This document shows, one piece after another, positions 1 to 64,000 of a stretch of 64,000 bases of DNA. A program made the position numbers and the translations under genes. This DNA comes from Terriglobia bacterium (lineage in GTDB: Bacteria > Acidobacteriota > Terriglobia > JAJPHL01): NCBI GenBank assembly GCA_021325275.1, contig JAJPHL010000019.1, positions 1-64,000 of the forward strand, written 5' to 3'. The notes under the pieces were generated by a model. It saw nothing but the letters and a program-made list of their open reading frames with translations. It did no database searches and had not been told where the DNA came from. Within the stretch, counting starts at the first letter, position 1. Every line of letters begins with the position of its first letter.

Positions 1-213
1 AGCCGTGCCGACCGGACGTTTAGAAATAATGGGGCTTTAGCCCCGCCAACAACGGCTGATCCGCGATCTTGCCAAGTGGAAAGCCGCAGGGGCTAAAGCC
101 CCAGGGACAAGGCCTGCTGGCGGCACGGCTGAAGCCGTGCCCTGATACAAAGCATACCTACTCGCAAGGGTTCGATTTCCGCAGGCCGTGTGATCGGAAT
201 TCAGACTGAGCCC
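1..213. repeat. Palindrome-array repeat, family A (copy 1, cut by window edge)
   Basis: This non-coding stretch is a string of short palindromes: a GGGGCTTTAGCCCC hairpin, its reverse-orientation partner GGGGCTAAAGCCCC, and the pair GCCGTGCC / GGCACGGCTGAAGCCGTGCC. It ends near 213 with a GATCGGAATTCAGACTGAG terminus. Almost the same sequence recurs at 48065-48379, so it is a dispersed repeat and not a local structure. The left end lies outside the window. I see no gene in 1-269. Confidence 0.85.
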
Positions 214-269
214 ATTCCATAAATCGGGATCAGAACGAGTTCCGAAAATCGAGTAAGAACCGTCCGTTC

Positions 270-1445
270 TTATCGGTGTTCCTCTGCGTTTATCTGTGGC
301 TCCGTCTTTTCTCCGCGTGCTACGCGGCCGATGGCATTGACAATTCTGCGGATCGGCGCCTTATCGTAGCTTTCGAATCCAACAAATTCGCCTTGGCGCG
401 ATCCGCGATAGAACCATCGCGAGAGCAGCGCCAATTGTTCCCAACGGCGGCCCCTGCCATCGAGTTTCACTTCGCCGACCGCCGCGCGCAAACGCGCGTC
501 GAGCGATACGGACTTGCCGGTTTCGGCGTCGGCGGCTAGGGGAAATGTGATGCGGTCGAGCAGATAGCCGCGATAGACGGGAAACAACTCCACGCTTTCC
601 GCGGCCGCCGATCGCTGCACGACGATCCCATGCAAGTGTTCAACGTCGGTGGCCAAGCCGCCCTTCGCGGCCAGCTCCGGAAAGTCGAGCGCGGCTTTCA
701 CTTTCTCCAGACGCTTGTGAATGTCCGCGGCGCGCTCGAACTCCATCGCCGCAGCGGCCTCTTCGCGCGACGCTTCGAGCGTCCGCACCAGCGATGTCCC
801 CTGCGTCTCGAGAAAATCGCGCACCCGCGTCGATTCCGCGCGGTATTCCTCGACGGTGGTGGCTGCTTGGCACGGCCGCAAACACATTTTCATTTCACCG
901 TAGATGCAGCCGGGGTGCGCCGGGTCGGGGTGAATCGTCTCGACGCACCGGCGGATCAGGAACAAGTCGAGAAACGTCTCCATGAACTTCGTGGCGGTCG
1001 CGCGAGAAGGGAAGGGGCCGAAGTACAACGCCGGACCATTCGCAAGACGCCGCGTCAGATAGCAGCGTGGATATTCGTTCTGCCAAAGAAACTTTACCAG
1101 CATCGGTGGACGCATGCGTAAACGCCGGCGGTAGCTGTCGGGAAAGTAAGCTCGATGCAATTGCCAGAGCAAGACGCTCGATTCAAACGCCGATCCCGTT
1201 TCGCGATACCAAACCGATTGCGCGGTGGCGTGCAGCGTGAGGCGTTTGCTGTTTTCCTGCGGCGGTTCGAGCATGCGCGTGACCCGCCGCCGCAGCTGGT
1301 GCGATTTGTTGATGTAGGGCTCGCCGCCGGTTTCGATGATGAACACACCGGATCGCGCTGGGACGTCCGCCACGGCCTGCGGCAAATCCTTATGAGCCTC
1401 CAACTCCACGCGCTGCATCGCGAAATCCCCGGGCGTCGTCGGCAT
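270..1445 (-). CDS. UvrC/Cho-like protein with doubtful GIY-YIG site
   Basis: The 391-residue protein resembles the N-terminal half of UvrC, the nucleotide-excision-repair incision subunit. In order it has a GIY-YIG-like region (about 30-115), four cysteines at 167, 180, 188 and 192 spaced like the iron-sulfur-binding cysteines of UvrC, and a UVR helical hairpin (about 227-255) that in UvrC contacts UvrB. The RNase H-like nuclease and helix-hairpin-helix domains of full UvrC are missing, so it is closer in size to Cho. The signature residues are altered: GVF (33-35) and YIN (44-46) in place of GIY and YIG, and leucine where I align the catalytic glutamate; Arg52 is kept. It may be an inactive or modified repair accessory protein. 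The C-terminal tail is encoded by a dispersed AACGCAGAT-type repeat. It is divergent from the amidase gene. Confidence 0.75.
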   Translation of the reverse strand: MPTTPGDFAMQRVELEAHKDLPQAVADVPARSGVFIIETGGEPYINKSHQLRRRVTRMLEPPQENSKRLTLHATAQSVWYRETGSAFESSVLLWQLHRAYFPDSYRRRLRMRPPMLVKFLWQNEYPRCYLTRRLANGPALYFGPFPSRATATKFMETFLDLFLIRRCVETIHPDPAHPGCIYGEMKMCLRPCQAATTVEEYRAESTRVRDFLETQGTSLVRTLEASREEAAAAMEFERAADIHKRLEKVKAALDFPELAAKGGLATDVEHLHGIVVQRSAAAESVELFPVYRGYLLDRITFPLAADAETGKSVSLDARLRAAVGEVKLDGRGRRWEQLALLSRWFYRGSRQGEFVGFESYDKAPIRRIVNAIGRVARGEKTEPQINAEEHR

Positions 1446-1471
1446 CGCGTTCAGTATGGCATAATCGCGGC

Positions 1472-2728
1472 GTGACCTCCCTCGAACGCACTGAAGCCGC
1501 GCTTGCCGCGATCCGTCAACACAAAGAACTCAACGCTTTCATCACCGTGACCGAAAAGACCGCGCTGGAAGAAGCATGCCGCGCCGATCGCGAACTCGCG
1601 AAAGGCCAGCGCCGCAGCGCCATTCACGGTTTGCCGATTTCGCTCAAAGACCTCTTTTATACTCGCGGCGTGCGCACCACGGCGGGATCGAAGATTCTCG
1701 CCGATTTCGTACCGCGGCGCGACTCCGACGCCGCGCGCCGCTTGCGCGCGGCCGGCGCCGTGATTTTGGGTAAGAACAACTTGCACGAATGGGCCTACGG
1801 CGTCACGAGCACGAATCCACATTACGGCGCCGTGCGCAATCCGCATGATGTGGCGCGAATCCCGGGAGGTTCGTCAGGGGGTTCGGCGGTGGCGGTGGCA
1901 ACGGGAATGGGCGCGGCGTCGATCGGCACCGACACGGGCGGATCGATCCGCATTCCCGCGTCGTTGTGCGGCGTCGTGGGGCTGAAGCCCACATATGGCG
2001 CGTGCAGCCTCGACGGAGTGATCCAGCTCAGCCAGACGATGGATCACACCGGTCCCATCGCGGATTCTGTCGCGACCGCGGCGGCCGTTTTCGAGGTGAT
2101 GTCGGGACGCAAGCTCAAGTCTTTCGACGGCGGCGTGAAGGGTCTGCGCATCGGCGTGCCGGAAAAGTTTTTCTTCGAACGTTTGCAGCGGGAAGTCGAG
2201 AGCAACGTTCGAGGCGCCATTTCGCATCTTGCGGATCTCGGCGCCAAGATCGTCACCCTACGCATCGCCAACGCTTCGGAAGCGAACGAAGCAGGCCGCA
2301 CCATCTTGCTCGTGGAAGCCTTGAAGACGCACGCGAAATATCGCAAGCGCCGCTTGGACTATGGCGACGCGGTCCGCGTGTTCCTCGAACGCGGCGAGCA
2401 AATCACGGCCCAAGAATTGCGCGCCGCACAAAAAATCCGCCGGGAATTCACGCGGACGTTCCTGCGCACCTGGGACCGCGTGGATTTGCTTGTGACGCCG
2501 ACGATCCCCGTAACCGCGCCGCTCATCGGTCAAGAAAAAATCGGCGATGAAGACACCCGCGCCTGCCTCACTCGCTTCGTTCGCGTCTTCAACATTACCG
2601 GAGTGCCCGCGTTGTCGATCCCATGCGGCCGCGACGATCGGGGATTGCCGATCGGATTGCAGATCGCCGGACCGAAGCGCGGGGAGTCCACGGTATTGCG
2701 CGCCGGCCTCGCGATCGAGCGGCAATAA
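1472..2728 (+). CDS. Amidase signature family hydrolase (GatA-like)
   Basis: The 418-residue enzyme belongs to the amidase signature family, which hydrolyses carboxamides with a Ser-cisSer-Lys triad. Lys59 (in PISLKD), Ser134 (in GGSSGGSA) and Ser158 (in GTDTGGSIR) have exactly the spacing of GatA. It could be a free-standing amidase or the A subunit of the Asp/Glu-tRNA amidotransferase. No gatB or gatC is nearby and it is shorter than typical GatA (about 480 residues), so a general amidase is more likely. The GTG start has no Shine-Dalgarno sequence; a CATAAT box at 1460-1465 ends six bases before it, suggesting a leaderless mRNA. It is convergent with the dacB-like gene, with a shared hairpin terminator between. 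Confidence 0.85.
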   Translation: MTSLERTEAALAAIRQHKELNAFITVTEKTALEEACRADRELAKGQRRSAIHGLPISLKDLFYTRGVRTTAGSKILADFVPRRDSDAARRLRAAGAVILGKNNLHEWAYGVTSTNPHYGAVRNPHDVARIPGGSSGGSAVAVATGMGAASIGTDTGGSIRIPASLCGVVGLKPTYGACSLDGVIQLSQTMDHTGPIADSVATAAAVFEVMSGRKLKSFDGGVKGLRIGVPEKFFFERLQREVESNVRGAISHLADLGAKIVTLRIANASEANEAGRTILLVEALKTHAKYRKRRLDYGDAVRVFLERGEQITAQELRAAQKIRREFTRTFLRTWDRVDLLVTPTIPVTAPLIGQEKIGDEDTRACLTRFVRVFNITGVPALSIPCGRDDRGLPIGLQIAGPKRGESTVLRAGLAIERQ

Positions 2729-2745
2729 GAAGCCGAGAAACGAAA

Positions 2746-2815
2746 CCGCACATGAACGCAGATGAACGCAGATCAGATCGATTTCTTATCTGCGTTTATC
2801 TGCGTTCATCTGCGG
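2746..2815. terminator. Bidirectional hairpin between convergent genes
   Basis: The two 28-base arms (2746-2773 and 2788-2815) pair at 26 of 28 positions. Each arm is made of repeats of AACGCAGAT or its complement ATCTGCGTT. It sits exactly between the convergent amidase and PBP4-type genes, so it probably terminates both. There is no strong T-tract. Confidence 0.7.
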
Positions 2816-2834
2816 TTGCTTTGTTTGTAAGAAT

Positions 2835-4373
2835 CTACGGTAACGTGGCATCCCACGCCGCCGCGGCGATTTCGCCGAGCGCGTCGCCCACATGGTGCGC
2901 AATCGTTTCGGGATCTCCCGCGACCATGTTGATGTACGCGGCGAACGCCAGACGGCGGCCGTCCTTGCGATCGATGTAGCCGGCGATTCCTTTTCCCGTC
3001 ACCATCGCGTTGCGATTCAGCATGTCGCCGGTGCTGAACGTTCCCGTCTTGGCGTGCACCGATCCGGCGGCCGGCGAGTTCGGCTGAATGTCCCACAGCG
3101 TTCCGTCGCGGCCCAGAATCGGCAGCGCGCGGAAAAATGCCGGGAAGATTCGGCTGTCGCGCGACATGTAGGCGAGATACTGCACCATGAAGTCCGGCGT
3201 GTAAAACGCCGCGCCGCCCGCGCCGTCGCTTTGCGCCGCGCCCGATAGATCGAGTCCTGCCTTGCGGAGAAAGGCATTTTCCACGTCGAATCCCGCTTGC
3301 AGTGGACCGCGCCCGCTCCCGCGGAGCGCGCCCAGGACATACGGCATGTTGCTGGCGTGGAGATTCTGGCTCACCTTCAACGTAACTTTCACTTCCTCGG
3401 TGAACGGCAGTGAAACATGTTCGGCCACTTGATTTTCCGTCGCGTAGTAAGACGAAAACGGCGGAGCGGGAGATTTTCCGCCGTCCACCGCGACGCCCGC
3501 GTCCTTCAGCGCCTGCGTCAACGCCATTTCCGCGAACCGGCTTGGCTCCGGGACGCGATACACGCGGAGAATTTGTGGTCCCGCGGGGACGGAACCGGAA
3601 ACGGTTACGGTGTGGCTGCCGTCGTCCGCGCGCACATCGTTCATGCGCAGCATCACCGGCGTTCCTGAAACGCCCGTGCGGATGGTGCCGCGCACGTGCA
3701 GATATGGCGTCTCCGGCGACACGGAAACCTTCGCGTCGCCGCCGTCGCCCTGCGGTGTGATCGTCAAGTCGATCACGTTGTCGTTCACCACAATCGGCGA
3801 CATCGTCACGCCCGTGCCGAGTTCGCGCTGACCTTCGGGAAACATGCCGGCGTCAACCACAACCTTTCCCGTGATCCGCTTGATTCCGGATTTCGCGACG
3901 CTCGCGGCGAGTTCGCGCAGCACGGCCAGCGGATCGCCGGCCACCACGGCCGATCCAGGGATGGCGTCATAGGAGTGATCAACGTTCTGAAAGCTCAGTC
4001 CATTGCCTCCGAGCGCGCGATTGGAAAGATTCGGATCCCCCGACGCTTGCAGGATCAAACTGCCGTCGAGCGTGCCGTTCGCGTCGACCGCGCCGGTGCG
4101 ATAGACCTTGGTGTGAAATTGAAAATCCGGGCCAAGCACCGCCAGCGCCGTTCCCATCGTCAGCAGTTTGGTCGTCGATCCCGGCGTGAAGAGTTGCTGC
4201 TCGTTCATCTTGAACACAACGCGGTTATCGTCGAGGCTCCAAAACTCCATGCCGAATCGCGCATGTGCGTACTCGGGACGGTTCATGACCTCTGCGACGC
4301 GCGCGGAAAGAGAAGTTTGCGCGTGAATGGACGCCAGCAGCAGAAAAACGGCAGCGGTGGTTCGTTGCAACAT
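2835..4373 (-). CDS. dacB: D-alanyl-D-alanine carboxypeptidase/endopeptidase, PBP4 type
   Basis: The 512-residue exported penicillin-binding protein is of the PBP4 (S13) family, which trims peptidoglycan stem peptides or cuts cross-links in the periplasm. From the chosen ATG the first 18 residues form a signal peptide ([18 protein letters not shown]). The three active-site motifs are visible: Ser66-Thr-Thr-Lys69, SQN in the middle of the chain, and KTG (in [10 protein letters not shown]) near the end. The open frame continues upstream to 4589 but this would bury the signal peptide and overlap iscS, so I reject the extension. No Shine-Dalgarno is present; a TATCCT box on the minus strand (4381-4386) lies seven bases before the ATG. 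It is divergent from iscS. Confidence 0.9.
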
Positions 4374-4380
4374 GCAAGGG

Positions 4381-4418
4381 AGGATATCACTTTCAGGAAT
4401 GCACAGTCGCGATACACT
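4381..4418. promoter_or_regulatory. Divergent leaderless-type -10 boxes (dacB and iscS)
   Basis: On the minus strand TATCCT (4381-4386) ends seven bases before the dacB ATG; on the plus strand TACACT (4413-4418) ends six bases before the iscS GTG. Neither gene has a Shine-Dalgarno sequence. The spacing predicts transcripts that begin at or within a base or two of the start codon. The -35 regions are weak. Confidence 0.55.
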
Positions 4419-4424
4419 AAACGA

Positions 4425-5576
4425 GTGAAATTGCCCATTTACCTCGACAATCACGCCACCACGCCGATGGATCCGCGCGTGCTCGAAGCGATGACCCCGT
4501 ATTTCCTGGAGAAATTCGGCAACGCCGCCAGTTCCAGTCATTCCTTTGGTTGGGACGCTCGCTCGGGCGTGGAGGCGGCGCGCAATCAAGTGGCGGCGCT
4601 AATCGGCGCGAAGCCCAACGAAATCATTTTTACTTCCGGCGCCACCGAAAGCGACAACCTGGCGGTGAAGGGCGCGGCGTGGGCGCTGCGCGAGAAGGGA
4701 AATCACATCATCACCTGTGCGACCGAGCACAAAGCGGTGCTCGATTCTTGCGCGCATCTACAGAAGGAAGGATTCCGCATCACGATCTTGCCCGTTGACC
4801 GCTACGGGCAAGTCCACGCCGAGCAAGTGAAGGAAGCGGTGGAACCCCGCACGATTCTCGTGTCGTTGATGGCTGCGAACAATGAGGTGGGCACGCTGCA
4901 TCCGCTGGCCGACATCGGCCGCCTTTGCCGCGAGCGCGGAATCTTCTTTCATAGTGACGCCACGCAGATGATCGGGCGTCTGCCGTTCGACGTGAACGCG
5001 TTCCACCTCGACATGGCCGCGCTCACTGCGCACAAGTTTTACGGACCGAAAGGCGCGGGCGCCATCTACGTGCGCGAAAAAGTGAATCTCGCGCCGCTGA
5101 TGGACGGCGGTGGTCACGAGCGCGGAATGCGCTCGGGTACCATGAACGTTCCGGGAATTGTCGGACTGGGCAAGGCGTGCGAATTGGCGCGTTTGGAAGT
5201 GGTGAACGAAGCGCCGCGCCTGGCCGCATTGCGCGATCGCTTGCGCGAGGGAATCTTTTCGAAGCTTGACCGCATCTATCTAAATGGACATCCCACCGAA
5301 CGCTTGCCCGGCAACTTGAACGTGAGCTTCGGTGAAGTCGACGGCCAGTCGTTGACGATGGGTCTCGACCAAATCGCGGTGTCGAGCGGCGCGGCGTGCA
5401 GTTCGGCGCTGGCCAAACCAAGTCACGTGCTGGAGGCGATCGGCGTGAGCGACGAACTGGCGGAGTCCACGCTGCGTTTCGGCGTGGGGCGCTTCAACAC
5501 CGAGGAAGAAATCGACTACACGATCGGACGTGTCGTCGAGACAGTCGGGCAGCTTCGCGAACTTGCTATAAAATAG
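4425..5576 (+). CDS. iscS: Cysteine desulfurase (IscS/NifS)
   Basis: The 383-residue PLP enzyme takes sulfur from cysteine for Fe-S cluster and thio-cofactor synthesis. The PLP lysine is Lys204 (in [12 protein letters not shown]) and the persulfide cysteine is Cys325 (in [17 protein letters not shown]), both at the positions usual for the family. The long open frame reaches back to 3696, but homology starts at the GTG at 4425 ([12 protein letters not shown] follows), and the upstream part is antisense to dacB. The mRNA may be leaderless, with TACACT six bases upstream. An IscA-type carrier gene starts four bases after its stop, consistent with a small Fe-S assembly operon. The long active-site loop is of the IscS/NifS class and not the SufS class. 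Confidence 0.93.
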
Positions 5577-5580
5577 AGAT

Positions 5581-5916
5581 ATGGCCATCGAACTCACACC
5601 GAACGCCGTTCGCTCCATCCGCAAGACGATGGAGCAGCAGCATATGGAAGGCTTGCGCCTGGGCGTGCAAGGCGGCGGATGCACGGGACTGAGCTACGTG
5701 GTGCGTTTTGAAACGCGTCCGCCCACGGCGAAAGACAACGTCATTGAACGGGAAGGTGCGCGCGTCTTCGTCGATCCCAAGAGCTATCCTTTTCTCGACG
5801 GCCTCGTTCTCGACTATCACGAAACACTGATGGAACGCGGCTTCCGCTTCGACAATCCCAACGCCACGAAGACTTGCGGTTGTGGAACGTCATTCGAAGT
5901 GGCTCCGCGCAACTAA
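5581..5916 (+). CDS. A-type Fe-S cluster carrier (IscA/ErpA/HesB family)
   Basis: The 111-residue protein is an A-type carrier that accepts an iron-sulfur cluster from the assembly machinery and hands it to apoproteins. The three cluster cysteines are present: Cys34 (in GGGCTGLSY) and Cys99 and Cys101 (in TCGCGTSF). It directly follows iscS, which supports the role; no IscU or SufBCD gene is in the window. TAAAAT at 5569-5574, inside the end of iscS, lies six bases before the ATG, so an internal leaderless start is possible besides read-through from iscS. Whether it is IscA, ErpA or SufA cannot be decided from sequence. Confidence 0.9.
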   Translation: MAIELTPNAVRSIRKTMEQQHMEGLRLGVQGGGCTGLSYVVRFETRPPTAKDNVIEREGARVFVDPKSYPFLDGLVLDYHETLMERGFRFDNPNATKTCGCGTSFEVAPRN

Positions 5917-5921
5917 TCCGC

Positions 5922-6281
5922 GTGAGTGCCCATCGCATCAAAACCTACTCCGCCGCGTCCGGCTACGTTTACCAATACGCTTTCCAGATATCTCGCCGCG
6001 CCCGCCGGGGATTTTTCACGCCGGGCACCGAGCACATCTTCGAAGTGTCGCGCGATCGCAAGACAAACTACCCGCTAGCGGTTTTTGTGCGCGACGACGC
6101 GGTGCAAGCGTGGAACAAAACGCATGGACGGGAACTGAGTCCTTCCGAGTGCTACGCGGCGGCCAAGATGCGATTGTTTCAAGTCTTCGATGCCCTCGAC
6201 GATCCGGATCGCGAAGCTGAAGCGCCGATCGTCGACGCGAAGAACATCGAAGAGTTGCTGTCCTCATTGGACATTTCTTGA
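5922..6281 (+). CDS. Conserved-looking hypothetical protein downstream of isc genes
   Basis: I do not recognise this 119-residue protein. It has no signal peptide or membrane segment. The N-terminal half is rich in aromatic and basic residues (SGYVYQYAFQ, RRARRGFF) and the C-terminal third is acidic (DALDDPDREAEAPIVD, then an EELLSSLDIS tail). I chose the GTG at 5922 because it begins just after the iscA stop; the open frame extends to 5874 inside iscA. Codon use matches its neighbours and the five-base gap suggests co-transcription with iscS and the A-type carrier, so a link to Fe-S assembly or to sulfur transfer is possible but not shown. Confidence 0.65.
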   Translation: MSAHRIKTYSAASGYVYQYAFQISRRARRGFFTPGTEHIFEVSRDRKTNYPLAVFVRDDAVQAWNKTHGRELSPSECYAAAKMRLFQVFDALDDPDREAEAPIVDAKNIEELLSSLDIS

Positions 6282-6314
6282 AACGGCGAACGCCGCGCAA
6301 GTGCGCTGAAAACA

Positions 6315-6350
6315 CTTTGGGCCTCGCCGTGTTTGCAGCGAGGCCCAAAG
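6315..6350. terminator. Perfect 13-bp stem terminator
   Basis: CTTTGGGCCTCGC (6315-6327) pairs perfectly with GCGAGGCCCAAAG (6338-6350) across a ten-base loop. It lies between the plus-strand isc cluster and the minus-strand 14-residue peptide gene, which converge here, so it can serve both directions. Confidence 0.75.
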
Positions 6351-6378
6351 GTGATTCACTCTGAATCGTGTAGAGCCG

Positions 6379-6423
6379 CTACTTCTTCTTCTTCGCGGCC
6401 TTCTTTGCAGGCTTCTTTGCCAT
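6379..6423 (-). CDS. 14-residue lysine/alanine peptide (MAKKPAKKAAKKKK)
   Basis: This tiny open frame reads MAKKPAKKAAKKKK and stop; an in-frame TAG lies three codons upstream, so it is not the tail of a longer frame. Nine of 14 residues are lysine and the rest are alanine, proline and the initiator. It has all the parts of an independent gene: a consensus-like promoter (TTGACT, 17 bases, TATACA), a purine-rich AGGAAAGGGAG before the ATG, and a strong hairpin downstream. The composition recalls the C-terminal tails of histone H1-like and HU-like proteins, so nucleic-acid binding is a fair guess, but nothing in the sequence proves translation or function. It is far below usual gene-calling limits. 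Confidence 0.55.
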   Translation of the reverse strand: MAKKPAKKAAKKKK

Positions 6424-6480
6424 TGTGTTCTATTCTCCCTTTCCTCAAGCGATTGATTGCTTCGCTCGAAGCTGTCTCAA

Positions 6481-6509
6481 TGTATAAAGTCAGTCGCGAG
6501 ATAAGTCAA
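6481..6509 (-). promoter_or_regulatory. Sigma-70-type promoter of the lysine-rich peptide gene
   Basis: On the minus strand TTGACT (6504-6509) and TATACA (6481-6486) are separated by 17 bases. This is one of the best promoter matches in the window. The predicted leader is about 50 bases and holds a small GCTTC/GAAGC hairpin before the purine-rich ribosome-binding region. Confidence 0.7.
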
Positions 6510-6559
6510 GTGAAAAACGACGTTGCACGATAGAAGCATCGCGCGATATCGATTGCGCA

Positions 6560-7261
6560 TCAACGCACCGCGCCCAACTCGCGCAAGTGTTGCAGCGCGT
6601 TGTTGCGAATCAACGGATCTTTCGTCGACTGGAAGATTTGGCTCCAGAGGAAAACGGAGATTTGATTGGTGCCGCCTTCTTGCGCGATCTTTGCGGCCAT
6701 CACTTTCATCCATTCGTCGGCGTGCGGATGCTCGCTGCCCATGCGATATGCTTCCGCGGCGTGCGCGTAGTCGCCGTGCTGGTAGTAGATCATTCCAAGA
6801 TCGGCCCACAGCCGCCATTCATTGGGATTGTTGGTGATGCCTTGGCGCAGCAATCGCGCCGCGAGGTCCGGACGCGCCGCGCCGACCGGCGACGGCTCGG
6901 TAAGAAAATACGCGCCGAACTTGTACGCCACCACCAACTGCGGATCGAGCGTCACGGTGATTTCGAGCAGAGGATCAAGCAGGGGATAATGCTCCACCGC
7001 CTGATTGCCCGTTAACTGCACCGCGTGTCGCTTGTCGCCGTAATACTGTACGGCGCGCGTCCAGTAGATGTCGGCCATCAATCCGTTGTAGCCGATCGAC
7101 AACGCCTTGATCACGCGCGCGGAACTGAGATTCAGAACGTCGGGACCCGGTTGCATCTTCGCGGCGTACGGTTCGTTGAAACGCGCGACCATCCACACGC
7201 CAAGCATCAGCAGGGGGATTGCGATGATGGCTCGGGTCTTCGCGTTGGTCCGTTCCGTCAT
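6560..7261 (-). CDS. Membrane-anchored TPR-like protein of the ABC exporter operon
   Basis: The 233-residue protein has one N-terminal membrane segment (about residues 10-27, AIIAIPLLMLGVWMVARF) and a helical C-terminal part with TPR-like repeats (for example ADLGMIYYQHGDYAHAAEAY). TPR folds usually mediate protein contacts, here probably on the outer face of the membrane. The ATG overlaps the stop of the upstream permease gene in an ATGA junction, so the two are translationally coupled. The longer open frame to 7558 is antisense-type extension inside the permease gene and is rejected. A partner of the exporter is the simplest reading; its substrate is unknown. Confidence 0.75.
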   Translation of the reverse strand: MTERTNAKTRAIIAIPLLMLGVWMVARFNEPYAAKMQPGPDVLNLSSARVIKALSIGYNGLMADIYWTRAVQYYGDKRHAVQLTGNQAVEHYPLLDPLLEITVTLDPQLVVAYKFGAYFLTEPSPVGAARPDLAARLLRQGITNNPNEWRLWADLGMIYYQHGDYAHAAEAYRMGSEHPHADEWMKVMAAKIAQEGGTNQISVFLWSQIFQSTKDPLIRNNALQHLRELGAVR

Positions 7262-8040
7262 TTCATGTTTCGATTCGAGAAGATCGCCGCCGCTGCGATC
7301 AGCGTGACGGTTACATACAGCAGCGTGTATGCGGTGTTGCCGGCGATGAGTGCGCCGGGCACCGATTGTCCATGCCCGACGGCTGAGATCACGTTGAATT
7401 GACCGAAATTCGGCAGTACATAATAGAGGAACGTGGTCAAGCGCTGCATGGCAGGATTCTCGGAGAGCGAGCCGAACGTGCGAATGTCGTCGGAGAAGAT
7501 GCCCGCCAGATAGAGTCCCAGCGTGCCAAGCGTGGAGACAACGGGCGTGGCGAAGCACGAGAATGCCAACGCGATGCCGGTGAGGAGCAACAATTGCAGG
7601 AAAATGAAGAACACGCCTGTCATCACGGCCGCGTCTTCACGCCTCAGCGTCCCATCGACGTAGAGGAGCGCCGTGACCAGTCCCACCGTCATCAAGAGCG
7701 TATTGACGGCCAAGGTGATCGCCAGGCCGAAATATTTTCCGGCGATGAACTCGGTGCGCCGTACCGGCTTCGAGAGCATCGTGTACAACGTGCGCCGCTC
7801 GATCTCCTTGTGAACGAGTCCGACGCCGAGAAACACCGCCATCACGGCGCCAAAAACCGAAATGGCCGAGAGTCCCAGATTCACGATGATCAATCGCTCG
7901 ATGCCGATGGAGATTTGCCCCACCAGAATCGCGGCGGAAATCATCAGCAGCGCGAAGAACACCAGGTTGTACAACACGCGATCGCGCACGGCTTCGCGAA
8001 AGGTGTTCCAGGCAATCACGGCGACGAGCACGGCGTTCAT
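7258..8040 (-). CDS. ABC-2 type transporter permease
   Basis: The 260-residue protein is an integral membrane permease with about six hydrophobic segments, starting with MNAVLVAVIAWNTFREAVRD and a long hydrophobic stretch after it. The early motif LVHKEIERRTLYTMLSKPVRR is typical of ABC-2 export permeases of the NosY-like group. Its ATG overlaps the stop of the ATPase gene (ATGA) and its own stop overlaps the next start, giving a three-gene coupled operon: ATPase, permease, TPR protein. The longer frame upstream (to 8130) lies within the ATPase gene. The cargo cannot be told from the sequence. Confidence 0.85.
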   Translation of the reverse strand: MNAVLVAVIAWNTFREAVRDRVLYNLVFFALLMISAAILVGQISIGIERLIIVNLGLSAISVFGAVMAVFLGVGLVHKEIERRTLYTMLSKPVRRTEFIAGKYFGLAITLAVNTLLMTVGLVTALLYVDGTLRREDAAVMTGVFFIFLQLLLLTGIALAFSCFATPVVSTLGTLGLYLAGIFSDDIRTFGSLSENPAMQRLTTFLYYVLPNFGQFNVISAVGHGQSVPGALIAGNTAYTLLYVTVTLIAAAAIFSNRNMK

Positions 8041-8978
8041 TGCGAACCGCCTCCCGCCTGCTTCGCTTGGTTCGCGCCGTCGACGAGCTTCATGAAATAT
8101 TCCTCGAGCGTTGGACGCACTTCGCTGCATCCCACGACGCGCGCCTTCAATTCCTCCAGGCGGGCGAATGTCGCGTAGACGTCTTCCACGCCGACCTCCG
8201 CGCGATAGCGGCTCCCGGTGCGCGTGACGGTGCGCGCGAGATCCGCCGGCGGCGCGCCGCCGCCGGGAAGTTCGAAGATAATCTCCACGCCGTGGACTTC
8301 GCGGTGAAAAATCTCTTCGACCGACCCGACGCCTTGCAGTCTGCCGCGCGCCAGCACGGCCACGCGATCGCAGAGCGTTTCCGCGTCGGGAAGAATGTGC
8401 GTGGAGAAAAAAATCGTGCGGCCTTCCTTCTTCAATTCGAGAATCAGATCGCGGACTTCGCGGCGCCCCACCGGATCGAGGCCCGACATCGGCTCATCGA
8501 GAAAAACCACGCGCGGGTCATGCACGATCGCTTGCGCGAGGCCGAATCGCTGCAGCATGCCTTTCGAGAACTTGCGCAACTGCGTGTCGCGGGCCTCGGT
8601 AAGGCCGACGCGGGCGAGGAAGCGATCCACGACGGCGTGGTCCTTCAGGCCAAAGAGTCGCGCGTAGTAGCTGAGCGCTTCGCGCGCCGTGAGGTAGTCG
8701 TAGAAGTAAGGCGCTTCGGGAAGAAATCCGATTTCTCGATGCATCGAAGTATCGCTCACGGGACGCCCGAGAATGGTGGCGCTTCCGGACGTCGGGAAGA
8801 CCAGGTTCATCAGAAGCTTTAGCGTGGTAGTTTTTCCCGCGCCGTTTGGTCCCAGAAATCCGAAGACTTCGTTTTCGTGGACTTCGAGATCGAGCGAATC
8901 GAGTGATCGCTTGGGGTGCTTGGTCCAAAATCCCGTGAGGTAGTCCTTGGTGAGCTTCTCGGTGGCGATGACTGGCAT
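8037..8978 (-). CDS. ABC transporter ATP-binding protein
   Basis: The 313-residue ATPase powers the adjacent permease. It shows Walker A (GPNGAGKTTTLKLL), the Q-loop region, a signature segment KFSKGMLQRFGLAQA in place of the strict LSGGQ, and Walker B (VVFLDEPMSGLDP). The C-terminal 80 residues after the nucleotide-binding domain are typical of exporter ATPases of the CcmA/NosF type. A TATAAT box occurs on the minus strand near 9003-9008 and a GGGGAA sequence precedes the ATG, so the operon probably starts here. Confidence 0.9.
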   Translation of the reverse strand: MPVIATEKLTKDYLTGFWTKHPKRSLDSLDLEVHENEVFGFLGPNGAGKTTTLKLLMNLVFPTSGSATILGRPVSDTSMHREIGFLPEAPYFYDYLTAREALSYYARLFGLKDHAVVDRFLARVGLTEARDTQLRKFSKGMLQRFGLAQAIVHDPRVVFLDEPMSGLDPVGRREVRDLILELKKEGRTIFFSTHILPDAETLCDRVAVLARGRLQGVGSVEEIFHREVHGVEIIFELPGGGAPPADLARTVTRTGSRYRAEVGVEDVYATFARLEELKARVVGCSEVRPTLEEYFMKLVDGANQAKQAGGGSQ

Positions 8979-9044
8979 GGAAGTTCCCCGATGGCATTCG
9001 CGATTATAACAGGACGCGTCTGAAGGTTGAAGGAAGTCGGCACC

Positions 9045-9072
9045 GGGTGGTGTCTTAGTTTGAAATCGATCC
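9045..9072. repeat. Solo terminus of the dispersed palindrome-array repeats
   Basis: GGTGGTGTCTTAGTTTGAAA followed by TCGATCCC matches the left terminus of the family A element at 48065 and, for the first part, the termini of family B. No palindrome array follows, so it is a solitary end or a relic. The rest of 8979-9141 holds the promoters of the two divergent genes. Confidence 0.6.
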
Positions 9073-9129
9073 CGCTAAGCGACGCCCGATGCGATCGCTC
9101 TCTGGCGTTCCTAGTCGCGCACTTTGCAG

Positions 9130-9135
9130 TATGAT
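9130..9135 (+). promoter_or_regulatory. Leaderless-type -10 box of the Asp-box protein gene
   Basis: TATGAT ends six bases before the ATG at 9142 and no Shine-Dalgarno is visible. The position decides between the ATG at 9124, which lies upstream of the box, and that at 9142, which begins a good signal peptide. Confidence 0.55.
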
Positions 9136-9141
9136 TCCTTC

Positions 9142-12100
9142 ATGCGTAATTCGTTGGCCCTGGGTTTGGTGTGCGTGTTTGTTTCTACAGCGGCGCTCGT
9201 AGCGCAGCCCGTTCCAAGTGAAACGTTCAATCAACTTTCTTGGCGCATGATCGGGCCATTTCGCGGCGGACGCGTGGCTGCGGTCTCGGGCGTGCCGGGC
9301 GACGCGCGGACGTTTTACTTCGGCAGCGTTGGAGGCGGCGTTTGGAAAACCACCGACGCGGGCACGGTGTGGTCGCCGGTGTTCGACGATCAAGCCATTG
9401 CGTCGATTGGCGCGCTGGCCGTCGCGCCGTCGAATCCGCGCGTGGTCTACGCGGGCACGGGCGAGGCCGACATTCGCTCGCAAATCTGTTTCGGCGACGG
9501 CGTGTACAAATCCACCGACGCCGGCAAGACGTGGAAGAACGTGGGACTGCGCGACACCCGGCAGATCGCCAAGATTCTGGTCGATCCGCGGAATCCCAAC
9601 GTTGTCTTCGTCGCGGCGCTCGGCCACGTCTATGGACCCAATGAAGAACGCGGCGTTTTTCGTTCGACCGACGGTGGCGAAACGTGGCAGCGCGTGTTGT
9701 TCACCACGCCCGAGACCGGCGCCGTCGATCTGGCGTGGGATCCGGCGAATCCGAAAGTGATTTTCGCGGCGATGTGGAACGCGCATCGCCCGCCGTGGAG
9801 CGTCTACGCGCCGATTGAAGGAGCGGGCAGCGGACTCTGGCGGTCCACCGATGGCGGCGACCACTGGACGGAGCTGCGTGGTCACGGATTGCCGGAGACG
9901 CAGTGGCGGCGCTCGGGCGTGGCGGTGGCGTCGGGCGGAAAACGCGTGTACGCGGTGATCGACACAACCAACGGCGGACTCTTTCGTTCCGACGACGGCG
10001 GCGCCTCTTGGTCGCGTGCCACTGGCGACAATCGCATCATCAGCCGCAATTGGTATTTCAGCGGAATCACCGTCGATCCGAACAATGAGGACGTCGTCTA
10101 CATTCCAAATGTGGCGATCTATCGATCAATCGATGGCGGAAAGAACTTCACGGTGCTGAAAGGTCAACCCGGCGGCGACGACTATCGCATCTTATGGATT
10201 GATCCCACGGACTCGACACGCATGATCCTGGGCTCGGATCAAGGAACGAATCTGAGCTTCGATCGCGGCGAGTCGTGGACCACGTGGTACAACCAGCCGA
10301 CGGCGCAGATGTATCACGCCATCACCGACCGCCGTTTCCCGTATGCCGTCATGGGATCGCAGCAGGACTCGGGCACGGCCGCCGTGATGAGCCGCACCGA
10401 TCACGGCGAAATCGACGCGCGCGATTGGTTTTCGGTGGGCGGAGCGGAAAGCGGATACATCGCGGTCGACGGAAAGAACGACAACATCTTGTATGTGGGC
10501 AACACGAACGGCGCGCTCGTTCGCTTCGATCGCCGCACCGGACAGGCGCAGAACATTACGCCGTCGCCGGGACGGGGCGGCGGGGGACCCGCGGGAAGTA
10601 TCGCTTCGCAGAAGTATCGTTACCCATGGACCGCGCCGCTGATTTATTCCTCGATCGACAGCACGTTGTACTTCGGATCGCAGTATTTGATGAAGACGAT
10701 CGACGGCGGACTGAACTGGAAGCAGATCAGCGGCGATCTCACGGGTGACGCGCGCAAGGCTGGCGCGCCGGCGTCGACAGAAGAACCAACGCCGGAGAAT
10801 AGCAAGGCGCTCGGCTACGGTGTGATCTACGCGATTGGTCCATCGCCATTGAAGCCGGGACTCATTTGGGTGGGCAGCGACACGGGACTCGTGCACGTCA
10901 CGCTGGACGGCGGCGCCACATGGAAAAACGTCACGCCGCCGGGATTACCCGATTGGAGCAAAATCAGCCAGATCGACGCGTCGCACTTCGATCCGGCGGC
11001 AGCGTACATTTCCGTCGATCGCCATCGCCGCGAGGACTACAAGCCGTACATCTATCGCACGCGCGACTACGGCAAGACGTGGACGCTGATCACCGAGGGT
11101 CTCGCCGCGCCCGCCTTCGTGAATTGCGTGCGCGAAGATCCCACGCATAAGGGCTTGCTCTACGCCGGTACGGATCTGAGCGCCGCCATTTCGTTCGACG
11201 ACGGCGATCACTGGCAGTCGCTGAAGTTGAACATGCCGGCGGTTTCGGTGCGCGACCTAATCGTTCACGGCGACGATCTTGTCGCGGCGACCCATGGCCG
11301 CGGATTCTGGATTCTCGACGACATCACGGCGCTGCGGCAAATCGATCGCAAGTCGATCGCGCTCGAGGCGTTCTTGTACAAACCATCGGCGGCGTATCGA
11401 CTAAATCCCGAGGGATTCTCGGGCACGCCCCATCCGCCCGAAGAACCAAAGGCCAAGAATCCGCCGGAAGGCGCGATCATCGATTATTACTTTCGCGGGA
11501 CGCCGACCGATGAAGTGACGCTGGAGATTCTCGACGCTAAAGGACAATCGGTGCGCCGCTACTCTTCGCGACAAACACCGGCGGCCGGCGGTGGACGCCG
11601 CGGAGGCGGCAACATCGCCGATATTTGGATCACCGAACCGCAACGTTTCGGTGCGAAGGCGGGGATGAATCGCTTCCTTTGGGATTTGCGCTATGGCCTC
11701 GAGGAAACAGGCGAGGCGCAGGCGGGCGGCGGCGGCGGCGGATTCGGCGGCGTGGCGCGCGGACCTTTCGTGATGCCGGGCGTCTATCGAGTCCGCTTGA
11801 CGGTCGCAGGACGCAGCTTCACGCAACCGCTCACGGTGAAACTCGATCCGCGCTCGACGGCGACCGCGCTCGATATCTCGAAACAATTCGACCTGAGCAT
11901 GAAGTGCGCGAAAGCGATCGCCGAGATCACCACGGTCTCGCGGCAAGCGCAAACGTTGCGCCGCCTCCTGGCGGAACGGAAAGAGTTGGCGGGCGCCACC
12001 GACCTTGCCACGAAGATCACGGCGCTCGACGCGGAAGCCGCAAAGTTTGCGGCGAGCGGCGGCGGTCGCGGAGGGCGAGGTGGTGGCGGTCGCGGCGGAG

Positions 12101-12333
12101 CGGGCGGGGAACCGAACGCGTTCGCGAGTCTTTCGGGATCGCTCTCGACGGCCTTGGGAGTGGCGCAAGGCGCGGACCGCACGCCGCCGGCTATCGCCTA
12201 CACGATGTACACGCAAGCCTCGGGCGAGCTCGCCAAGCAACTCGCCGCTTGGAAAACGATTCGCGACGTGAAGGTTGCGGAGTTGAATCGCGCGCTTGTG
12301 GCGGGTCATTGGGCGCCGATTGAGTTGAAATAG
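9142..12333 (+). CDS. Large exported Asp-box (BNR/sortilin-like) propeller protein
   Basis: The 1063-residue protein starts with a signal peptide (RNSLALGLVCVFVSTAALVA). Its first 700 residues form beta-propeller blades marked by many Asp-box motifs of the form S/T-x-D-x-G-x-T/S-W, for example STDAGKTW, STDGGETW, TIDGGLNW, TLDGGATW and TRDYGKTW. This matches the VPS10/sortilin-like, BNR-repeat exoproteins common in Acidobacteriota, often labelled glycosyl hydrolases without proof. The C-terminal 300 residues contain an Ig-like or carbohydrate-type beta region (IIDYYFRG onward), two glycine-rich linkers (near residues 865 and 975) and helical segments. Substrate and catalytic activity are unknown; a surface or periplasmic binding role is possible. 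The gene stands alone. Confidence 0.85.
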   Translation: MRNSLALGLVCVFVSTAALVAQPVPSETFNQLSWRMIGPFRGGRVAAVSGVPGDARTFYFGSVGGGVWKTTDAGTVWSPVFDDQAIASIGALAVAPSNPRVVYAGTGEADIRSQICFGDGVYKSTDAGKTWKNVGLRDTRQIAKILVDPRNPNVVFVAALGHVYGPNEERGVFRSTDGGETWQRVLFTTPETGAVDLAWDPANPKVIFAAMWNAHRPPWSVYAPIEGAGSGLWRSTDGGDHWTELRGHGLPETQWRRSGVAVASGGKRVYAVIDTTNGGLFRSDDGGASWSRATGDNRIISRNWYFSGITVDPNNEDVVYIPNVAIYRSIDGGKNFTVLKGQPGGDDYRILWIDPTDSTRMILGSDQGTNLSFDRGESWTTWYNQPTAQMYHAITDRRFPYAVMGSQQDSGTAAVMSRTDHGEIDARDWFSVGGAESGYIAVDGKNDNILYVGNTNGALVRFDRRTGQAQNITPSPGRGGGGPAGSIASQKYRYPWTAPLIYSSIDSTLYFGSQYLMKTIDGGLNWKQISGDLTGDARKAGAPASTEEPTPENSKALGYGVIYAIGPSPLKPGLIWVGSDTGLVHVTLDGGATWKNVTPPGLPDWSKISQIDASHFDPAAAYISVDRHRREDYKPYIYRTRDYGKTWTLITEGLAAPAFVNCVREDPTHKGLLYAGTDLSAAISFDDGDHWQSLKLNMPAVSVRDLIVHGDDLVAATHGRGFWILDDITALRQIDRKSIALEAFLYKPSAAYRLNPEGFSGTPHPPEEPKAKNPPEGAIIDYYFRGTPTDEVTLEILDAKGQSVRRYSSRQTPAAGGGRRGGGNIADIWITEPQRFGAKAGMNRFLWDLRYGLEETGEAQAGGGGGGFGGVARGPFVMPGVYRVRLTVAGRSFTQPLTVKLDPRSTATALDISKQFDLSMKCAKAIAEITTVSRQAQTLRRLLAERKELAGATDLATKITALDAEAAKFAASGGGRGGRGGGGRGGAGGEPNAFASLSGSLSTALGVAQGADRTPPAIAYTMYTQASGELAKQLAAWKTIRDVKVAELNRALVAGHWAPIELK

Positions 12334-12386
12334 CGTCGCACGCTCTCCGTTGACGTTTGTGATATCTTAAAGGTTAGAAAATCGCC

Positions 12387-13655
12387 ATGCGCATCATTCT
12401 GCACACCGGGAAGGGTGGCGTCGGAAAGACCTCCGTAGCATCCTCCACCGGCGTGGAACTGGCTCGCCGGGGTTACAAAACGCTGGTGATGAGCGTCGAC
12501 CCGGCGCACTCTGTCGCCGATTCGTTCGATCTGGGCCGCCGTTTGCTCGCGCCTGCCGGAACACCCACGAAAATCCGCCCGAATCTTTGGATCCAGGAAG
12601 TCGACATTCAGAAAGAAGTCGGCCGGCACTGGAAGCACGTGCACGGATATGTTGCGTCGCTGTTGAACATCAGCGGATTGAACGAAATTCTCGCCGAAGA
12701 GTTGGCGATTTTCCCGGGCATGGAAGAAGTCAGCTCGCTCATGTACATCAATCAATACATGCGCGAGGATACCTTCGACGTGATCCTGCTCGATTGCGCG
12801 CCCACTGCGGAGTCGCTGCGCTTCATCAGCATTCCCAACACGCTGCAATGGTACATGGATCGCATTTTCAGCGACAAGCTGTTCACGTTAGAGCGTCGCG
12901 TGGCGAAGGTGATGCGCCCGCTGGTGAACACGTTTAGTCCCGTGCCGCTGCCCGAGGACGAATGCTTCCAGCAGGTGAAGACGCTGTACGAGAATTTGCG
13001 CGGCATCGACAAGGTGCTGACGAATCCGGAAATCACCACGGTGCGCCTGGTCACGACGCCGGAAAAAATGGTGTTGAAGGAAACGCAGCGCGCGTTTCTG
13101 TTCTTCTGCCTCTATGGCATGACCGTCGACGCGGTGATCGTGAACCGCCTGTTGCCGGAAGACGTACAGGATCGCTTCTTTAAAGGATGGAAGAGCACGC
13201 AGGAGCGCCACCTGAGCACCATCGGTGAATTTTTTGCGCCCGTGCCCATCTGGAAGATTCCGCTTTTCAACAATGAAATTCTTGGGCTTCGTGAACTCGA
13301 CCGCCTCGGCAAAGCGATCTACGGTTCGCGCGATCCGGCCTTGGTCTACTACAAGGAATCGCCGTATCGCTTCGGACAAGTCGACGGTGTGTATCAGTTG
13401 CGGATGAAGCTGCCGTTTGTGGAGACCGAGGACGTCGACATGTTCAAGCACGGCGACGAACTGGTGGTGCGCGTGGGTGCGTTCAAGCGTCATATTCCGC
13501 TGCCGCAGCGCATGTCGTCGCTGGAGCCCGAGAAGGCGCGCGTGGAAAACGGCGACGTAATCATCACGTTCCACAAAACCGAGGTGGCCGATGCGGCCGG
13601 TGCGAGCGCGCTGCCGCCGGTGCGTCCACGCGAAGCCGTACAAACCCGCAAGTAA
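12387..13655 (+). CDS. ArsA/Get3-family ATPase with C-terminal HSP20-like domain
   Basis: The 422-residue ATPase has the deviant Walker A of the SIMIBI class at its start (HTGKGGVGKTSVAS, residues 6-19) followed by the switch segment SVDPAHSVADSFD. One ArsA unit spans about 1-330. The last 75 residues (LRMKLPFVETEDVDMFK through DVIITFHK) look like the alpha-crystallin/HSP20-like domain found at the end of some bacterial ArsA proteins. There are no arsenic genes nearby, so a client-targeting or chaperone-like function related to Get3 is more likely than arsenite export. TTGACG at 12350-12355 and TTAGAA at 12374-12379 could form a promoter. Confidence 0.85.
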   Translation: MRIILHTGKGGVGKTSVASSTGVELARRGYKTLVMSVDPAHSVADSFDLGRRLLAPAGTPTKIRPNLWIQEVDIQKEVGRHWKHVHGYVASLLNISGLNEILAEELAIFPGMEEVSSLMYINQYMREDTFDVILLDCAPTAESLRFISIPNTLQWYMDRIFSDKLFTLERRVAKVMRPLVNTFSPVPLPEDECFQQVKTLYENLRGIDKVLTNPEITTVRLVTTPEKMVLKETQRAFLFFCLYGMTVDAVIVNRLLPEDVQDRFFKGWKSTQERHLSTIGEFFAPVPIWKIPLFNNEILGLRELDRLGKAIYGSRDPALVYYKESPYRFGQVDGVYQLRMKLPFVETEDVDMFKHGDELVVRVGAFKRHIPLPQRMSSLEPEKARVENGDVIITFHKTEVADAAGASALPPVRPREAVQTRK

Positions 13656-13684
13656 CATTTGCGGCCGGACATTTCACTCAAACC

Positions 13685-14359
13685 ATGACGGTGCGCGTTC
13701 TCTTCTTCGGTCCCGTGCGGGAAATCACCGGCGTCGCGGAAGAACGTGTGTCGTGCGCGGCCGGCGAGACGGCGGCCTCGGTGTTTGATCGCTACGCGGC
13801 GCGATTTCCGAAGCTTTCCTCGATGCGCGATTCAATCGTGTTGGCCCGCAATCGTGAATTGTCGAGCCGGGCGGTGTTGGAAGATGGCGATGAAGTGGCG
13901 TTTCTTCCGCCGGTGTCGGGTGGCGCGCCGGAGGATGTAGCGGAAATCGTCGATACGCCGATCGACGCGCGCGCGTTGGCCGCGCGAGTGGTCTGCGGAT
14001 CGGACGGCGCTGTGGTAACCTTCGAGGGAATCACCCGCGACAATGCCGATGGCCGCACTGTGCGATATCTCGAGTACGAGGCGTATCGCGACATGGCCTT
14101 GGCGCAGATTCTCGGGATCGTCAGCGAAGCGCGGGAGCGCTGGGTGGTGGGGCGCATAGGCGTGGTTCACCGGCTGGGCCGAGTCAACGTCGGCGAAGCA
14201 AGCGTGGCGATTGTCGTGGCGTCGCCGCACCGCGCGGCGGCGTTTGAAGCGTGCCGGTTCGTCATCGATCGGCTGAAGAAAACCGTGCCCATCTGGAAGA
14301 AAGAGTTTTTCGAAGACGGCGAAATGTGGGTGGAAGGTGAAACGCTGAAACGTATATAA
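13685..14359 (+). CDS. MoaD-MoaE fusion, molybdopterin synthase
   Basis: The 224-residue protein joins the two subunits of molybdopterin synthase, which turns precursor Z (cPMP) into molybdopterin. Residues 1-80 are MoaD, a ubiquitin-like sulfur carrier ending in Gly79-Gly80 (in FLPPVSGGAPED); residues about 88-224 are MoaE, with the active-site lysine region RLKKTVPIWKKEFF. In separate MoaD proteins the Gly-Gly is the free C-terminus that is thiocarboxylated, but here it is internal. Fused forms are known in other bacteria and can be processed by JAMM-type proteases after Gly-Gly. No other molybdenum cofactor gene lies in the window. It is followed at once by an HU/IHF gene. Confidence 0.9.
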   Translation: MTVRVLFFGPVREITGVAEERVSCAAGETAASVFDRYAARFPKLSSMRDSIVLARNRELSSRAVLEDGDEVAFLPPVSGGAPEDVAEIVDTPIDARALAARVVCGSDGAVVTFEGITRDNADGRTVRYLEYEAYRDMALAQILGIVSEARERWVVGRIGVVHRLGRVNVGEASVAIVVASPHRAAAFEACRFVIDRLKKTVPIWKKEFFEDGEMWVEGETLKRI

Positions 14360-14390
14360 TGAAAACGATCTCATTCGGGAGGCGCATCCT

Positions 14391-14660
14391 TTGATCAAGC
14401 TGGACATCATTAACCACGTGGTGGAAAAAAGCGGCATCACCAAGACCAAAGCGGAGCTAGCCGTGGAGACCGTCTTTGCCAGCATGAAGAAGGCTCTGGA
14501 GCACGGCGACCGCATCGAACTGCGCGGCTTCGGCGTGTTCAACGTGCGTCCGCGCAAAACCGGCATTGGCCGCAACCCGCGCACCGGCGCGGAAGTGAGC
14601 ATCCCGCCCGGCAAAGCGGTCCGCTTCAAACCTGGCAAAGAATTGCAGGCGATCCAATAG
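14391..14660 (+). CDS. HU/IHF-family nucleoid DNA-binding protein
   Basis: The 89-residue protein is a DNA-bending architectural protein. It has the dimerising helices in the first half, the LRGFGVFNVRPRK strand region and the DNA-contact arm with RNPRTGAEV; the length is normal. The start is TTG at 14391, supported by GGGAGG at 14377-14382. A TATAAT at 14355-14360 overlaps the moaD-moaE stop and may be its own promoter. HU and IHF chains cannot be separated with certainty here; there is a single gene, so a homodimer is likely. Confidence 0.92.
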   Translation: MIKLDIINHVVEKSGITKTKAELAVETVFASMKKALEHGDRIELRGFGVFNVRPRKTGIGRNPRTGAEVSIPPGKAVRFKPGKELQAIQ

Positions 14661-15644
14661 TTGCAGGACTTTCCCGCTTCACCGCGCCCAAAGAGTTATT
14701 GGATTTGGGTGCACATCGTTCTTTTCCTTCTCACACTCGCGACGACCACGGGTGTCGGCGCGCGCATGCACGAGAGTTTCATGCGGGGCCGCGCGACCTG
14801 GGATCTCTCCTCTGACTGGAATCCCTTCGCCGGACTTCCCGCACATCCCGAGCGCCTTCTTGATGGCCTGCCGTTTTCGGTTTCGCTGTTGTTTATCCTT
14901 TCGGTGCATGAACTGGGGCACATGGTGGCGTGTTGGCGTTACGGCGTCGACGCGAGTCTGCCGTACTTCATTCCCGCTCCCACGCTATTCGGCACGATGG
15001 GCGCCTTCATTCGGCTGAAGAGCCCGTTCTACACGCGAAAGTCGCTCTTCGACGTGGGTATTTGGGGACCGTTCGCCGGCTTTATTGTCGCGGTGCCTTT
15101 CGTGATCGCGGGCCTGGCGATGTCGCGCGTAGAGCCGGGCATGTACGGCGACAACGCGATGAGTTTCGATTTTCCGCCGCTCTTTTTGCTGGTCAGCGGA
15201 TTATTTCATCCCGGCGTAAGTCAATACGACATCGCGTTGCACCCGGTGGCGCGTGCCGCGTGCATCGGAATGTTCGCCACGGCAATGAACTTGCTTCCGG
15301 CGGGACAACTCGATGGCGGGCACATCTTGTACGCCTTGAGTCCGCGCTGGCATCGCGTCGTTTCTCTATTTGTGGGGTTGCTGTTGGCGCTGCCAATGGT
15401 CCTTGAGTTGTCCCTGTGGGGTCTGTCGCGATGGTGGCACACGTTAGGTTCGATCGCCGACACCATGGACGATTTCTACTGGCCCGGCTGGTTCCTATGG
15501 GGATTGTTGCTGTTGGTTCTGGGCCGGCGTCATCCGCCGGTTTACGATCCATATGAGTTGGGACGTGGACGCGTGGTGCTCGCGGCGGTTGCGCTCGTGG
15601 TGTTTATCTTGTGTTGGGCGCCGGTTCCGTTCCGGACGTTCTAA
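14661..15644 (+). CDS. Site-2-type membrane metalloprotease (M50)
   Basis: The 327-residue polytopic protein has the zinc motif HELGH (in LSVHELGHMVACW) in one membrane helix and the second motif NLLPAGQLDGGH, whose aspartate is the third zinc ligand. These define the intramembrane-cleaving M50 family, which cuts transmembrane substrates such as anti-sigma factors. There are about seven hydrophobic segments and no PDZ domain. The frame starts with TTG directly after the HU stop; a later start is possible, as the first clear homology is near the first membrane helix (WIWVHIVLFLLTLATT). The 3' end overlaps the convergent E1 beta gene by four bases. Confidence 0.85.
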   Translation: MQDFPASPRPKSYWIWVHIVLFLLTLATTTGVGARMHESFMRGRATWDLSSDWNPFAGLPAHPERLLDGLPFSVSLLFILSVHELGHMVACWRYGVDASLPYFIPAPTLFGTMGAFIRLKSPFYTRKSLFDVGIWGPFAGFIVAVPFVIAGLAMSRVEPGMYGDNAMSFDFPPLFLLVSGLFHPGVSQYDIALHPVARAACIGMFATAMNLLPAGQLDGGHILYALSPRWHRVVSLFVGLLLALPMVLELSLWGLSRWWHTLGSIADTMDDFYWPGWFLWGLLLLVLGRRHPPVYDPYELGRGRVVLAAVALVVFILCWAPVPFRTF

Positions 15645-16618
15645 TACCGCAACAATTCTCTCGACGCCGCGAGGACCTTCGGCACATCCGGCAAAAACGC
15701 CGCTTCCAGCGGCGGGGAATACGGCACCGGCGTATCGGGAGCCGTGACGCGCATGATCGGCGCGTCCAAGTAATCAAACGCGCGCTCCGCGACAATCGCC
15801 GAGAGTTCGCCGGCCAGTCCACCGGTGCGCGTGTCCTCGTGCAGCAGCAACAGGCGGTTGGTCTTGCGCGCGGTTTCCAGCAGCGCTTCCTCGTCCAGCG
15901 GCATCAGCGTGCGGAGATCGAGCACTTCCACCTCCGCGCCGTCCTCCGCGGACAATTTCGCCGCCGCTTCCAGCGCCACGTGGACCATCGCGCCGTACGT
16001 CACAATGCTCATGCGATCGCCCTCGCGCCGCACCGCGGCCTGGCCGATCGGCACGGTGTAGTCGCCCTCGGGCAATTCTTCCTTGATCCGGCGATACAGC
16101 AATTTGTGTTCGAGGAAAATCACCGGATCGTTGTCGCGAATCGCCGCTTTGATCAATCCCTTGGCGTCGTACGCCGTCGCCGGCGTGATCACTTTGAGCC
16201 CCGGCTGATGCACATACGCCATCTCCGGATTCTGCGAGTGATAAGGGCCGCCGTGAATGCCGCCGCCGGTCGGCGCGCGCAGCACCATCGGCAGCGCGAC
16301 GCCCGAACGAAAGCGATTCTTGGCGGCAAAATTGATCAGCTGGTCGTAGGCGCAGGAAATAAAATCGGCGAACTGCATTTCGATCACCGGGCGCAGTCCC
16401 ATCATCGCCGCGCCGATCGCCGTGCCGACAATCGCGCTTTCGCATACGGGCGTATCCATCACGCGGCGCGCGCCGAATTTCTCGAGCATTCCCGCTGTCA
16501 CTTTGAACGCGCCGCCGTAAACGCCGATATCTTCGCCCAGCAGGAAGACGTCGGGATCGCGCTCCAGTTCTTCCCAGATGCCTTGGCGAATCGCTTCGAG
16601 ATAAGTGGTTTCAGCCAT
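15641..16618 (-). CDS. 2-oxoacid dehydrogenase E1 component, beta subunit
   Basis: The 325-residue protein is the beta subunit of a thiamine-diphosphate-dependent E1 (pyruvate, acetoin or branched-chain 2-oxoacid dehydrogenase). Typical blocks are FLLGEDIGVYGGAFKVT near the start, PTGGGIHGGPYHSQNPE and the C-terminal APDTPVPYSPPLEAAFLP. It pairs with the E1 alpha gene just upstream, with which it overlaps by one base (TAATG). No E2 or E3 gene is present, so the rest of the complex is elsewhere. The exact substrate is not decided by the sequence; the family resemblance is to pyruvate/acetoin enzymes. Confidence 0.92.
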   Translation of the reverse strand: MAETTYLEAIRQGIWEELERDPDVFLLGEDIGVYGGAFKVTAGMLEKFGARRVMDTPVCESAIVGTAIGAAMMGLRPVIEMQFADFISCAYDQLINFAAKNRFRSGVALPMVLRAPTGGGIHGGPYHSQNPEMAYVHQPGLKVITPATAYDAKGLIKAAIRDNDPVIFLEHKLLYRRIKEELPEGDYTVPIGQAAVRREGDRMSIVTYGAMVHVALEAAAKLSAEDGAEVEVLDLRTLMPLDEEALLETARKTNRLLLLHEDTRTGGLAGELSAIVAERAFDYLDAPIMRVTAPDTPVPYSPPLEAAFLPDVPKVLAASRELLRY

Positions 16619-17634
16619 TAGGCGCGTGCCTCAAAGACTCCGTCAAGCAACGTTGCGGGATCCGGATACGGCCGCGAATCGGCCCACGCGACGGCTTCGT
16701 CGACTTCCGCCACCACGCGCGCGCGCATTGCCTCAATTTCCGCTTTCGTCAGCAGGCGTTTGCCGAGCGCGTGCTTTTCGAGTCGCACGATCGGGTCACG
16801 CTTGGCCCACTCCGCAAATAGTTTCTTCGGAACGTACTCTGCGGCGTCGTGCGCGGAGTGTCCGGTCATGCGGAACGTCTTGCATTCGATCATGTACGGA
16901 CCTTTGCCGGCGCGCGCATAGGCGATGGCTTTCTGTGCAATAGCGCGCACCGCCAGCGCGTCGTTGCCGTCGACGATCGCCGAGGGCATGCCGTAAGCCA
17001 CGGCGCGATCGGCCACGTTTTTCACGGGCATTTGCAATTCCAGAGGCGTGGAGTAGGCGTACTGATTATTGTTGATGATGTACACGATCGGCAGTTTTTG
17101 CACCGCGGCCAAATTCAATCCTTCGTGCCAGTCGCCGCGACTGGTTGCACCGTCGCCATGCCAGTTGATGACGACGTTCGCTTGTCCGCGGTAGCGCATC
17201 GCCAACGCGATACCGCCCGCCACCGGGACAATCGCCGCGAGCGCGCTGATGAACGACACCAGGCCCAGTTTCATATCGCCCATGTGCATGTTGCCGTCGC
17301 GTCCGCGCGTGGGACCGTCTTCGCGTCCCATGTACTGCGCCAGAATCTGCGGCGGTTTCATGCCACGCACCAGATACGCGCCCATGTCGCGATGGCAAGG
17401 GCAGAGAACGTCGCCCGGCTGCGCCAATAGCGCGGGCGCGACGCCGATGGCCTCCTGTCCGCGCCCGGTATAGACGCCGCCCAACACTTTTCCTTGTCGA
17501 TAAAGCTTGTGCTCGATGCGATCTTCCATCTCCCGCTGAAGCTTCATGAAATAAAGCAGCGGTTCGACGATCTCGCGTTCGTTCGGCCCGGCAGTGGTGC
17601 GCTTTTTGGTTACGTGCTTGACAGTTTTCCCCAT
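16618..17634 (-). CDS. 2-oxoacid dehydrogenase E1 component, alpha subunit
   Basis: The 338-residue alpha subunit carries the thiamine diphosphate-binding motif GDGATSRGDWHEGLN followed about 20 residues later by INNN. The block FRMTGHSAHDAAEYVP near the C-terminal third corresponds to the regulated loop of E1 alpha. I chose the ATG at 17634 (MGKTVKHVTKK); the frame continues to 17679 but that part overlaps the start of the divergent membrane-protein gene. Both E1 genes form one operon. Pyruvate dehydrogenase-like function is likely but branched-chain substrates are not excluded. Confidence 0.9.
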   Translation of the reverse strand: MGKTVKHVTKKRTTAGPNEREIVEPLLYFMKLQREMEDRIEHKLYRQGKVLGGVYTGRGQEAIGVAPALLAQPGDVLCPCHRDMGAYLVRGMKPPQILAQYMGREDGPTRGRDGNMHMGDMKLGLVSFISALAAIVPVAGGIALAMRYRGQANVVINWHGDGATSRGDWHEGLNLAAVQKLPIVYIINNNQYAYSTPLELQMPVKNVADRAVAYGMPSAIVDGNDALAVRAIAQKAIAYARAGKGPYMIECKTFRMTGHSAHDAAEYVPKKLFAEWAKRDPIVRLEKHALGKRLLTKAEIEAMRARVVAEVDEAVAWADSRPYPDPATLLDGVFEARA

Positions 17635-17677
17635 GATCCCCGGAAGAGATATCGTATCCTGATTCCGGCCCGAACAC

Positions 17678-19408
17678 ATGAACGATTGGCTCAGTCATGG
17701 ACTGGAATTCGGCACCGAAGTCGAGTTGGCTGCGCTCGTTGTGTTCGTGGCCGTAGCTGTGCTTTTGCCGCAGAGCTTTGGCGAGCGCCTCCGCGTTTGG
17801 GAGCAGCGCGTTCTTCAACCCTTCTTGAAGTTTGCGAGACGGCCGATCGCCGCGACCGTCGCATGCGCTGTCGCGCCCCTGGTGATTCGCGCGTCGTTAT
17901 GGCCGTTGATGAAGTATCCCGTGCCGGGCGCGATGGACGAATACTCGTACCTGTTGGCCGCCGACACTTTTGCGCGCGGGCGCCTGACAAATCCGGCGCA
18001 TCCCTTGTGGCAATTCTTCGAGACGTTTCAGGTGATTCAAACCCCAACTTACGCCTCGAAGTATCCTCCCTTGCAAGGCCTGATCTTAGCCGCGGGACAA
18101 GTGATCACCGGGCATCCGTGGTGGGGCGTCTATGCCAGCGTCGGTGTGATGAGTGCGGCGCTGTACTGGGCACTCGCCGGATGGATCCCGCGCCGCTGGG
18201 CGATGCTCGGCGCGTTCGTCGCGTTGTTGCAGTGGGAAGTGTTGAGCTATTGGATGAATTCGTATTGGGGCGGCGCGCTCGCCGCGACGGGCGGCGCGCT
18301 GGTGCTGGGCGGATTTCCGAGACTCCGCGCCAGCCTGCGGCGGCACTCGCCGTGGATCGCGCTGGCGATGGCGGCCGGAGCGATGATCCTGGCCAATACG
18401 CGTCCTTACGAAGGATTGATGATCGCGGCGCCGCTGGCTGTCTTTGCGGCGTGGCGCGTGGGTCGCCGGTTTTCCATGCGCGCGTTGGCGCCGGCGTGCG
18501 CGCTGATCGTCGCCACCGGCAGCGCGATGCTGTACTACAACTGGCGCGTCACCGGCGACGCGTTGCTGATGCCCTACGTGGTCCACGAGCGGCAGTACGC
18601 GATCTCGCCGTCTTTTATTTTCCTGCCGCCGCGGCCGGCGCCGCCAAGCCGCCATTCGATCATGGCGAGGTGGTGGCGGAACGAGCGCGATTCCTACGAC
18701 ATGGCGCGCAGTTCGCGCTTTCCGCGCTACGTGCTGAATCACGCCTACATGATTTTCATTTTTTTCCTGGGACCCGCGCTGCTGGCCGCGTATTTCGCGT
18801 TGTGGCGAGGCGGCCGGATTATTTCTTGGCTCGCGGGCCTGCTGGCGGTGGAATTTGTCGCGATCAATATGGTCGCGGGAAACATGCCGCACTACGTTGC
18901 GCCGTCGACGGCGCTGATCCTACTGCTGGCGGTGATGGGACTCCGCCGGATGCCGCGGCGTCTTGCTTACGCAATTGTCGGCGCCTGCCTGGTGCGCGCC
19001 GTGCTCTGCCTGCCGGCGTACTACTGGATTCCCGCCTCGCATCCGGATTTTTCCGATTACTACCGGCGTTGCTGTGTCGACAACAATGCCAACTTTGATC
19101 GGGAGAACATCGACCAGCGCCTCGCCGGGTTGCCGAATCGCCAGTTGGTCGTGGTGCAATACGTGCCGTATCAGCCGCGCTTCAAGGAATACGTCTACAA
19201 CGGAGCGGACATCGACGGCCAGCGCGTCGTGTGGGCGCGTTCCATGGGACAAGTCGCGAATCTGCGATTGCTCGACTACTATCGAGACCGCGACGTGTGG
19301 CTGCTGACGATGTATCCCGATCACGGCGAGATTCATCAGTATTCGACGGTGCAAGTGTTCGACGAACCGCTCGCTTCGGCTTCCCAGCCGGCATCACAAA
19401 AACAATGA
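17678..19408 (+). CDS. Polytopic membrane protein, GT-C-like (paralog 1)
   Basis: The 576-residue protein has roughly ten hydrophobic segments and a short conserved motif after the first of them, DEYSYLLAADTFARG, on what would be the first outer loop. An acidic motif in this place recalls GT-C glycosyltransferases that use lipid-linked sugars (ArnT, PMT, GT39), so transfer of a sugar to a lipid or protein outside the membrane is a reasonable guess. Its stop overlaps the start of a close paralog (ATGA), and long blocks such as YWMNSYWGGALAATGGAL are shared with it. The C-terminal 120 residues, after the last helix, are soluble and end with a DYYRDRDVWLLTMYPD segment. Confidence 0.75.
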   Translation: MNDWLSHGLEFGTEVELAALVVFVAVAVLLPQSFGERLRVWEQRVLQPFLKFARRPIAATVACAVAPLVIRASLWPLMKYPVPGAMDEYSYLLAADTFARGRLTNPAHPLWQFFETFQVIQTPTYASKYPPLQGLILAAGQVITGHPWWGVYASVGVMSAALYWALAGWIPRRWAMLGAFVALLQWEVLSYWMNSYWGGALAATGGALVLGGFPRLRASLRRHSPWIALAMAAGAMILANTRPYEGLMIAAPLAVFAAWRVGRRFSMRALAPACALIVATGSAMLYYNWRVTGDALLMPYVVHERQYAISPSFIFLPPRPAPPSRHSIMARWWRNERDSYDMARSSRFPRYVLNHAYMIFIFFLGPALLAAYFALWRGGRIISWLAGLLAVEFVAINMVAGNMPHYVAPSTALILLLAVMGLRRMPRRLAYAIVGACLVRAVLCLPAYYWIPASHPDFSDYYRRCCVDNNANFDRENIDQRLAGLPNRQLVVVQYVPYQPRFKEYVYNGADIDGQRVVWARSMGQVANLRLLDYYRDRDVWLLTMYPDHGEIHQYSTVQVFDEPLASASQPASQKQ

Positions 19409-21093
19409 GCGATTGGATCTCTCACGGCGTTGATTTCGGCACGGCGGTGGAGTTGATCGCCCTCGTCGCCTGCGTGGTGTTGTGCGGGTACACCTCACGC
19501 GCCGCCGAGTGGGAAGCGCGACTCATCTCGCCGTTCCTGCGATTATCGCAGCGCTTCGCGCTGGCCGTGGCTGCTTGTGTCGCCGCGCCCTTAGTCTTGC
19601 GCGCGCTCTTATGGCCTGACTTGAAGTTCCCGCTTCCCCTAATCGTCGACGAGTTTTCTTATTTGCTCGCCGCCGACACGTTTGCTCACGGCCGCGTGAC
19701 CAACCCGACGCATCCGCTGTGGCAATTCTTCGAGACGTTTCATGTCATTCAAGTTCCCACGTACGCCTCGAAGTATCCACCGCTGCAAGGTCTGGTGATG
19801 GCCGCGGGACAAGCGTTACTCGGTCACCCATGGTGGGGCGTCTATGCGAGCGTCGGCGCGATGAGCGGGGCTATTTTCTGGGCCCTCGCCGGATGGGTGC
19901 CGCGGCGATGGGCGATGCTCGGCGCGTTCGTGGCGCTTGTGCAATGGGAGGTCCTGAGTTATTGGATGAATTCGTATTGGGGCGGGGCACTGGCCGCGAC
20001 GGGAGGCGCGCTCATGCTGGGCGCGTATCCGCGACTCCGCGCGTCTATCCAGCGCCGCTCGCCGTGGATCGCGCTGGCGATGGCCGCAGGCGCCGGGATT
20101 CTTGCGAATACTCGTCCCTACGAGGGATTGGTGTTCGCCGCGCCGCTGACGTTGGCCGCCGCGTGGCGCGTTTTTCGCGGGAAACGCCGCGCTCGCTCGC
20201 TTTTCACACTCGCGCCGGCGTGCTTGCTTCTCGCCGCAACCGGATCGGCGATGCTGTACTACAACTGGCGCGTCACGGGACACATGCTCGAGATGCCGTA
20301 CGTGGAGCACGAACGTCAGTACGTGATCGCGCCGGTGGTTATGTTTCTACCGCTGAACCCGGAGCCTGCGTATCGTCATCCGGTGATCGCGGCGTATTGG
20401 AAAGACGACGCATCGTTGCGCGCGCGCCAAGACGGCCCCATTGTTCTCTTCGCCAATCATGTCTACGTGCTGGTGATCTTCTTCATGGGACCCGCGTTTC
20501 TCGCCGCTTGCGCCGGATTGTGGCTATTGCGCTGCGCGCGGATCACGCGCTGGCTGCTGGCGCTGCTTGGTTTCAATCTACTCGCGTTTTTCTCGATCGC
20601 TTGGGAGATGCCACATTACGCCGCGCCGATGACGTCGCTGATTCTGCTTCTGGAAATCCAGGGACTCCGCGCGTTGCGTCGCGCAGACGCGCCGGCTTGG
20701 GGACCGTCATTCACCCGCGCCGCCGTATTGGCGTGCGTGATTCGTTTCGCGGCGTGTCCGCTCACGGGCGCGGCCGTTCATACGTTGGGCCTCGATCCCA
20801 GCAACTCCATCTGGCGATGCTGCGCGAACCGCGTGGATTTTGGGCGCGCGTCGGTCGTCGATCAGTTGTCGAAACTGGCCGGCCGCCATCTTGTATTCGT
20901 GTCGTACGGTTCCGATCAAAGGAATTTTCACGAATATGTTTACAACTTGGCGGACATCGACAGCCAGAAAATCGTGTGGGCGCGGTCGATGAGCCGCTGG
21001 GAAGACCTGCAACTCCGCGATTACTATAAGGACCGCACGGCGTGGATGCTTACCGTCGATCGCGGGCAATCCACGCTGACTCCGTTACAATAG
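19405..21093 (+). CDS. Polytopic membrane protein, GT-C-like (paralog 2)
   Basis: This 562-residue protein is the tandem paralog of the gene before it. Shared landmarks are the start MSDWISHGVDFGTAVELIAL, the motif DEFSYLLAADTFAHG, the block LWQFFETFHVIQVPTYASK and the C-terminal NLADIDSQKIVWARSM. The ATG at 19405 overlaps the stop of paralog 1; the frame upstream to 19231 is out-of-frame read of paralog 1. High similarity and strict tandem order show a duplication, with the two copies kept intact and translationally coupled, which argues for a heteromeric or sequential function. An ABC exporter operon follows nine bases later. Glycosyltransferase function is inferred. Confidence 0.75.
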   Translation: MSDWISHGVDFGTAVELIALVACVVLCGYTSRAAEWEARLISPFLRLSQRFALAVAACVAAPLVLRALLWPDLKFPLPLIVDEFSYLLAADTFAHGRVTNPTHPLWQFFETFHVIQVPTYASKYPPLQGLVMAAGQALLGHPWWGVYASVGAMSGAIFWALAGWVPRRWAMLGAFVALVQWEVLSYWMNSYWGGALAATGGALMLGAYPRLRASIQRRSPWIALAMAAGAGILANTRPYEGLVFAAPLTLAAAWRVFRGKRRARSLFTLAPACLLLAATGSAMLYYNWRVTGHMLEMPYVEHERQYVIAPVVMFLPLNPEPAYRHPVIAAYWKDDASLRARQDGPIVLFANHVYVLVIFFMGPAFLAACAGLWLLRCARITRWLLALLGFNLLAFFSIAWEMPHYAAPMTSLILLLEIQGLRALRRADAPAWGPSFTRAAVLACVIRFAACPLTGAAVHTLGLDPSNSIWRCCANRVDFGRASVVDQLSKLAGRHLVFVSYGSDQRNFHEYVYNLADIDSQKIVWARSMSRWEDLQLRDYYKDRTAWMLTVDRGQSTLTPLQ

Positions 21094-21102
21094 AAAGATC
21101 GC

Positions 21103-22035
21103 ATGCCCGCCATTCTTTGCCAGTCCTTAATCAAGAAGTACGGATCGTTGACCGCCGTCAACGGCCTCGACCTTCGTGTGGAGAGCGGCGAATGCTTCGG
21201 ATTGCTGGGGCCGAACGGCGCGGGTAAAACCACCACGGTGGAAATCCTCGAAGGACTCACGCCGCCCGACGGCGGCACGGTGGAATTGCTCGGCGCGCAA
21301 TGGAGTCGCGGACGCGATACGGAAGCGGATCGTGCGTTGCAGGAACGTCTGGGAATCCAGCTTCAGGAAACACAGTTCTCGGAGAAAATGACCGTCGAAG
21401 AGACGCTGTGCATGTTCCGCAGCTTTTTTCGACACGGTCACGGCGTGGACGAAACCATCGCGCGCGTCTCGCTCGAAGAAAAGCGTCACGATCGCGTGGG
21501 ACAGCTCTCCGGGGGACAGAAGCAGCGCTTGGCGGTGGCGTGCGCGCTGGTGAATTCACCGGACCTCTTGTTTCTCGACGAGCCGACGACGGGGCTCGAT
21601 CCACAAGCGCGCCTGAACCTTTGGGAAGTGGTGGCTGAATTCCGCAAGGGCGGCGGCACAGTGCTGCTGACCACGCACTACATGGAGGAAGCCGAACGCC
21701 TCTGCGATCGCGTGGCGATCATGGATCATGGGCAGGTGATCGCGCTCGGGTCGCCCGAGGAGTTGATCGCGTCGCTCGGCGCGAATCAGGTGATCGAGTT
21801 CAGCGTCGATGGAAAATTGCAACAGGACGCGGCCGCAAAACTTCCCGGCGTCCATGAATTGATCGCGCGAGAAGCGGGATTCCTGCTGACGGTGGAGCAA
21901 ACACAGGTGACGCTGCCGGCGCTCTTTGCCGAAATCGAGCGCCAAGGTTTGCATCTAACCGCGCTCACCACGCATCGCGCCACGCTCGAAGACGTTTTCG
22001 TGAAACTCACCGGGAGGGTTCTGCGCGATGCCTGA
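21103..22035 (+). CDS. ABC transporter ATP-binding protein
   Basis: The 310-residue ATPase has Walker A (LLGPNGAGKTTTVEIL), the signature VGQLSGGQKQRLAVA, Walker B (LLFLDEPTTGLDP) and the H-loop (TTHYMEEAERLCDR). The extended C-terminal region of about 90 residues is typical of DrrA-type exporter ATPases. It overlaps the next permease gene by eight bases. It begins nine bases after the tandem membrane-protein genes, so the exporter may act with them, for example on a glycan or lipid product, but that link is only positional. Confidence 0.92.
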   Translation: MPAILCQSLIKKYGSLTAVNGLDLRVESGECFGLLGPNGAGKTTTVEILEGLTPPDGGTVELLGAQWSRGRDTEADRALQERLGIQLQETQFSEKMTVEETLCMFRSFFRHGHGVDETIARVSLEEKRHDRVGQLSGGQKQRLAVACALVNSPDLLFLDEPTTGLDPQARLNLWEVVAEFRKGGGTVLLTTHYMEEAERLCDRVAIMDHGQVIALGSPEELIASLGANQVIEFSVDGKLQQDAAAKLPGVHELIAREAGFLLTVEQTQVTLPALFAEIERQGLHLTALTTHRATLEDVFVKLTGRVLRDA

Positions 22036-23083
22036 GCTCGTGAAAGTTCATCATCCACTCATCGAACTCACCAAGGTGAGGATTCGCGAATTTCTGCGCC
22101 AAGGCGAAGCGCTGTTCTGGGTCTTCGGATTTCCCATCCTGCTGACGCTGGCGTTGGGAATTGCTTTTCGCAACACGGGACCCGAAAAAGTCGTAGTGAC
22201 GGTGGAGGACGGCGCGAAGAATTCCGCCGACGTGTTTGCCGCGCTCTCGGCGTCGCCGGACCTCAAGGTGAATCACTTGCCGGCGGACGAAGCGGCCCAT
22301 CAACTGCGCATCGGCAAGACCACGCTGCTGGTGCAAGCGGGCGATAACGGCGCGTACATTTATCGCTACGATCCCACGCGTCCCGAGAGCCGCGCGGCGC
22401 GCCTGGCGGTGGACGACGCGCTGCAGCGCCATCGCGGCCGCGTCGATCCCGCAGCGTCGCGCGACGAAAAAGTCACCGAGCCGGGATCGCGCTACGTCGA
22501 TTTCCTGCTGCCGGGCTTGTTGGGTCTCAACATGATGGGCAGCAGCATGTGGGGACTCGGCTTCGGCCTAGTGGACATGCGGCAGAAACGTTTGTTGAAG
22601 CGCTTAGCCGCCACGCCGATGCGGCGATCGCACTTCCTGTTGTCGTTCATGCTGTCGCGCTTGATTTTTCTGGTGCTCGAGCTGGGGATCGTCTTAGGAT
22701 TCGCGCGCCTGACGTTTGGTGTGCAGATGCGCGGGTCGTGGATCGCCCTGATTGTGGTGTCACTTTTTGGATCTTTCTGCTTTACCTCCGTCGGTCTTCT
22801 CGTGGCCTCGCGTGCGCGGACGCTCGAAGGCGTCTCCGGATGGATGAACCTGTTCATGATGCCGATGTGGCTCCTCTCCGGCACGTTTTTTTCGTACTCG
22901 CGCTTTCCGGACTTTACCCTGCCGTTGATTCGCGTCCTGCCGCTGACCGCGCTCAACGATGCCCTGCGCTCGGTGATCAGCGAAGGCGCAGGATTAGCGA
23001 ATAATAATCTCGAGCTGGCTGTGCTGGCCGCGTGGTCGGTGCTGTGTTTCATCTTCGCCCTGCGTTTGTTCCGCTGGCAATAA
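22028..23083 (+). CDS. ABC-2 type transporter permease
   Basis: The 351-residue permease has an N-terminal membrane segment (FWVFGFPILLTLALGIAF), a soluble outer domain of about 120 residues and then five more membrane segments, as in ABC-2 exporters with a large first loop. LPGLLGLNMMGSSMWGLGF begins the second hydrophobic block. The ATG overlaps the end of the ATPase gene, so the pair is coupled. The substrate is unknown. Confidence 0.9.
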   Translation: MPELVKVHHPLIELTKVRIREFLRQGEALFWVFGFPILLTLALGIAFRNTGPEKVVVTVEDGAKNSADVFAALSASPDLKVNHLPADEAAHQLRIGKTTLLVQAGDNGAYIYRYDPTRPESRAARLAVDDALQRHRGRVDPAASRDEKVTEPGSRYVDFLLPGLLGLNMMGSSMWGLGFGLVDMRQKRLLKRLAATPMRRSHFLLSFMLSRLIFLVLELGIVLGFARLTFGVQMRGSWIALIVVSLFGSFCFTSVGLLVASRARTLEGVSGWMNLFMMPMWLLSGTFFSYSRFPDFTLPLIRVLPLTALNDALRSVISEGAGLANNNLELAVLAAWSVLCFIFALRLFRWQ

Positions 23084-23114
23084 AGTTCCCGCCCGGTAAG
23101 CCGATGAAACCAGT

Positions 23115-23375
23115 GTGATGCTTCCCTATACACAAGATTCCGCCACGCCGCTGACCATGGACCAGATGCAGTATTTACACGCTCGCCGCGTCTTGGAACA
23201 GGTCCACGGGAACAAATTGCGCGCCGCCAAACTGCTCGGCATCAGCCGCATGACCCTGTACCGTTTGCTGAGCCGCCACACGCCGACGCCGTCGACGACC
23301 GCGCCGGTGAGCTCGATGTCGCCGGTATCGCCGGTGAAGCACTTGGCCACGGGTCCGCACGCGTTCTCGATGTAG
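23115..23375 (+). CDS. Small Fis-type helix-turn-helix protein
   Basis: The 86-residue protein is little more than a Fis-type DNA-binding domain: residues about 20-53 contain RRVLEQVHGNKLRAAKLLGI and then SRMTLYRLL, the two helices of the HTH found at the C-terminus of NtrC-type activators. There is no receiver or AAA+ domain. The C-terminal 30 residues are rich in Ser, Thr and Pro and look disordered. The start may be GTG at 23115 or ATG at 23118. It could regulate the exporter operon upstream; that is only positional. Confidence 0.75.
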   Translation: MMLPYTQDSATPLTMDQMQYLHARRVLEQVHGNKLRAAKLLGISRMTLYRLLSRHTPTPSTTAPVSSMSPVSPVKHLATGPHAFSM

Positions 23376-23407
23376 TGGCAACTCTCGCTGACGGTGTGTG
23401 CCGCTTC

Positions 23408-23593
23408 CTAGCGGCTCGGGTACGAGGGCTCCGGCGTCTTAGGCGTTCGCGTTACGAAGATCCTTCCTTTGGCGCGTTCGGCTTCCTCCAGGCGACGCAG
23501 GTCTTCGGAAATTCGATGAAGGTCGTTGTCGAACCTCGCGGCGTGCGCTTGGCGCGCCTTTCGGATCTGCTCGACGATGGGATCTTCCCACAT
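23408..23593 (-). CDS. Small WEDPIVEQIRK-type hypothetical protein
   Basis: The 61-residue protein begins MWEDPIVEQIRKARQAHAAR and continues with a second helix (DLHRISEDLRRLEEAERAKG). Small proteins with a WEDPIV start are widespread in Acidobacteria and cyanobacteria and are often next to toxin-antitoxin or mobile DNA, but their function is not known to me. The start at 23593 is supported by GGGAGA upstream; the open frame to 23695 reads into the repeat element at 23613 and is rejected. The C-terminus (FVTRTPKTPEPSYPSR) is likely disordered. Confidence 0.6.
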   Translation of the reverse strand: MWEDPIVEQIRKARQAHAARFDNDLHRISEDLRRLEEAERAKGRIFVTRTPKTPEPSYPSR

Positions 23594-23612
23594 TTCAACT
23601 ATTCTCCCATAC

Positions 23613-23827
23613 GGTGGTGTCGCAGTTTGAATTTCCAGCGGCTTCGCCGCTACTTTGTACGGAAAGGCTTTGCCTTTCCGAAGGACTTGAGCCACTTTCC
23701 TGCGAGGCTATGTCTTGCTTGAGCAAGACATAGCCTCGCAATCCTAAAGAAGCTGCGTCGCGGAAGGGCCTAGCCCTTCCGCACAAAGCAGCGGCGGAGC
23801 CGCTAGAATTCAAACTGAGATACCACC
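23613..23827. repeat. Palindrome-array repeat, family B (copy 1)
   Basis: The 215-bp element is bounded by inverted termini: GGTGGTGTCGCAGTTTGAAT at the left and the reverse complement of AGGTGGTATCTCAGTTTGAA at the right. Inside are five palindromes: AGCGGCTTCGCCGCT, GGAAAGGCTTTGCCTTTCC, a 19-bp perfect stem centred near 23725 (arms TGCGAGGCTATGTCTTGCT and its complement), GGAAGGGCCTAGCCCTTCC and AGCGGCGGAGCCGCT. A second copy is at 52111-52322. It holds no gene. The rest of 23828-23938 shows only a TATGAT and a TATCCT box that could serve the SulP gene. Confidence 0.85.
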
Positions 23828-23938
23828 TCCCACAAGCGCTTGCCTGAGTTCTTGAGAAGGTATGATTCTCACGGGAACCGGTTCGCTTCAGAGATCCGAG
23901 CGGGGCCGTCATATCCTAGCGGAATCGCATGATGTAAG

Positions 23939-26161
23939 ATGATCCGACTCAGCATGTCGGACACGCGCAAACGCTGGATCGGCGACTTCTGGGGCGGATT
24001 TTCCGCCACCCTCGTAGCTCTTCCTTCCGCCATCGCTTTCGGCGTACTCATCTACACGCCTCTCGGATCCTCGCATGACGCGCAAGGCGCGCTCGCCGGC
24101 ATCCTCGGTACGATCGCGCTGGGACTCGTTGTTCCGCTCATCGGCGGATGCAATCGCCTGATCACCGCGCCGTCGGCGCCCGCCGCCGCGATGCTTGCGG
24201 CCACGGCCGCGGCCTTGACCGCCAAGGGTCTCGCGCCGGAACTGGTGATTCTCTCCCTTGTCCTCACGACCATCGGTTGCGGCGTGCTGCAAATTCTTTT
24301 CGGGACACTTGGGCTGGGCCAATTGATGAAGTACATGCCCTTTCCCGTGGTCAGCGGATTTCTCACCGCCGTCGGATTGCAGATTCTTCAAGGACAAATC
24401 CCGCGTTGGCTCGGCACGCCAAAAAGCATGGGATTGTGGCAATCGCTCACCACGCCGGGCGCGTGGAGCCTCACCGCGATCGTGGTGGGCGCGGTGACCA
24501 TGGTGGTGATGCTCGCGGGGCCGCGCATTACCAGGAAGCTGCCGGCGCCGGTGATGGCGCTGGCCTGCGGTGTCGCCGTGTACTTCGCGTTCGCCGCGGT
24601 GGATCATTCGCTGCTGGTGCTGAAGAATAATCGCTTGATCATCGGCCCCATCGACGCCTCGGCCGGCGCGATTCTCCCGGCGATCGTGGAGCGCGCGCAA
24701 GCCGTCAGCCGCGTGTCGCTGGACGATTTGCGATCACTCGTCGTGGCGTCGCTTTCGCTCGCCGTGCTGCTTTCCATCGACACTCTGAAGACCGCGCTCG
24801 CGCTCGACGCCACGCAGCACGAGCATCACGACTCGAACCGCACGCTGGTCGGCCAAGGCGCCGGCAATCTTGTGACGGCGCTGGCGGGCGGCGTGCCAGG
24901 GTCGGGCGCCACCGGTCCCACGATGGTGAACATTGCGGCGGGTGCGCAATCGAACGGATCGGCGCTATTCGCCGGCGCGATCACGCTGGCGATTTTTCTC
25001 GCGGCCACGCCGGTGGTGGCGTGGCTGCCGATCGGCGCGCTGGCCGGCATCTTGATCGTGGTTGGCGTGCGCACCAGCGACTTTCGCAGTCTCTACTTGT
25101 TGCGATCCACGTACACGCGGCTCGATTTTGCGGTGATCGCGGTGGTTGTCGTGACGGCGTTAACGGTGGGACTCGTCGCCGCCACCGGCGCGGGCGTGGG
25201 TCTGGCGATTCTGCTTTTCCTGCGCGAGCAAATCGGTGGATCGGTGGTCTATCGGCGGTCGCTGGGCAACGAGATTTTCTCGAAGCAGTCGCGGTTGCCG
25301 GATCAAATGCGTTTTCTCTACGATCACGGTGAGGAAACCGTGGTTTTCGAGTTGCAAGGTAGTTTGTTTTTCGGCACCACCGATCAGTTGTATCGCACGC
25401 TCGAGCCGGAACTGAAGTCGCGGCGTTGGGTGGTTCTCGATATGCGCCGCGTGCGCTCTGTCGACTTGACCGCCGCGCACATGCTTGAGATCGCCGGGCA
25501 AACCATGGCGCAAGCGGGCGGAGAATTGATCTTGAGTCACCTTCCGAAGCGCCGGCCGACGGGGCAAGACCTTCTGGTTTACGTGAAAACGGCGATTCCG
25601 AAGGAGCCGTCGCGGTCGCTGCGCTTGTTTGCTCATTTGAGCGACGCGCTCGAACATGTGGAAGATGAAATCCTCAAGAGCGCGCCGCCGGGCGTGGCCG
25701 ATGCGGCGTGCGCCACACCGCTCGACCTAAAAGATATGGCGCTGTTCCAGGGACGCCAAGCCGACACCATCGCGGCGCTCGAGCAATGCACGGAGAAGCG
25801 CTCGTTTCGCGCGGGCGAGTGCATCTTTGAGGCAGGCGCGGAGAGCGACGAAATGTTTCTGATCCGCAGCGGAGAAGTGCAAATCAACTTGCCGCTCGAC
25901 GACGGCGATAGCCATCACCTGGCGAGCTTCGGCCGAGGCGATTTTTTCGGCGAAATGGCGTTTCTTGGTTCCGGCAAGCGCGGCGCCACGGCGGTCGCGG
26001 TGAAGGATGCGGAAGTCTACGTGCTCTCGCGCCGGAAGTTCGATGCACTAGCCGCCGAGCACAAACGGTTGGGGATGCAGGTAATCCTCGGCGTTGCAAT
26101 GACTCTGGCGCAACGCTTGCGCCGCGCCGATCGCGAGTTGCGCGCTTTCCACGAGGGATAA
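23939..26161 (+). CDS. SulP anion transporter fused to STAS and cyclic-nucleotide-binding domains
   Basis: The 740-residue protein is a SulP-family transporter (sulfate, bicarbonate or another anion) with three parts. Residues about 15-430 form the membrane transporter, opening with FWGGFSATLVALPSAIAFGV. Residues about 460-560 form a STAS domain (VVFELQGSLFFGTTDQLY, VLDMRRVRSVDLTAAHML). Residues about 610-735 form a cyclic-nucleotide-binding domain with the phosphate cassette FFGEMAFLGSGKRGATAVA, in which the Glu and Arg needed for cAMP or cGMP are present. Control of transport by a cyclic nucleotide is therefore likely. The ATG at 23954 is an alternative start. Gene stands alone. Confidence 0.88.
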   Translation: MIRLSMSDTRKRWIGDFWGGFSATLVALPSAIAFGVLIYTPLGSSHDAQGALAGILGTIALGLVVPLIGGCNRLITAPSAPAAAMLAATAAALTAKGLAPELVILSLVLTTIGCGVLQILFGTLGLGQLMKYMPFPVVSGFLTAVGLQILQGQIPRWLGTPKSMGLWQSLTTPGAWSLTAIVVGAVTMVVMLAGPRITRKLPAPVMALACGVAVYFAFAAVDHSLLVLKNNRLIIGPIDASAGAILPAIVERAQAVSRVSLDDLRSLVVASLSLAVLLSIDTLKTALALDATQHEHHDSNRTLVGQGAGNLVTALAGGVPGSGATGPTMVNIAAGAQSNGSALFAGAITLAIFLAATPVVAWLPIGALAGILIVVGVRTSDFRSLYLLRSTYTRLDFAVIAVVVVTALTVGLVAATGAGVGLAILLFLREQIGGSVVYRRSLGNEIFSKQSRLPDQMRFLYDHGEETVVFELQGSLFFGTTDQLYRTLEPELKSRRWVVLDMRRVRSVDLTAAHMLEIAGQTMAQAGGELILSHLPKRRPTGQDLLVYVKTAIPKEPSRSLRLFAHLSDALEHVEDEILKSAPPGVADAACATPLDLKDMALFQGRQADTIAALEQCTEKRSFRAGECIFEAGAESDEMFLIRSGEVQINLPLDDGDSHHLASFGRGDFFGEMAFLGSGKRGATAVAVKDAEVYVLSRRKFDALAAEHKRLGMQVILGVAMTLAQRLRRADRELRAFHEG

Positions 26162-26164
26162 GTG

Positions 26165-26186
26165 GGACAGGCATCCTTGCCTGTCC
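26165..26186. terminator. Short perfect hairpin after the SulP gene
   Basis: GGACAGGCA (26165-26173) and TGCCTGTCC (26178-26186) pair perfectly around a TCCT loop, just after the SulP stop. The -35 box of the next gene overlaps the right arm, so terminator and promoter share sequence. Confidence 0.6.
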
Positions 26187-26206
26187 TCTTCACGCTTCGC
26201 TATACT
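26177..26206 (+). promoter_or_regulatory. Promoter of the cytochrome/DUF1549 gene, leaderless type
   Basis: TTGCCT (26177-26182), an 18-base spacer and TATACT (26201-26206) form a good promoter; the ATG follows seven bases after the -10 box. No Shine-Dalgarno is present, so the transcript probably starts at or next to the ATG. Confidence 0.7.
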
Positions 26207-26213
26207 GGGCCTG

Positions 26214-28574
26214 ATGTCGAAAGCACGTCTTCGCGCTGCCTTGGTTTTCATTGCGACACTTCCGGTCGCGGCGCAAATTGATTTCAACCGTCAGATTCAT
26301 CCAATCCTGGCAACGCGTTGCTTGCCGTGCCACAGCGAAGAAAAACGTTCCGGCGGTTTGACGCTTGCCACGCTCGACGGCGTACTCGCAGGCGGACGCT
26401 CGGGCGCGGCGATCCGCCCTGGCGATGCGTCAAAGAGTCTGTTGATGCGCCGGATCAGAGGCGAAGTGCAGCCCACAATGCCATTCGGCGGCGATCCGCT
26501 CGCGCCCGAACAAATCGCTTTGATCCGCGCGTGGATCGCGCAAGGCGCGCGCGCTACGCCGACCTCAGCCGCGGCAAAGGCCAAGTGGGAGCCGCAACTA
26601 TTGCTCGATCGCCCCGAGCCGCCGCGCGCCGTCGCAGGCGGCTGGTCCGCGCCGATCGATCGATTTGTCGCGGCGTATATGACGCGTCACAAAATCGTTC
26701 CGCCGGCGCCTGTTTCCGATGCGCGTTTTGCACGGCGCGCGTATCTCGACGCCTGGGGAATCCTGCCGCCGCCGGAAGAATTGCACGCCTTCATCGACGA
26801 TCGCACGCCCGACAAGCGGCGGCGTCTGGTCGAGCGTCTGCTCGCGTCGAATCGCATGTACGCCGAGAACTGGATCACCTTTTGGAACGATCTTCTGCGC
26901 AACGACGAAGGTGTGAACTACGCGGGATCGCGCAAGTCGATCACCGACTGGTTGCTGCCCGCGCTGGAATCGAACATGCTGTACGACCGCTTTGTCTCGC
27001 GCTTGTTGGATCCCCGGGAAAAGTCCGATCCCGAAGGATTCCTCGTCGGCGTCAACTGGCGCGGCGACATCAGCGCCAGCCAAACGCCGGCGATGCAGGC
27101 GGCGCAAAACAGCGCCCAAGTTTTTCTCGGCGTGAATTTGAAGTGCAATTCCTGCCACGACAGCTTTATCAGCAAGTGGAAATTGAAGGACGCGTACTCG
27201 CTGGCCGCGTATTTTTCCGCCGATCCGAAGCTGGAATTGTTCCGCTGCGACGCCGCGACGGGGCAGTTCGCCGAACCGACGTTTTTGTATCCGGACCTCG
27301 ATCGTAAACCCGCTTCGGGGTCGCTCGAAGACCGCCACGCCACGGCGGCCGCGATCTTCACCGATCCGCGCGACGGCCGCTTGCCGCGCACGCTCGTGAA
27401 TCGCGTGTGGCAGCGCTTGCTCGGCCGCGGGATCGTGGAACAAGTGGATGAAATGGACGGCGAGCCGTGGAGTCCCGAACTGCTCGACTGGATGGCCAGC
27501 GATTTCGTCGCGCACAAATCGGATATCAAGTATTTGATTTCGGAAATCATGACGTCGCGCGCGTATCAGTTGCCGGCGGTCGCGCGGAGGTCGGAAGGCC
27601 GTGGTTACATTTTCCGAGGACCCGAGATTCGCCGCATGAGCGCGGAAGAATTCTCCGACAACATCGGCGCGATCACCGGCGAGTGGCGCGTCCACCAGCC
27701 CGATCGCGCGCGCCGCGGCGACTACACGCGCGAGTGGCGTTTGGCCTCCACCATGCTCACGCGCGCGCTTGGCCGGCCGATTCGCGATCAAGTGGTGACC
27801 ACGCGCGCCACGGAGTCGACCACGCTGCAAGCGCTCGAGCTCGTCAACGGAGAAGTCCTGACGCACTGGCTCGGCCGCGGCGCGCAACGCATGCTGGGCG
27901 TGCTGGCGCCGGAGCCCGCGAGTTTGTTCGATAGCGGACTGATCTATGGATCGGATGCGGAAAAGCCGCCGGATTCCGTCGCGTTCGACATCGACGTTTC
28001 GAACGCTTCGAAGCTGTGGCTCTTGGTGCAGGATTCAGGATCGTACGCGCCGGAAAATACCAAGCCCGTGTGGTCGCAAGCGGAGTTTGTTGGACCAAGC
28101 GGCCCGATGCCGCTGAGCTCGCTGCAACCGTCCGGCGATTTACGCGGGGAGACTGCGCCGATCGAATTCAAAGGAAGCTTGGGCGCTCCGGGCGTGCGCG
28201 TGTTGTGTCCGTCGCGCTTGGTCTACGACATTTCCGGACGCGGATTTACACGCTTTCGCGGGCGCGTCGCCGTGGAAACGTCGTCGCTACGATCGGACAT
28301 TATTCCGAAGATCCGCTTTTTCGTATTCGCGCAGGAGCCGAACATGGAGCGCTTGGTTCCCGTAGCTCCCGCGACACCCGTTCCGGCTCCGAAAGTAATG
28401 CACGCGCCGGACGAGCTGGCCCGCTACGTTTTTTGGAGTGCGATGGGTCGCGCGCCGTCGCCGGCAGAGAAGCGCGTAGCGTTAAATGCGCTCGGCGCCA
28501 AGCCCTCGCCGTCGGGGCTCGCGGATTTCCTGTGGTCGGTGATGATGAGTCCCGAGTATCAGTTGATTTATTGA
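26214..28574 (+). CDS. Exported cytochrome c-like, DUF1549/DUF1553 protein
   Basis: The 786-residue protein begins with a signal peptide (ends near residue 20) and a c-type haem domain with C36LPCH40, called the planctomycete cytochrome C domain (about 25-110). DUF1549 follows, with a second haem-type CNSCH motif in the first 320 residues, then DUF1553 with the NRVWQRLLGRG and YQLPAVARRS blocks. Proteins of this class occur in Planctomycetes, Verrucomicrobia and Acidobacteria beside DUF1501 genes, as here. They are thought to be periplasmic or surface electron-transfer or polymer-processing proteins, but the reaction is unknown. DUF1501 follows after eight bases in the same operon. Confidence 0.88.
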   Translation: MSKARLRAALVFIATLPVAAQIDFNRQIHPILATRCLPCHSEEKRSGGLTLATLDGVLAGGRSGAAIRPGDASKSLLMRRIRGEVQPTMPFGGDPLAPEQIALIRAWIAQGARATPTSAAAKAKWEPQLLLDRPEPPRAVAGGWSAPIDRFVAAYMTRHKIVPPAPVSDARFARRAYLDAWGILPPPEELHAFIDDRTPDKRRRLVERLLASNRMYAENWITFWNDLLRNDEGVNYAGSRKSITDWLLPALESNMLYDRFVSRLLDPREKSDPEGFLVGVNWRGDISASQTPAMQAAQNSAQVFLGVNLKCNSCHDSFISKWKLKDAYSLAAYFSADPKLELFRCDAATGQFAEPTFLYPDLDRKPASGSLEDRHATAAAIFTDPRDGRLPRTLVNRVWQRLLGRGIVEQVDEMDGEPWSPELLDWMASDFVAHKSDIKYLISEIMTSRAYQLPAVARRSEGRGYIFRGPEIRRMSAEEFSDNIGAITGEWRVHQPDRARRGDYTREWRLASTMLTRALGRPIRDQVVTTRATESTTLQALELVNGEVLTHWLGRGAQRMLGVLAPEPASLFDSGLIYGSDAEKPPDSVAFDIDVSNASKLWLLVQDSGSYAPENTKPVWSQAEFVGPSGPMPLSSLQPSGDLRGETAPIEFKGSLGAPGVRVLCPSRLVYDISGRGFTRFRGRVAVETSSLRSDIIPKIRFFVFAQEPNMERLVPVAPATPVPAPKVMHAPDELARYVFWSAMGRAPSPAEKRVALNALGAKPSPSGLADFLWSVMMSPEYQLIY

Positions 28575-28582
28575 GGTACGCA

Positions 28583-30019
28583 ATGAACAAAGACGAACGC
28601 CGCGCACTCGCAAAAGTTTCTCGCCGCGGATTTATCGGCACTACCGCTGGCGCGACACTCGCCGCTCTCGCCGGACGCGAGCCATTGTTCGCCGCCGCGC
28701 CGGAGAAAATCGCGCCCACCGCCGACGCTGTGGTCATCCTTTGGATGGCCGGTGGAATGGCGCAGACCGAAACGTTCGATCCCAAGAAATACACGCCCTA
28801 CGAAACCGGCTTGCGTTCCGAGCGCGTCTTGAGCACATTTCCGAGCATCGATACGGCTGTCGACAACATCAGATTCTCGAAAGGCCTGGAGCGCATCGCG
28901 CGCGTGATGGATCGCGGCGCGCTGATCCGTACGTTTCAAGCCGGCGACTTGGGCTTCATTCTGCATTCGCGCCATCAATATCACTGGCACACGGGCTACG
29001 CGCCGCCGCAAACCGTCGCGATGCCGCACATGGGCGCGGTAATTTCGCGCGCGCTCGGTCCGCGCAACGCCACGGTACCGGCGTTCATCGACATCGGACA
29101 GAATCTCGAAATCGGCGGCGAGAGCTCGGCGGTGAAGGCGTTTCACACTGCGGGATTCCTCGGCTCCGAGCACGGCCCGTTCCTGATCACCGATCCGCGC
29201 GACGCCGCGGCGAGCGTGCGACCTCTTGCCGAGTTGGGCGACGCGCGATTCGCCAGCCGTCGCGCGTTGTACAAGCAATTGCTCGCCGCGAATCCCGTGC
29301 ATGAATACGCCGGCGACTTCCAGCGCGAGGCTCTGGTACGCTCACTCGATTCCGCCGATCGCCTGCTGACCTCGCCGTCGGCAAAGGCATTTGATTTGTC
29401 GCTCGAACCGAAGAAGAGTTTCGACGTTTACAACACCGGCCGCTTTGGTCAAGGCTGTTTGCTCGCTCGCCGTTTGGTCGAAGCGGGTGCGCGATTCGTC
29501 GAAGTGACGACCGAATACATCCCGTTCCGCTACTGGGACACGCATGAGAACGGTCACGAGCGCGCCGCCGGAATGAAAGCGGAAATCGACGCGCCCGTCG
29601 CGCAACTCATCCTTGACTTGGAAGAGCGCGGCCTGTTGAATCGCACGCTCGTGGTTCTGGCGAGCGAATTTGGCCGCGACCTGATCACCGAAGGCAAAGT
29701 CGGAAAGACCGTGAAGAACCAAGTGGACGTGCCTGACGTAATGACGCAGCCGAAACATTACGGCATGCATCGTCACTTCACGGGCGCTGGATCGATCTTG
29801 CTTTTCGGCGGTGGCATCAAAAAAGGATTGCTCTACGGCCGCACGGCGGAAGAACGCCCCTGCACGACAATCGAAAAGCCCGTGCCGATGGAAGACTTGC
29901 ACGCCACGATATATCGCGCCATGGGCATCGCACCCGACACGTCGTTTGTGGTGGAAAAGCGACCCGTGTTCGTCACGCGCGACGGGAAAGGTGTGCCCAT
30001 TAAGGAATTGTTCGCGTAA
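28583..30019 (+). CDS. DUF1501 protein, Tat-exported sulfatase-like
   Basis: The 478-residue protein has a twin-arginine signal (SRRGFIGTTAGATLAALAG, residues about 13-31) and the DUF1501 fold, which resembles alkaline phosphatase/sulfatase enzymes. It has the family blocks VVILWMAGGMAQTETFDPK, LLARRLVEAGARFVEVT and VVLASEFGRD. It is the usual partner of the cytochrome/DUF1549 protein and is placed directly after it. I chose the ATG at 28583; the frame extends far upstream inside the partner gene and this is a shadow. A metal-dependent hydrolase role in the periplasm is inferred, substrate unknown. Confidence 0.88.
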   Translation: MNKDERRALAKVSRRGFIGTTAGATLAALAGREPLFAAAPEKIAPTADAVVILWMAGGMAQTETFDPKKYTPYETGLRSERVLSTFPSIDTAVDNIRFSKGLERIARVMDRGALIRTFQAGDLGFILHSRHQYHWHTGYAPPQTVAMPHMGAVISRALGPRNATVPAFIDIGQNLEIGGESSAVKAFHTAGFLGSEHGPFLITDPRDAAASVRPLAELGDARFASRRALYKQLLAANPVHEYAGDFQREALVRSLDSADRLLTSPSAKAFDLSLEPKKSFDVYNTGRFGQGCLLARRLVEAGARFVEVTTEYIPFRYWDTHENGHERAAGMKAEIDAPVAQLILDLEERGLLNRTLVVLASEFGRDLITEGKVGKTVKNQVDVPDVMTQPKHYGMHRHFTGAGSILLFGGGIKKGLLYGRTAEERPCTTIEKPVPMEDLHATIYRAMGIAPDTSFVVEKRPVFVTRDGKGVPIKELFA

Positions 30020-30102
30020 GGACCGCCAAGTGATTGAGCTTCCGGATAGGCGACCGAACGGACAAAAGTCGGCTACCTTTGTGCGCAAACCGCACTTGAT
30101 GC

Positions 30103-30456
30103 CTAACCTTTACTCTGGTCTTCACCACCATCGGGCCCGTAGAAGATACGCCAAAGCGCGAGATTCTCGGTAAAGTCATCATAGTGATGCTCGCACCCCG
30201 CTGCCACGAACAGGAGATCGCCGGACTGGAATGAATCTCGTTTGCCATCGTGAATGAGAACTCCTCGGCCGCGAACGACGACATAGATCTCATCTTGGGC
30301 GTGCGGTGTCTGTTGGTTCGGTGCCACGGGCAGCCCCAGCACGACGTCAAGAGTGCCGCGGCGGAGAACACTAGCAGCGCGCTCGCCTCCTGGACCCGGA
30401 ATGGACGCTTGAGCCTCCGCAAATCGGATCACGCCGCTACGATCGGACATGTTCAT
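30103..30456 (-). CDS. Cupin-domain protein
   Basis: The 117-residue protein is a single cupin barrel. The two conserved blocks are TPHAQDEIYVVVRGRGVL, with its histidine and glutamate metal ligands, and GDLLFVAAGCEHHYDDF, with further histidines. Single cupins bind a metal and act as isomerases, dioxygenases or small-molecule sensors; the sequence gives no substrate. The start at 30456 (MNMSDRSG) is chosen because GAGGAG lies seven bases upstream; the frame to 30504 is rejected. It is convergent with the DUF1501 gene. The region 30505-30678 holds no gene; a GTCCATT/AATGGAC hairpin covers the transketolase ATG. Confidence 0.82.
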   Translation of the reverse strand: MNMSDRSGVIRFAEAQASIPGPGGERAASVLRRGTLDVVLGLPVAPNQQTPHAQDEIYVVVRGRGVLIHDGKRDSFQSGDLLFVAAGCEHHYDDFTENLALWRIFYGPDGGEDQSKG

Positions 30457-30678
30457 GCTCTTACTCCTCGCACCCTGCACAGGATCATCGCCCCATTTTG
30501 CCACAACACTCTTTGGAGAAGCACCTCTCCTTCCGCTTCAAGTTATAGTCCATCGTAAGGCACTTCGCCGGTTGGTGGGCATGTCTACATGTGCCGTCAT
30601 GGGTTGCTCCCGGACTAAGGGCTAATCGGAAACTGACCAAAGGCGGCCCCTTTCCAAGCACTGTCCATTTAAGAGACA

Positions 30679-32778
30679 ATGGACCTACCTATGGGAACCA
30701 CCAGCCCAGCGCTCAACATCGACCAGCTCTGCGTCAACACGATTCGCACACTTTCCATGGACGCCGTGCAAGCGGCAAACTCCGGTCATCCCGGCACGCC
30801 CATGGCGATGGCGCCGGTCGCCTACACTCTGTGGCAAAACTATTTGCGCTTCGATCCCGACGATCCCATTTGGCCAAATCGCGACCGCTTTGTCCTGTCG
30901 ATCGGCCACGCTTCGATGCTGCTTTACTCGATGCTGCATCTCACGGGCGTGAAATCGGTGAACGCGCAGTACGAACAACTGGGAACCGTGTCGGTGTCGC
31001 TCGACGACATCAAACATTTCCGCCAACTCGATAGCAAATGTCCGGGGCATCCGGAATATCGTTGGACGTCGGGCGTCGAAACCACCACCGGTCCACTCGG
31101 GCAGGGCGTCGCGACGAGCGTGGGCATGGCGATCGCCGGGCGTTGGATGGCCGAGCACTTCAATCGTCCCGGCTTCACCATGTTCGACTACAACACCTAC
31201 GCCATGTGCGGCGATGGTTGCATGATGGAAGGCGTGTCGCACGAGGCGGCGTCGCTCGCGGGACACTTGAAGCTTTCGAACCTCTGCTGGATTTACGACA
31301 ACAATCGCATCACGATCGAGGGCCCCACGTCGCTGGCGTTTTCCGAAGACGTGGCCACGCGATTCCTCGGCTACAGCTGGAACGTGCTGCGCGTGGGCGA
31401 CGCCAACGATCTCGCGATGCTGGCGCGCGCCTTTCACACTTTCGAAGTCACGAAAGATCGTCCCACGCTCATCATTGTCGATAGCCATATCGGGTACGGC
31501 GCGCCGACCAAGCAAGATTCGCACGCTGCGCACGGCGAACCGCTGGGTGAAGAAGAAATCCGCAAGACTAAAGAAGGATACGGTTGGCCTGCCGACGCGA
31601 AATTTCTCGTCCCCGACGGCGTGCGCGAGCATTTCGACGGCGGCGTCGGCAAACGCGGACGAGAGTCGCGCGCCGCATGGATGTCGTTGTTCGACGCCTA
31701 CAAGCAGGATCATCCCACGCTCGCCGACGAGTTGTTCAAGATGCAGAAACGCCAGCTTCCCGACGATTGGGATCGCGACCTTCCGGTTTTTCCCGCCGAT
31801 CCCAAAGGCATGGCGGGTCGCGACGCGTCGGGAAAAGTGCTGAACGTTTTGGCGAAGAATGTTGCGTGGCTCATCGGTGGCGCGGCGGATCTTGCGCCGT
31901 CGACCAAAACGCGTTTGACCTTCGACGGCGCGGGCGATTTCGAAGCCGGCACATACGCGGGACGCAATTTTCATTTCGGAATCCGCGAACACGCCATGGC
32001 GTCGGTGTTGAATGGATTGTCGCTGAGCAAAGTGCGCGGGTTCGGCGCGGGATTTTTCATCTTCAGCGATTACTCGCGTCCGGCGATCCGTCTCGCGGCG
32101 ATCATGGAGATTCCAGTGATCTACGTTTTCACGCACGACTCCATCGGCGTGGGAGAAGACGGGCCAACGCACCAGCCGATCGAGCAGCTTGCTTCGCTCC
32201 GCGCGATTCCCGGACTGCACAATTTCCGTCCCGCGGACGCCAACGAAGTGACGGAGTGCTGGCGCGTGATCATGAAAATGCGCCATGAGCCCGCCACGAT
32301 GATCCTGAGCCGGCAGGCGTTGCCCACGCTCGATCGCACGAAGTATGCAGCGGCGTCCGGTGCGGCGAAGGGCGCGTACATCTTGGCGGATGCGCCAAAT
32401 GGCAAACCCGACGTGATCCTGATGGCTAGCGGCAGCGAAGTATGCTTGTGCACGGCCGCGTACGAAAAACTCTCCGCCGAAGGAATCGGTGTACGCGTGG
32501 TCAGCATGCCGTGCTGGGAATTGTTCGAGCATCAGAGCGACGAGTATCAAGAAAGCGTGCTGCCCGCGGCCGTCACCGCGCGGATTTCCGTGGAACAAGC
32601 ATCCACGTTCGGATGGAAGCGCTACACGGGATTGCAAGGCGTCAACATCGGCATGCACACGTTCGGCGCGTCCGCCCCGCTCAAAGAATTGCTCACGAAA
32701 TTCGGATTCACCGCCGATCGCGTGGCGGAAGAAGCGCGCAAATTAGCCGTACGTCAACAAAAAGAGAGGACCAAGTGA
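30679..32778 (+). CDS. tkt: Transketolase
   Basis: The 699-residue enzyme moves two-carbon units between sugar phosphates in the non-oxidative pentose phosphate pathway, using thiamine diphosphate. The N-terminal histidine region SGHPGTPMAMAPVAYTLW, the cofactor motif MCGDGCMMEGVSHEAASLAG followed by NNRITIEG, and the C-terminal VRVVSMPCWELFEHQ are typical, and the length is normal. It is the first gene of a six-gene sugar-phosphate island and overlaps rpiB by four bases (GTGA). An ATG at 30691 is an alternative start. The 7-bp hairpin over the first ATG might limit translation. Confidence 0.95.
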   Translation: MDLPMGTTSPALNIDQLCVNTIRTLSMDAVQAANSGHPGTPMAMAPVAYTLWQNYLRFDPDDPIWPNRDRFVLSIGHASMLLYSMLHLTGVKSVNAQYEQLGTVSVSLDDIKHFRQLDSKCPGHPEYRWTSGVETTTGPLGQGVATSVGMAIAGRWMAEHFNRPGFTMFDYNTYAMCGDGCMMEGVSHEAASLAGHLKLSNLCWIYDNNRITIEGPTSLAFSEDVATRFLGYSWNVLRVGDANDLAMLARAFHTFEVTKDRPTLIIVDSHIGYGAPTKQDSHAAHGEPLGEEEIRKTKEGYGWPADAKFLVPDGVREHFDGGVGKRGRESRAAWMSLFDAYKQDHPTLADELFKMQKRQLPDDWDRDLPVFPADPKGMAGRDASGKVLNVLAKNVAWLIGGAADLAPSTKTRLTFDGAGDFEAGTYAGRNFHFGIREHAMASVLNGLSLSKVRGFGAGFFIFSDYSRPAIRLAAIMEIPVIYVFTHDSIGVGEDGPTHQPIEQLASLRAIPGLHNFRPADANEVTECWRVIMKMRHEPATMILSRQALPTLDRTKYAAASGAAKGAYILADAPNGKPDVILMASGSEVCLCTAAYEKLSAEGIGVRVVSMPCWELFEHQSDEYQESVLPAAVTARISVEQASTFGWKRYTGLQGVNIGMHTFGASAPLKELLTKFGFTADRVAEEARKLAVRQQKERTK

Positions 32779-33230
32779 AAGTCGCCATCGCCGGAGATCA
32801 CGCCGGGTTTGGACTGAAGCAAATCATCGCCGACGATCTGCGCAAGTGCGGTCACGACGTCACCGACTACGGCGCCTGCGACACCGCGCCGTCGGATTAT
32901 CCCGATTTCGCGGAGCTCGTCTGCAATGCGGTTCGCAAGGGAGAGGCCGAACGCGGCGTGCTGGTTTGCGGATCGGGCGTGGGCGTCGCGGTGGCGGCCA
33001 ACAAATTTCCCGGCATCCGCGCGGGACTTTGCCACGATCACTACTCGGCGCATCAAGGCGTGGAGCACGACGACATGAACGTGATCTGCCTGGGCTCGCG
33101 CATCCTGGGTCAGGAGGCGGCGCGCGAAATCGTGCTAGCGTTCCTGGCCGCTCGATATACTGGCGAAGAGCGGCACGCGCGCCGCTTAAGCAAAGTGCTG
33201 GCGATCGAGCGCCGTTATTTCAAGGAATAA
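32775..33230 (+). CDS. rpiB: Ribose-5-phosphate isomerase B
   Basis: The 151-residue enzyme interconverts ribulose 5-phosphate and ribose 5-phosphate. It has the family landmarks GDHAGFGLK at the start, the active-site cysteine region VCGSGVGVAVAANK and VICLGSR. The GTG start overlaps the transketolase stop (GTGA), implying coupling. The long frame upstream is a shadow inside tkt. It is one of the six clustered pathway genes. Confidence 0.94.
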   Translation: MKVAIAGDHAGFGLKQIIADDLRKCGHDVTDYGACDTAPSDYPDFAELVCNAVRKGEAERGVLVCGSGVGVAVAANKFPGIRAGLCHDHYSAHQGVEHDDMNVICLGSRILGQEAAREIVLAFLAARYTGEERHARRLSKVLAIERRYFKE

Positions 33231-33251
33231 ATTTCCGCAAGGTAAAACAAC

Positions 33252-36146
33252 ATGACGAATGCAGCCGTGAAAGTGAATCCTCTCGTGGAACTGGGCCGCT
33301 TCGGCCAAAGCCCGTGGTACGACAACATTCGCCGCAGCCTGATTTCATCGGGCGAATTGGAAGGCTTTGTCACCAGCGACGGATTGAAGGGCGTTACCTC
33401 GAACCCGGCGATTTTCGAAAAGGCCATCGCCGGATCCACCGACTACAACGAAGTGCTGAAGCAAACGCTCTCCTATGGCGACATGGGCGTGAAGGAATTG
33501 TACGAAGGCTTGGCCATCGGCGACATTCAGGACGCAGCCGACGTGCTCGAACCCGTGTACAGTTCCACCCGCGGCCGTGACGGCTACGTGAGTCTGGAAG
33601 TATCGCCGTATTTGGCGAACGACACAGCGGGAACCGTCGTTGAAGCGCGCCGTTTGTGGCGGCAAGTGAATCGCCCGAACGTGATGATCAAAGTGCCTGG
33701 CACAGCGGCGGGCGTTCCGGCGATTCGCACGCTGATCGGCGAGGGCGTCAACGTGAATGTGACGCTGTTGTTCAGCGTGGACGCGTACAAATCGGTTGCC
33801 GAGGCGTATATGGCGGGCCTGGAGGATTTCGCGAGTCTCGGCGGCGACGTTTCACGTCTCGCGAGCGTGGCGAGCTTCTTTGTCAGCCGCATCGACACGG
33901 CCATCGACGCGATCGCCGAGAAACGGATGAAGGAATCGACGGACCCGGTCGAGTCAACGTTGCTGCGCTCGGTGGTCGGCAAAACGGCGATCGCCAACGC
34001 CAAGTTGGCGTATGCGCTGTACAAGGAAATGTGCGTGTCGGAGCGTTGGTTGACGCTGGCCGGGAAGGGCGCGCGCACGCAGCGGCTCCTGTGGGCGTCC
34101 ACGGGTACCAAGAATCCCGCGTATCGCGACGTGATTTACGTGGAGGAACTGATCGGCGCCGACACCGTGAACACGATTCCCGCCGCCACGTTCGACGCGT
34201 TTCGCGCGCACGGCAACGTTCGCGCGAGTCTCGAAGAAAACGTCGATGCGGCGCGCGAAACCATGCGGGCGCTCGAGAAAAGCGGCATCTCGATGGCCGA
34301 GGTCACCGAAAAGCTGGTGGCGGACGGCGTGCAATTGTTCGCCGAAGCGTTCGACAAGTTGCTGGCGGCGGTCGCCAAGAAGCGCCAATCGCTGTTGAAC
34401 GGCGACGCCGAATTGCAAACCGCGAAATTGCCCGACGCGCTGTCCAGGGAAGTCGCGGCCACGCTGGAAGAATGGCGGGCGCTCGGCAAGGTGCGTCGCT
34501 TGTGGGCGCGCGACGCCACGCTGTGGACGGGCGACGACGAAGCGAAATGGCTCGGCTGGCTCGGCATCGTGGAAGCGCAGATCGACAATCTCGAGGAATT
34601 CCAGAAGATCGCGCAAAACATCTCGGACGCCGAGTTCGAGCACATTTTGCTGCTGGGCATGGGCGGATCGAGCCTTTGTCCCGAAGTTCTGAAGATGACC
34701 TTCGGAAAGATTCCGGGATTTCCCGAGTTGCACGTGCTCGATTCCACCGATCCCGCGCAAGTGCTGGCCTTCGAAAAGAAAGTGGATTTGCGCCGGACGA
34801 TTTGTATCGTTTCCAGCAAATCGGGCAGCACGCTCGAGCCGAACATCTTCAAGCAGTATTTCTACGAGCGCATCACCAAGGCGCTGGCCGAGTCGACGGC
34901 GGACACGGGCGGCGAATATCGCAACTGGCCCGGCGGACGCTTCATCGCGATCACCGATCCCAATTCGAAGATGCAGCAAGTCGCGGAAGACGATTTGTTC
35001 CGCTTCATCTTTTTCGGACTGCCGAGCATCGGCGGACGCTACTCGGCGCTTTCGCACTTCGGCATGATTCCGGCCGCCGTTATGGGTTTGGACACGGCGA
35101 AGTTTCTCGATCGCGCGTTGGAGATGGTCTACAGTTGTGCGTCGTGCGTGCCGCCGGAGGAAAATCCCGGCGTGATGCTGGGCGCCGTGATGGGCGTGTG
35201 CGCGAACCACGGCCGCGACAAAGTGACGCTGATCGCGTCGCCGGGCATCGGCGATTTAGGTGCGTGGCTGGAGCAACTGCTCGCGGAATCCACCGGAAAA
35301 ATCGGGAAGGGAATCATCCCCGTTGACCTGGAACGAATCGGTGCACCGTCGGTCTATGGCGACGATCGCTTGTTCGTGTATCTCCGCTTGGCCGCCGCTC
35401 CCGACGCCGCGCAAGATGCCGCGGTCTCTACCCTCGAAGCCGCGGGACAGCCCGTAGTGCGGATCACGGTGCCGGAGATCTACGACCTGGGCCGCGAGTT
35501 TTTCCGCTGGGAAGTCGCCACGGCTGTCGCGGGTGCGGTGATCGGCATCAACGCGTTCAATCAACCCGACGTTGAAGCAAGCAAGATCGCGACGAAGAAG
35601 ATCACCACGGCGTACGAGCAAACCGGCGCATTGCCCGCCGAAACTCCCATCTTCTCAGGTGACGGAGTCAAGCTCTTCACCGACGCAAAGAACGCGGCGG
35701 CGCTGGGATCGCAGAAGTCGCTCACCGATTATCTGCGCGCTCACCTGTTGCGCGCCGGCGCCGGCGACTACTTCTGCGTGTCGGCGTATCTGGAAATGAA
35801 TGACGCGCACATGGACTTGCTGCAATCGCTGCGTCATCGCGTGCGCGACGCGCGGCGCGTCGCCACGTGCTTGGGATTCGGTCCGCGATTCCTGCACTCA
35901 ACGGGCCAAGCGTACAAGGGTGGTCCCAACTCCGGCGTGTTCCTGCAAATCACGCACGACGACGCCGTGGAGTTGCCCGTGCCGGGACAGAAATACACCT
36001 TCGGCGTGGTGAAAGCGGCGCAGGCGCGCGGCGATTTCGAAGTGCTGGCCGAACGCGGCCGCCGCGCATTACGCGTGCACATGGGAAGCGACGTCGCGGC
36101 GGGCCTGAAGGCGCTCGACGCGGCGATTGCGGCCGCCCTGAAGTAG
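33252..36146 (+). CDS. Bifunctional transaldolase / glucose-6-phosphate isomerase
   Basis: The 964-residue protein joins two enzymes. Residues 1 to about 370 are transaldolase; Lys147 (in PNVMIKVPGT) is the Schiff-base lysine, and GVTSNPAIFEKAI is the family signature. Residues about 430-960 are phosphoglucose isomerase (SIS fold), with LLGMGGSSLCPEVLK, the serine-rich phosphate loop SSKSGSTLEPN, and SALSHFGMIPAAVMG. Such Tal-Pgi fusions are known in a few bacterial lineages. They place the entry (glucose 6-phosphate/fructose 6-phosphate) and the carbon-shuffling step on one chain. The gene lies 21 bases after rpiB. Confidence 0.95.
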   Translation: MTNAAVKVNPLVELGRFGQSPWYDNIRRSLISSGELEGFVTSDGLKGVTSNPAIFEKAIAGSTDYNEVLKQTLSYGDMGVKELYEGLAIGDIQDAADVLEPVYSSTRGRDGYVSLEVSPYLANDTAGTVVEARRLWRQVNRPNVMIKVPGTAAGVPAIRTLIGEGVNVNVTLLFSVDAYKSVAEAYMAGLEDFASLGGDVSRLASVASFFVSRIDTAIDAIAEKRMKESTDPVESTLLRSVVGKTAIANAKLAYALYKEMCVSERWLTLAGKGARTQRLLWASTGTKNPAYRDVIYVEELIGADTVNTIPAATFDAFRAHGNVRASLEENVDAARETMRALEKSGISMAEVTEKLVADGVQLFAEAFDKLLAAVAKKRQSLLNGDAELQTAKLPDALSREVAATLEEWRALGKVRRLWARDATLWTGDDEAKWLGWLGIVEAQIDNLEEFQKIAQNISDAEFEHILLLGMGGSSLCPEVLKMTFGKIPGFPELHVLDSTDPAQVLAFEKKVDLRRTICIVSSKSGSTLEPNIFKQYFYERITKALAESTADTGGEYRNWPGGRFIAITDPNSKMQQVAEDDLFRFIFFGLPSIGGRYSALSHFGMIPAAVMGLDTAKFLDRALEMVYSCASCVPPEENPGVMLGAVMGVCANHGRDKVTLIASPGIGDLGAWLEQLLAESTGKIGKGIIPVDLERIGAPSVYGDDRLFVYLRLAAAPDAAQDAAVSTLEAAGQPVVRITVPEIYDLGREFFRWEVATAVAGAVIGINAFNQPDVEASKIATKKITTAYEQTGALPAETPIFSGDGVKLFTDAKNAAALGSQKSLTDYLRAHLLRAGAGDYFCVSAYLEMNDAHMDLLQSLRHRVRDARRVATCLGFGPRFLHSTGQAYKGGPNSGVFLQITHDDAVELPVPGQKYTFGVVKAAQARGDFEVLAERGRRALRVHMGSDVAAGLKALDAAIAAALK

Positions 36147-36224
36147 ACGCCGTCACCCCCTCCAGGCGGCGTTGCCGGGGATATAGTAAGATTTTCATTT
36201 ACGCAGTCATCGAAAAGGAGATTT

Positions 36225-37679
36225 ATGCCCGAGGCAACTTGCGACATCGGACTGATCGGACTCGCGGTGATGGGACAAAACTTGGTCCTCAACATGAACG
36301 ACCACGGATACCAGGTCGCCGTGTTCAATCGCACCGTTTCGAAGGTCGACGACTTCATCAATAACGAGGCGAAAGGAACCAAGGTTCAGGGCGCGCATTC
36401 GCTGGCGGAGTTTACCGCGAAGCTGAAGAAGCCGCGCCGCGTGATGATGATGGTGAAGGCCGGAGACGCCGTCGACGCCACGATCGCGGAAGTGTTGCCG
36501 CATCTCGAAGCGGGCGACATCATTATCGACGGCGGCAATTCGCATTATCCCGATTCCAACCGTCGCACCAAGGACCTCGCGGAGAAGGGCATTCTCTACA
36601 TCGGCACCGGGGTTTCGGGCGGCGAGGAGGGCGCGCGTCACGGCCCGTCGATCATGCCCGGCGGAAATCCCGCCGCTTGGCCGGCGGTGAAGGAGATCTT
36701 CCAAGCGATCGCGGCGAAGGTGTCGGACGGTACGCCGTGTTGCGATTGGGTGGGCGAAAACGGCGCGGGCCATTACGTCAAGATGGTCCACAACGGCATC
36801 GAGTACGGCGACATGCAATTGATTTGCGAAGCGTACGCGTTGATGAAGGCCGCGCTGAACTTATCGGCCGATGAACTGCATAACGTTTTCGCGGAGTGGA
36901 ACAAAGGCGAGCTGGACAGCTACTTGATCGAGATCACCCGCGATATTTTCGCGTTTCGCGACGACGACGGCGTGCCCATGGTCGACAAGATCCTCGACAC
37001 CGCGGGACAAAAGGGCACCGGCAAATGGACCTGCGTCAGCGCGCTCGACACCGGCACGCCCGTTACGTTGATCGGTGAAGCGGTGTTCGCGCGCGCCCTT
37101 TCCGCGCGCAAGGAAGAGCGCGTGGAGATTTCGAAAATCCTCACGGGCGGCGGACCCGTCAAAGTGGATCGCGCGGCGTTTATCGAAGATGTCCGGCGCG
37201 CGCTTTACTGCTCCAAGCTGATTTCCTACGCGCAAGGTTACATGCTGTTGCGCGAAGCGGCGAAGGAAGAAGGCTGGAATCTCAACATGGGCGGCATCGC
37301 GCTGATGTGGCGCGGCGGCTGCATCATCCGCAGCCAGTTCCTGGGAAAGATCAAAGAGGCGTACGACAAAAACAAATCGCTGAGCAATCTGTTGTGTGAC
37401 GATTTTTTCCGCGACACGCTCACGAAATACCAGCAAGGCTGGCGCAACGGGGTCATCAAGGCGATCGAGTTGGGCGTGCCGACGCCGGCGTTTTCCACGG
37501 CGCTGGCGTTCTACGACGGCATCCGCGCCGCTCGACTGCCAGCCAATCTCCTACAAGCCCAGCGCGATTATTTCGGCGCGCATACTTATGAACGCGTCGA
37601 TAAGCCGCGCAAGGAGTTTTTCCACACCAACTGGACGGGGAAGGGCGGACGCGTTTCATCCACCACGTACAACGCCTAA
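36225..37679 (+). CDS. gnd: 6-Phosphogluconate dehydrogenase (decarboxylating)
   Basis: The 484-residue enzyme oxidises 6-phosphogluconate to ribulose 5-phosphate and CO2 with NADP+. It has the dinucleotide fold GLAVMGQNLVLNM, the substrate block GVSGGEEGARHGPSIMPGG and the catalytic segment YVKMVHNGIEYGDMQLI with Lys and Asn. The length is that of the long dimeric form. A good AAAGGAG precedes the ATG, and TATAGT at 36182-36187 may give the gene its own promoter; an ACGCCG/CGGCGT hairpin lies just upstream. It is followed 21 bases later by zwf. Confidence 0.96.
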   Translation: MPEATCDIGLIGLAVMGQNLVLNMNDHGYQVAVFNRTVSKVDDFINNEAKGTKVQGAHSLAEFTAKLKKPRRVMMMVKAGDAVDATIAEVLPHLEAGDIIIDGGNSHYPDSNRRTKDLAEKGILYIGTGVSGGEEGARHGPSIMPGGNPAAWPAVKEIFQAIAAKVSDGTPCCDWVGENGAGHYVKMVHNGIEYGDMQLICEAYALMKAALNLSADELHNVFAEWNKGELDSYLIEITRDIFAFRDDDGVPMVDKILDTAGQKGTGKWTCVSALDTGTPVTLIGEAVFARALSARKEERVEISKILTGGGPVKVDRAAFIEDVRRALYCSKLISYAQGYMLLREAAKEEGWNLNMGGIALMWRGGCIIRSQFLGKIKEAYDKNKSLSNLLCDDFFRDTLTKYQQGWRNGVIKAIELGVPTPAFSTALAFYDGIRAARLPANLLQAQRDYFGAHTYERVDKPRKEFFHTNWTGKGGRVSSTTYNA

Positions 37680-37700
37680 GCGATCGTAGCGGAGGACAAC

Positions 37701-39188
37701 ATGGACAAAGCGAAAGAAACGCGCGGCCGCGTGGCCGATCCCTGCACGATGGTGATTTACGGCGCGTACGGCGATCTCACGAAGCGGAAGCTGATCCCGG
37801 CGCTCTACAACCTGGCGCATGACGGCCTTCTGTCGAAGGATTTCGCGGTGATCGGCGTGGCGCGCAAGGAACTGGCGGAGGAGCAGTTCCGCGCGCAGTT
37901 GGCCGAGGAGATGCCGAAGTTCGCCACAGCGAAAGTGCAACCGGAAGTGTGGGACGCGCTGCTGAAGCGCATCTATTACGTGAGCGGCACGTTCGAGGAC
38001 CCCGGAACGTATCAGCGCTTGAAGAGCACCCTGGAAAAAGTCGATAAGGAGTGTGGCACCAAGGGAAACTTCCTGCACTACCTCTCCACGCCGCCGGGCG
38101 TTTTTGCCGAAGTGGCGAATCAACTGGGTGCGGCGGGATTGCTCACGGAAGACGATGGCTCGTGGCGCCGCTTGATCGTGGAAAAGCCTTTCGGAACGGA
38201 TCTGGCGTCGGCGAGGGCGCTGAACAAAGATCTGGGGCGAGTGCTGAAGGAGAGCCAGATCTATCGCATCGATCATTACCTGGGCAAGGAAACGGTGCAG
38301 AATCTGATGGCGTTCCGTTTCGCCAATGTGATCTTCGAGCCGGTCTGGAATCGCCGCTATATCGATAGCGTCCAGATCACCGTGGCGGAAACGGTGGGCG
38401 TGGAAGGCCGCGGAAATTATTACGAAACGGCCGGCGCGCTGCGCGACATGGTGCAGAATCACATGTTCCAGTTGCTGGCCCTGGTCGCAATGGAACCGCC
38501 GATTTCCTTCCAAGCCGACGCCGTGCGCGACGAGCGCGTGAAGATCCTGCGCGCGATTCAACCGTTGAGCGACGACGAAGTGTTGAGCCGGACGGTTCGC
38601 GGGCAATACAAGGGTTATCGCACCGAGAAAAACGTATCGCCGGCGTCGGCCACGGAAACCTTCGTGGCGCTGAAGCTCTACGTCGATAACTGGCGTTGGG
38701 CCGGCGTGCCGTTTTATCTGCGCACCGGAAAATCGCTGAAGAAGCGCATTTCCGAAGTCGTGATTCAATTCAAGCGTCCGCCATTCACGTTGTTCCGCGA
38801 TACGCCGGTAGACACGTTGGAGCCCAACTCGCTGATCCTCCAGATTCAGCCGGACGAGGGCATCAACATGAGCTTTCAGGCGAAGATTCCGGGCGCCGTG
38901 GTGCGGCTGGGCGGCGTGGAAATGTCGTTCAAGTACACCGATTACTTCGGCGCGACGCCGTCCACGGGTTACGAACGGCTGCTCTACGATTGCATGACCG
39001 CCGACGCGACGCTGTTCCATCGCGCCGACATGGTGGAAGCCGGCTGGTGCGCCGTGCAGCCGATCCTCGACGTTTGGAAGGCGCTGCCGCCGCGCAATTT
39101 CCCGAATTACGAGGCGGGAAGCTGGGGTCCGAAAGAATCGGAAGACTTGCTGGCGCACGATGGCCGGCGCTGGAAAGGCTCCGAGTGA
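37701..39188 (+). CDS. zwf: Glucose-6-phosphate 1-dehydrogenase
   Basis: The 495-residue enzyme carries out the first oxidation of the pentose phosphate pathway, giving 6-phosphogluconolactone. The nucleotide motif [18 protein letters not shown] and the active-site signature [14 protein letters not shown] are intact, and the length is normal. An AGCGGAGGACAAC precedes the ATG. Its stop overlaps the glucokinase GTG (GTGA). The next enzyme, 6-phosphogluconolactonase, is not in the cluster. Confidence 0.96.
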
Positions 39189-40150
39189 TTCTGGCCGGCG
39201 ACATCGGCGGCACGAAAACCAATCTCGCGTTCTACAACGACGGATTGGAGACGGTGGCCGCGCAAAGCTATCCCAGCCGCGATCACGCCGGACTCGGCGA
39301 AATCCTCGACCTGTTTTTGGCCGCGGCAAAACTGCAACCCACGCAAGCCGCGTTCGGCGTGGCGGGTCCGGTGCGCGACGGCCGCTGCAAAGCGACGAAT
39401 CTTCCCTGGATCGTCGATTCGCGGGAGCTGGCCAAGCAACTCCATCTTGATCGGGCCGGTTTGATCAACGATCTGGAGGCGAACGCCTACGGGATCGCCG
39501 CGCTTCAGCCGCACGACTTCGCGGTGTTGAACGAAGGCGTAATCGATCCGCACGGAAACGGCGCGGTCATTTCCGCCGGCACCGGTTTAGGCGAAGCGGG
39601 ACTCTTTCGTTTTGCCGCCGGATTTATGCCCTTCGCGTGCGAGGGTGGCCACTCAGGATTCACGCCGCGCAACGACCTGGAGATCGAGCTGCTGCGCTAT
39701 CTCTTCAAACTCTACGATTATCCCGACGTGGAGCACGTGCTTTCGGGACCCGGCCTGCACAACATCTACAATTTTCTGCGCGACACCGGACGCGGCGAAC
39801 AACCCGCGTGGATGCGCGAGGAGATGCAGCACAACGATCCGTCGGCGGCGATTTCACGCGCCGCGCTCGAAGGCCAGTGCCCGATGGCCGTGGAAGCGCT
39901 AAGGATTTTCGTGGCGATCTACGGGACGGAAGCGGCGAATCTCGCGCTGAAGATTATGGCGACCGGCGGCGTCTACGTTGGCGGAGGAATTGCGCCGAAG
40001 ATTCTGCCAAAGCTGCAAGACGGCCTGTTCATGGACGCCTTCCGGACCACCGGCGTCCTGCGCCGCGTGCTGGAAAACATTCCGGTGCGCGTGATCCTCA
40101 ACGACAAGACGGCGCTGCTCGGCGCGGCGTGTTTCGCGCGCGATCATTAG
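39185..40150 (+). CDS. glk: Glucokinase
   Basis: The 321-residue enzyme phosphorylates glucose with ATP. It has the phosphate-1 motif [14 protein letters not shown] at its start, the catalytic aspartate region [24 protein letters not shown] and the substrate segment [12 protein letters not shown], which mark the E. coli-type Glk family and not the ROK family. The GTG start overlaps the zwf stop. It closes the island: glucose enters here and goes to zwf or to the Pgi half of the fusion protein. Confidence 0.94.
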
Positions 40151-40286
40151 CGCGGTTGTCGGCGCCTGACCTTAAGACGTCCCTTCAAGGCTAGGCATAT
40201 TCCGTCCTTAGGACGTTCAGGCTAGGCGTATTCCGTTGGCGTTTTCCCAGGGTGTCGCTCGCTTTGCTTTAGGTGGCATATGCCGT

Positions 40287-40409
40287 CCCGAAGGAGCCTG
40301 TGTGAAAACTCGACCCGAAGGAGCCGGTGTGAAAACTCGCCCCGAAGGAGTCTGTGCGACAACTCAGCCCCGATCGGGGCTGCGTTGTCAGACAGACTCT
40401 GAAGGGGCG
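40287..40409. repeat. Three 27-bp tandem repeats joined to a 72-nt long hairpin
   Basis: Three units of 27 bp (40287-40313, 40314-40340, 40341-40367), each starting CCCGAAGGAG, run into an inverted repeat whose arms (40338-40372 and 40375-40409) pair at all but a few positions around CGATCG. The third unit is itself the left arm. Just upstream, GGCTAGGC(A/G)TATTCCGT occurs twice between 40188 and 40235. The whole gap 40151-40595 holds no convincing gene; the 72-residue frame on the minus strand only reflects the tandem repeat. Confidence 0.75.
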
Positions 40410-40595
40410 CACTAAAGTTGGAATCGCGGGAGGCCGACAAAACGCCAGACGCTGACGCCCCAGGAAAAGGCCACGCAGCTCAGACTATTCGGGACCGGCG
40501 TACATTACCACGCAGCTCCCAAGGCTGATTGCACTCGGGCCGCTGAAGCCAGATCGATGGGCGGCCTGTTCGCCGTGCATCCTATTCAACGCATC

Positions 40596-41264
40596 CTATT
40601 CGACAATTCGATCCCGCAGGCCGTCGAGCGTGAACTCCGCGCTGCGCACGTAGGTCATCAACTCGCTTTCGCGTTTGCGGATGCGCTCCACCATCTCGGG
40701 GATTTTCTCGCGCGATTCCGGCGGCACCAGCGCCAAGCCATTTTCGTCGCCGTGGAGCAGGGAACCGGGATGCACCACCATGCCGCAAATCTGCACCGGC
40801 ACGCCGACCTGCGCAATCCGGAAATTCGCGTGACTCGCCGCGGTTCCGCGGGCGAAATAGTGAAACTTCATGGCGCGGACTTCCGGAATGTCGCGGACCG
40901 CGGCGTCGGAAACGAGCCCGATCGCCCCGCAGCGGGAAAAACAGGTGGCCATCACTTCGCCGCAGTGCACGGCGTAGTCGGGATGTGCGCCGACCTCCTG
41001 CAACACCACGATGGCGGGTTGCGGCGACGCTTCCACGGCGCGATACAACTCGACAAACGTGCGATTGTCGCGCGCTTCCATGCGCGTGACGGTTTCAACA
41101 GTCGCGGTCACGGCGAGCCCAATCATGCGGCCCAACTCCGGGAAGAGGCAACGCACTTGCAACGGCGTGAACCCTTCCTCGTGCGGGCGAACTTTCAGCA
41201 ACTCGATCGCATTGCAGAGCGTGGGCGTGTCCACGGTCTTCAAGTATTCGACGAAATCGCTCAT
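40596..41264 (-). CDS. RraA-like aldolase/demethylmenaquinone methyltransferase-fold protein
   Basis: The 222-residue protein belongs to the RraA/HMG-aldolase family, whose members cleave 4-hydroxy-4-methyl-2-oxoglutarate, decarboxylate oxaloacetate or bind RNase E. Family landmarks are DTPTLCNAIE, SDAAVRDIPEVR (a variant of the DGAVRD motif) and GDENGLALVPPE. It starts 19 bases after the type III PKS stop on the same strand, but TAATAT (minus strand, 41271-41276) six bases before the ATG suggests its own leaderless transcript. A role with the PKS operon, such as releasing or cleaving a beta-hydroxy or keto acid, is possible but unproven. Confidence 0.85.
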   Translation of the reverse strand: MSDFVEYLKTVDTPTLCNAIELLKVRPHEEGFTPLQVRCLFPELGRMIGLAVTATVETVTRMEARDNRTFVELYRAVEASPQPAIVVLQEVGAHPDYAVHCGEVMATCFSRCGAIGLVSDAAVRDIPEVRAMKFHYFARGTAASHANFRIAQVGVPVQICGMVVHPGSLLHGDENGLALVPPESREKIPEMVERIRKRESELMTYVRSAEFTLDGLRDRIVE

Positions 41265-41282
41265 CGACAGATATTAACAGTG

Positions 41283-42338
41283 TTACCAGCGCAATAAGAT
41301 CAATTCTGAACAAAACCCCGGCCCCATCGCCGCGAGCACACTCATCGTACCGGGCGGCGGGCGGTGCTTGTCAAGGTAGTCTTCCAAAACAAACAGCACG
41401 GAGGCCGACGACAAATTGCCCACGCGGCGCAGACAATCCCACGAAGGCTGGAGCGCGGAATCCGGCACGCCTAGCGCGTCGGCGGTGGCGCGCAAAATCG
41501 CCGGGCCGCCGGTGTGCATGATCCACGCGCCGATGTCGCCGCGCGTGAAGGAGTGATCCGCAAGAAACGCGTCGATATCGGGCGCCAAGTGTTTGTAGAC
41601 CATGCCGGGGACGTCGCGCGTCAAAACGATGCGGAATCCTTTTTCCGAAATGTCCCAGCCCATCACGTCTTCGGTCTGCGGATAGAACACCGAACGCGTG
41701 GCCAGGATCTCGGGACCGGGGGTTCCCGCGCAATCGCTCCCCGCGACGATGACGGCGGCCGCGCCATCGCCAAAGAGTCCCGAGGAAATCAGGTTGGCGA
41801 CGGAGAAATCTTCTTGCTGAATCGTCAGGGAGCACAATTCCACCGAGAGCAGCAGGGCCGCTTGGTTCGGAAACGCGCGGACATAATCGGCGGCGCGCGC
41901 GATGCCGGCGGCGCCGGCCACGCAGCCCAGTCCAAAGATCGGCACGCGCTTGATGTTGCGATTCAAGGAAAGTTCGTTGACCAGTTTCGCGTCGATGGAA
42001 GGGCTGGCAACGCCCGTGACCGAAACGAAGAAGATGGCGCCGAGCGCCGTGGGATCGATGCCCGATTCGGCGAGCGCGGCGCCCGCGGTTTCTTTGCCGA
42101 GTTCGACCGCCGCGCGAATCCACGCGTTGTTCACGTCGCCCCAACGTTCGATGAGTGCGGGATATTGTTCGATCGGCAGCGCCAAATGGCGGCGGTCGAC
42201 GCCGGTGTGCGCGTGCAGACGATCGAGCATGTCGGGATTCTCCAGGCGCGATCCCCAATGATGCTTGATCGCGGCGAGGATCGTCGCCTGATCGTAACTG
42301 TGTTTGGGAAGCGCGCTCGACGCGGCGGCGATCCTCAT
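41283..42338 (-). CDS. Type III polyketide synthase (chalcone/stilbene synthase family)
   Basis: The 351-residue enzyme has the complete catalytic triad of type III polyketide synthases: Cys139 (in FGLGCVAGAAG), His275 (in WIMHTGGPA) and Asn308 (in VGNLSSASV). These enzymes extend acyl starters with malonyl-CoA and cyclise to resorcinols, pyrones or phloroglucinols. The starter is unknown. The ATG at 42338 overlaps the stop of the TPR gene (ATGA), so it is coupled to an operon with an ACP and a type II ketosynthase. That arrangement suggests an acyl-ACP-derived starter, as in alkylresorcinol systems, but the tailoring enzymes of those are absent. The frame to 42590 is antisense shadow and rejected. 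Confidence 0.92.
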   Translation of the reverse strand: MRIAAASSALPKHSYDQATILAAIKHHWGSRLENPDMLDRLHAHTGVDRRHLALPIEQYPALIERWGDVNNAWIRAAVELGKETAGAALAESGIDPTALGAIFFVSVTGVASPSIDAKLVNELSLNRNIKRVPIFGLGCVAGAAGIARAADYVRAFPNQAALLLSVELCSLTIQQEDFSVANLISSGLFGDGAAAVIVAGSDCAGTPGPEILATRSVFYPQTEDVMGWDISEKGFRIVLTRDVPGMVYKHLAPDIDAFLADHSFTRGDIGAWIMHTGGPAILRATADALGVPDSALQPSWDCLRRVGNLSSASVLFVLEDYLDKHRPPPGTMSVLAAMGPGFCSELILLRW

Positions 42339-43177
42339 TTGGTCCTTCCCGCCGCGAGTCTCTCGCGGATCTTGGCGAGTTCCAGCGTGTAGAGATTGTT
42401 GTGCGGAAATTCGTGCGCCAGTCCGGCCAAGGTCGCCTCGGCCTGCTTCGGATCGTTGGCGCGCAGCGCCGCGACCGCCAGCAGCAATCGCGCGAAGGGC
42501 TGCAACAATCGGCCGCGTTCCGCGGTGACGCGCAGTTTCGTCACGCCCTCGCTCTCGCTGGTCTGCGCGCCGCCGATTCGCAGCATCCATCGCAGCACCA
42601 TCGGTTTCAGGCTAAGGACATAGTTCTCCACGCCGATGGCCAGATACGCGTCGGCGCAGCCGGGATGCGATTGCAGCAACTGTTCGGCGCGAATGCGGCT
42701 GGTCTTCATTTCGTCGAGCGAACGCATGTAGCGCTTTTCGATCAGGGCGAGGTAATCGCTTTGCAGGCCGTCGGTGAGAATTATAGCCAGCGCGGCGCTC
42801 TCGTCGTTGGCATCTTGGCGGAGCGCGGCGGGCGCAAGGCGATGCACCGAAGCCACCTGTGAATCAAACGAGGCTTTCACCGTGGGATCGGGCGTCAAGC
42901 GTTTGCTCGCGACAAAGAGATTGTCGTTGGTGAAAAATTCCGATTCCAGAATGTGCAAGCGCGCGAATTCGGAAAAGATCCAGGCGGCCGCGTCGGACAT
43001 CGGGCCCATGGGATCGTCGGGATGCGCGCGTTTCCACTCGGAAAATGTATGATGTGCGGCGGCGAAATCCAGATCGTACATACTGCGATAGCCGGTCATG
43101 ATTTCCGGCGGAGGATCGCTACACGTAGACGCGTTCAACGCCGCGGCGCAAAGTAACAAGAGGACGATTGTCTTCAA
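42335..43177 (-). CDS. Exported TPR-like protein inside the PKS operon
   Basis: The 280-residue protein has an N-terminal hydrophobic signal (KTIVLLLLCAAALNA) and then all-helical repeats that resemble TPRs (for example LRANDPKQAEATLAGLAHEF near the end). The TTG start at 43177 is chosen because it overlaps the ketosynthase stop (TTGA), has GGAGGG upstream and gives a clean signal peptide; the longer frame to 43291 does not. A cysteine follows the signal (STCSDPPP), but the residue before it is not typical of a lipobox. A periplasmic or membrane-attached scaffold within a polyketide operon is unusual. Confidence 0.75.
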   Translation of the reverse strand: MKTIVLLLLCAAALNASTCSDPPPEIMTGYRSMYDLDFAAAHHTFSEWKRAHPDDPMGPMSDAAAWIFSEFARLHILESEFFTNDNLFVASKRLTPDPTVKASFDSQVASVHRLAPAALRQDANDESAALAIILTDGLQSDYLALIEKRYMRSLDEMKTSRIRAEQLLQSHPGCADAYLAIGVENYVLSLKPMVLRWMLRIGGAQTSESEGVTKLRVTAERGRLLQPFARLLLAVAALRANDPKQAEATLAGLAHEFPHNNLYTLELAKIRERLAAGRTK

Positions 43178-44376
43178 GCGGCCCTCCGGAATACGAGAAC
43201 CGCGTTCAATCCGCCGAAGGCGAAGGAATTGGACATCGCCCATTCGATTTGCTCCGCGCGCGGCGTGTTTGGGATCACGTCGAGATCGCATTGCGGATCG
43301 CGTTCCGTAAAATTGGCCGTCGGCGGAAGCACGCCGCGATCGAGCGCCAGCGTGGTTGCGATGGCCTCGAGCGCACCCGCCGCGCCGAGCGCGTGTCCGT
43401 GCATGGACTTTGTGGAGCTCACGCCAAGACGTCCCGCGTGCGCGCCGAAAACCGTATGGATCGCCGCCGTCTCCACCGGATCGTTGGCGGGCGTGCCGGT
43501 TCCGTGCGCATTGATGTAGGAAATTGCCTCGGGCGGCGTGTTCGCATCGCCCAGCGCGGCGGTCATTGCACGCGCGGGACCGTCGCTCGACGGCTGGGTG
43601 ATGTGATGCGCGTCGCTGGACATGCCGAAGCCCGCGATTTCAGCGTAGACGCGCGCGCCGCGGGCCCGCGCGGCTTCCAGCGGCTCCAGCACCAGCATCC
43701 CTGCGCCTTCGCCAAGGATCATTCCCCGGCGGTCTTTAGAAAACGGCCGGCAGGTGTCGGGTGATACGACGCGCAGCGCTTCCCACGCTTTCAGAAATCC
43801 CAAGCTGAAGATTGCTTCGCTTCCTCCAGCGATCGCGCAATCGACCGCGCCGGAGCGGACCATCCAGAACGCTTGACCGATGGCGTGATTCGAAGACGCG
43901 CAGGCCGTCGAAACGTTGTAGACCGGACCGCCCACGCCCCACTCTGTGGAGATGCGGCTCGCCGCGGCGTTGGCCATGATGCGCGGAATCGTCATCGGAG
44001 CGATGCGCGGATTGTTGCGTGCGTACAATTCTTCGAACTGGCCGTCTTCCGTTCCAATGCCGCCGACCGAGCAGCCGGTGACAATCGCGGTCTGTGCCGG
44101 CAAACCACGGAGGCCCGCATGAGCGATTGCTTCGCGCGCGGCGATGGCGCCGAATTGCGCGAAGCGATCGAGGAGATCGGCTTCCTTGGCGTCAAAGTGC
44201 GCGGCGGGATCGTAGCCGCGCACCTGCGCTCCATTGGAGAAGCGCAGCGGCGCGGAAATGCCTTCGAGCTTGGCGATTCCCGAACGGCCGGCGGCCAGAG
44301 CGTCCCAAAATTCTTCGCGTGTACGGCCCAGCGCGCTGATCGCGCCCATTCCCGTGATCGCTACACGGCCGGTCAT
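43174..44376 (-). CDS. Beta-ketoacyl-ACP synthase (FabF-like)
   Basis: The 400-residue condensing enzyme has the Cys-His-His triad of the FabF family: Cys159 (in STACASSNHAIG), His291 (in NAHGTGTPAND) and His326 (in STKSMHGHALGAAG), with Lys323. It condenses acyl-enzyme with malonyl-ACP. It starts two bases after the ACP stop and overlaps the TPR gene start, so it is a dedicated partner of that ACP and the type III PKS. No ketoreductase or dehydratase is present, so on its own the operon would make a beta-ketoacyl product. Confidence 0.93.
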   Translation of the reverse strand: MTGRVAITGMGAISALGRTREEFWDALAAGRSGIAKLEGISAPLRFSNGAQVRGYDPAAHFDAKEADLLDRFAQFGAIAAREAIAHAGLRGLPAQTAIVTGCSVGGIGTEDGQFEELYARNNPRIAPMTIPRIMANAAASRISTEWGVGGPVYNVSTACASSNHAIGQAFWMVRSGAVDCAIAGGSEAIFSLGFLKAWEALRVVSPDTCRPFSKDRRGMILGEGAGMLVLEPLEAARARGARVYAEIAGFGMSSDAHHITQPSSDGPARAMTAALGDANTPPEAISYINAHGTGTPANDPVETAAIHTVFGAHAGRLGVSSTKSMHGHALGAAGALEAIATTLALDRGVLPPTANFTERDPQCDLDVIPNTPRAEQIEWAMSNSFAFGGLNAVLVFRRAA

Positions 44377-44378
44377 GA

Positions 44379-44627
44379 CTACGCTGTTCCGCCCGCGAGA
44401 AGTTGGGAGATGCCGTCGACGGCCTCTTTTACCGAAGTGATTTTCTTCGCGGCGTCGTCTGGAATGCTGACTTTGAATTCCTCTTCGAGCGCGAAAAGAA
44501 TGTTGATGCCGTCGAGGGAATCGATCTTCAGTTCCGCGAAGGTGCTCTCCGGTTGGATGGCGGAAGGGTCGAGGCGCTGAGTTTTGGCGATCACAGCGAT
44601 GACTCGCTGCGTAATGTCATCAGGCAA
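44379..44627 (-). CDS. Acyl carrier protein
   Basis: The 82-residue protein has the phosphopantetheine site Ser37 (in ELKIDSLDGINI) in a normal ACP helix bundle with an acidic second helix (FALEEEFKVSIPDD). The start is TTG at 44627, with GGGAG six bases before it. It opens the operon ACP, ketosynthase, TPR, type III PKS. The DSLDGIN site and context suggest a specialised ACP, not the housekeeping AcpP. Confidence 0.92.
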   Translation of the reverse strand: MPDDITQRVIAVIAKTQRLDPSAIQPESTFAELKIDSLDGINILFALEEEFKVSIPDDAAKKITSVKEAVDGISQLLAGGTA

Positions 44628-44656
44628 GGCGATCTCCCAGAACGCGTAATTTCATT

Positions 44657-45718
44657 CTATCGTGCTTTCCACGTTTGCAGGATTTCTCCTGCGGGCGTGG
44701 CGCGGCCCTGTGCGTCGAGTAAGCCGAATTGCTTTGCGCCGCCCGACGCGTTGTCGTAAAGCTGCCAGTAGACCACGTAGGGCGCATGCTGCGGCGACGC
44801 CGCGCCGAGAAACGCACGAAACAGCGGCTCCAGAGGGATTTTCCACTCCCGCGCATAGCCATATTCGCCGATCAATACGTGATGATCGCCGAACACTTCG
44901 CGGCCTAGCGGCGTGAGCCCCGCACGCGTGCGGCGCGCGATGTCGTCGAGGGCTTCATAAATTGTTTCGGGATGTTCTTCCACTTCCCATGCTGAGAACG
45001 AAACGAAATCGTAGTGCAATTTCGGCAAGATGGCGTCGAGCGCCGTGGTTCCGTCCGGTAGTTTTTGCTTCCACAGCTTGATCTCCACTCCGAACAGCAC
45101 TTTCAGTTTGGCCTTCCGATACCGCGCGCGCGCGTTGTCCGCGCCGATCCGTAAGCGATCGAGGTAACGCGCTTCATTGTGGCGATCGCCTCCGGCGCTC
45201 GCGATTTCGCGCAGCTTTTCGTCCGTTTCGTTATTGCTGATCAGCACCACGCGATTCTCGGAGCCGTGCTCGCGATAAAGCATGTCGACGAGGCCGGTCA
45301 TTTGATCGCTCGCCTCGCGCCAGTCGCGCTCCGGTGGAATGCCCGAAGTGAGTTTCATTTCCACCGGGCCTTGGCCGTAGTCGAACACGGGATAGGCCGT
45401 GAGCCAAACCGTGGGAACCTTGGGATTCCTGAACAACGCGCGATAACGCGGCAGCGCGGCGATCTTCGCCAGCGTCACCGGTCCGCGGATTTCCGCAAAC
45501 CGTCCCGGCGCGTTCTCAGGTTTCACATAGTCGTATTTTCCGCCGAGGAAAATGCGAACGGTATCCGCGCCGAACCGTTCGAGCGCCCCGGGGCTGGGCA
45601 GGGCATTGACGGAGCCCGCCCAATCGTAGACGCCCAAGTGCTGCGCCGCGAGGGAACTCACGAACAACGCCGCGATCGCCCGAAAAGTCTTGGCCCCCTG
45701 CCGCGTCATCTTGCGCAT
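44657..45718 (-). CDS. Exported glycosidase-like TIM-barrel protein
   Basis: The 353-residue protein has an N-terminal signal (AIAALFVSSLAAQ) and a pattern that fits clan GH-A TIM-barrel glycosidases: an Asn-Glu pair on the fourth strand (VVLISNNETDEK) and a second glutamate late in the chain (HVLIGEYGYARE). I cannot assign a GH family. The frame begins at 45718, but the ATG at 45709 has an AAGGG nine bases upstream and may be the true start. It lies 30 bases upstream of the ACP gene on the same strand, yet a TAGAAT-type box in the gap gives the ACP operon its own promoter, so common function is uncertain. Confidence 0.65.
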   Translation of the reverse strand: MRKMTRQGAKTFRAIAALFVSSLAAQHLGVYDWAGSVNALPSPGALERFGADTVRIFLGGKYDYVKPENAPGRFAEIRGPVTLAKIAALPRYRALFRNPKVPTVWLTAYPVFDYGQGPVEMKLTSGIPPERDWREASDQMTGLVDMLYREHGSENRVVLISNNETDEKLREIASAGGDRHNEARYLDRLRIGADNARARYRKAKLKVLFGVEIKLWKQKLPDGTTALDAILPKLHYDFVSFSAWEVEEHPETIYEALDDIARRTRAGLTPLGREVFGDHHVLIGEYGYAREWKIPLEPLFRAFLGAASPQHAPYVVYWQLYDNASGGAKQFGLLDAQGRATPAGEILQTWKAR

Positions 45719-45748
45719 CCCTTAATGAAATGCATAAAGACTCTTGTA

Positions 45749-45777
45749 TTGACATGCCCTAAATATGAGCATATCTT
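45749..45777 (+). promoter_or_regulatory. Strong sigma-70-type promoter of the receiver-like gene
   Basis: TTGACA (45749-45754) and TATCTT (45772-45777) are spaced by exactly 17 bases. The -35 hexamer is perfect consensus, the only such match I noticed in this window. The predicted leader is about 28 bases and ends with GGAGG, five bases before the ATG. Confidence 0.8.
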
Positions 45778-45811
45778 GAACGAATCAAAGCGTCCGGGTT
45801 CGGAGGTTGTT

Positions 45812-46231
45812 ATGAGCGCCGATAACCGCGTGATCGCCGTGGTTCCTTCCCCCCAGGAATTCCAGCGGATTTGTGGCATTTTAGCCCAAGATCGCATTTC
45901 CGTCGAGCAAGCGTCCAGCGTGCTGGAGGCCGTGTTGCTTCATGCCTACGCGCGTCTCGGTGATTCGGGTGCGCGTCGCGCGCCCGTTGTGCTGTTCGAT
46001 ATCGATGGCGCTTCCAGCCCCTGGCGCGACGCGCTGGAGCAATTTCGGATGGTCCATCCCGCCTCGCGATTTATCTTTCTCTCGCGCCTCGCCGACGAGA
46101 ACTTATGGCTGGAAGTGCTGAAAGCCGGCGAACACGATCTACTATCGTGCCCCGTAGTCGAATCGGAACTGCGCCACGCGGTCTTGCGTGCTCTCGACCG
46201 TGCGGCTCGTTCGTTGGCGGCCGCGGCCTAG
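45812..46231 (+). CDS. Degenerate receiver-domain-like protein
   Basis: The 139-residue protein has the length and strand-helix pattern of a response-regulator receiver without an output domain. The third strand (PVVLFDIDGASSP) carries Asp63 and Asp65 near the phospho-acceptor place, but the conserved Lys-Pro on the fifth strand is replaced by Cys-Pro (LLSCPVVESELRHAVL) and the N-terminal acid pair is not seen. It is therefore likely not phosphorylated in the normal way. It has a consensus promoter, so strong expression is expected. The long frame before 45812 is a shadow. Confidence 0.65.
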   Translation: MSADNRVIAVVPSPQEFQRICGILAQDRISVEQASSVLEAVLLHAYARLGDSGARRAPVVLFDIDGASSPWRDALEQFRMVHPASRFIFLSRLADENLWLEVLKAGEHDLLSCPVVESELRHAVLRALDRAARSLAAAA

Positions 46232-46312
46232 ACCATGCGTGGTCCGGTGGTCAGTACGAAAGACTCATCGCAGTCCATCTCTTGATTCGGTAAGAGAATC
46301 GATATTCAACGG

Positions 46313-46318
46313 TATAAT
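46313..46318 (+). promoter_or_regulatory. Leaderless-type -10 box of the GT4 gene
   Basis: A perfect TATAAT lies seven bases before the GTG at 46326 and no Shine-Dalgarno is present. It decides the start, since the open frame extends upstream to 46188. Confidence 0.65.
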
Positions 46319-46325
46319 CTCACGC

Positions 46326-47426
46326 GTGGCGAAGCCGCGCGTGATTCACGTGGTCGAATCGTTGGAAGTCGGCGGCGCTGAGAAATTGGTGTCGGACTTT
46401 GCGGTCGGCCGTGGATCGAATGAAACGTCGGTGATTTGTCTGGAGCTCGTCGGCGCGCTCGGCGAGTCGCTGCGCGCGCAGGGATTTCGCGTAGACCTGG
46501 CGGGTCTGGAGCCCAAATGGAAAACCATTGGCCGGGTGCGGGAATTTCTGAAGCGCGATCGTCCCGATATTCTCCATTGTCATAATTTCGCCGCGCATCT
46601 CTATGGCGCGGCGGCGGCGCGACTCACCGGCGGCATCCGCGTGCTGATGACCAAGCACGGTGCGCTGCCTCCTCCGGCCACGTTTGCGGGAACGCTGAAC
46701 GCGTGGCTGGCGCGATCGACGCAGATCGTCGCGGTGTCGAGCGAAGCGGCGCGCGTGATGAAACCCTGGGAGCATCCCGGCGGTCCACCGATCCTGCAAA
46801 TCTCGAACGGTATTTCGCTGGCGCCTTACCGCGATCCGCCGCGGCGCGACGAAGCCCGCCGGCGTCTGGGATGGCCGGCCGGCGCGTTTCTCATCGGCAT
46901 TGTCGCGCGGATCACGCCGATCAAAGGGCATCTGCGATTACTCGACGTGTTCGCGAAAATCGTGCGGCGCGTTCCTCGCGCGATTCTGGTGATCGCCGGC
47001 GACGGATCGGCGCGCGGCGCGGTGGAAGCGCAAATCGCCAAGCTGGGCTTAGAGCAAAACGTTTACGTGCTCGGTGAACGTCGCGATATTCCGTTGATTC
47101 TTGCGGCGCTCGACGTGTTCTGCCTGCCGTCGGAGACCGAGGGCATGCCGATCACGTTGCTGGAGGCGATGGCGGCGGGACGCCCGGTCGTGGTGAGTGC
47201 GGTTGGAGCCATGCCGGAAGTGGTGACCGACGGCGTGTCGGGCTTCGTGGCGCCGCCTTTTGACGCCGCGGCTTTTGAACGCGCGCTCGTCGAATTAGCG
47301 GATCATCCCGAGGAGGCCGAGCGCATGGGGCAGGCGGGACGCGACCGCGTTTTCCGCGATTTCAATGCGGAAACAGCGCTTGAAAACTACGAAGCGCTGT
47401 ATCGGCGGATGCTGAACGGGAAATAA
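46326..47426 (+). CDS. Glycosyltransferase family 4
   Basis: The 366-residue enzyme is a GT-B retaining glycosyltransferase. The acceptor half starts with RVIHVVESLEVGGAEKLV and the donor half has the E-x7-E motif in PSETEGMPITLLEAMAAGRP. Such enzymes build capsule, lipopolysaccharide or exopolysaccharide. It is a single gene with a leaderless-type start at GTG 46326, so it is not in a visible polysaccharide cluster; the GDP-fucose enzyme gene 12 kb away is the only sugar-nucleotide gene in the window. Confidence 0.88.
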   Translation: MAKPRVIHVVESLEVGGAEKLVSDFAVGRGSNETSVICLELVGALGESLRAQGFRVDLAGLEPKWKTIGRVREFLKRDRPDILHCHNFAAHLYGAAAARLTGGIRVLMTKHGALPPPATFAGTLNAWLARSTQIVAVSSEAARVMKPWEHPGGPPILQISNGISLAPYRDPPRRDEARRRLGWPAGAFLIGIVARITPIKGHLRLLDVFAKIVRRVPRAILVIAGDGSARGAVEAQIAKLGLEQNVYVLGERRDIPLILAALDVFCLPSETEGMPITLLEAMAAGRPVVVSAVGAMPEVVTDGVSGFVAPPFDAAAFERALVELADHPEEAERMGQAGRDRVFRDFNAETALENYEALYRRMLNGK

Positions 47427-47450
47427 GACGGACCGGCGAGGACGCCTGTT

Positions 47451-48011
47451 CTACCGTGGCTGCGGAGTTTGCGCGATCATTACTTGCTGCTTGAAATTCG
47501 CGGCCATGTCGGGCGTCAGCCGAACTTCCGTGGGACGCTTCGCCAGACTCATCTGATCGATCTTGTCTTGCAGCTTCAACAACGCATAGAAGAGATTTTC
47601 CGGACGCGGCGGGCAACCGCACACGTACACGTCGGTGGGAACGATCTTGTCCACGCCTTGCAGCACGGCGTAAGTGTTGAACGGTCCGCCGACCGACGAG
47701 CACGCGCCCATGGAAATCACCCACTTCGGATCGGGCATCTGGTCGTAGACGCGCTTCAAAACCGGAGCCATCTTCAGCGTCACCGTTCCGGCCACGATCA
47801 TCAGGTCGGATTGCCGCGGGCTGGGGCGAAAAACTTCCGCGCCGAAACGCGCGATATCGAATCGCGACGTGGTCGAGGCGATCATTTCAATCGCGCAGCA
47901 CGCCAAGCCGAAGGTCATCGGCCAAATGGCGGATTTGCGGGCCCAGTTGAAAACGTAATCGACGGAAGAGATGAGGAAGTTTTTCTCGAAACGATCCTGA
48001 AGATAAGGCAT
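47451..48011 (-). CDS. nuoB: NADH-quinone oxidoreductase subunit B (orphan)
   Basis: The 186-residue protein is the complex I subunit that holds cluster N2, the last iron-sulfur centre before quinone. Its four ligands are present: Cys38 and Cys39 (in [10 protein letters not shown]), Cys104 (in MGACSSVGG) and Cys133 (in CGCPPRPE). The ATG at 48011 ([12 protein letters not shown]) fits homologs better than the GTG at 48032. No other nuo gene is close, so it is either an extra copy or a split complex I locus. A palindrome-array repeat lies directly upstream at 48065. Confidence 0.9.
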
Positions 48012-48064
48012 ACCAACGGCATGATACCACACAGGCTATTTGACTTGCTACTTGACTCGCTACC

Positions 48065-48379
48065 GGTAGCGTCTCAATTTGAATTCGATCCCTGTGGAAC
48101 TGTGAGCGAATCGTCTGCGCAGCCGCTTTGTATCTCTTTGTATCAGGGCACGGCTTCAGCCGTGCCGACCCAGACGTGTGGAAATAGTGGGCTTTAGCCC
48201 CCGCAAACAATGGCTGATCCGCAATCCGCCAAGTGCAAAGCCGCAAGCCGCAGGGGCTAAAGCCCCAGGAACAAGGACTGCTGGCGGCACGGCTGAAGCC
48301 GTGCCCTGATACAAAACATGCCTACGCGCAAGGGTTCGATTCCCGCAAATACCGTGATCGGAATTCAAATTGAGCCACC
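48065..48379. repeat. Palindrome-array repeat, family A (copy 2, complete)
   Basis: The element of about 315 bp is bounded by GGTAGCGTCTCAATTTGAAT at the left and, inverted, GGTGGCTCAATTTGAATTCC at the right. Inside are GGCACGGCTTCAGCCGTGCC, a GGGCTTTAGCCC hairpin, GGGGCTAAAGCCCC and GGCACGGCTGAAGCCGTGCC. It matches 1-213 closely, including CAAGGGTTCGATT near the right end. The element abuts the stop of the gene at 48383 and fills the gap to nuoB; it holds no gene. Confidence 0.88.
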
Positions 48380-48382
48380 TTG

Positions 48383-49162
48383 CTACTTCACTGCGACATC
48401 CAACATTGTCAGCCAATATTGTATTGACTGCATGGAGAAGCCGCATAGGATCAGCGCGACGCCGATCACGCCCATGCGCCGCTGCGGCATGCGGTCGGCG
48501 TACCACTCGATGACCGGCGCGAAGGTGGTGGAAACCGCGGTCACGGCGCCGATCACCAGACCGAACTTCAGTCCCAGCGCGACGTAGTCCTGGCGTCCGG
48601 CCAACACCGCCGCGAGCGCCGCGCCGAGCGTGTAGCCAACCGTGCGATTCAACACCGCCAACAGCGCGCGCTTGTTGGTTCGGGGCTTTTTCGACGGCGA
48701 ATAGACCATCGCCGGGCGGATTCCCGCCGCGCGATAGGCGATCACTTGTCCGACCGTACTCATCAAGCCCAACGTCACACCGAAAACGCCACCGTATAAG
48801 TACGCGCCGCCCGCGCCGTGGCCAGTTCCGCGAATCGCGCTCATCGCGGAGTCGTACCAGATGCTGGGCCGCGCGGCGTGGGCTTGTTCCCGGTCGCGCG
48901 ACTCACGCGCAAATTCCCAAGCCAGCGTCATTCCGTGCGTGATGCCTGCCAACACGCCGAACACCAAGCCGAACGCCGCGCCGTATCCCGCACCGAAGAG
49001 CACACCGTAGGTCACGGCGCGCGACAGCGTGCGCAACGGTCCATGAGCGCCGCCCAAAATATCGTAGGCGAGATAGAGTCCTCCGAGGACGTCGAGAAAG
49101 CTGCCGATGATGTTGATCATCGCCAGCGTATGACGATCGACTACCAAGCGACCTCCTTCCAT
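48383..49162 (-). CDS. Multi-pass membrane protein of unknown function
   Basis: I do not recognise this 259-residue protein. It has about six hydrophobic segments: INIIGSFLDVLGGLYLAYDI, a Gly-rich block (GVLFGAGYGAAFGLVFGVL), AYLYGGVFGVTLGLMST, and three in the C-terminal third ending with GVIGVALILCGFSMQSIQYW. A soluble arginine-rich stretch lies near residues 85-105. Its 5' end overlaps the metallo-hydrolase gene by 22 bases, so the two are probably co-transcribed; the ATG at 49120 is an alternative start that removes the overlap. Confidence 0.7.
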   Translation of the reverse strand: MEGGRLVVDRHTLAMINIIGSFLDVLGGLYLAYDILGGAHGPLRTLSRAVTYGVLFGAGYGAAFGLVFGVLAGITHGMTLAWEFARESRDREQAHAARPSIWYDSAMSAIRGTGHGAGGAYLYGGVFGVTLGLMSTVGQVIAYRAAGIRPAMVYSPSKKPRTNKRALLAVLNRTVGYTLGAALAAVLAGRQDYVALGLKFGLVIGAVTAVSTTFAPVIEWYADRMPQRRMGVIGVALILCGFSMQSIQYWLTMLDVAVK

Positions 49163-50091
49163 TCGCCGTTGGCAAGGAATACAAACGATTCCGGCCGTGA
49201 CGCCAATTCGCGACGCGGCGCGTCAATTCGCTCGTCGGCTAGTTGAAACGTACCATGATGAATCGCGATTGTCGTGCGCGCGCCAAGAATTTCGTGCGCG
49301 CGCAGCGCTTCGGCGGGATCTTGATGCACCGGCGACATGAACCATCGCGGCAAGTACGCGCCGACCGGGAGCAACGCGAGGTCGGGCGCGCCGAAACGCG
49401 CGCGGATTTCGGCGTAATGCGAGCCGAACGCCGTGTCGCCGGCGAAGTACACGGTCTTCTTGGCGCACTCGATGATGTAGCCGCACCAAAGCGTTTGGTT
49501 GCGATCACGCGCGCTACGGCTCGAGAAGTGGACCGCCGGTACAGCGTGGATTTTAGCCGCGCCGATCTCCACGGAGTGACCCCAGTCGAGCTCATGCCCT
49601 GGGCCAACCGAATTGCGTTCGAGGAGTCGCGCGACGCCAACAGGCACGACAAACTTTGCCGTGCCGCGTTGTTGAATGCGCCCTAGCGTCGCCAGATCGA
49701 GATGGTCGTAATGGTTGTGGCTGAGCAGCACGATATCGATCCGCGGCAAATCCTCAAAGTGGACGCCGGGATTCCGCTTGCGCTTCGGTCCGGCCCATTG
49801 CACGGGACTGCATCGCAGCGACCATATCGGATCGGTGAGGATGTGCACGTCGCGATGCTGCAACAGCACGGTGGAGTGATTCACAAACGTTATGCGCATC
49901 CGCTCGCCGTCGACCTGCGCGGGCGGAACGCACGGCATCACATCGTCGAAGAACGCGGCTTCGCGCTCGGGACGTGTGGTTAGCTTCCAACGGATCACGC
50001 TCCCCAATCCGTTCAGGTGCGATCCGCCGGGATTGAAGAATCGGCGGCCGTCGAAATGCTTGGGGAACTCGATATCATTTTTCTCCGGCAT
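49141..50091 (-). CDS. Metallo-beta-lactamase-fold hydrolase (NAPE-PLD/UlaG-like)
   Basis: The 316-residue protein has the metal motif HxHxDH (in LLSHNHYDHLD), a further histidine and aspartate (VYFAGDTAF) and a C-terminal histidine (IAIHHGTFQLADE). The N-terminal block FVNHSTVLLQHRDVHILTDP is typical of the NAPE-phospholipase D/UlaG group, which hydrolyses phosphodiesters or lactones. The substrate is unknown. The ATG at 50091 is chosen; the frame can begin at a TTG at 50097. The start lies inside the last codons of the GNAT toxin gene, so read-through is possible. Confidence 0.85.
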   Translation of the reverse strand: MPEKNDIEFPKHFDGRRFFNPGGSHLNGLGSVIRWKLTTRPEREAAFFDDVMPCVPPAQVDGERMRITFVNHSTVLLQHRDVHILTDPIWSLRCSPVQWAGPKRKRNPGVHFEDLPRIDIVLLSHNHYDHLDLATLGRIQQRGTAKFVVPVGVARLLERNSVGPGHELDWGHSVEIGAAKIHAVPAVHFSSRSARDRNQTLWCGYIIECAKKTVYFAGDTAFGSHYAEIRARFGAPDLALLPVGAYLPRWFMSPVHQDPAEALRAHEILGARTTIAIHHGTFQLADERIDAPRRELASRPESFVFLANGEWKEVAW

Positions 50092-50581
50092 TTCCAAGAA
50101 TCCGTTTCGCCTCGTCGACGGTAATGAAAAGCGTCAATGGATCAATCGGGGAAGGGCGGAAGCCGTAGGAGACGTAGAAATTTGCGGCTCGCTCAGAAAT
50201 TGCGTGCACAAGGATTGCCCGGATGCCGGCAATATCGGCTACTTGCGCGGTTCGGAGCACCGCGTCACGCAATAATCCCGCTCCGATTCCGCGCCCGTGG
50301 TGCGATTTGTCCACGGCTAGACGGGCAAGAATCATTACGGGCAGCGGGTCGGGTTGATTGCGACGCAGCCAGCCGGGCGCACCATCGTGGGCAACCGCAC
50401 CGGCGGCCAAACTGTAAAAGCCGACGACTCGGGACTGGACACACACAACATACGTTCGCGACGCACCATTCGATTCATTCTGGATGGCTCGACGCCGAAG
50501 CCAGGAGTCGAGCGCGGGCTCGCCGGAGTCGAACAAAGCAAGTTCATGGTGTTGCGCGAGCGGTTGTGGAGCGCTAATCAC
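50075..50581 (-). CDS. tacT: GNAT acetyltransferase, TacT/AtaT-like toxin
   Basis: The 168-residue GNAT protein resembles toxins that acetylate the amino group of charged tRNAs and block translation. The acetyl-CoA loop is in HHGRGIGAGLLRDA and the C-terminal ISERAANFYVSYGFRP is typical of the group. It starts with GTG two bases after the stop of a DUF1778 antitoxin gene, the normal order in TacAT modules. Which tRNA it would target is not decided by sequence. Its 3' end overlaps the metallo-hydrolase gene. Confidence 0.85.
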   Translation of the reverse strand: MISAPQPLAQHHELALFDSGEPALDSWLRRRAIQNESNGASRTYVVCVQSRVVGFYSLAAGAVAHDGAPGWLRRNQPDPLPVMILARLAVDKSHHGRGIGAGLLRDAVLRTAQVADIAGIRAILVHAISERAANFYVSYGFRPSPIDPLTLFITVDEAKRILGNAGEK

Positions 50582-50583
50582 GC

Positions 50584-50850
50584 TTAACGGCCCCAGGGCG
50601 GCTTGGTGCCTAAGAGCCGGCGCAGTCTTGGATTGTCCTTCGGGGGCCGCGACAGCATTGCGGAGAACCGCTCAAATGCCTTGGGGTCCAACGCGAAGTA
50701 GCGGCGGTCCAGCAGCACCGATTCCGCTTCACGGCAGGCCGTGTCCAGCATGAACTCGGAACGACTGCGGCCAAGCGCGCCGGCGGCGCGGTCGATGAGC
50801 GTTTTTTGCTTCCGCGTCGCGCGGAGGTTAATGATTTCCTGTCGTGCCAT
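50584..50850 (-). CDS. tacA: DUF1778 antitoxin, TacA-like
   Basis: The 88-residue protein has an N-terminal ribbon-helix-helix region (MARQEIINLRATRKQKTLID, about 1-45) for DNA binding and dimer formation, and a C-terminal toxin-binding tail ending PRLRRLLGTKPPWGR. It pairs with the GNAT gene immediately downstream. The ATG at 50850 has AGGGA upstream; the frame extends to a TTG at 50892 across the operator and is rejected. It should repress its own operon with the toxin as co-repressor, as known for the family. Confidence 0.88.
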   Translation of the reverse strand: MARQEIINLRATRKQKTLIDRAAGALGRSRSEFMLDTACREAESVLLDRRYFALDPKAFERFSAMLSRPPKDNPRLRRLLGTKPPWGR

Positions 50851-50882
50851 GGTATTTCCCTGGGGCCGGCATAATTCTCCTC

Positions 50883-50903
50883 GTGTATACAATGATTATA
50901 CAC
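50883..50903 (-). promoter_or_regulatory. Palindromic operator and promoter of the TacAT-like module
   Basis: GTGTATA (50883-50889) and TATACAC (50897-50903) form a perfect 7-bp inverted repeat, with TATAAT on the minus strand (50895-50900) inside it as -10 box. A second, tighter palindrome GTGTACAC follows at 50916-50923. The sites fit autorepression by a ribbon-helix-helix antitoxin. Confidence 0.7.
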
Positions 50904-50926
50904 TGTCCACGCAACGTGTACACAGT

Positions 50927-52081
50927 CTATTGCCCGCGATTGGCGATCACCAGCACTTCCATGTCGTGCGCCAGTCCGACAATCTGGTGGATCAAGTTGC
51001 GGCCCGGGAACAGATTCAGCTTGCCGTAGTGCGGGCGGGCCAAAAGGATTTGCGTGATTTGGTTGATGCGCGCGAATTCGGTGAGCGATTGCGCGACATG
51101 TCGGGCGGTGGCGCCCGCGCCCTCGATCACTCGCGTCTCAATGTGCAGATTGCGCGCGAAATTCAGGATGCGCTCGAGATGCTCGCGGCCTTCCTCTTCA
51201 TCGTTTTCGGCGACGCCCGTTACGTGGACCGCCATGCAGTCGGCGCGGAGATAGTCGGCCATGCGGCGCGCGCGGCGCAGCAGCACCATTGACGATGGCT
51301 CGCCCGTGACGTACACGAGAATTCGCGAGTGACCGGGCTGAGGCGTGGTGTCACTCGATGCCGCGTCGCTGGTGCGCGTGGCCGTTGCCAAACGCGGATC
51401 GCCGGCGTCGAGCTCATGGCGCACGTTCACTTCGTGCGCGGTCTCGCGCAAAGCCATCTCGCGCAAGGCCACCAGCGTCGACTCCTTGAAGAAGTGATCC
51501 ATGGCCTTTTGCGCTTTGTCCTGCGAGTAAATCACGCCGCGCAACAAACGGTTCAGCAGCGCGCGCGGCGTCAAGTCGACCATCACCACTTCGTCGGCTT
51601 GGCGCAGCACCCAATCGGGCAACGTTTCGCGCACGCGGATGCCGGTGATGTGGAACACCTGGTCGTTCAAGCTTTCCAGGTGTTGAATGTTCATGGTCGT
51701 GAAGACGTCGATGCCCGCGTCGAGCAGCGCGATCACGTCTTCCCAGCGTTTCAATCGTTCGCTGCCGGGAATGTTGGTGTGCGGCAGTTCGTCCACCAGG
51801 CAAATCGCCGGATGGCGCGCGAGAATCGCGGGCGTGTTCATTTCTTCGAACACGGAGCCGCGATATTCCATTTTGCGGCGGGGGATCATCTCCAGGCCCG
51901 AGGTGCGCGCGATGGTGTCCTTGCGTCCATGCGGCTCGAAGTAGCCGATCACGATGTCGGCGCCTTTTTGCGCCGCTTCCTGCGCTTCTTCCAGCATGCG
52001 AAACGTTTTTCCCACACCCGCGGCGTAGCCGAGATAGACCTTCAGTTTTCCGCGTGCCGGAGTGGGTGTGGGAGGTGTCAT
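50927..52081 (-). CDS. KdpD sensor domain plus Usp domain, no histidine kinase
   Basis: The 384-residue protein consists of the KdpD N-terminal domain, with Walker A-like GYAAGVGKT (18-26) and Walker B-like ICLVDELPHTN, and a universal-stress-type domain (about 250-380, RILVYVTGEPSSMVLLRRARR). The membrane segments and histidine kinase that follow in full KdpD are missing. Short KdpD forms are known in some bacteria. They may bind c-di-AMP or ATP and influence potassium uptake, but no kdpABC or kdpE gene is here. The stop lies just before the end of the TacAT promoter region. It is an intact frame and not a truncation by mutation, as no downstream kinase remnant is visible. Confidence 0.85.
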   Translation of the reverse strand: MTPPTPTPARGKLKVYLGYAAGVGKTFRMLEEAQEAAQKGADIVIGYFEPHGRKDTIARTSGLEMIPRRKMEYRGSVFEEMNTPAILARHPAICLVDELPHTNIPGSERLKRWEDVIALLDAGIDVFTTMNIQHLESLNDQVFHITGIRVRETLPDWVLRQADEVVMVDLTPRALLNRLLRGVIYSQDKAQKAMDHFFKESTLVALREMALRETAHEVNVRHELDAGDPRLATATRTSDAASSDTTPQPGHSRILVYVTGEPSSMVLLRRARRMADYLRADCMAVHVTGVAENDEEEGREHLERILNFARNLHIETRVIEGAGATARHVAQSLTEFARINQITQILLARPHYGKLNLFPGRNLIHQIVGLAHDMEVLVIANRGQ

Positions 52082-52110
52082 CGCGCCTTCGAAACGAGCC
52101 TTTTGAGTCG

Positions 52111-52322
52111 TGCGTCAGTTTGAGTTTCCAGCGGCTTCGCCGCTACTTTGTGCGGAAAGGCTTTGCCTTTCCGAAGGACTGGAGCCACCTTCCTGCGAGG
52201 CGATGTCTTGCTTGAGCAAGACTTCGCCTCGCAATTCTAAAGAACGTCCTTCGCGGAAGGGCATAGCCCTTCCGCACAAAAGCAGCGGCGGAGCCGCTAG
52301 AATTCCAACTGAGACAGCACCG
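52111..52322. repeat. Palindrome-array repeat, family B (copy 2)
   Basis: The second copy of the element at 23613-23827. The central stem has changed in both arms: GGCTATG to GGCGATG on the left and CATAGCC to CTTCGCC on the right, so one of the changes is compensatory. The termini (CGTCAGTTTGAGTTTCC and the inverted GTCTCAGTTGGAATTC) are slightly decayed. It fills the gap between the divergent KdpD-like and beta-ureidopropionase genes and holds no gene. Confidence 0.85.
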
Positions 52323-52384
52323 CCTTTTGAGTATATCGTAGCGCCTGTTAAATCGTGTTAGGCTGGAGCCTTGCGGAGGTTTTC

Positions 52385-53287
52385 ATGTCGCGGATCGTAC
52401 GTTGTGCATTGATTCAAGCGGGCAATCCACTGGGCCCCGACAAATCCCTGAAGGACATCAAGCAGGCGATGATCGACAAGCATCTCAAACTGATCGATCG
52501 CGCCGCCAAAGAGAAAGCGCAGATCCTGTGCTTGCAGGAATTATTCTACGGCCCGTACTTTTGCGCCGAACAGGACCGCAAATGGTACGACTTGACCGAG
52601 CGCATCCCCGACGGTCCCACGACGAAGATGATGCAAAAGATCGCCGCCAAGCACAAAATGGCGATGGTCGTGCCGATCTACGAGGAAGAAATGACCGGCC
52701 TGTACTTCAACACGGCCGCGGTGATCGACGCCGACGGAAAATATCTCGGCAAATATCGCAAGCATCATATCCCGCACGTGCATCCCGGATTCTGGGAGAA
52801 GTTTTATTTCACGCCGGGCGACCTCGGCTATCCGGTGTTTCAAACCAAGTACGCGCGCGTGGGCGTGTATATTTGCTACGACCGCCATTTTCCCGAGGGC
52901 GCGCGGATTCTGGGTCTGAACGGCGCGGAGATTGTTTTCAATCCGTCGGCCACCGTCGCGGGACTCTCCGAGTATCTGTGGGAACTGGAGCAGCCGGCCC
53001 ACGCCGCGGCCAACGGATACTTCGTCGGCGCGATCAATCGCGTGGGCACCGAAAAACCCTGGAACATCGGCGAGTTCTACGGCAAGAGCTATTTCTGCAA
53101 TCCACGGGGGAAGATTATCGCGCAGGCGTCGCGCGACAAGGATGAAGTGCTGGTCCACGACATCGATTTGGACTTGATTCAGGAAGTTCGCAACACCTGG
53201 CAATTTTTCCGCGATCGCCGCCCCGAGACCTACGGCACGATCACGCAACAATCGGGCGCGCCGGCACGCAGCGCCGCGGCTGATTAA
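52385..53287 (+). CDS. Beta-ureidopropionase / carbamoyl amidohydrolase (nitrilase family)
   Basis: The 300-residue hydrolase has the nitrilase-superfamily triad Glu52 (in CLQELFYG), Lys126 (in KYRKHHIPH) and Cys164 (in VYICYDRHFPEG). The sequence around it resembles beta-ureidopropionase and N-carbamoylputrescine amidase. These remove a carbamoyl group; in pyrimidine breakdown the product is beta-alanine. A class III aminotransferase of the beta-alanine/AGXT2 type follows after 44 bases, which supports the pyrimidine role. A GGAGG lies just before the ATG at 52385; the frame to 52355 is rejected. Confidence 0.88.
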   Translation: MSRIVRCALIQAGNPLGPDKSLKDIKQAMIDKHLKLIDRAAKEKAQILCLQELFYGPYFCAEQDRKWYDLTERIPDGPTTKMMQKIAAKHKMAMVVPIYEEEMTGLYFNTAAVIDADGKYLGKYRKHHIPHVHPGFWEKFYFTPGDLGYPVFQTKYARVGVYICYDRHFPEGARILGLNGAEIVFNPSATVAGLSEYLWELEQPAHAAANGYFVGAINRVGTEKPWNIGEFYGKSYFCNPRGKIIAQASRDKDEVLVHDIDLDLIQEVRNTWQFFRDRRPETYGTITQQSGAPARSAAAD

Positions 53288-53331
53288 GCGCCGCGGCTCA
53301 CAAAAAGAGACGCGGACTAAAGGAGAATGCA

Positions 53332-54648
53332 ATGACACGCGACGAGATTCTTCGCAAACACAAGCAGTATCTTTTCCCGAGCGTCACGCATTACTATGCC
53401 GATCCGGTGGTGGCGCAACGCGCCGAGGGTCAACGGCTGTGGGACGCCGACGGCACAAAATACCTGGACTTTTTCGGCGGCATTCTGACCGTCAGCGTGG
53501 GACACGCCAATCCCCGCGTGAACAACGCCGTGAAGGCGCAGATGGATCGCATCGGTCATACGTCCACGTTGTATCCGAACGAAGCGATCGTGTCGCTGGC
53601 CGAGCGCATGGCGCGGATCACGCCCGGCGAAATCTCCCAAAGCTTTTTCTCAAACTCCGGCACCGAAGCGAACGAAATGGCGGTGCAGATTGCCCGCGCG
53701 CACACGGGGAACTATGAAGTGGTGGCGCTGCGCCATTCCTACTCCGGACGCTCGCAACTGGCGCAGTCGTTGACGGGTCAGAGTGTCTGGCGCAAGTCGC
53801 TGCCCACCGGGATCGGCGGTATCGTCCACGCGTTGAATCCGTATTGCTATCGCTGCCCTCTCGGCAAGACCTACCCCAGTTGCGAAGTCGCGTGCGCATA
53901 CGACGTGGAAGCGGCGATCCAAACGACCACCTCGGGACAAATCGCGGCCTTTCTCGCCGAGACGATCCAAGGCGCGGGTGGATTCATCGTGCCGCCGGCG
54001 GAATATTTTAAGATCACGTTCAGCATCGTGAAGAAGTACGGCGGCTTGAACATCGCCGACGAAGTGCAGACCGCCTGGGGCCGCACCGGCAAGCATTGGT
54101 TCGGCATCGAGCACTGGGAAGTGGTGCCGGACATCATCTCCAGTGCGAAGGGAATCGCCAACGGCATGCCGATGGGCTTGACCGCGACACGTCCGGACAT
54201 CGCCAAATCTTTCAAGGGCATTCAGATTTCCACGTTTGGCGGAAATCCAATCGCGTGCGCTGCGGCGAAGGCCACTATCGATTTAATCGAAGAAGACAAG
54301 TTGATGGAAAACTCCGATACCGTCGGCCGTCATTTCCGGTCGCACCTGGAAGAACTGAAGAACAAGTATCCGCTCGTCGGTGACGTTCGCGGCATGGGCT
54401 TGATGCAAGGCATCGAGTTCGTGAAGGATCGCGACACCAAGGAACCGGGCACTGCGGAAGCCACGCAATTCCAGGAAGAATGCCGCAAAAACGGCTTGCT
54501 GATCGGCAAGGGCGGCATGCTCGGTAACGTCATTCGACTGGCGCCCATGATGAACACCACAAAAGCCGATGTGGATTCGGCGATTGCGATCATGGACAAG
54601 TCGCTGGCGGCGATTTCCGCGGGCGCGCTGGTGGGCGCGGGCCGCTAA
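53332..54648 (+). CDS. Class III aminotransferase, beta-alanine/AGXT2-like
   Basis: The 438-residue PLP enzyme has the lysine at 273 (in ISSAKGIANGMPMG) and a conserved cysteine-rich insert (NPYCYRCPLGKTYPSC) seen in alanine-glyoxylate aminotransferase 2 and (R)-3-amino-2-methylpropionate aminotransferases. It would move the amino group of beta-alanine to pyruvate or glyoxylate and give malonate semialdehyde. A good AAGGAG precedes the ATG. 4-Aminobutyrate or another omega-amino acid is an alternative substrate. It stands between the amidohydrolase and the aldehyde dehydrogenase genes. Confidence 0.88.
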   Translation: MTRDEILRKHKQYLFPSVTHYYADPVVAQRAEGQRLWDADGTKYLDFFGGILTVSVGHANPRVNNAVKAQMDRIGHTSTLYPNEAIVSLAERMARITPGEISQSFFSNSGTEANEMAVQIARAHTGNYEVVALRHSYSGRSQLAQSLTGQSVWRKSLPTGIGGIVHALNPYCYRCPLGKTYPSCEVACAYDVEAAIQTTTSGQIAAFLAETIQGAGGFIVPPAEYFKITFSIVKKYGGLNIADEVQTAWGRTGKHWFGIEHWEVVPDIISSAKGIANGMPMGLTATRPDIAKSFKGIQISTFGGNPIACAAAKATIDLIEEDKLMENSDTVGRHFRSHLEELKNKYPLVGDVRGMGLMQGIEFVKDRDTKEPGTAEATQFQEECRKNGLLIGKGGMLGNVIRLAPMMNTTKADVDSAIAIMDKSLAAISAGALVGAGR

Positions 54649-54649
54649 A

Positions 54650-54781
54650 TTTGGAGTGCGGCGACTTGTCGCCGCTTTTAAGATGCCCGCGGCTTGACGC
54701 GGGCTGCGATGTGCGTAGTTAAGAACGGTGCGGCCGAGTCAAGCCTCGCCCGAAAGCGGCGACAAGTCGCCGCACTCCAAA
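54650..54781. repeat. 132-bp element with perfect 29-bp terminal inverted repeats
   Basis: TTTGGAGTGCGGCGACTTGT and on to 54678 is repeated exactly, in reverse complement, at 54753-54781. Each arm contains the palindrome GCGGCGACTTGTCGCCGC or its complement. The middle has a CCCGCG...CGCGGG hairpin. It begins at the aminotransferase stop and its last bases form the AAGGGG before the aldehyde dehydrogenase ATG. It has no gene and could end or attenuate transcription between the two genes. Confidence 0.85.
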
Positions 54782-54789
54782 GGGGACGC

Positions 54790-56292
54790 ATGGCAGCTCT
54801 AACGGAAGTGGCTTTGCCGAAGGCCAAGATGTTTGTAGGCGGTGCCTGGATCGAAACATCCAGCACGCGCTCGGTGGAGCGCCGCAATCCGGCGAATTCC
54901 GACGATATCGTCGGCGTGGTGGGTCTCGCGACGCGCGAGGAGACTCGCGCCGCGGTGGACGCCGCGAAAAAAGCGTTTCCGGCGTGGCGTGACACGCCGC
55001 CGGTGGCCCGCGGCAAGATCCTCGCGAAGGCCGCGCTGATCCTCACGGAGCGCATGCACGAAGTGGCGGCGATCCTGACGCGCGAGGAAGGCAAGACGCT
55101 GGCGGAATCGCGCGGCGAGGTGATGCGTTCCATCAACGTGCTCGATTACATGGCCGGCGAGGCAAAGCGTCTCGGCGGCGAGACCCTGCCGTGCGAGTTG
55201 CCGAAGAACTTTGCGTACACGATTAAGCAGCCGCTCGGCGTGGTCGCGTGCATCACGCCGTGGAATTTTCCGGTGGCCATTCCGGTATGGAAGATCGCGC
55301 CGGCGCTGGTAGCAGGGAACACGGTGATCTTCAAGCCGGCGACGATTACCAGTTTCACCGGCATGAAGGTGATCGAGGTTTTCGAAGCGGCCGGCGTGCC
55401 GCCCGGCGTGTTGAACATGGTGGTTGGCTCGGGATCGGAAGTGGGCGACGAGTTGATGAATCATCCGTCGGTGAAAGCGGTTAGTTTCACTGGGTCGAAC
55501 GAAATCGGCACCGCACTTTACGCGCAAGGAGCCAAGCGCTTGATGAAAGTGCAGTGCGAGATGGGTGGCAAGAATCCTGTGGTGGTTGTGGAAGACGCCG
55601 ACATGGCGCTGGCCGTCGAAAGCACGCTGCAAGGAGCTTTTGGAAGCACAGGTCAACGGTGTACCGCAACAAGCCGCGCGGTTGTGGTCGATGCAATCGC
55701 CGACGAGTTTGTGAATCGCTTGGCGGCGCGCGCCAAGCAACTGAAGGTCGGCGATGGCGCGGTGGCGGGTGTGGATATGGGGCCGTCGGTGGATCAGTCG
55801 CAATTCAAAACGGTGCTGGAATACTTGGAGATCGGCAAGAAAGAAGGCGCGACTCTCGTGTGCGGCGGATCGCGGCTCACCGGCGGGTCTTACGACAAAG
55901 GATTTTTCACCGAGCCGACAATTTTCGATCACGTGAAGCCCAATAGCCGCATCGCGCAGGAGGAAATCTTTGGTCCGGTGCTCTCAATTATTCGCGTGAA
56001 GAATTTCGAAGAGGCGTTGGAAGCGGCCAACAACGTGGTGTACGGTTTGAGCTCGTCGATCTACACCAACGACGTGTCGAAGGTTTTCGATTTCATCGAT
56101 CGCATCGAAACCGGCATCACGCACGTGAACTCGCCCACGACGGGCGGCGAAGCGCAAATTCCTTTTGGCGGAACGAAGGGAACCGGCGTGGGATATCGCG
56201 AGCAGGGCAGCGTGGCCATCGACTTTTTCACGGAACTGAAGGCCGTGTATGTGGATTACACGGGCAAGAAACGGGAAGGGAACTTGTACTAG
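54790..56292 (+). CDS. Aldehyde dehydrogenase, alpha-ketoglutaric-semialdehyde type
   Basis: The 500-residue NAD(P)-dependent enzyme has the general base Glu257 (in VQCEMGGKNPVVV) and nucleophile Cys291 (in GQRCTATSR). The GQRCTATSR motif is that of alpha-ketoglutaric semialdehyde and succinic semialdehyde dehydrogenases. Methylmalonate/malonate semialdehyde dehydrogenases that make acetyl-CoA have a different cysteine motif and lack the glutamate. So although the context (beta-alanine to malonate semialdehyde) would favour the CoA-acylating type, the residues favour plain oxidation to an acid. The ATG at 54790 has AAGGGG upstream; the frame to 54694 runs through the repeat element and is rejected. 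Confidence 0.88.
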   Translation: MAALTEVALPKAKMFVGGAWIETSSTRSVERRNPANSDDIVGVVGLATREETRAAVDAAKKAFPAWRDTPPVARGKILAKAALILTERMHEVAAILTREEGKTLAESRGEVMRSINVLDYMAGEAKRLGGETLPCELPKNFAYTIKQPLGVVACITPWNFPVAIPVWKIAPALVAGNTVIFKPATITSFTGMKVIEVFEAAGVPPGVLNMVVGSGSEVGDELMNHPSVKAVSFTGSNEIGTALYAQGAKRLMKVQCEMGGKNPVVVVEDADMALAVESTLQGAFGSTGQRCTATSRAVVVDAIADEFVNRLAARAKQLKVGDGAVAGVDMGPSVDQSQFKTVLEYLEIGKKEGATLVCGGSRLTGGSYDKGFFTEPTIFDHVKPNSRIAQEEIFGPVLSIIRVKNFEEALEAANNVVYGLSSSIYTNDVSKVFDFIDRIETGITHVNSPTTGGEAQIPFGGTKGTGVGYREQGSVAIDFFTELKAVYVDYTGKKREGNLY

Positions 56293-56339
56293 CGAGCGCC
56301 GGGGGCGTTTTCCGGTAAGATTGTTTCTGGAGACAGCGC

Positions 56340-56873
56340 ATGTCTACAAACACTCTCATGACCGTGGAAGAATACCTCCACACCAGCTTCGAAGACGGGG
56401 ATCGTGAGTACGTCGACGGCGAGATTGTGGAGCGCAACATGGGCGAGTGGGACCACGGGAAGATTCAGTGCTTCTTAGGCTATTTGTTCCTGAGAATGGC
56501 GACGCAAGCGGGCGGCCTCTCCGTGCTCACCGACATTCGGGTTCGCATCAACTCGACACGCTACCGAATTCCCGATGTGGCTGTTTGGCTCGAGCGAGAC
56601 GCCGGCGCTGACCACAACGGAATCCCCGTCGCCGCGCCGTTTATCGTCGTGGAAATTTTCTCGCCGGAAGACCGCATGTCGCGTGTGACGCCGAAAATGG
56701 AGGAGTACCTTTCGATTGGCGTGCTCTGGGTCTGGCTGATCAACCCCTACAAGGAGACCGCGATCCTCTATACTCCCGCGAATCCTGAAGGCTCACCGTG
56801 CCCTGTACTTCGCACGCAGAATCCAGAAATCGAGATTTCCCTCGAGAGAGTACTCCAGCTTCAGGCTGACTGA
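56340..56873 (+). CDS. Uma2-family putative nuclease (DUF820)
   Basis: The 177-residue protein has the PD-(D/E)xK nuclease pattern of the Uma2 family: Asp in YRIPDVAVW and Glu in [11 protein letters not shown], after an N-terminal helix starting [19 protein letters not shown]. These are numerous in cyanobacteria and Acidobacteria. Their function is not established; a link to mobile DNA or restriction has been proposed. It follows the aldehyde dehydrogenase by 47 bases and precedes a membrane protein gene, with no clear functional link. Confidence 0.85.
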
Positions 56874-56884
56874 AATGTGCAGGG

Positions 56885-57469
56885 ATGGCCATGAAAAAAT
56901 GTCCCTTTTGCGCCGAACAAATTCAAGATGAAGCGGTGAAGTGCCGTTACTGCGGATCCGTGCTGGGTCCTGGAGGGACGAATGCCGCAGGGTCCGAAGT
57001 GGAAATCCTGCGCATCAGTCCTTCGCTGAAGCCGGTGGCGTTTCTCTACTGCGCGTGTATCGGGTTGGCCGCGCTCATCACCACTGGAGTCGTTTGGGCG
57101 GGTCACGCGATGAAGGCTACCGAAATCCCGGCCGGCACGATCGCAATCACGTTCATTGTTCTCGCGGGACTGCTTTCGTCGAGCGTTGTGATCATCCACA
57201 TTCGCCGCAACAGCACGCACTACGTGCTGACGAATTGGAATCTCTCGATCACCACCGGAATCGTCAGCCGCTCGGCGATGCACATTCCGCTGCACAAAGT
57301 GCAGGACGTTTCGGTCCGCCGGACGCTGCTCGATCGCATCCTGAATCTCGGCACGATCGTGGTGGAATCCGCGGGATCGTCGGGACGCATTCCGGAGATC
57401 AACGTCGACTCGCCGGAAAAGATTTGTAGTGCCATCCTTCAGCAGGTGAGCAGCGCCAAAACATCCTGA
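56885..57469 (+). CDS. Zinc-ribbon and bacterial PH-domain membrane protein
   Basis: The 194-residue protein has an N-terminal zinc ribbon ([18 protein letters not shown]), two membrane segments (about 58-80 and 85-108) and a C-terminal bacterial PH-like domain ([40 protein letters not shown]). PH-like membrane proteins of this kind are of unknown biochemical role. The start may be the ATG at 56885 or that at 56891. Its stop overlaps the permease start (TGATG), so the two are coupled. Confidence 0.8.
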
Positions 57470-58890
57470 TGCCCTCCGCCCCGGACAACCAAGCCCGCAT
57501 CCATTCCAGTTCGCTCTACAACGAAGACCTCGCGCCGGTCGCGCCCGAGAGGCGCACATGGGGAACGTACAACTACGCGGCCCTCTGGGTGTCGATGTCG
57601 GTGAACATTCTCACCTACATGCTCGCGGCGAGTTTGATTCAAGGCGGCATGGATTGGAAACAAGCGGTGCTCACGATTTTCATCGGCAATACGATCGTGC
57701 TCGCACCGATGCTTTTGAATGCGCATCCCGGCGCGCGTTACGGCGTGCCGTTTCCGGTGTTGGCGCGCGCTTCGTTCGGCGTGTTGGGCGCCAATGTGCC
57801 GGCCGTGCTGCGGGCGCTCGTAGCGTGCGGTTGGTTCGGCATTCAAACATGGATCGGCGGGGAAGCGATCAGTACTCTGATCGGCGTGATCAATCCGGCG
57901 TGGCGAAACTTCCCGGGCGCCACTATGATTTGCTTCCTGGCATTTTGGGCGATCAATCTCGCCGTGGTTGTCGCAGGCGTCGAGTACATTCGCTTGCTGC
58001 AAGGAATTTCCGCGCCGATCCTGCTGGGCGTGGGACTCCTCCTGCTCGGCTGGGCGTACACCAACGCCGGCGGATTTGGTCCCATGCTTTCGGCGCCGTC
58101 GCAGTTCGCCACCACCGCCGATTTCCTGAAGTTTCTGATTCCCGCGCTGAACGGCACGGTGGGATTTTGGGCCACCGTATCGCTGAACATTCCCGATTTC
58201 ACGCGATTTGCGCGCAGCCAGCGAGACCAAATGATCGGCCAAGCTATCGCGCTGCCCACCACGATGACGCTCTACAGTTTCATCGGCGTGGCCGTGACCT
58301 CGGCGACGGTGCTGATCTACGGCAACGCGATTTGGGATCCGGTGCAATTGCTCAGCCGCTTCAAATCGCCGGTGGCCGTGATTGTGTCGCTCCTGGCGAT
58401 TCTTCTCGCGACACTGAACGTGAACATCGGCGCGAACGTCGTCTCGCCGGCCAACGATTTTTCGAACCTGTGGCCTCGCCGCATCAGCTTCAAGACCGGC
58501 GGCATCATCACCTGCTTCATGGGGATTCCGATGATGCCGTGGAAGCTGCTGGCCAATCACAAGACCTTCATATTCGGATGGCTCGGCGGCTACGCGGCGT
58601 TTCTCGGACCCGTGGCGGGCATCATGATCTGCGACTACTTCGTGATCCGCCGGCGAATTCTGCTGGTGGACGATCTTTATCTGCGCGGCGAGTTCTACGA
58701 ATTTTCACGCGGCTTCAATTGGCGCGCCGTTGGCGCGCTGGCCTTGGGCGCAGGCATCGCGCTCAGTGGACTGCTGATCGAACCGGTCAGATTTCTCTAC
58801 GATTACTCATGGTTCGTGGGATTCGCGATTTCGTTTGGAGCTTATTTCGCGATGATGCGCAAACCATCCGTCGCCACTTTCCACGGGTAG
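57469..58890 (+). CDS. NCS1-family nucleobase/allantoin permease
   Basis: The 473-residue polytopic protein has about 12 hydrophobic segments and the NCS1 landmarks WGTYNYAALWVSMSVNI at the first helix and ARYGVPFPVLARASFGV, followed by WFGIQTWIGGEA. The family imports cytosine, uracil, allantoin, thiamine or hydantoins with protons or sodium. With the amidohydrolase and aminotransferase upstream, uptake of uracil or a reduced pyrimidine is likely. The ATG overlaps the upstream stop. The last 49 bases overlap the end of the convergent fucokinase gene. Confidence 0.88.
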   Translation: MPSAPDNQARIHSSSLYNEDLAPVAPERRTWGTYNYAALWVSMSVNILTYMLAASLIQGGMDWKQAVLTIFIGNTIVLAPMLLNAHPGARYGVPFPVLARASFGVLGANVPAVLRALVACGWFGIQTWIGGEAISTLIGVINPAWRNFPGATMICFLAFWAINLAVVVAGVEYIRLLQGISAPILLGVGLLLLGWAYTNAGGFGPMLSAPSQFATTADFLKFLIPALNGTVGFWATVSLNIPDFTRFARSQRDQMIGQAIALPTTMTLYSFIGVAVTSATVLIYGNAIWDPVQLLSRFKSPVAVIVSLLAILLATLNVNIGANVVSPANDFSNLWPRRISFKTGGIITCFMGIPMMPWKLLANHKTFIFGWLGGYAAFLGPVAGIMICDYFVIRRRILLVDDLYLRGEFYEFSRGFNWRAVGALALGAGIALSGLLIEPVRFLYDYSWFVGFAISFGAYFAMMRKPSVATFHG

Positions 58891-61838
58891 GCCGCGCCGC
58901 CCGAGCCGGCGTGATTTTTGTCGAGTACGCCGGATAGTTCCTTGGCCGCTTCCGGACTTTTTGCCAGAAGAATCAAGAATCCACCGCCGCCCGCGCCGGC
59001 TAGTTTTGCGCCGCGCAGGAACGGCTGCGCCGATTCCAGCAGCGCATTGATCGGCGCATTGGTCGTGTTGGGATCGAGGATTTGATTGAGTTCCCAGTGC
59101 CGGTCGAGCAGGCTTCCCAGATAATCCCAGTCGCCTTCCTGCATCGCGTGGGCCATTTCCATCGCCAGCGTCTTGATGCTGTGCAGCACTTGCACGCACG
59201 CCGTCTCGCGCGCCAGATAGCGGCCCACCACTTGACGCAGCAAATCGCGCGCCACGCGCCGGATTCCCGTGTAGTACAGAACAACTTGCTGTTCGAACTC
59301 CGCCTGGCGTGCGGCCGTCCACTGCACGGGATAGACGCGCACACGTTGACGCAATCCGGGGCCGCTGACCAAAAGTTTTGCGCCGGAAAAAAGTCCGCCG
59401 GCTTGGTCCTGCCATCCGCCGCCGGTGGTCATCATTTGTTCGAGGCGCATGACGCGTTCACTGAGCAATTGATCGTCGGGCGCGGCGCCGGCCGCTTCAA
59501 AAATGGCGCGCAGCACCGTGACGGCGAGAATGCTGCTGGTGCCGAGTCCCGACCCCATCGGCAGATTCACCGACGTGCGAATTTCGATGCCGCCGCTCTT
59601 GAAGCCCGGCCACCCCGCGAGACGCAAGGCCATTCGCGGTATCGCAAAAGGATCGCCGGGTGCGGACGGGCGGAGCAATTCTTCCGCGGTGCGATATTCC
59701 ACCGACGCGCGATCTTCGTCCGAGATGCAGCGAATCACCGGCTCGCTCAAGCGTTTCAGTGTCGTGCGAATCGGATAAACGTCGCCGAGCGTCACAGCGA
59801 CATTCAGCACCGTGCCGCCCCAATCGAGACAAAACGGCGGTGTGTCCGACCATCCACCGCCCAAGTCGATACGCGCCGGCGCTTCAACGATCACTTCGTG
59901 ATGCTTCCACACGGACGTGTCCTGTGGTACGGTTTCGCCCGCGCCCATCTCCACCGCGTGTTGCACCAAGTGAAACGCCGCTTCGTGCGATTCCTCGGCT
60001 TCGCGCGCCAATCCCGCTTGCGCGAAGAATAGTCCCGCGGCGTACGATCGGCTTGCCGCTTCGGTGGGCGAATTCGTTTCCAACTCGCGCGAACGATCGC
60101 ACAAGCGTTGTCCGGCTTCGGTGAGCGGCTGCGTCCCGGGAGAATTCGCGAGGAGCGGACGCAAGTCCGCGCCCGATTCCACCAGCGACACCGCGAGCAT
60201 TCGCCAATTCGCATTCGATCGCCGCAATCGCGCGGCTTCCAGCGCGGCCGCGTCGGCCCATTCGGCGCTCGAGGCGAAAGAAAATCGAGGCGCTTGCGTC
60301 CAGCGTTGCGCCGTGTAGTTGGAAGGCAAGCGCATCAGCCACGCGGCGCACTGCCACGCGTCGTCAGGCGTGCTTAGCGGAAACAGCGACGCGTTCCAAA
60401 GGCTTCGTTCCGCTTCGGGCACGCCGGGCCACACCGACTCCGCGTCCAGTCCGAATTCTCTCAGCACTTCGAGAATCGGGCGGCTAAACCACGTCGCACT
60501 TTCTGTCGCCGCCTTGGGATCGTCGCCGACACCGTAAACGCGGATGACGACGCCGGGACGAGTGCCTGGCATTGAAACGGGAAGTTGGTGCACCACGGTG
60601 TCCTCGGGCACTTCGATCGGGCCCGGGATTTGATCGAGGCCATGAAGCACCGCGCCCGATGCCGCACGCAGGCGTCCCGTGAGATGGCACTCGATAACGA
60701 CCGTTCCCGCGCCGAGATCGGCGCCGCCTTCCAGGACGCTGTCGATCACCACGCCGCTCGACGAGACGCCGGGTGCACGCGTGCCGGAAAATCGCCGCAC
60801 GGCTGCTTGAAAGCGCGAAAAATCTGTTTCGCCGGTCATCAACTGGCGGAAGAGATGCGTGGTTCCGATGTGCGTGAACTCGCCGGGCACCAGCGAACAG
60901 GAAAACTCCAGACCTTTCAGCGAGCGCGCCAGTTCGTGCAATTCCGGCGCGTCGCCGGGCGATGGTTTCCATTGACCGGTTAGGGCGAGTGTGATGTGCG
61001 TGTAGAGATCGATCCCTACCGGCTTGCCGTCGCGTGCGATCGATTGCGCCGGCAGCGACGCAAGCGCCGTGAGACGCGCGGCCGCTTCCGGCGAAAAACG
61101 CAGCAAGCCGGTATCGAGCGCGACTTCGTTGTTTTCGAGGAGTCCACCGGCGGCCGATAGCTCGGCGAGCGTCGGCTTTTGCAGAAATTTGTAGACGCGA
61201 CCATGCCCATCGGTCACGTATACGCCGTGACGCATTCCAACTTCCGCGGCTTGCCGCATCGCGACGCCCGAAACGCCCGCGCGATTCCAGTCCAGCGCGG
61301 CGGCGTCGAAGACCAACACCACGTCGCCGGAGGCGACCAGTAATCCCGAAGCCAGATGCTCTACCCACAGCGTGGAGAGCACCAGCATTTCGTCGAACAC
61401 CGTACTCGCTTCGCCCCAAGGAGTCGTGACCGGCACGGCGCTGAATAATTTTCCCGATAGCGAATACTGCGGCAACCGGCGCGAGTCGCCTCCGGAGTGA
61501 ATCAGAAGGACGCGCTCGTCGCGCCACCACCGCTCCGTTGCGGGCGAACCTGCCAACTGTCCCAGCGCGTGCAGTGTCGCGCCGCCTGATCCCAGGCGCT
61601 GATCGTTCAAATCCGGCGTCACGAGGTAGGGAATTCCGCCGGGAATTTTTCCGCCGGCGATACGCCGCTGCAATTCGCGTTGGTACTTTTCCGCTTGCCG
61701 CTTGGAGCTCGCCGTGATGATCACCGCGGTCCACCAAGGCGTAGAAGTGGCGCCGGCCAATCGCGCGACATATTGGCGACGCGCATTCTGCACAATGTAG
61801 CTGAGATCGTTCGGCGAGGTAGGGTTCACGTCCTGCAA
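58842..61838 (-). CDS. fkp: Bifunctional fucokinase / fucose-1-phosphate guanylyltransferase
   Basis: The 998-residue protein combines an N-terminal nucleotidyltransferase-like domain (motif LGSGGATLHAL, residues 82-92, in the sugar-nucleotide pyrophosphorylase position) with a left-handed beta-helix middle part and a C-terminal GHMP kinase (NLPMGSGLGTSSILAV, about 759-774). This order is that of FKP, which makes GDP-fucose from L-fucose. The specificity for fucose is inferred from the domain order and length; a heptose or other sugar kinase-guanylyltransferase is possible. The start is a TTG at 61838 with a TAAGAT box (minus strand, 61844-61849) five bases before it; a GTG at 61829 is the alternative. 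It is divergent from the esterase. Confidence 0.8.
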   Translation of the reverse strand: MQDVNPTSPNDLSYIVQNARRQYVARLAGATSTPWWTAVIITASSKRQAEKYQRELQRRIAGGKIPGGIPYLVTPDLNDQRLGSGGATLHALGQLAGSPATERWWRDERVLLIHSGGDSRRLPQYSLSGKLFSAVPVTTPWGEASTVFDEMLVLSTLWVEHLASGLLVASGDVVLVFDAAALDWNRAGVSGVAMRQAAEVGMRHGVYVTDGHGRVYKFLQKPTLAELSAAGGLLENNEVALDTGLLRFSPEAAARLTALASLPAQSIARDGKPVGIDLYTHITLALTGQWKPSPGDAPELHELARSLKGLEFSCSLVPGEFTHIGTTHLFRQLMTGETDFSRFQAAVRRFSGTRAPGVSSSGVVIDSVLEGGADLGAGTVVIECHLTGRLRAASGAVLHGLDQIPGPIEVPEDTVVHQLPVSMPGTRPGVVIRVYGVGDDPKAATESATWFSRPILEVLREFGLDAESVWPGVPEAERSLWNASLFPLSTPDDAWQCAAWLMRLPSNYTAQRWTQAPRFSFASSAEWADAAALEAARLRRSNANWRMLAVSLVESGADLRPLLANSPGTQPLTEAGQRLCDRSRELETNSPTEAASRSYAAGLFFAQAGLAREAEESHEAAFHLVQHAVEMGAGETVPQDTSVWKHHEVIVEAPARIDLGGGWSDTPPFCLDWGGTVLNVAVTLGDVYPIRTTLKRLSEPVIRCISDEDRASVEYRTAEELLRPSAPGDPFAIPRMALRLAGWPGFKSGGIEIRTSVNLPMGSGLGTSSILAVTVLRAIFEAAGAAPDDQLLSERVMRLEQMMTTGGGWQDQAGGLFSGAKLLVSGPGLRQRVRVYPVQWTAARQAEFEQQVVLYYTGIRRVARDLLRQVVGRYLARETACVQVLHSIKTLAMEMAHAMQEGDWDYLGSLLDRHWELNQILDPNTTNAPINALLESAQPFLRGAKLAGAGGGGFLILLAKSPEAAKELSGVLDKNHAGSGGAAYPWKVATDGLRIIAK

Positions 61839-61867
61839 CGACGATCTTACTCTGATACCATGTCCCG

Positions 61868-62599
61868 GTGCATCACGAATATCACCGCTGGTACAGCCAT
61901 CGCATCGGCATGGATCTCGGTGTCAACGTTTACGGTCATTGGGGACCGCCGATCTTGGGCTTTCCCACGTCCGGCGGCGACGAAGGGGAACTCGAACGCA
62001 TGGGTTTGATCCGCGGCCTCGCTGATTTCGTCGACGCGGGACGCGTGAAAATCTTCGCCGTGAACTCCATCAACGAGGCGGGATTCTACAACAAGCGCGC
62101 CCATCCGTTCCATCGAAGCTGGGTGCAGAAACAGTTCGACGAGTACATCCGCTACGAAGTGGTTCCATTCATCTTCACGAATTGCCGCACGGAGTGGACG
62201 CCGATTTCGACCATGGGCGCGTCGTTCGGCGCGTATCACGCGGCGAATACACTGTTCAAACATCCCGATGTCGTGAAGCGATGCTTCGCGATGTCGGGCG
62301 TGTACGACATCCGCTCGTTCATGAATGGAATGTACGACGACAATTTCTACTTCAACAATCCGATCGATTATTTAGGTAATCTAAGCGACGGGTGGTATTA
62401 CGATCAATACCGCACCTGCGACATTCACATCGCCACCGGCCACGGACCGCACGAAAACAGCGCGCCGTCGTATCGATTGTCCGCGCTGCTGGCGGCAAAA
62501 GGAATTCCGCATCACCTCGACGATTTCGGCGACATGGGCGGCCACGACTGGCCGTATTGGGTCCACCAGATGCGCAACTACATCGGCGGATTGTTTTAG
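61868..62599 (+). CDS. Alpha/beta-hydrolase esterase (putative esterase family)
   Basis: The 243-residue hydrolase has the nucleophile elbow with Ser119 (in MGASFGAYHAANT), a late aspartate and histidine (DFGDMGGHDWPYWVHQ) and no signal peptide. It fits the putative esterase (EstD/S-formylglutathione hydrolase-like) family. The GTG start has TACCAT (61856-61861) six bases before it and no Shine-Dalgarno, another leaderless-type start. A partial, broken copy of its 3' half lies at 63377-63474, beyond the next gene. Confidence 0.8.
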   Translation: MHHEYHRWYSHRIGMDLGVNVYGHWGPPILGFPTSGGDEGELERMGLIRGLADFVDAGRVKIFAVNSINEAGFYNKRAHPFHRSWVQKQFDEYIRYEVVPFIFTNCRTEWTPISTMGASFGAYHAANTLFKHPDVVKRCFAMSGVYDIRSFMNGMYDDNFYFNNPIDYLGNLSDGWYYDQYRTCDIHIATGHGPHENSAPSYRLSALLAAKGIPHHLDDFGDMGGHDWPYWVHQMRNYIGGLF

Positions 62600-62615
62600 A
62601 AAGGCGGGATCGGCA

Positions 62616-63350
62616 ATGAAGCCAATATTGATCCTAATCGCAATGGCCGGCGGCCTGATCACGATTGCGGGCGCTCAGGCGCCCGAAACGCGGCCCACAT
62701 TCGAGGTTGCCGCGATCAAGCCCAGTAAGGCTAGCAACGACGGCACGAATATCCGCAGCGATCCGAACGGTACCCTGCGCGTCGAGAATGCCACGCTGAA
62801 GGACCTGATCCGATTTTGCTATCAAGTCGGGAACGACCAGATTTCGGGCGGCCCGAAATGGTTCGACGTCGACCGCTTCGACGTTTTAGCGAAACCGGAG
62901 AGCCGCGCGCGTCCGGAACAAGTTCTGCAAATGATGCAGCGGCTGTTGGCCGAGCGCTTTCAACTGGTGCTGCGCCGCGAGTCGAAGGAAGTGAAGGTCT
63001 ATCAGTTAGTGGTTGCGAAGAACGGTCACAAACTGCGAGAGCCGAAGGAAGGCCAAGAACCTGGCTTACAGGGAAAAAAGGGACAAATCACCGCACACGC
63101 TACTCCAATGGCGATCTTCGCCAAGTATCTTTCGCAGCGCTTGGGACAACCTGTGGTGGACCAAACCGGGCTGGCCGGAAGCTACGATTTCACTCTGGAG
63201 TACGAGCCGGACAACGGCAATGATCCCGCCGGAGCGGGCCCGTCGATATTCACCGCCGTTCAAGAGCAGCTAGGATTGCGCCTGCAACCCGGCAAAGGCT
63301 CCATCGATTTGTTCGTGGTCGATCGCGCGGAAAAGCCCTCGGAAAACTAG
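62616..63350 (+). CDS. TIGR03435-family exported protein
   Basis: The 244-residue protein belongs to the TIGR03435 family, expanded in Solibacter and related Acidobacteria. It has a signal peptide (LILIAMAGGLITIAGAQ), then the family block FEVAAIKPSK, the ribosome-scale repeats GTLRVENATLKDLIRFCYQ and WFDVDRFDVLAKPE, and the C-terminal FTAVQEQLGLRLQPGKG. The function is not known. It follows the esterase by 16 bases; the partial esterase copy lies just after it. Confidence 0.88.
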   Translation: MKPILILIAMAGGLITIAGAQAPETRPTFEVAAIKPSKASNDGTNIRSDPNGTLRVENATLKDLIRFCYQVGNDQISGGPKWFDVDRFDVLAKPESRARPEQVLQMMQRLLAERFQLVLRRESKEVKVYQLVVAKNGHKLREPKEGQEPGLQGKKGQITAHATPMAIFAKYLSQRLGQPVVDQTGLAGSYDFTLEYEPDNGNDPAGAGPSIFTAVQEQLGLRLQPGKGSIDLFVVDRAEKPSEN

Positions 63351-63376
63351 CGCCGCATTCACGCCGCCGCTTCCGC

Positions 63377-63474
63377 CGCGATGTCGGGCGAATACGACAT
63401 CCGCTCGTTCATGACGCCACGCATGGCCGTATTGGGTCCACTAGATGCGCAACTATATCGGCGGATTGTCCTAG
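63377..63474 (+). pseudogene. Decayed partial duplicate of the esterase gene
   Basis: 63377-63413 matches 62287-62323 and 63416-63474 matches 62541-62599 almost exactly, with the 215 bases between them deleted. In the esterase frame the copy has an in-frame TAG where the esterase has CAG (63442-63444), so it is not functional. The upstream end of the copy begins right after the TIGR03435 stop region. It shows that the TIGR03435 gene sits between two versions of the same esterase 3' end. Confidence 0.85.
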
Positions 63475-63480
63475 GCGTTG

Positions 63481-63972
63481 CTAGCCTTGGCGTTTCCTTT
63501 TGGTATCTGCTTCGATCAGCCGTGCCATTAAGCTCGCGGGACCTCGGAAGCTCGTTTGTTGAAGGCGCGAGAATACTTCCGCCAGATCGATCAAGCCTAA
63601 TTCCGCGGCCTTGTCCAAAACTCCAAGCGTTCCTGTAACGGCTAGTCCGAGACCGAGCGCTACAGAATAGGCAGCGCGATCATCGACGAGGAATAGTTCC
63701 GCGCCAGTTTCAAGCGCAAGAGCGATCGCCTCCGCCTCGCCAGCGTCCAGATGATCAAACCGTTGGGCAGTACCATGCGAGGGGCTTTTGATTTCGAGCC
63801 AAGACGGCGCGGTTACGAGCAAACGACGCACCGCTTCGGGCGTGCGGTCACTCATCAACTCTTTCAGGACGGCCGGCGGAATCAACACGCGGCCAAAGAT
63901 CTTCGGCAGCAGCTCTATTTCGCCGACGAGAGCGAGATAGTTCAGCGGAGTCGTGTCTGAGACCACGATCAT
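63481..63972 (-). CDS. PIN-domain protein, DUF3368 type
   Basis: The 163-residue protein has the PIN-nuclease acidic residues: Asp6 region (VVSDTTPLNYLAL), glutamate in the middle helix (LDAGEAEAIALAL) and FLVDDRAAY. It matches the DUF3368 group, which usually forms toxin-antitoxin modules with a small UPF0175 partner encoded just upstream. The sequence before its ATG runs off the window 28 bases later, so the partner cannot be checked. RNase toxin function is inferred. Confidence 0.8.
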   Translation of the reverse strand: MIVVSDTTPLNYLALVGEIELLPKIFGRVLIPPAVLKELMSDRTPEAVRRLLVTAPSWLEIKSPSHGTAQRFDHLDAGEAEAIALALETGAELFLVDDRAAYSVALGLGLAVTGTLGVLDKAAELGLIDLAEVFSRLQQTSFRGPASLMARLIEADTKRKRQG

Positions 63973-64000
63973 CAGGCGCGCGGGAGGTCGAGTTTGCGCA

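Follow-up and report, generated by a model that had tools for sequence, protein, structure and literature searches.

On the minus strand of the window (the whole stretch of 64,000 nucleotides of DNA analysed here) lies a micro-gene with its own promoter, leader and terminator, the coordinates of which are collected in Table 1. Upstream, a gene for a TPR protein lies on the same strand; past the terminator there is a convergent open reading frame (ORF; 5874-6281, plus strand), which is positioned downstream of an IscA-like gene and has no Pfam match. The parts named in a preliminary description of this DNA, i.e. an in-frame stop, a purine-rich ribosome site, a TTGACT-17-TATACA promoter, a 14-residue ORF and a 13 bp stem, are all present in the layout given there. 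The -10 element and the ATG are separated by 57 bases, and the AGGGAG ribosome site sits inside the purine-rich stretch GAGGAAAGGGAG. Folding of the transcript from position 6474, taken as the presumed start because it lies seven bases after the -10 element, predicts a 10 bp hairpin at the 5' end and, at the 3' end, the terminator, whose stem was picked up independently by a terminator scan, according to which it has 15 pairs. The promoter is absent from the listing of a simple promoter scan, because the rule applied requires the -10 element to end in T. It is validated instead by the invariance of TTGAC and TATA in an alignment of relatives (A1), and by the matching of the window to models that were blind to it.

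Table 1. Features of the micro-gene in the window
Feature	Position	Strand	Basis
-35 element TTGACT	6504..6509	minus	sequence; TTGAC invariant in 39 relatives (A1)
-10 element TATACA, 17-base spacer	6481..6486	minus	sequence; TATA invariant in A1
Hairpin at presumed mRNA 5' end, 10 pairs, 9-base loop	6443..6471	minus	RNAfold prediction for the window
Ribosome-binding site AGGGAG within AGGGAGAATAG	6435..6440	minus	sequence; AGGGAGAA.AG invariant in A2
In-frame stop TAG just 5' of the start	6432-6430	minus	sequence
Micro-ORF MAKKPAKKAAKKKK, 14 residues (ATG at 6423 and 13 codons, then TAG)	6379..6423	minus	sequence; family-wide purifying selection
Intrinsic terminator CTTTGGGCCTCGC/GCGAGGCCCAAAG, 13 perfect pairs, then TGTTTTC	6315..6350	minus	terminator scan, fold

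Relatives of this unit were found by searching at the DNA level. The other genome of the window's own order (two genomes were searched) contains a free-standing MKKTAKKAAKKKGK with TTGACA-17-TATACA upstream, and Lys-rich matches were numerous when 299 genomes of the class were searched. Many of these loci share one layout, consisting of promoter, hairpin, GGGAGAAT, ORF (e.g. MATKKAAKKATKKAAKKKK, MATKKKAKKKKKH or MKNATKKAAKKATKKAAKKAPAKKKK) and G+C-rich terminator, with a promoter spacer of 17-18 in nearly all relatives. Matches representing the ends of longer Lys-rich proteins were left out of the family; L003, the second match in the window's own genome, likewise marks where a longer Lys-rich ORF ends, and it lacks the unit layout. 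A strict pattern search of 399 genomes gave no matches beyond the window and the beginning of a single long protein; variation within the family, both in length and in the spacing of its repeats, accounts for this.

Two models were constructed from relatives alone. R1 extends from the -35 element to codon 8, uses sequence only, and draws on 39 loci from two other families, excluding the window and its order-mate. It nevertheless matches the window with 36.1 bits (E = 6.8e-10), as its sole match in the whole genome (E = 4.9e-8). R2 comprises only the promoter and leader, was built from a single family (f10; this and similar handles are anonymous family labels), and ends before the start codon, so that it is blind to the peptide. 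Its match to the window (36.9 bits, E = 2e-5) finishes at 6425, two bases before the ATG at 6423. Hence the promoter, 5' leader and GGGAGAAT ribosome site of the window are recognised by models never shown it, and directly after this leader the window has a micro-ORF of the 12-32-residue Lys/Ala type closed by a terminator stem. A broad alignment across classes (A4) was too poor to yield a model and was not used.

The same layout was seen in hundreds of genomes, usually as a single copy. In f10, which belongs to the window's class, R2 detects the unit in 108 of 120 genomes (84 of the 88 good ones) and nearly always once; in f5, of the same class, 60 of 61 genomes are positive with R1, including all 46 of the good ones, and the ORF is present in all 20 loci read. 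All seven genomes of f71, a family of another class, carry the unit, and further free-standing members occur in f34, f83 and f64. A correctly placed Lys-rich micro-ORF was found in 70 of 70 loci read from the R2 search (L173-L242), 67 of them being scored by script and three by eye. Judged by these sequence matches, hardly any genome in the well-sampled families of the phylum appears to lack a member of the unit family. The preliminary description was thus correct in calling the gene free-standing, but it is not isolated, being one of a family of equally tiny genes. In f71 (L137, L141, L142, L267 and L268), a second Lys-rich micro-ORF lies a few hundred bases away, with its own ribosome site and terminator and no obvious consensus promoter.

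The surroundings of the unit are much less constant, as its place in the genome changes from family to family. A conserved linkage to the TPR gene was rejected, because no micro-ORF lies beside the TPR relative in any of the seven genomes that carry one, and the position next to iscA, suggested earlier as a guide to relatives, does not hold, since the neighbours differ between families.

The collection comprises 131 distinct units encoding 105 peptides of 12-32 residues, with a composition of 51% K, 35% A, 7% T and 4% P and a total of four acidic residues. The second residue is Ala in 114 of the 131 units, the final two are KK, KH or KR in 128, and Lys is encoded by AAG 1016 times and AAA 302 times. 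Among 100 same-length pairs, pS is 0.52 and pN 0.067, giving a ratio of 0.128 in frame versus 1.28 and 3.12 when the frame is shifted. The pairs lack independence, and some non-synonymous change is trimmed by the requirement that units be Lys-rich. For units retrieved by the ORF-blind model, pN/pS is 0.122 (141 pairs) versus 1.67 and 1.87. This contrast between frames is too large for the Lys-rich requirement alone, and the frame of the micro-ORF is therefore under purifying selection. What is selected is the composition, the first residues (MATKK or MKNATKK) and the Lys, His or Arg end; length and the number of repeats drift by whole-codon steps, and few positions beyond the ends are conserved. 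A chance ORF is ruled out by this recurrence with selection on the frame, and a fragment of a longer protein by the in-frame stop just upstream and the free-standing state of relatives. Almost certainly, then, this is a translated and selected gene. The comparisons give strong support to the earlier claim that a free-standing poly-lysine peptide has a complete transcription unit of its own: promoter, frame and terminator are conserved, and the frame evolves as protein-coding sequence.

Several longer ORFs resemble the micro-ORF in part. In family f3 (L027:1471-1608 and L099), a similar ORF has 45-57 residues of AKKTAKKA repeats, from which it follows that the repeat number can expand. An 86-residue protein in L038 starts with MATKKAAKKSTKKAA behind a similar AAAGGGAGAAT ribosome site, which suggests that the start of the micro-ORF can become part of a larger gene by fusion or derive from one by copying. 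Longer H1-like proteins of f10 (L020, L022, L046, L064 and L073) have a Lys/Ala tail with LATKKAAKK..., which is almost the micro-peptide itself.

The RNA also carries conserved features. A perfect stem of at least six pairs lies 3' of the stop in 117 of the 131 units, against 8.6 expected from shuffles, and 100 of these 117 stems are followed within 12 bases by four or more T. RNAalifold returned no structure on A1, because of gaps in the leader, and the 5' hairpin was subsequently counted explicitly on alignment A2. Here 90% of cells are paired and changes on both sides are observed at six of eight pairs; the 18 double-changed cells compare with 8.4 in shuffles (0 of 500 as high) and exceed every slid control. 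As the hairpin begins about eight bases past the -10 element, it lies at or adjoining the presumed first base. The 5' end of a message is the classical position for a hairpin that protects against 5'-end-dependent decay, and the hairpin probably serves to protect the mRNA of the micro-gene. Between stop and terminator, the motif AGGCAA, often as AAGGCAAC and sometimes present twice, is found in 41 of 117 units (e.g. L034, L036 and L056) against 1.4 in shuffles; it also precedes the terminator of longer H1-like genes (L020, L022 and L046), and may be either an RNA-binding site or a pre-terminator motif used generally in that family.

Nine genomes from three lineages (genus g22, one species; g59, six; g49, two; L153-L161) have no Lys-rich frame at the unit and retain the promoter, hairpin, ribosome site and a terminator that is still well paired. 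As the frame has been lost and the rest of the unit kept, the peptide is dispensable in these three lineages and the RNA may matter in itself. The foremost rival explanation is accordingly a dual-function RNA, in which the transcript is also or mainly regulatory, its 5' hairpin and 3' region being functional and the peptide a second product. The covariation of the 5' hairpin and the excess of AGGCAA, a motif that also persists in the ORF-less L155 and L159, would agree with this, although the hairpin and terminator equally fit plain protection of an mRNA, and neither the window nor 10 loci of relatives has an Rfam match. Wherever the frame is present, it is under strong selection at the protein level. 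Furthermore, the scores of the four ORF-less genomes included in the R2 sample lie near 42 bits, where most others reach 60-90; this would be expected of units decaying once the peptide has been lost. In L155 and L159 the remains of a broken frame are visible with the start codon gone. A lysine frame lost while promoter and hairpin persist had been named beforehand as the sign of a small RNA; such loss does occur, but in these three lineages only, as against 70 of 70 ORF-blind loci with the frame. A dual function thus seems unlikely, though it is the least unlikely of the rivals.

Slightly less probable is a ribosome- or RNA-associated basic peptide, i.e. a clade-specific accessory ribosomal protein. 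The size, charge, single copy, near-universality and strong housekeeping-type promoter would all fit. The proteins bTHX, bS22 and eL41 are small basic ribosomal proteins that are similarly very short and very basic, but these have fixed, specific sequences; the micro-peptides vary freely in length (12-32 residues) and repeat number, unlike something fitted to an rRNA pocket, match no known family, and show no synteny with ribosomal-protein genes. A factor for polyphosphate granules or another polyanion condensate follows at a clearly lower level of probability: the H1-like tail of AlgP, which is of similar composition, is needed for granule spacing (PMC9239181), but in AlgP and PhaF the tail is accompanied by a separate domain, and nothing links the micro-gene to polyphosphate genes. 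A terminator hairpin placed behind a short Lys-rich ORF is also reminiscent of a leader peptide or attenuator, for instance a lysine-responsive one, controlling the following gene. However, the next ORF past the terminator in the window is convergent, leaving no co-directional gene behind it, and the downstream genes of relatives differ in kind and strand; this convergent neighbour and unconserved gene order exclude a leader peptide in practice.

The best explanation, with a probability of roughly 60%, is a dedicated single-gene transcription unit that would make a very short, polycationic, nucleic-acid-binding protein. A consensus sigma-70-type promoter would drive a short transcript composed of a 5' hairpin, a strong ribosome site, a Lys/Ala(/Thr/Pro) ORF and a 3' intrinsic terminator, the hairpins at both ends stabilising the mRNA such that the peptide becomes abundant. 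The peptide has neither a membrane segment nor a signal sequence. With a charge of about +0.5 per residue and no hydrophobic core, it would be disordered, or helical only on a polyanion, and it may bind DNA and/or RNA largely irrespective of sequence, as do the tails of linker histones, AlgP and HupB, thereby tuning the compaction of the nucleoid or of ribonucleoproteins. Nucleic-acid binding is, by analogy with these tails, probably its main role, and it is from the parallels with AlgP and HupB that the reading as a free-standing linker-histone-like tail derives. Of the earlier term 'histone-tail-like', the likeness in composition stands, while DNA binding would follow by analogy. A polycation of 12-14 residues should bind only weakly on its own, and a partner or high abundance would therefore be needed; many of these genomes also have longer Lys/Ala-rich proteins, which could do the DNA-binding work instead.

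A wider claim, to which somewhat less than an even chance is given, is that this is a near-universal core gene of the phylum, encoding a free-standing, linker-histone-tail-like peptide of 12-32 residues, which would be a minimal nucleoid or ribonucleoprotein component of a new kind and among the shortest conserved bacterial protein genes, with an end-protected mRNA that is maybe functional itself. A gene below the usual length for gene callers does appear to be near-universal in several families of a large phylum, and should the peptide prove to coat DNA or RNA, it would represent a natural linker-histone tail working without any folded domain. The locus also illustrates that micro-genes can be found via their control elements, the promoter and leader, rather than via their product, and it is well suited to testing, as it offers one small locus, one synthetic peptide and a strong, conserved promoter.

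The kinds of component involved, microproteins and H1-like tails, are already known, and chlamydial HctA and HctB are further examples of proteins with H1-like Lys/Ala/Pro tails. No match was found in Pfam or NCBIfam for four longer relatives, nor among PDB sequences; in the open-access literature, no paper contains MATKKAAKK and none joins Acidobacteriota, Ribo-seq and small proteins. As far as is testable within the databases and open-access literature searched, a near-universal gene that is nothing but tail is hence undescribed. Among microproteins and dual-function RNAs, VcdRP of Vibrio cholerae is similar in that a short transcript contains a very short ORF, which encodes the 29-residue VcdP (PMC8672173). 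The unit described here differs in its polycationic product and its near-universal, single-copy distribution over several families, and no sequence relation is expected. Among H1-like tails, DNA binding in vitro has been shown for KPAA-repeat peptides of AlgP, a protein whose tail also positions polyphosphate granules (PMC9239181), and HupB depends on its PAKK/KAAK tail to bind DNA stably in the cell (PMC5676037). The likeness to AlgP, PhaF and HupB lies in the low-complexity Lys/Ala/Pro/Thr composition, the PAKK, KAAK and KKAAKK motifs and the near lack of acidic residues. By contrast, the N-terminal domain of the AlgP and HupB type, whether HU-like or helical, is missing from the micro-gene product, which has 14 residues in all in the window and 12-32 across the family, and which is all tail, expressed from its own promoter and ended by its own terminator.
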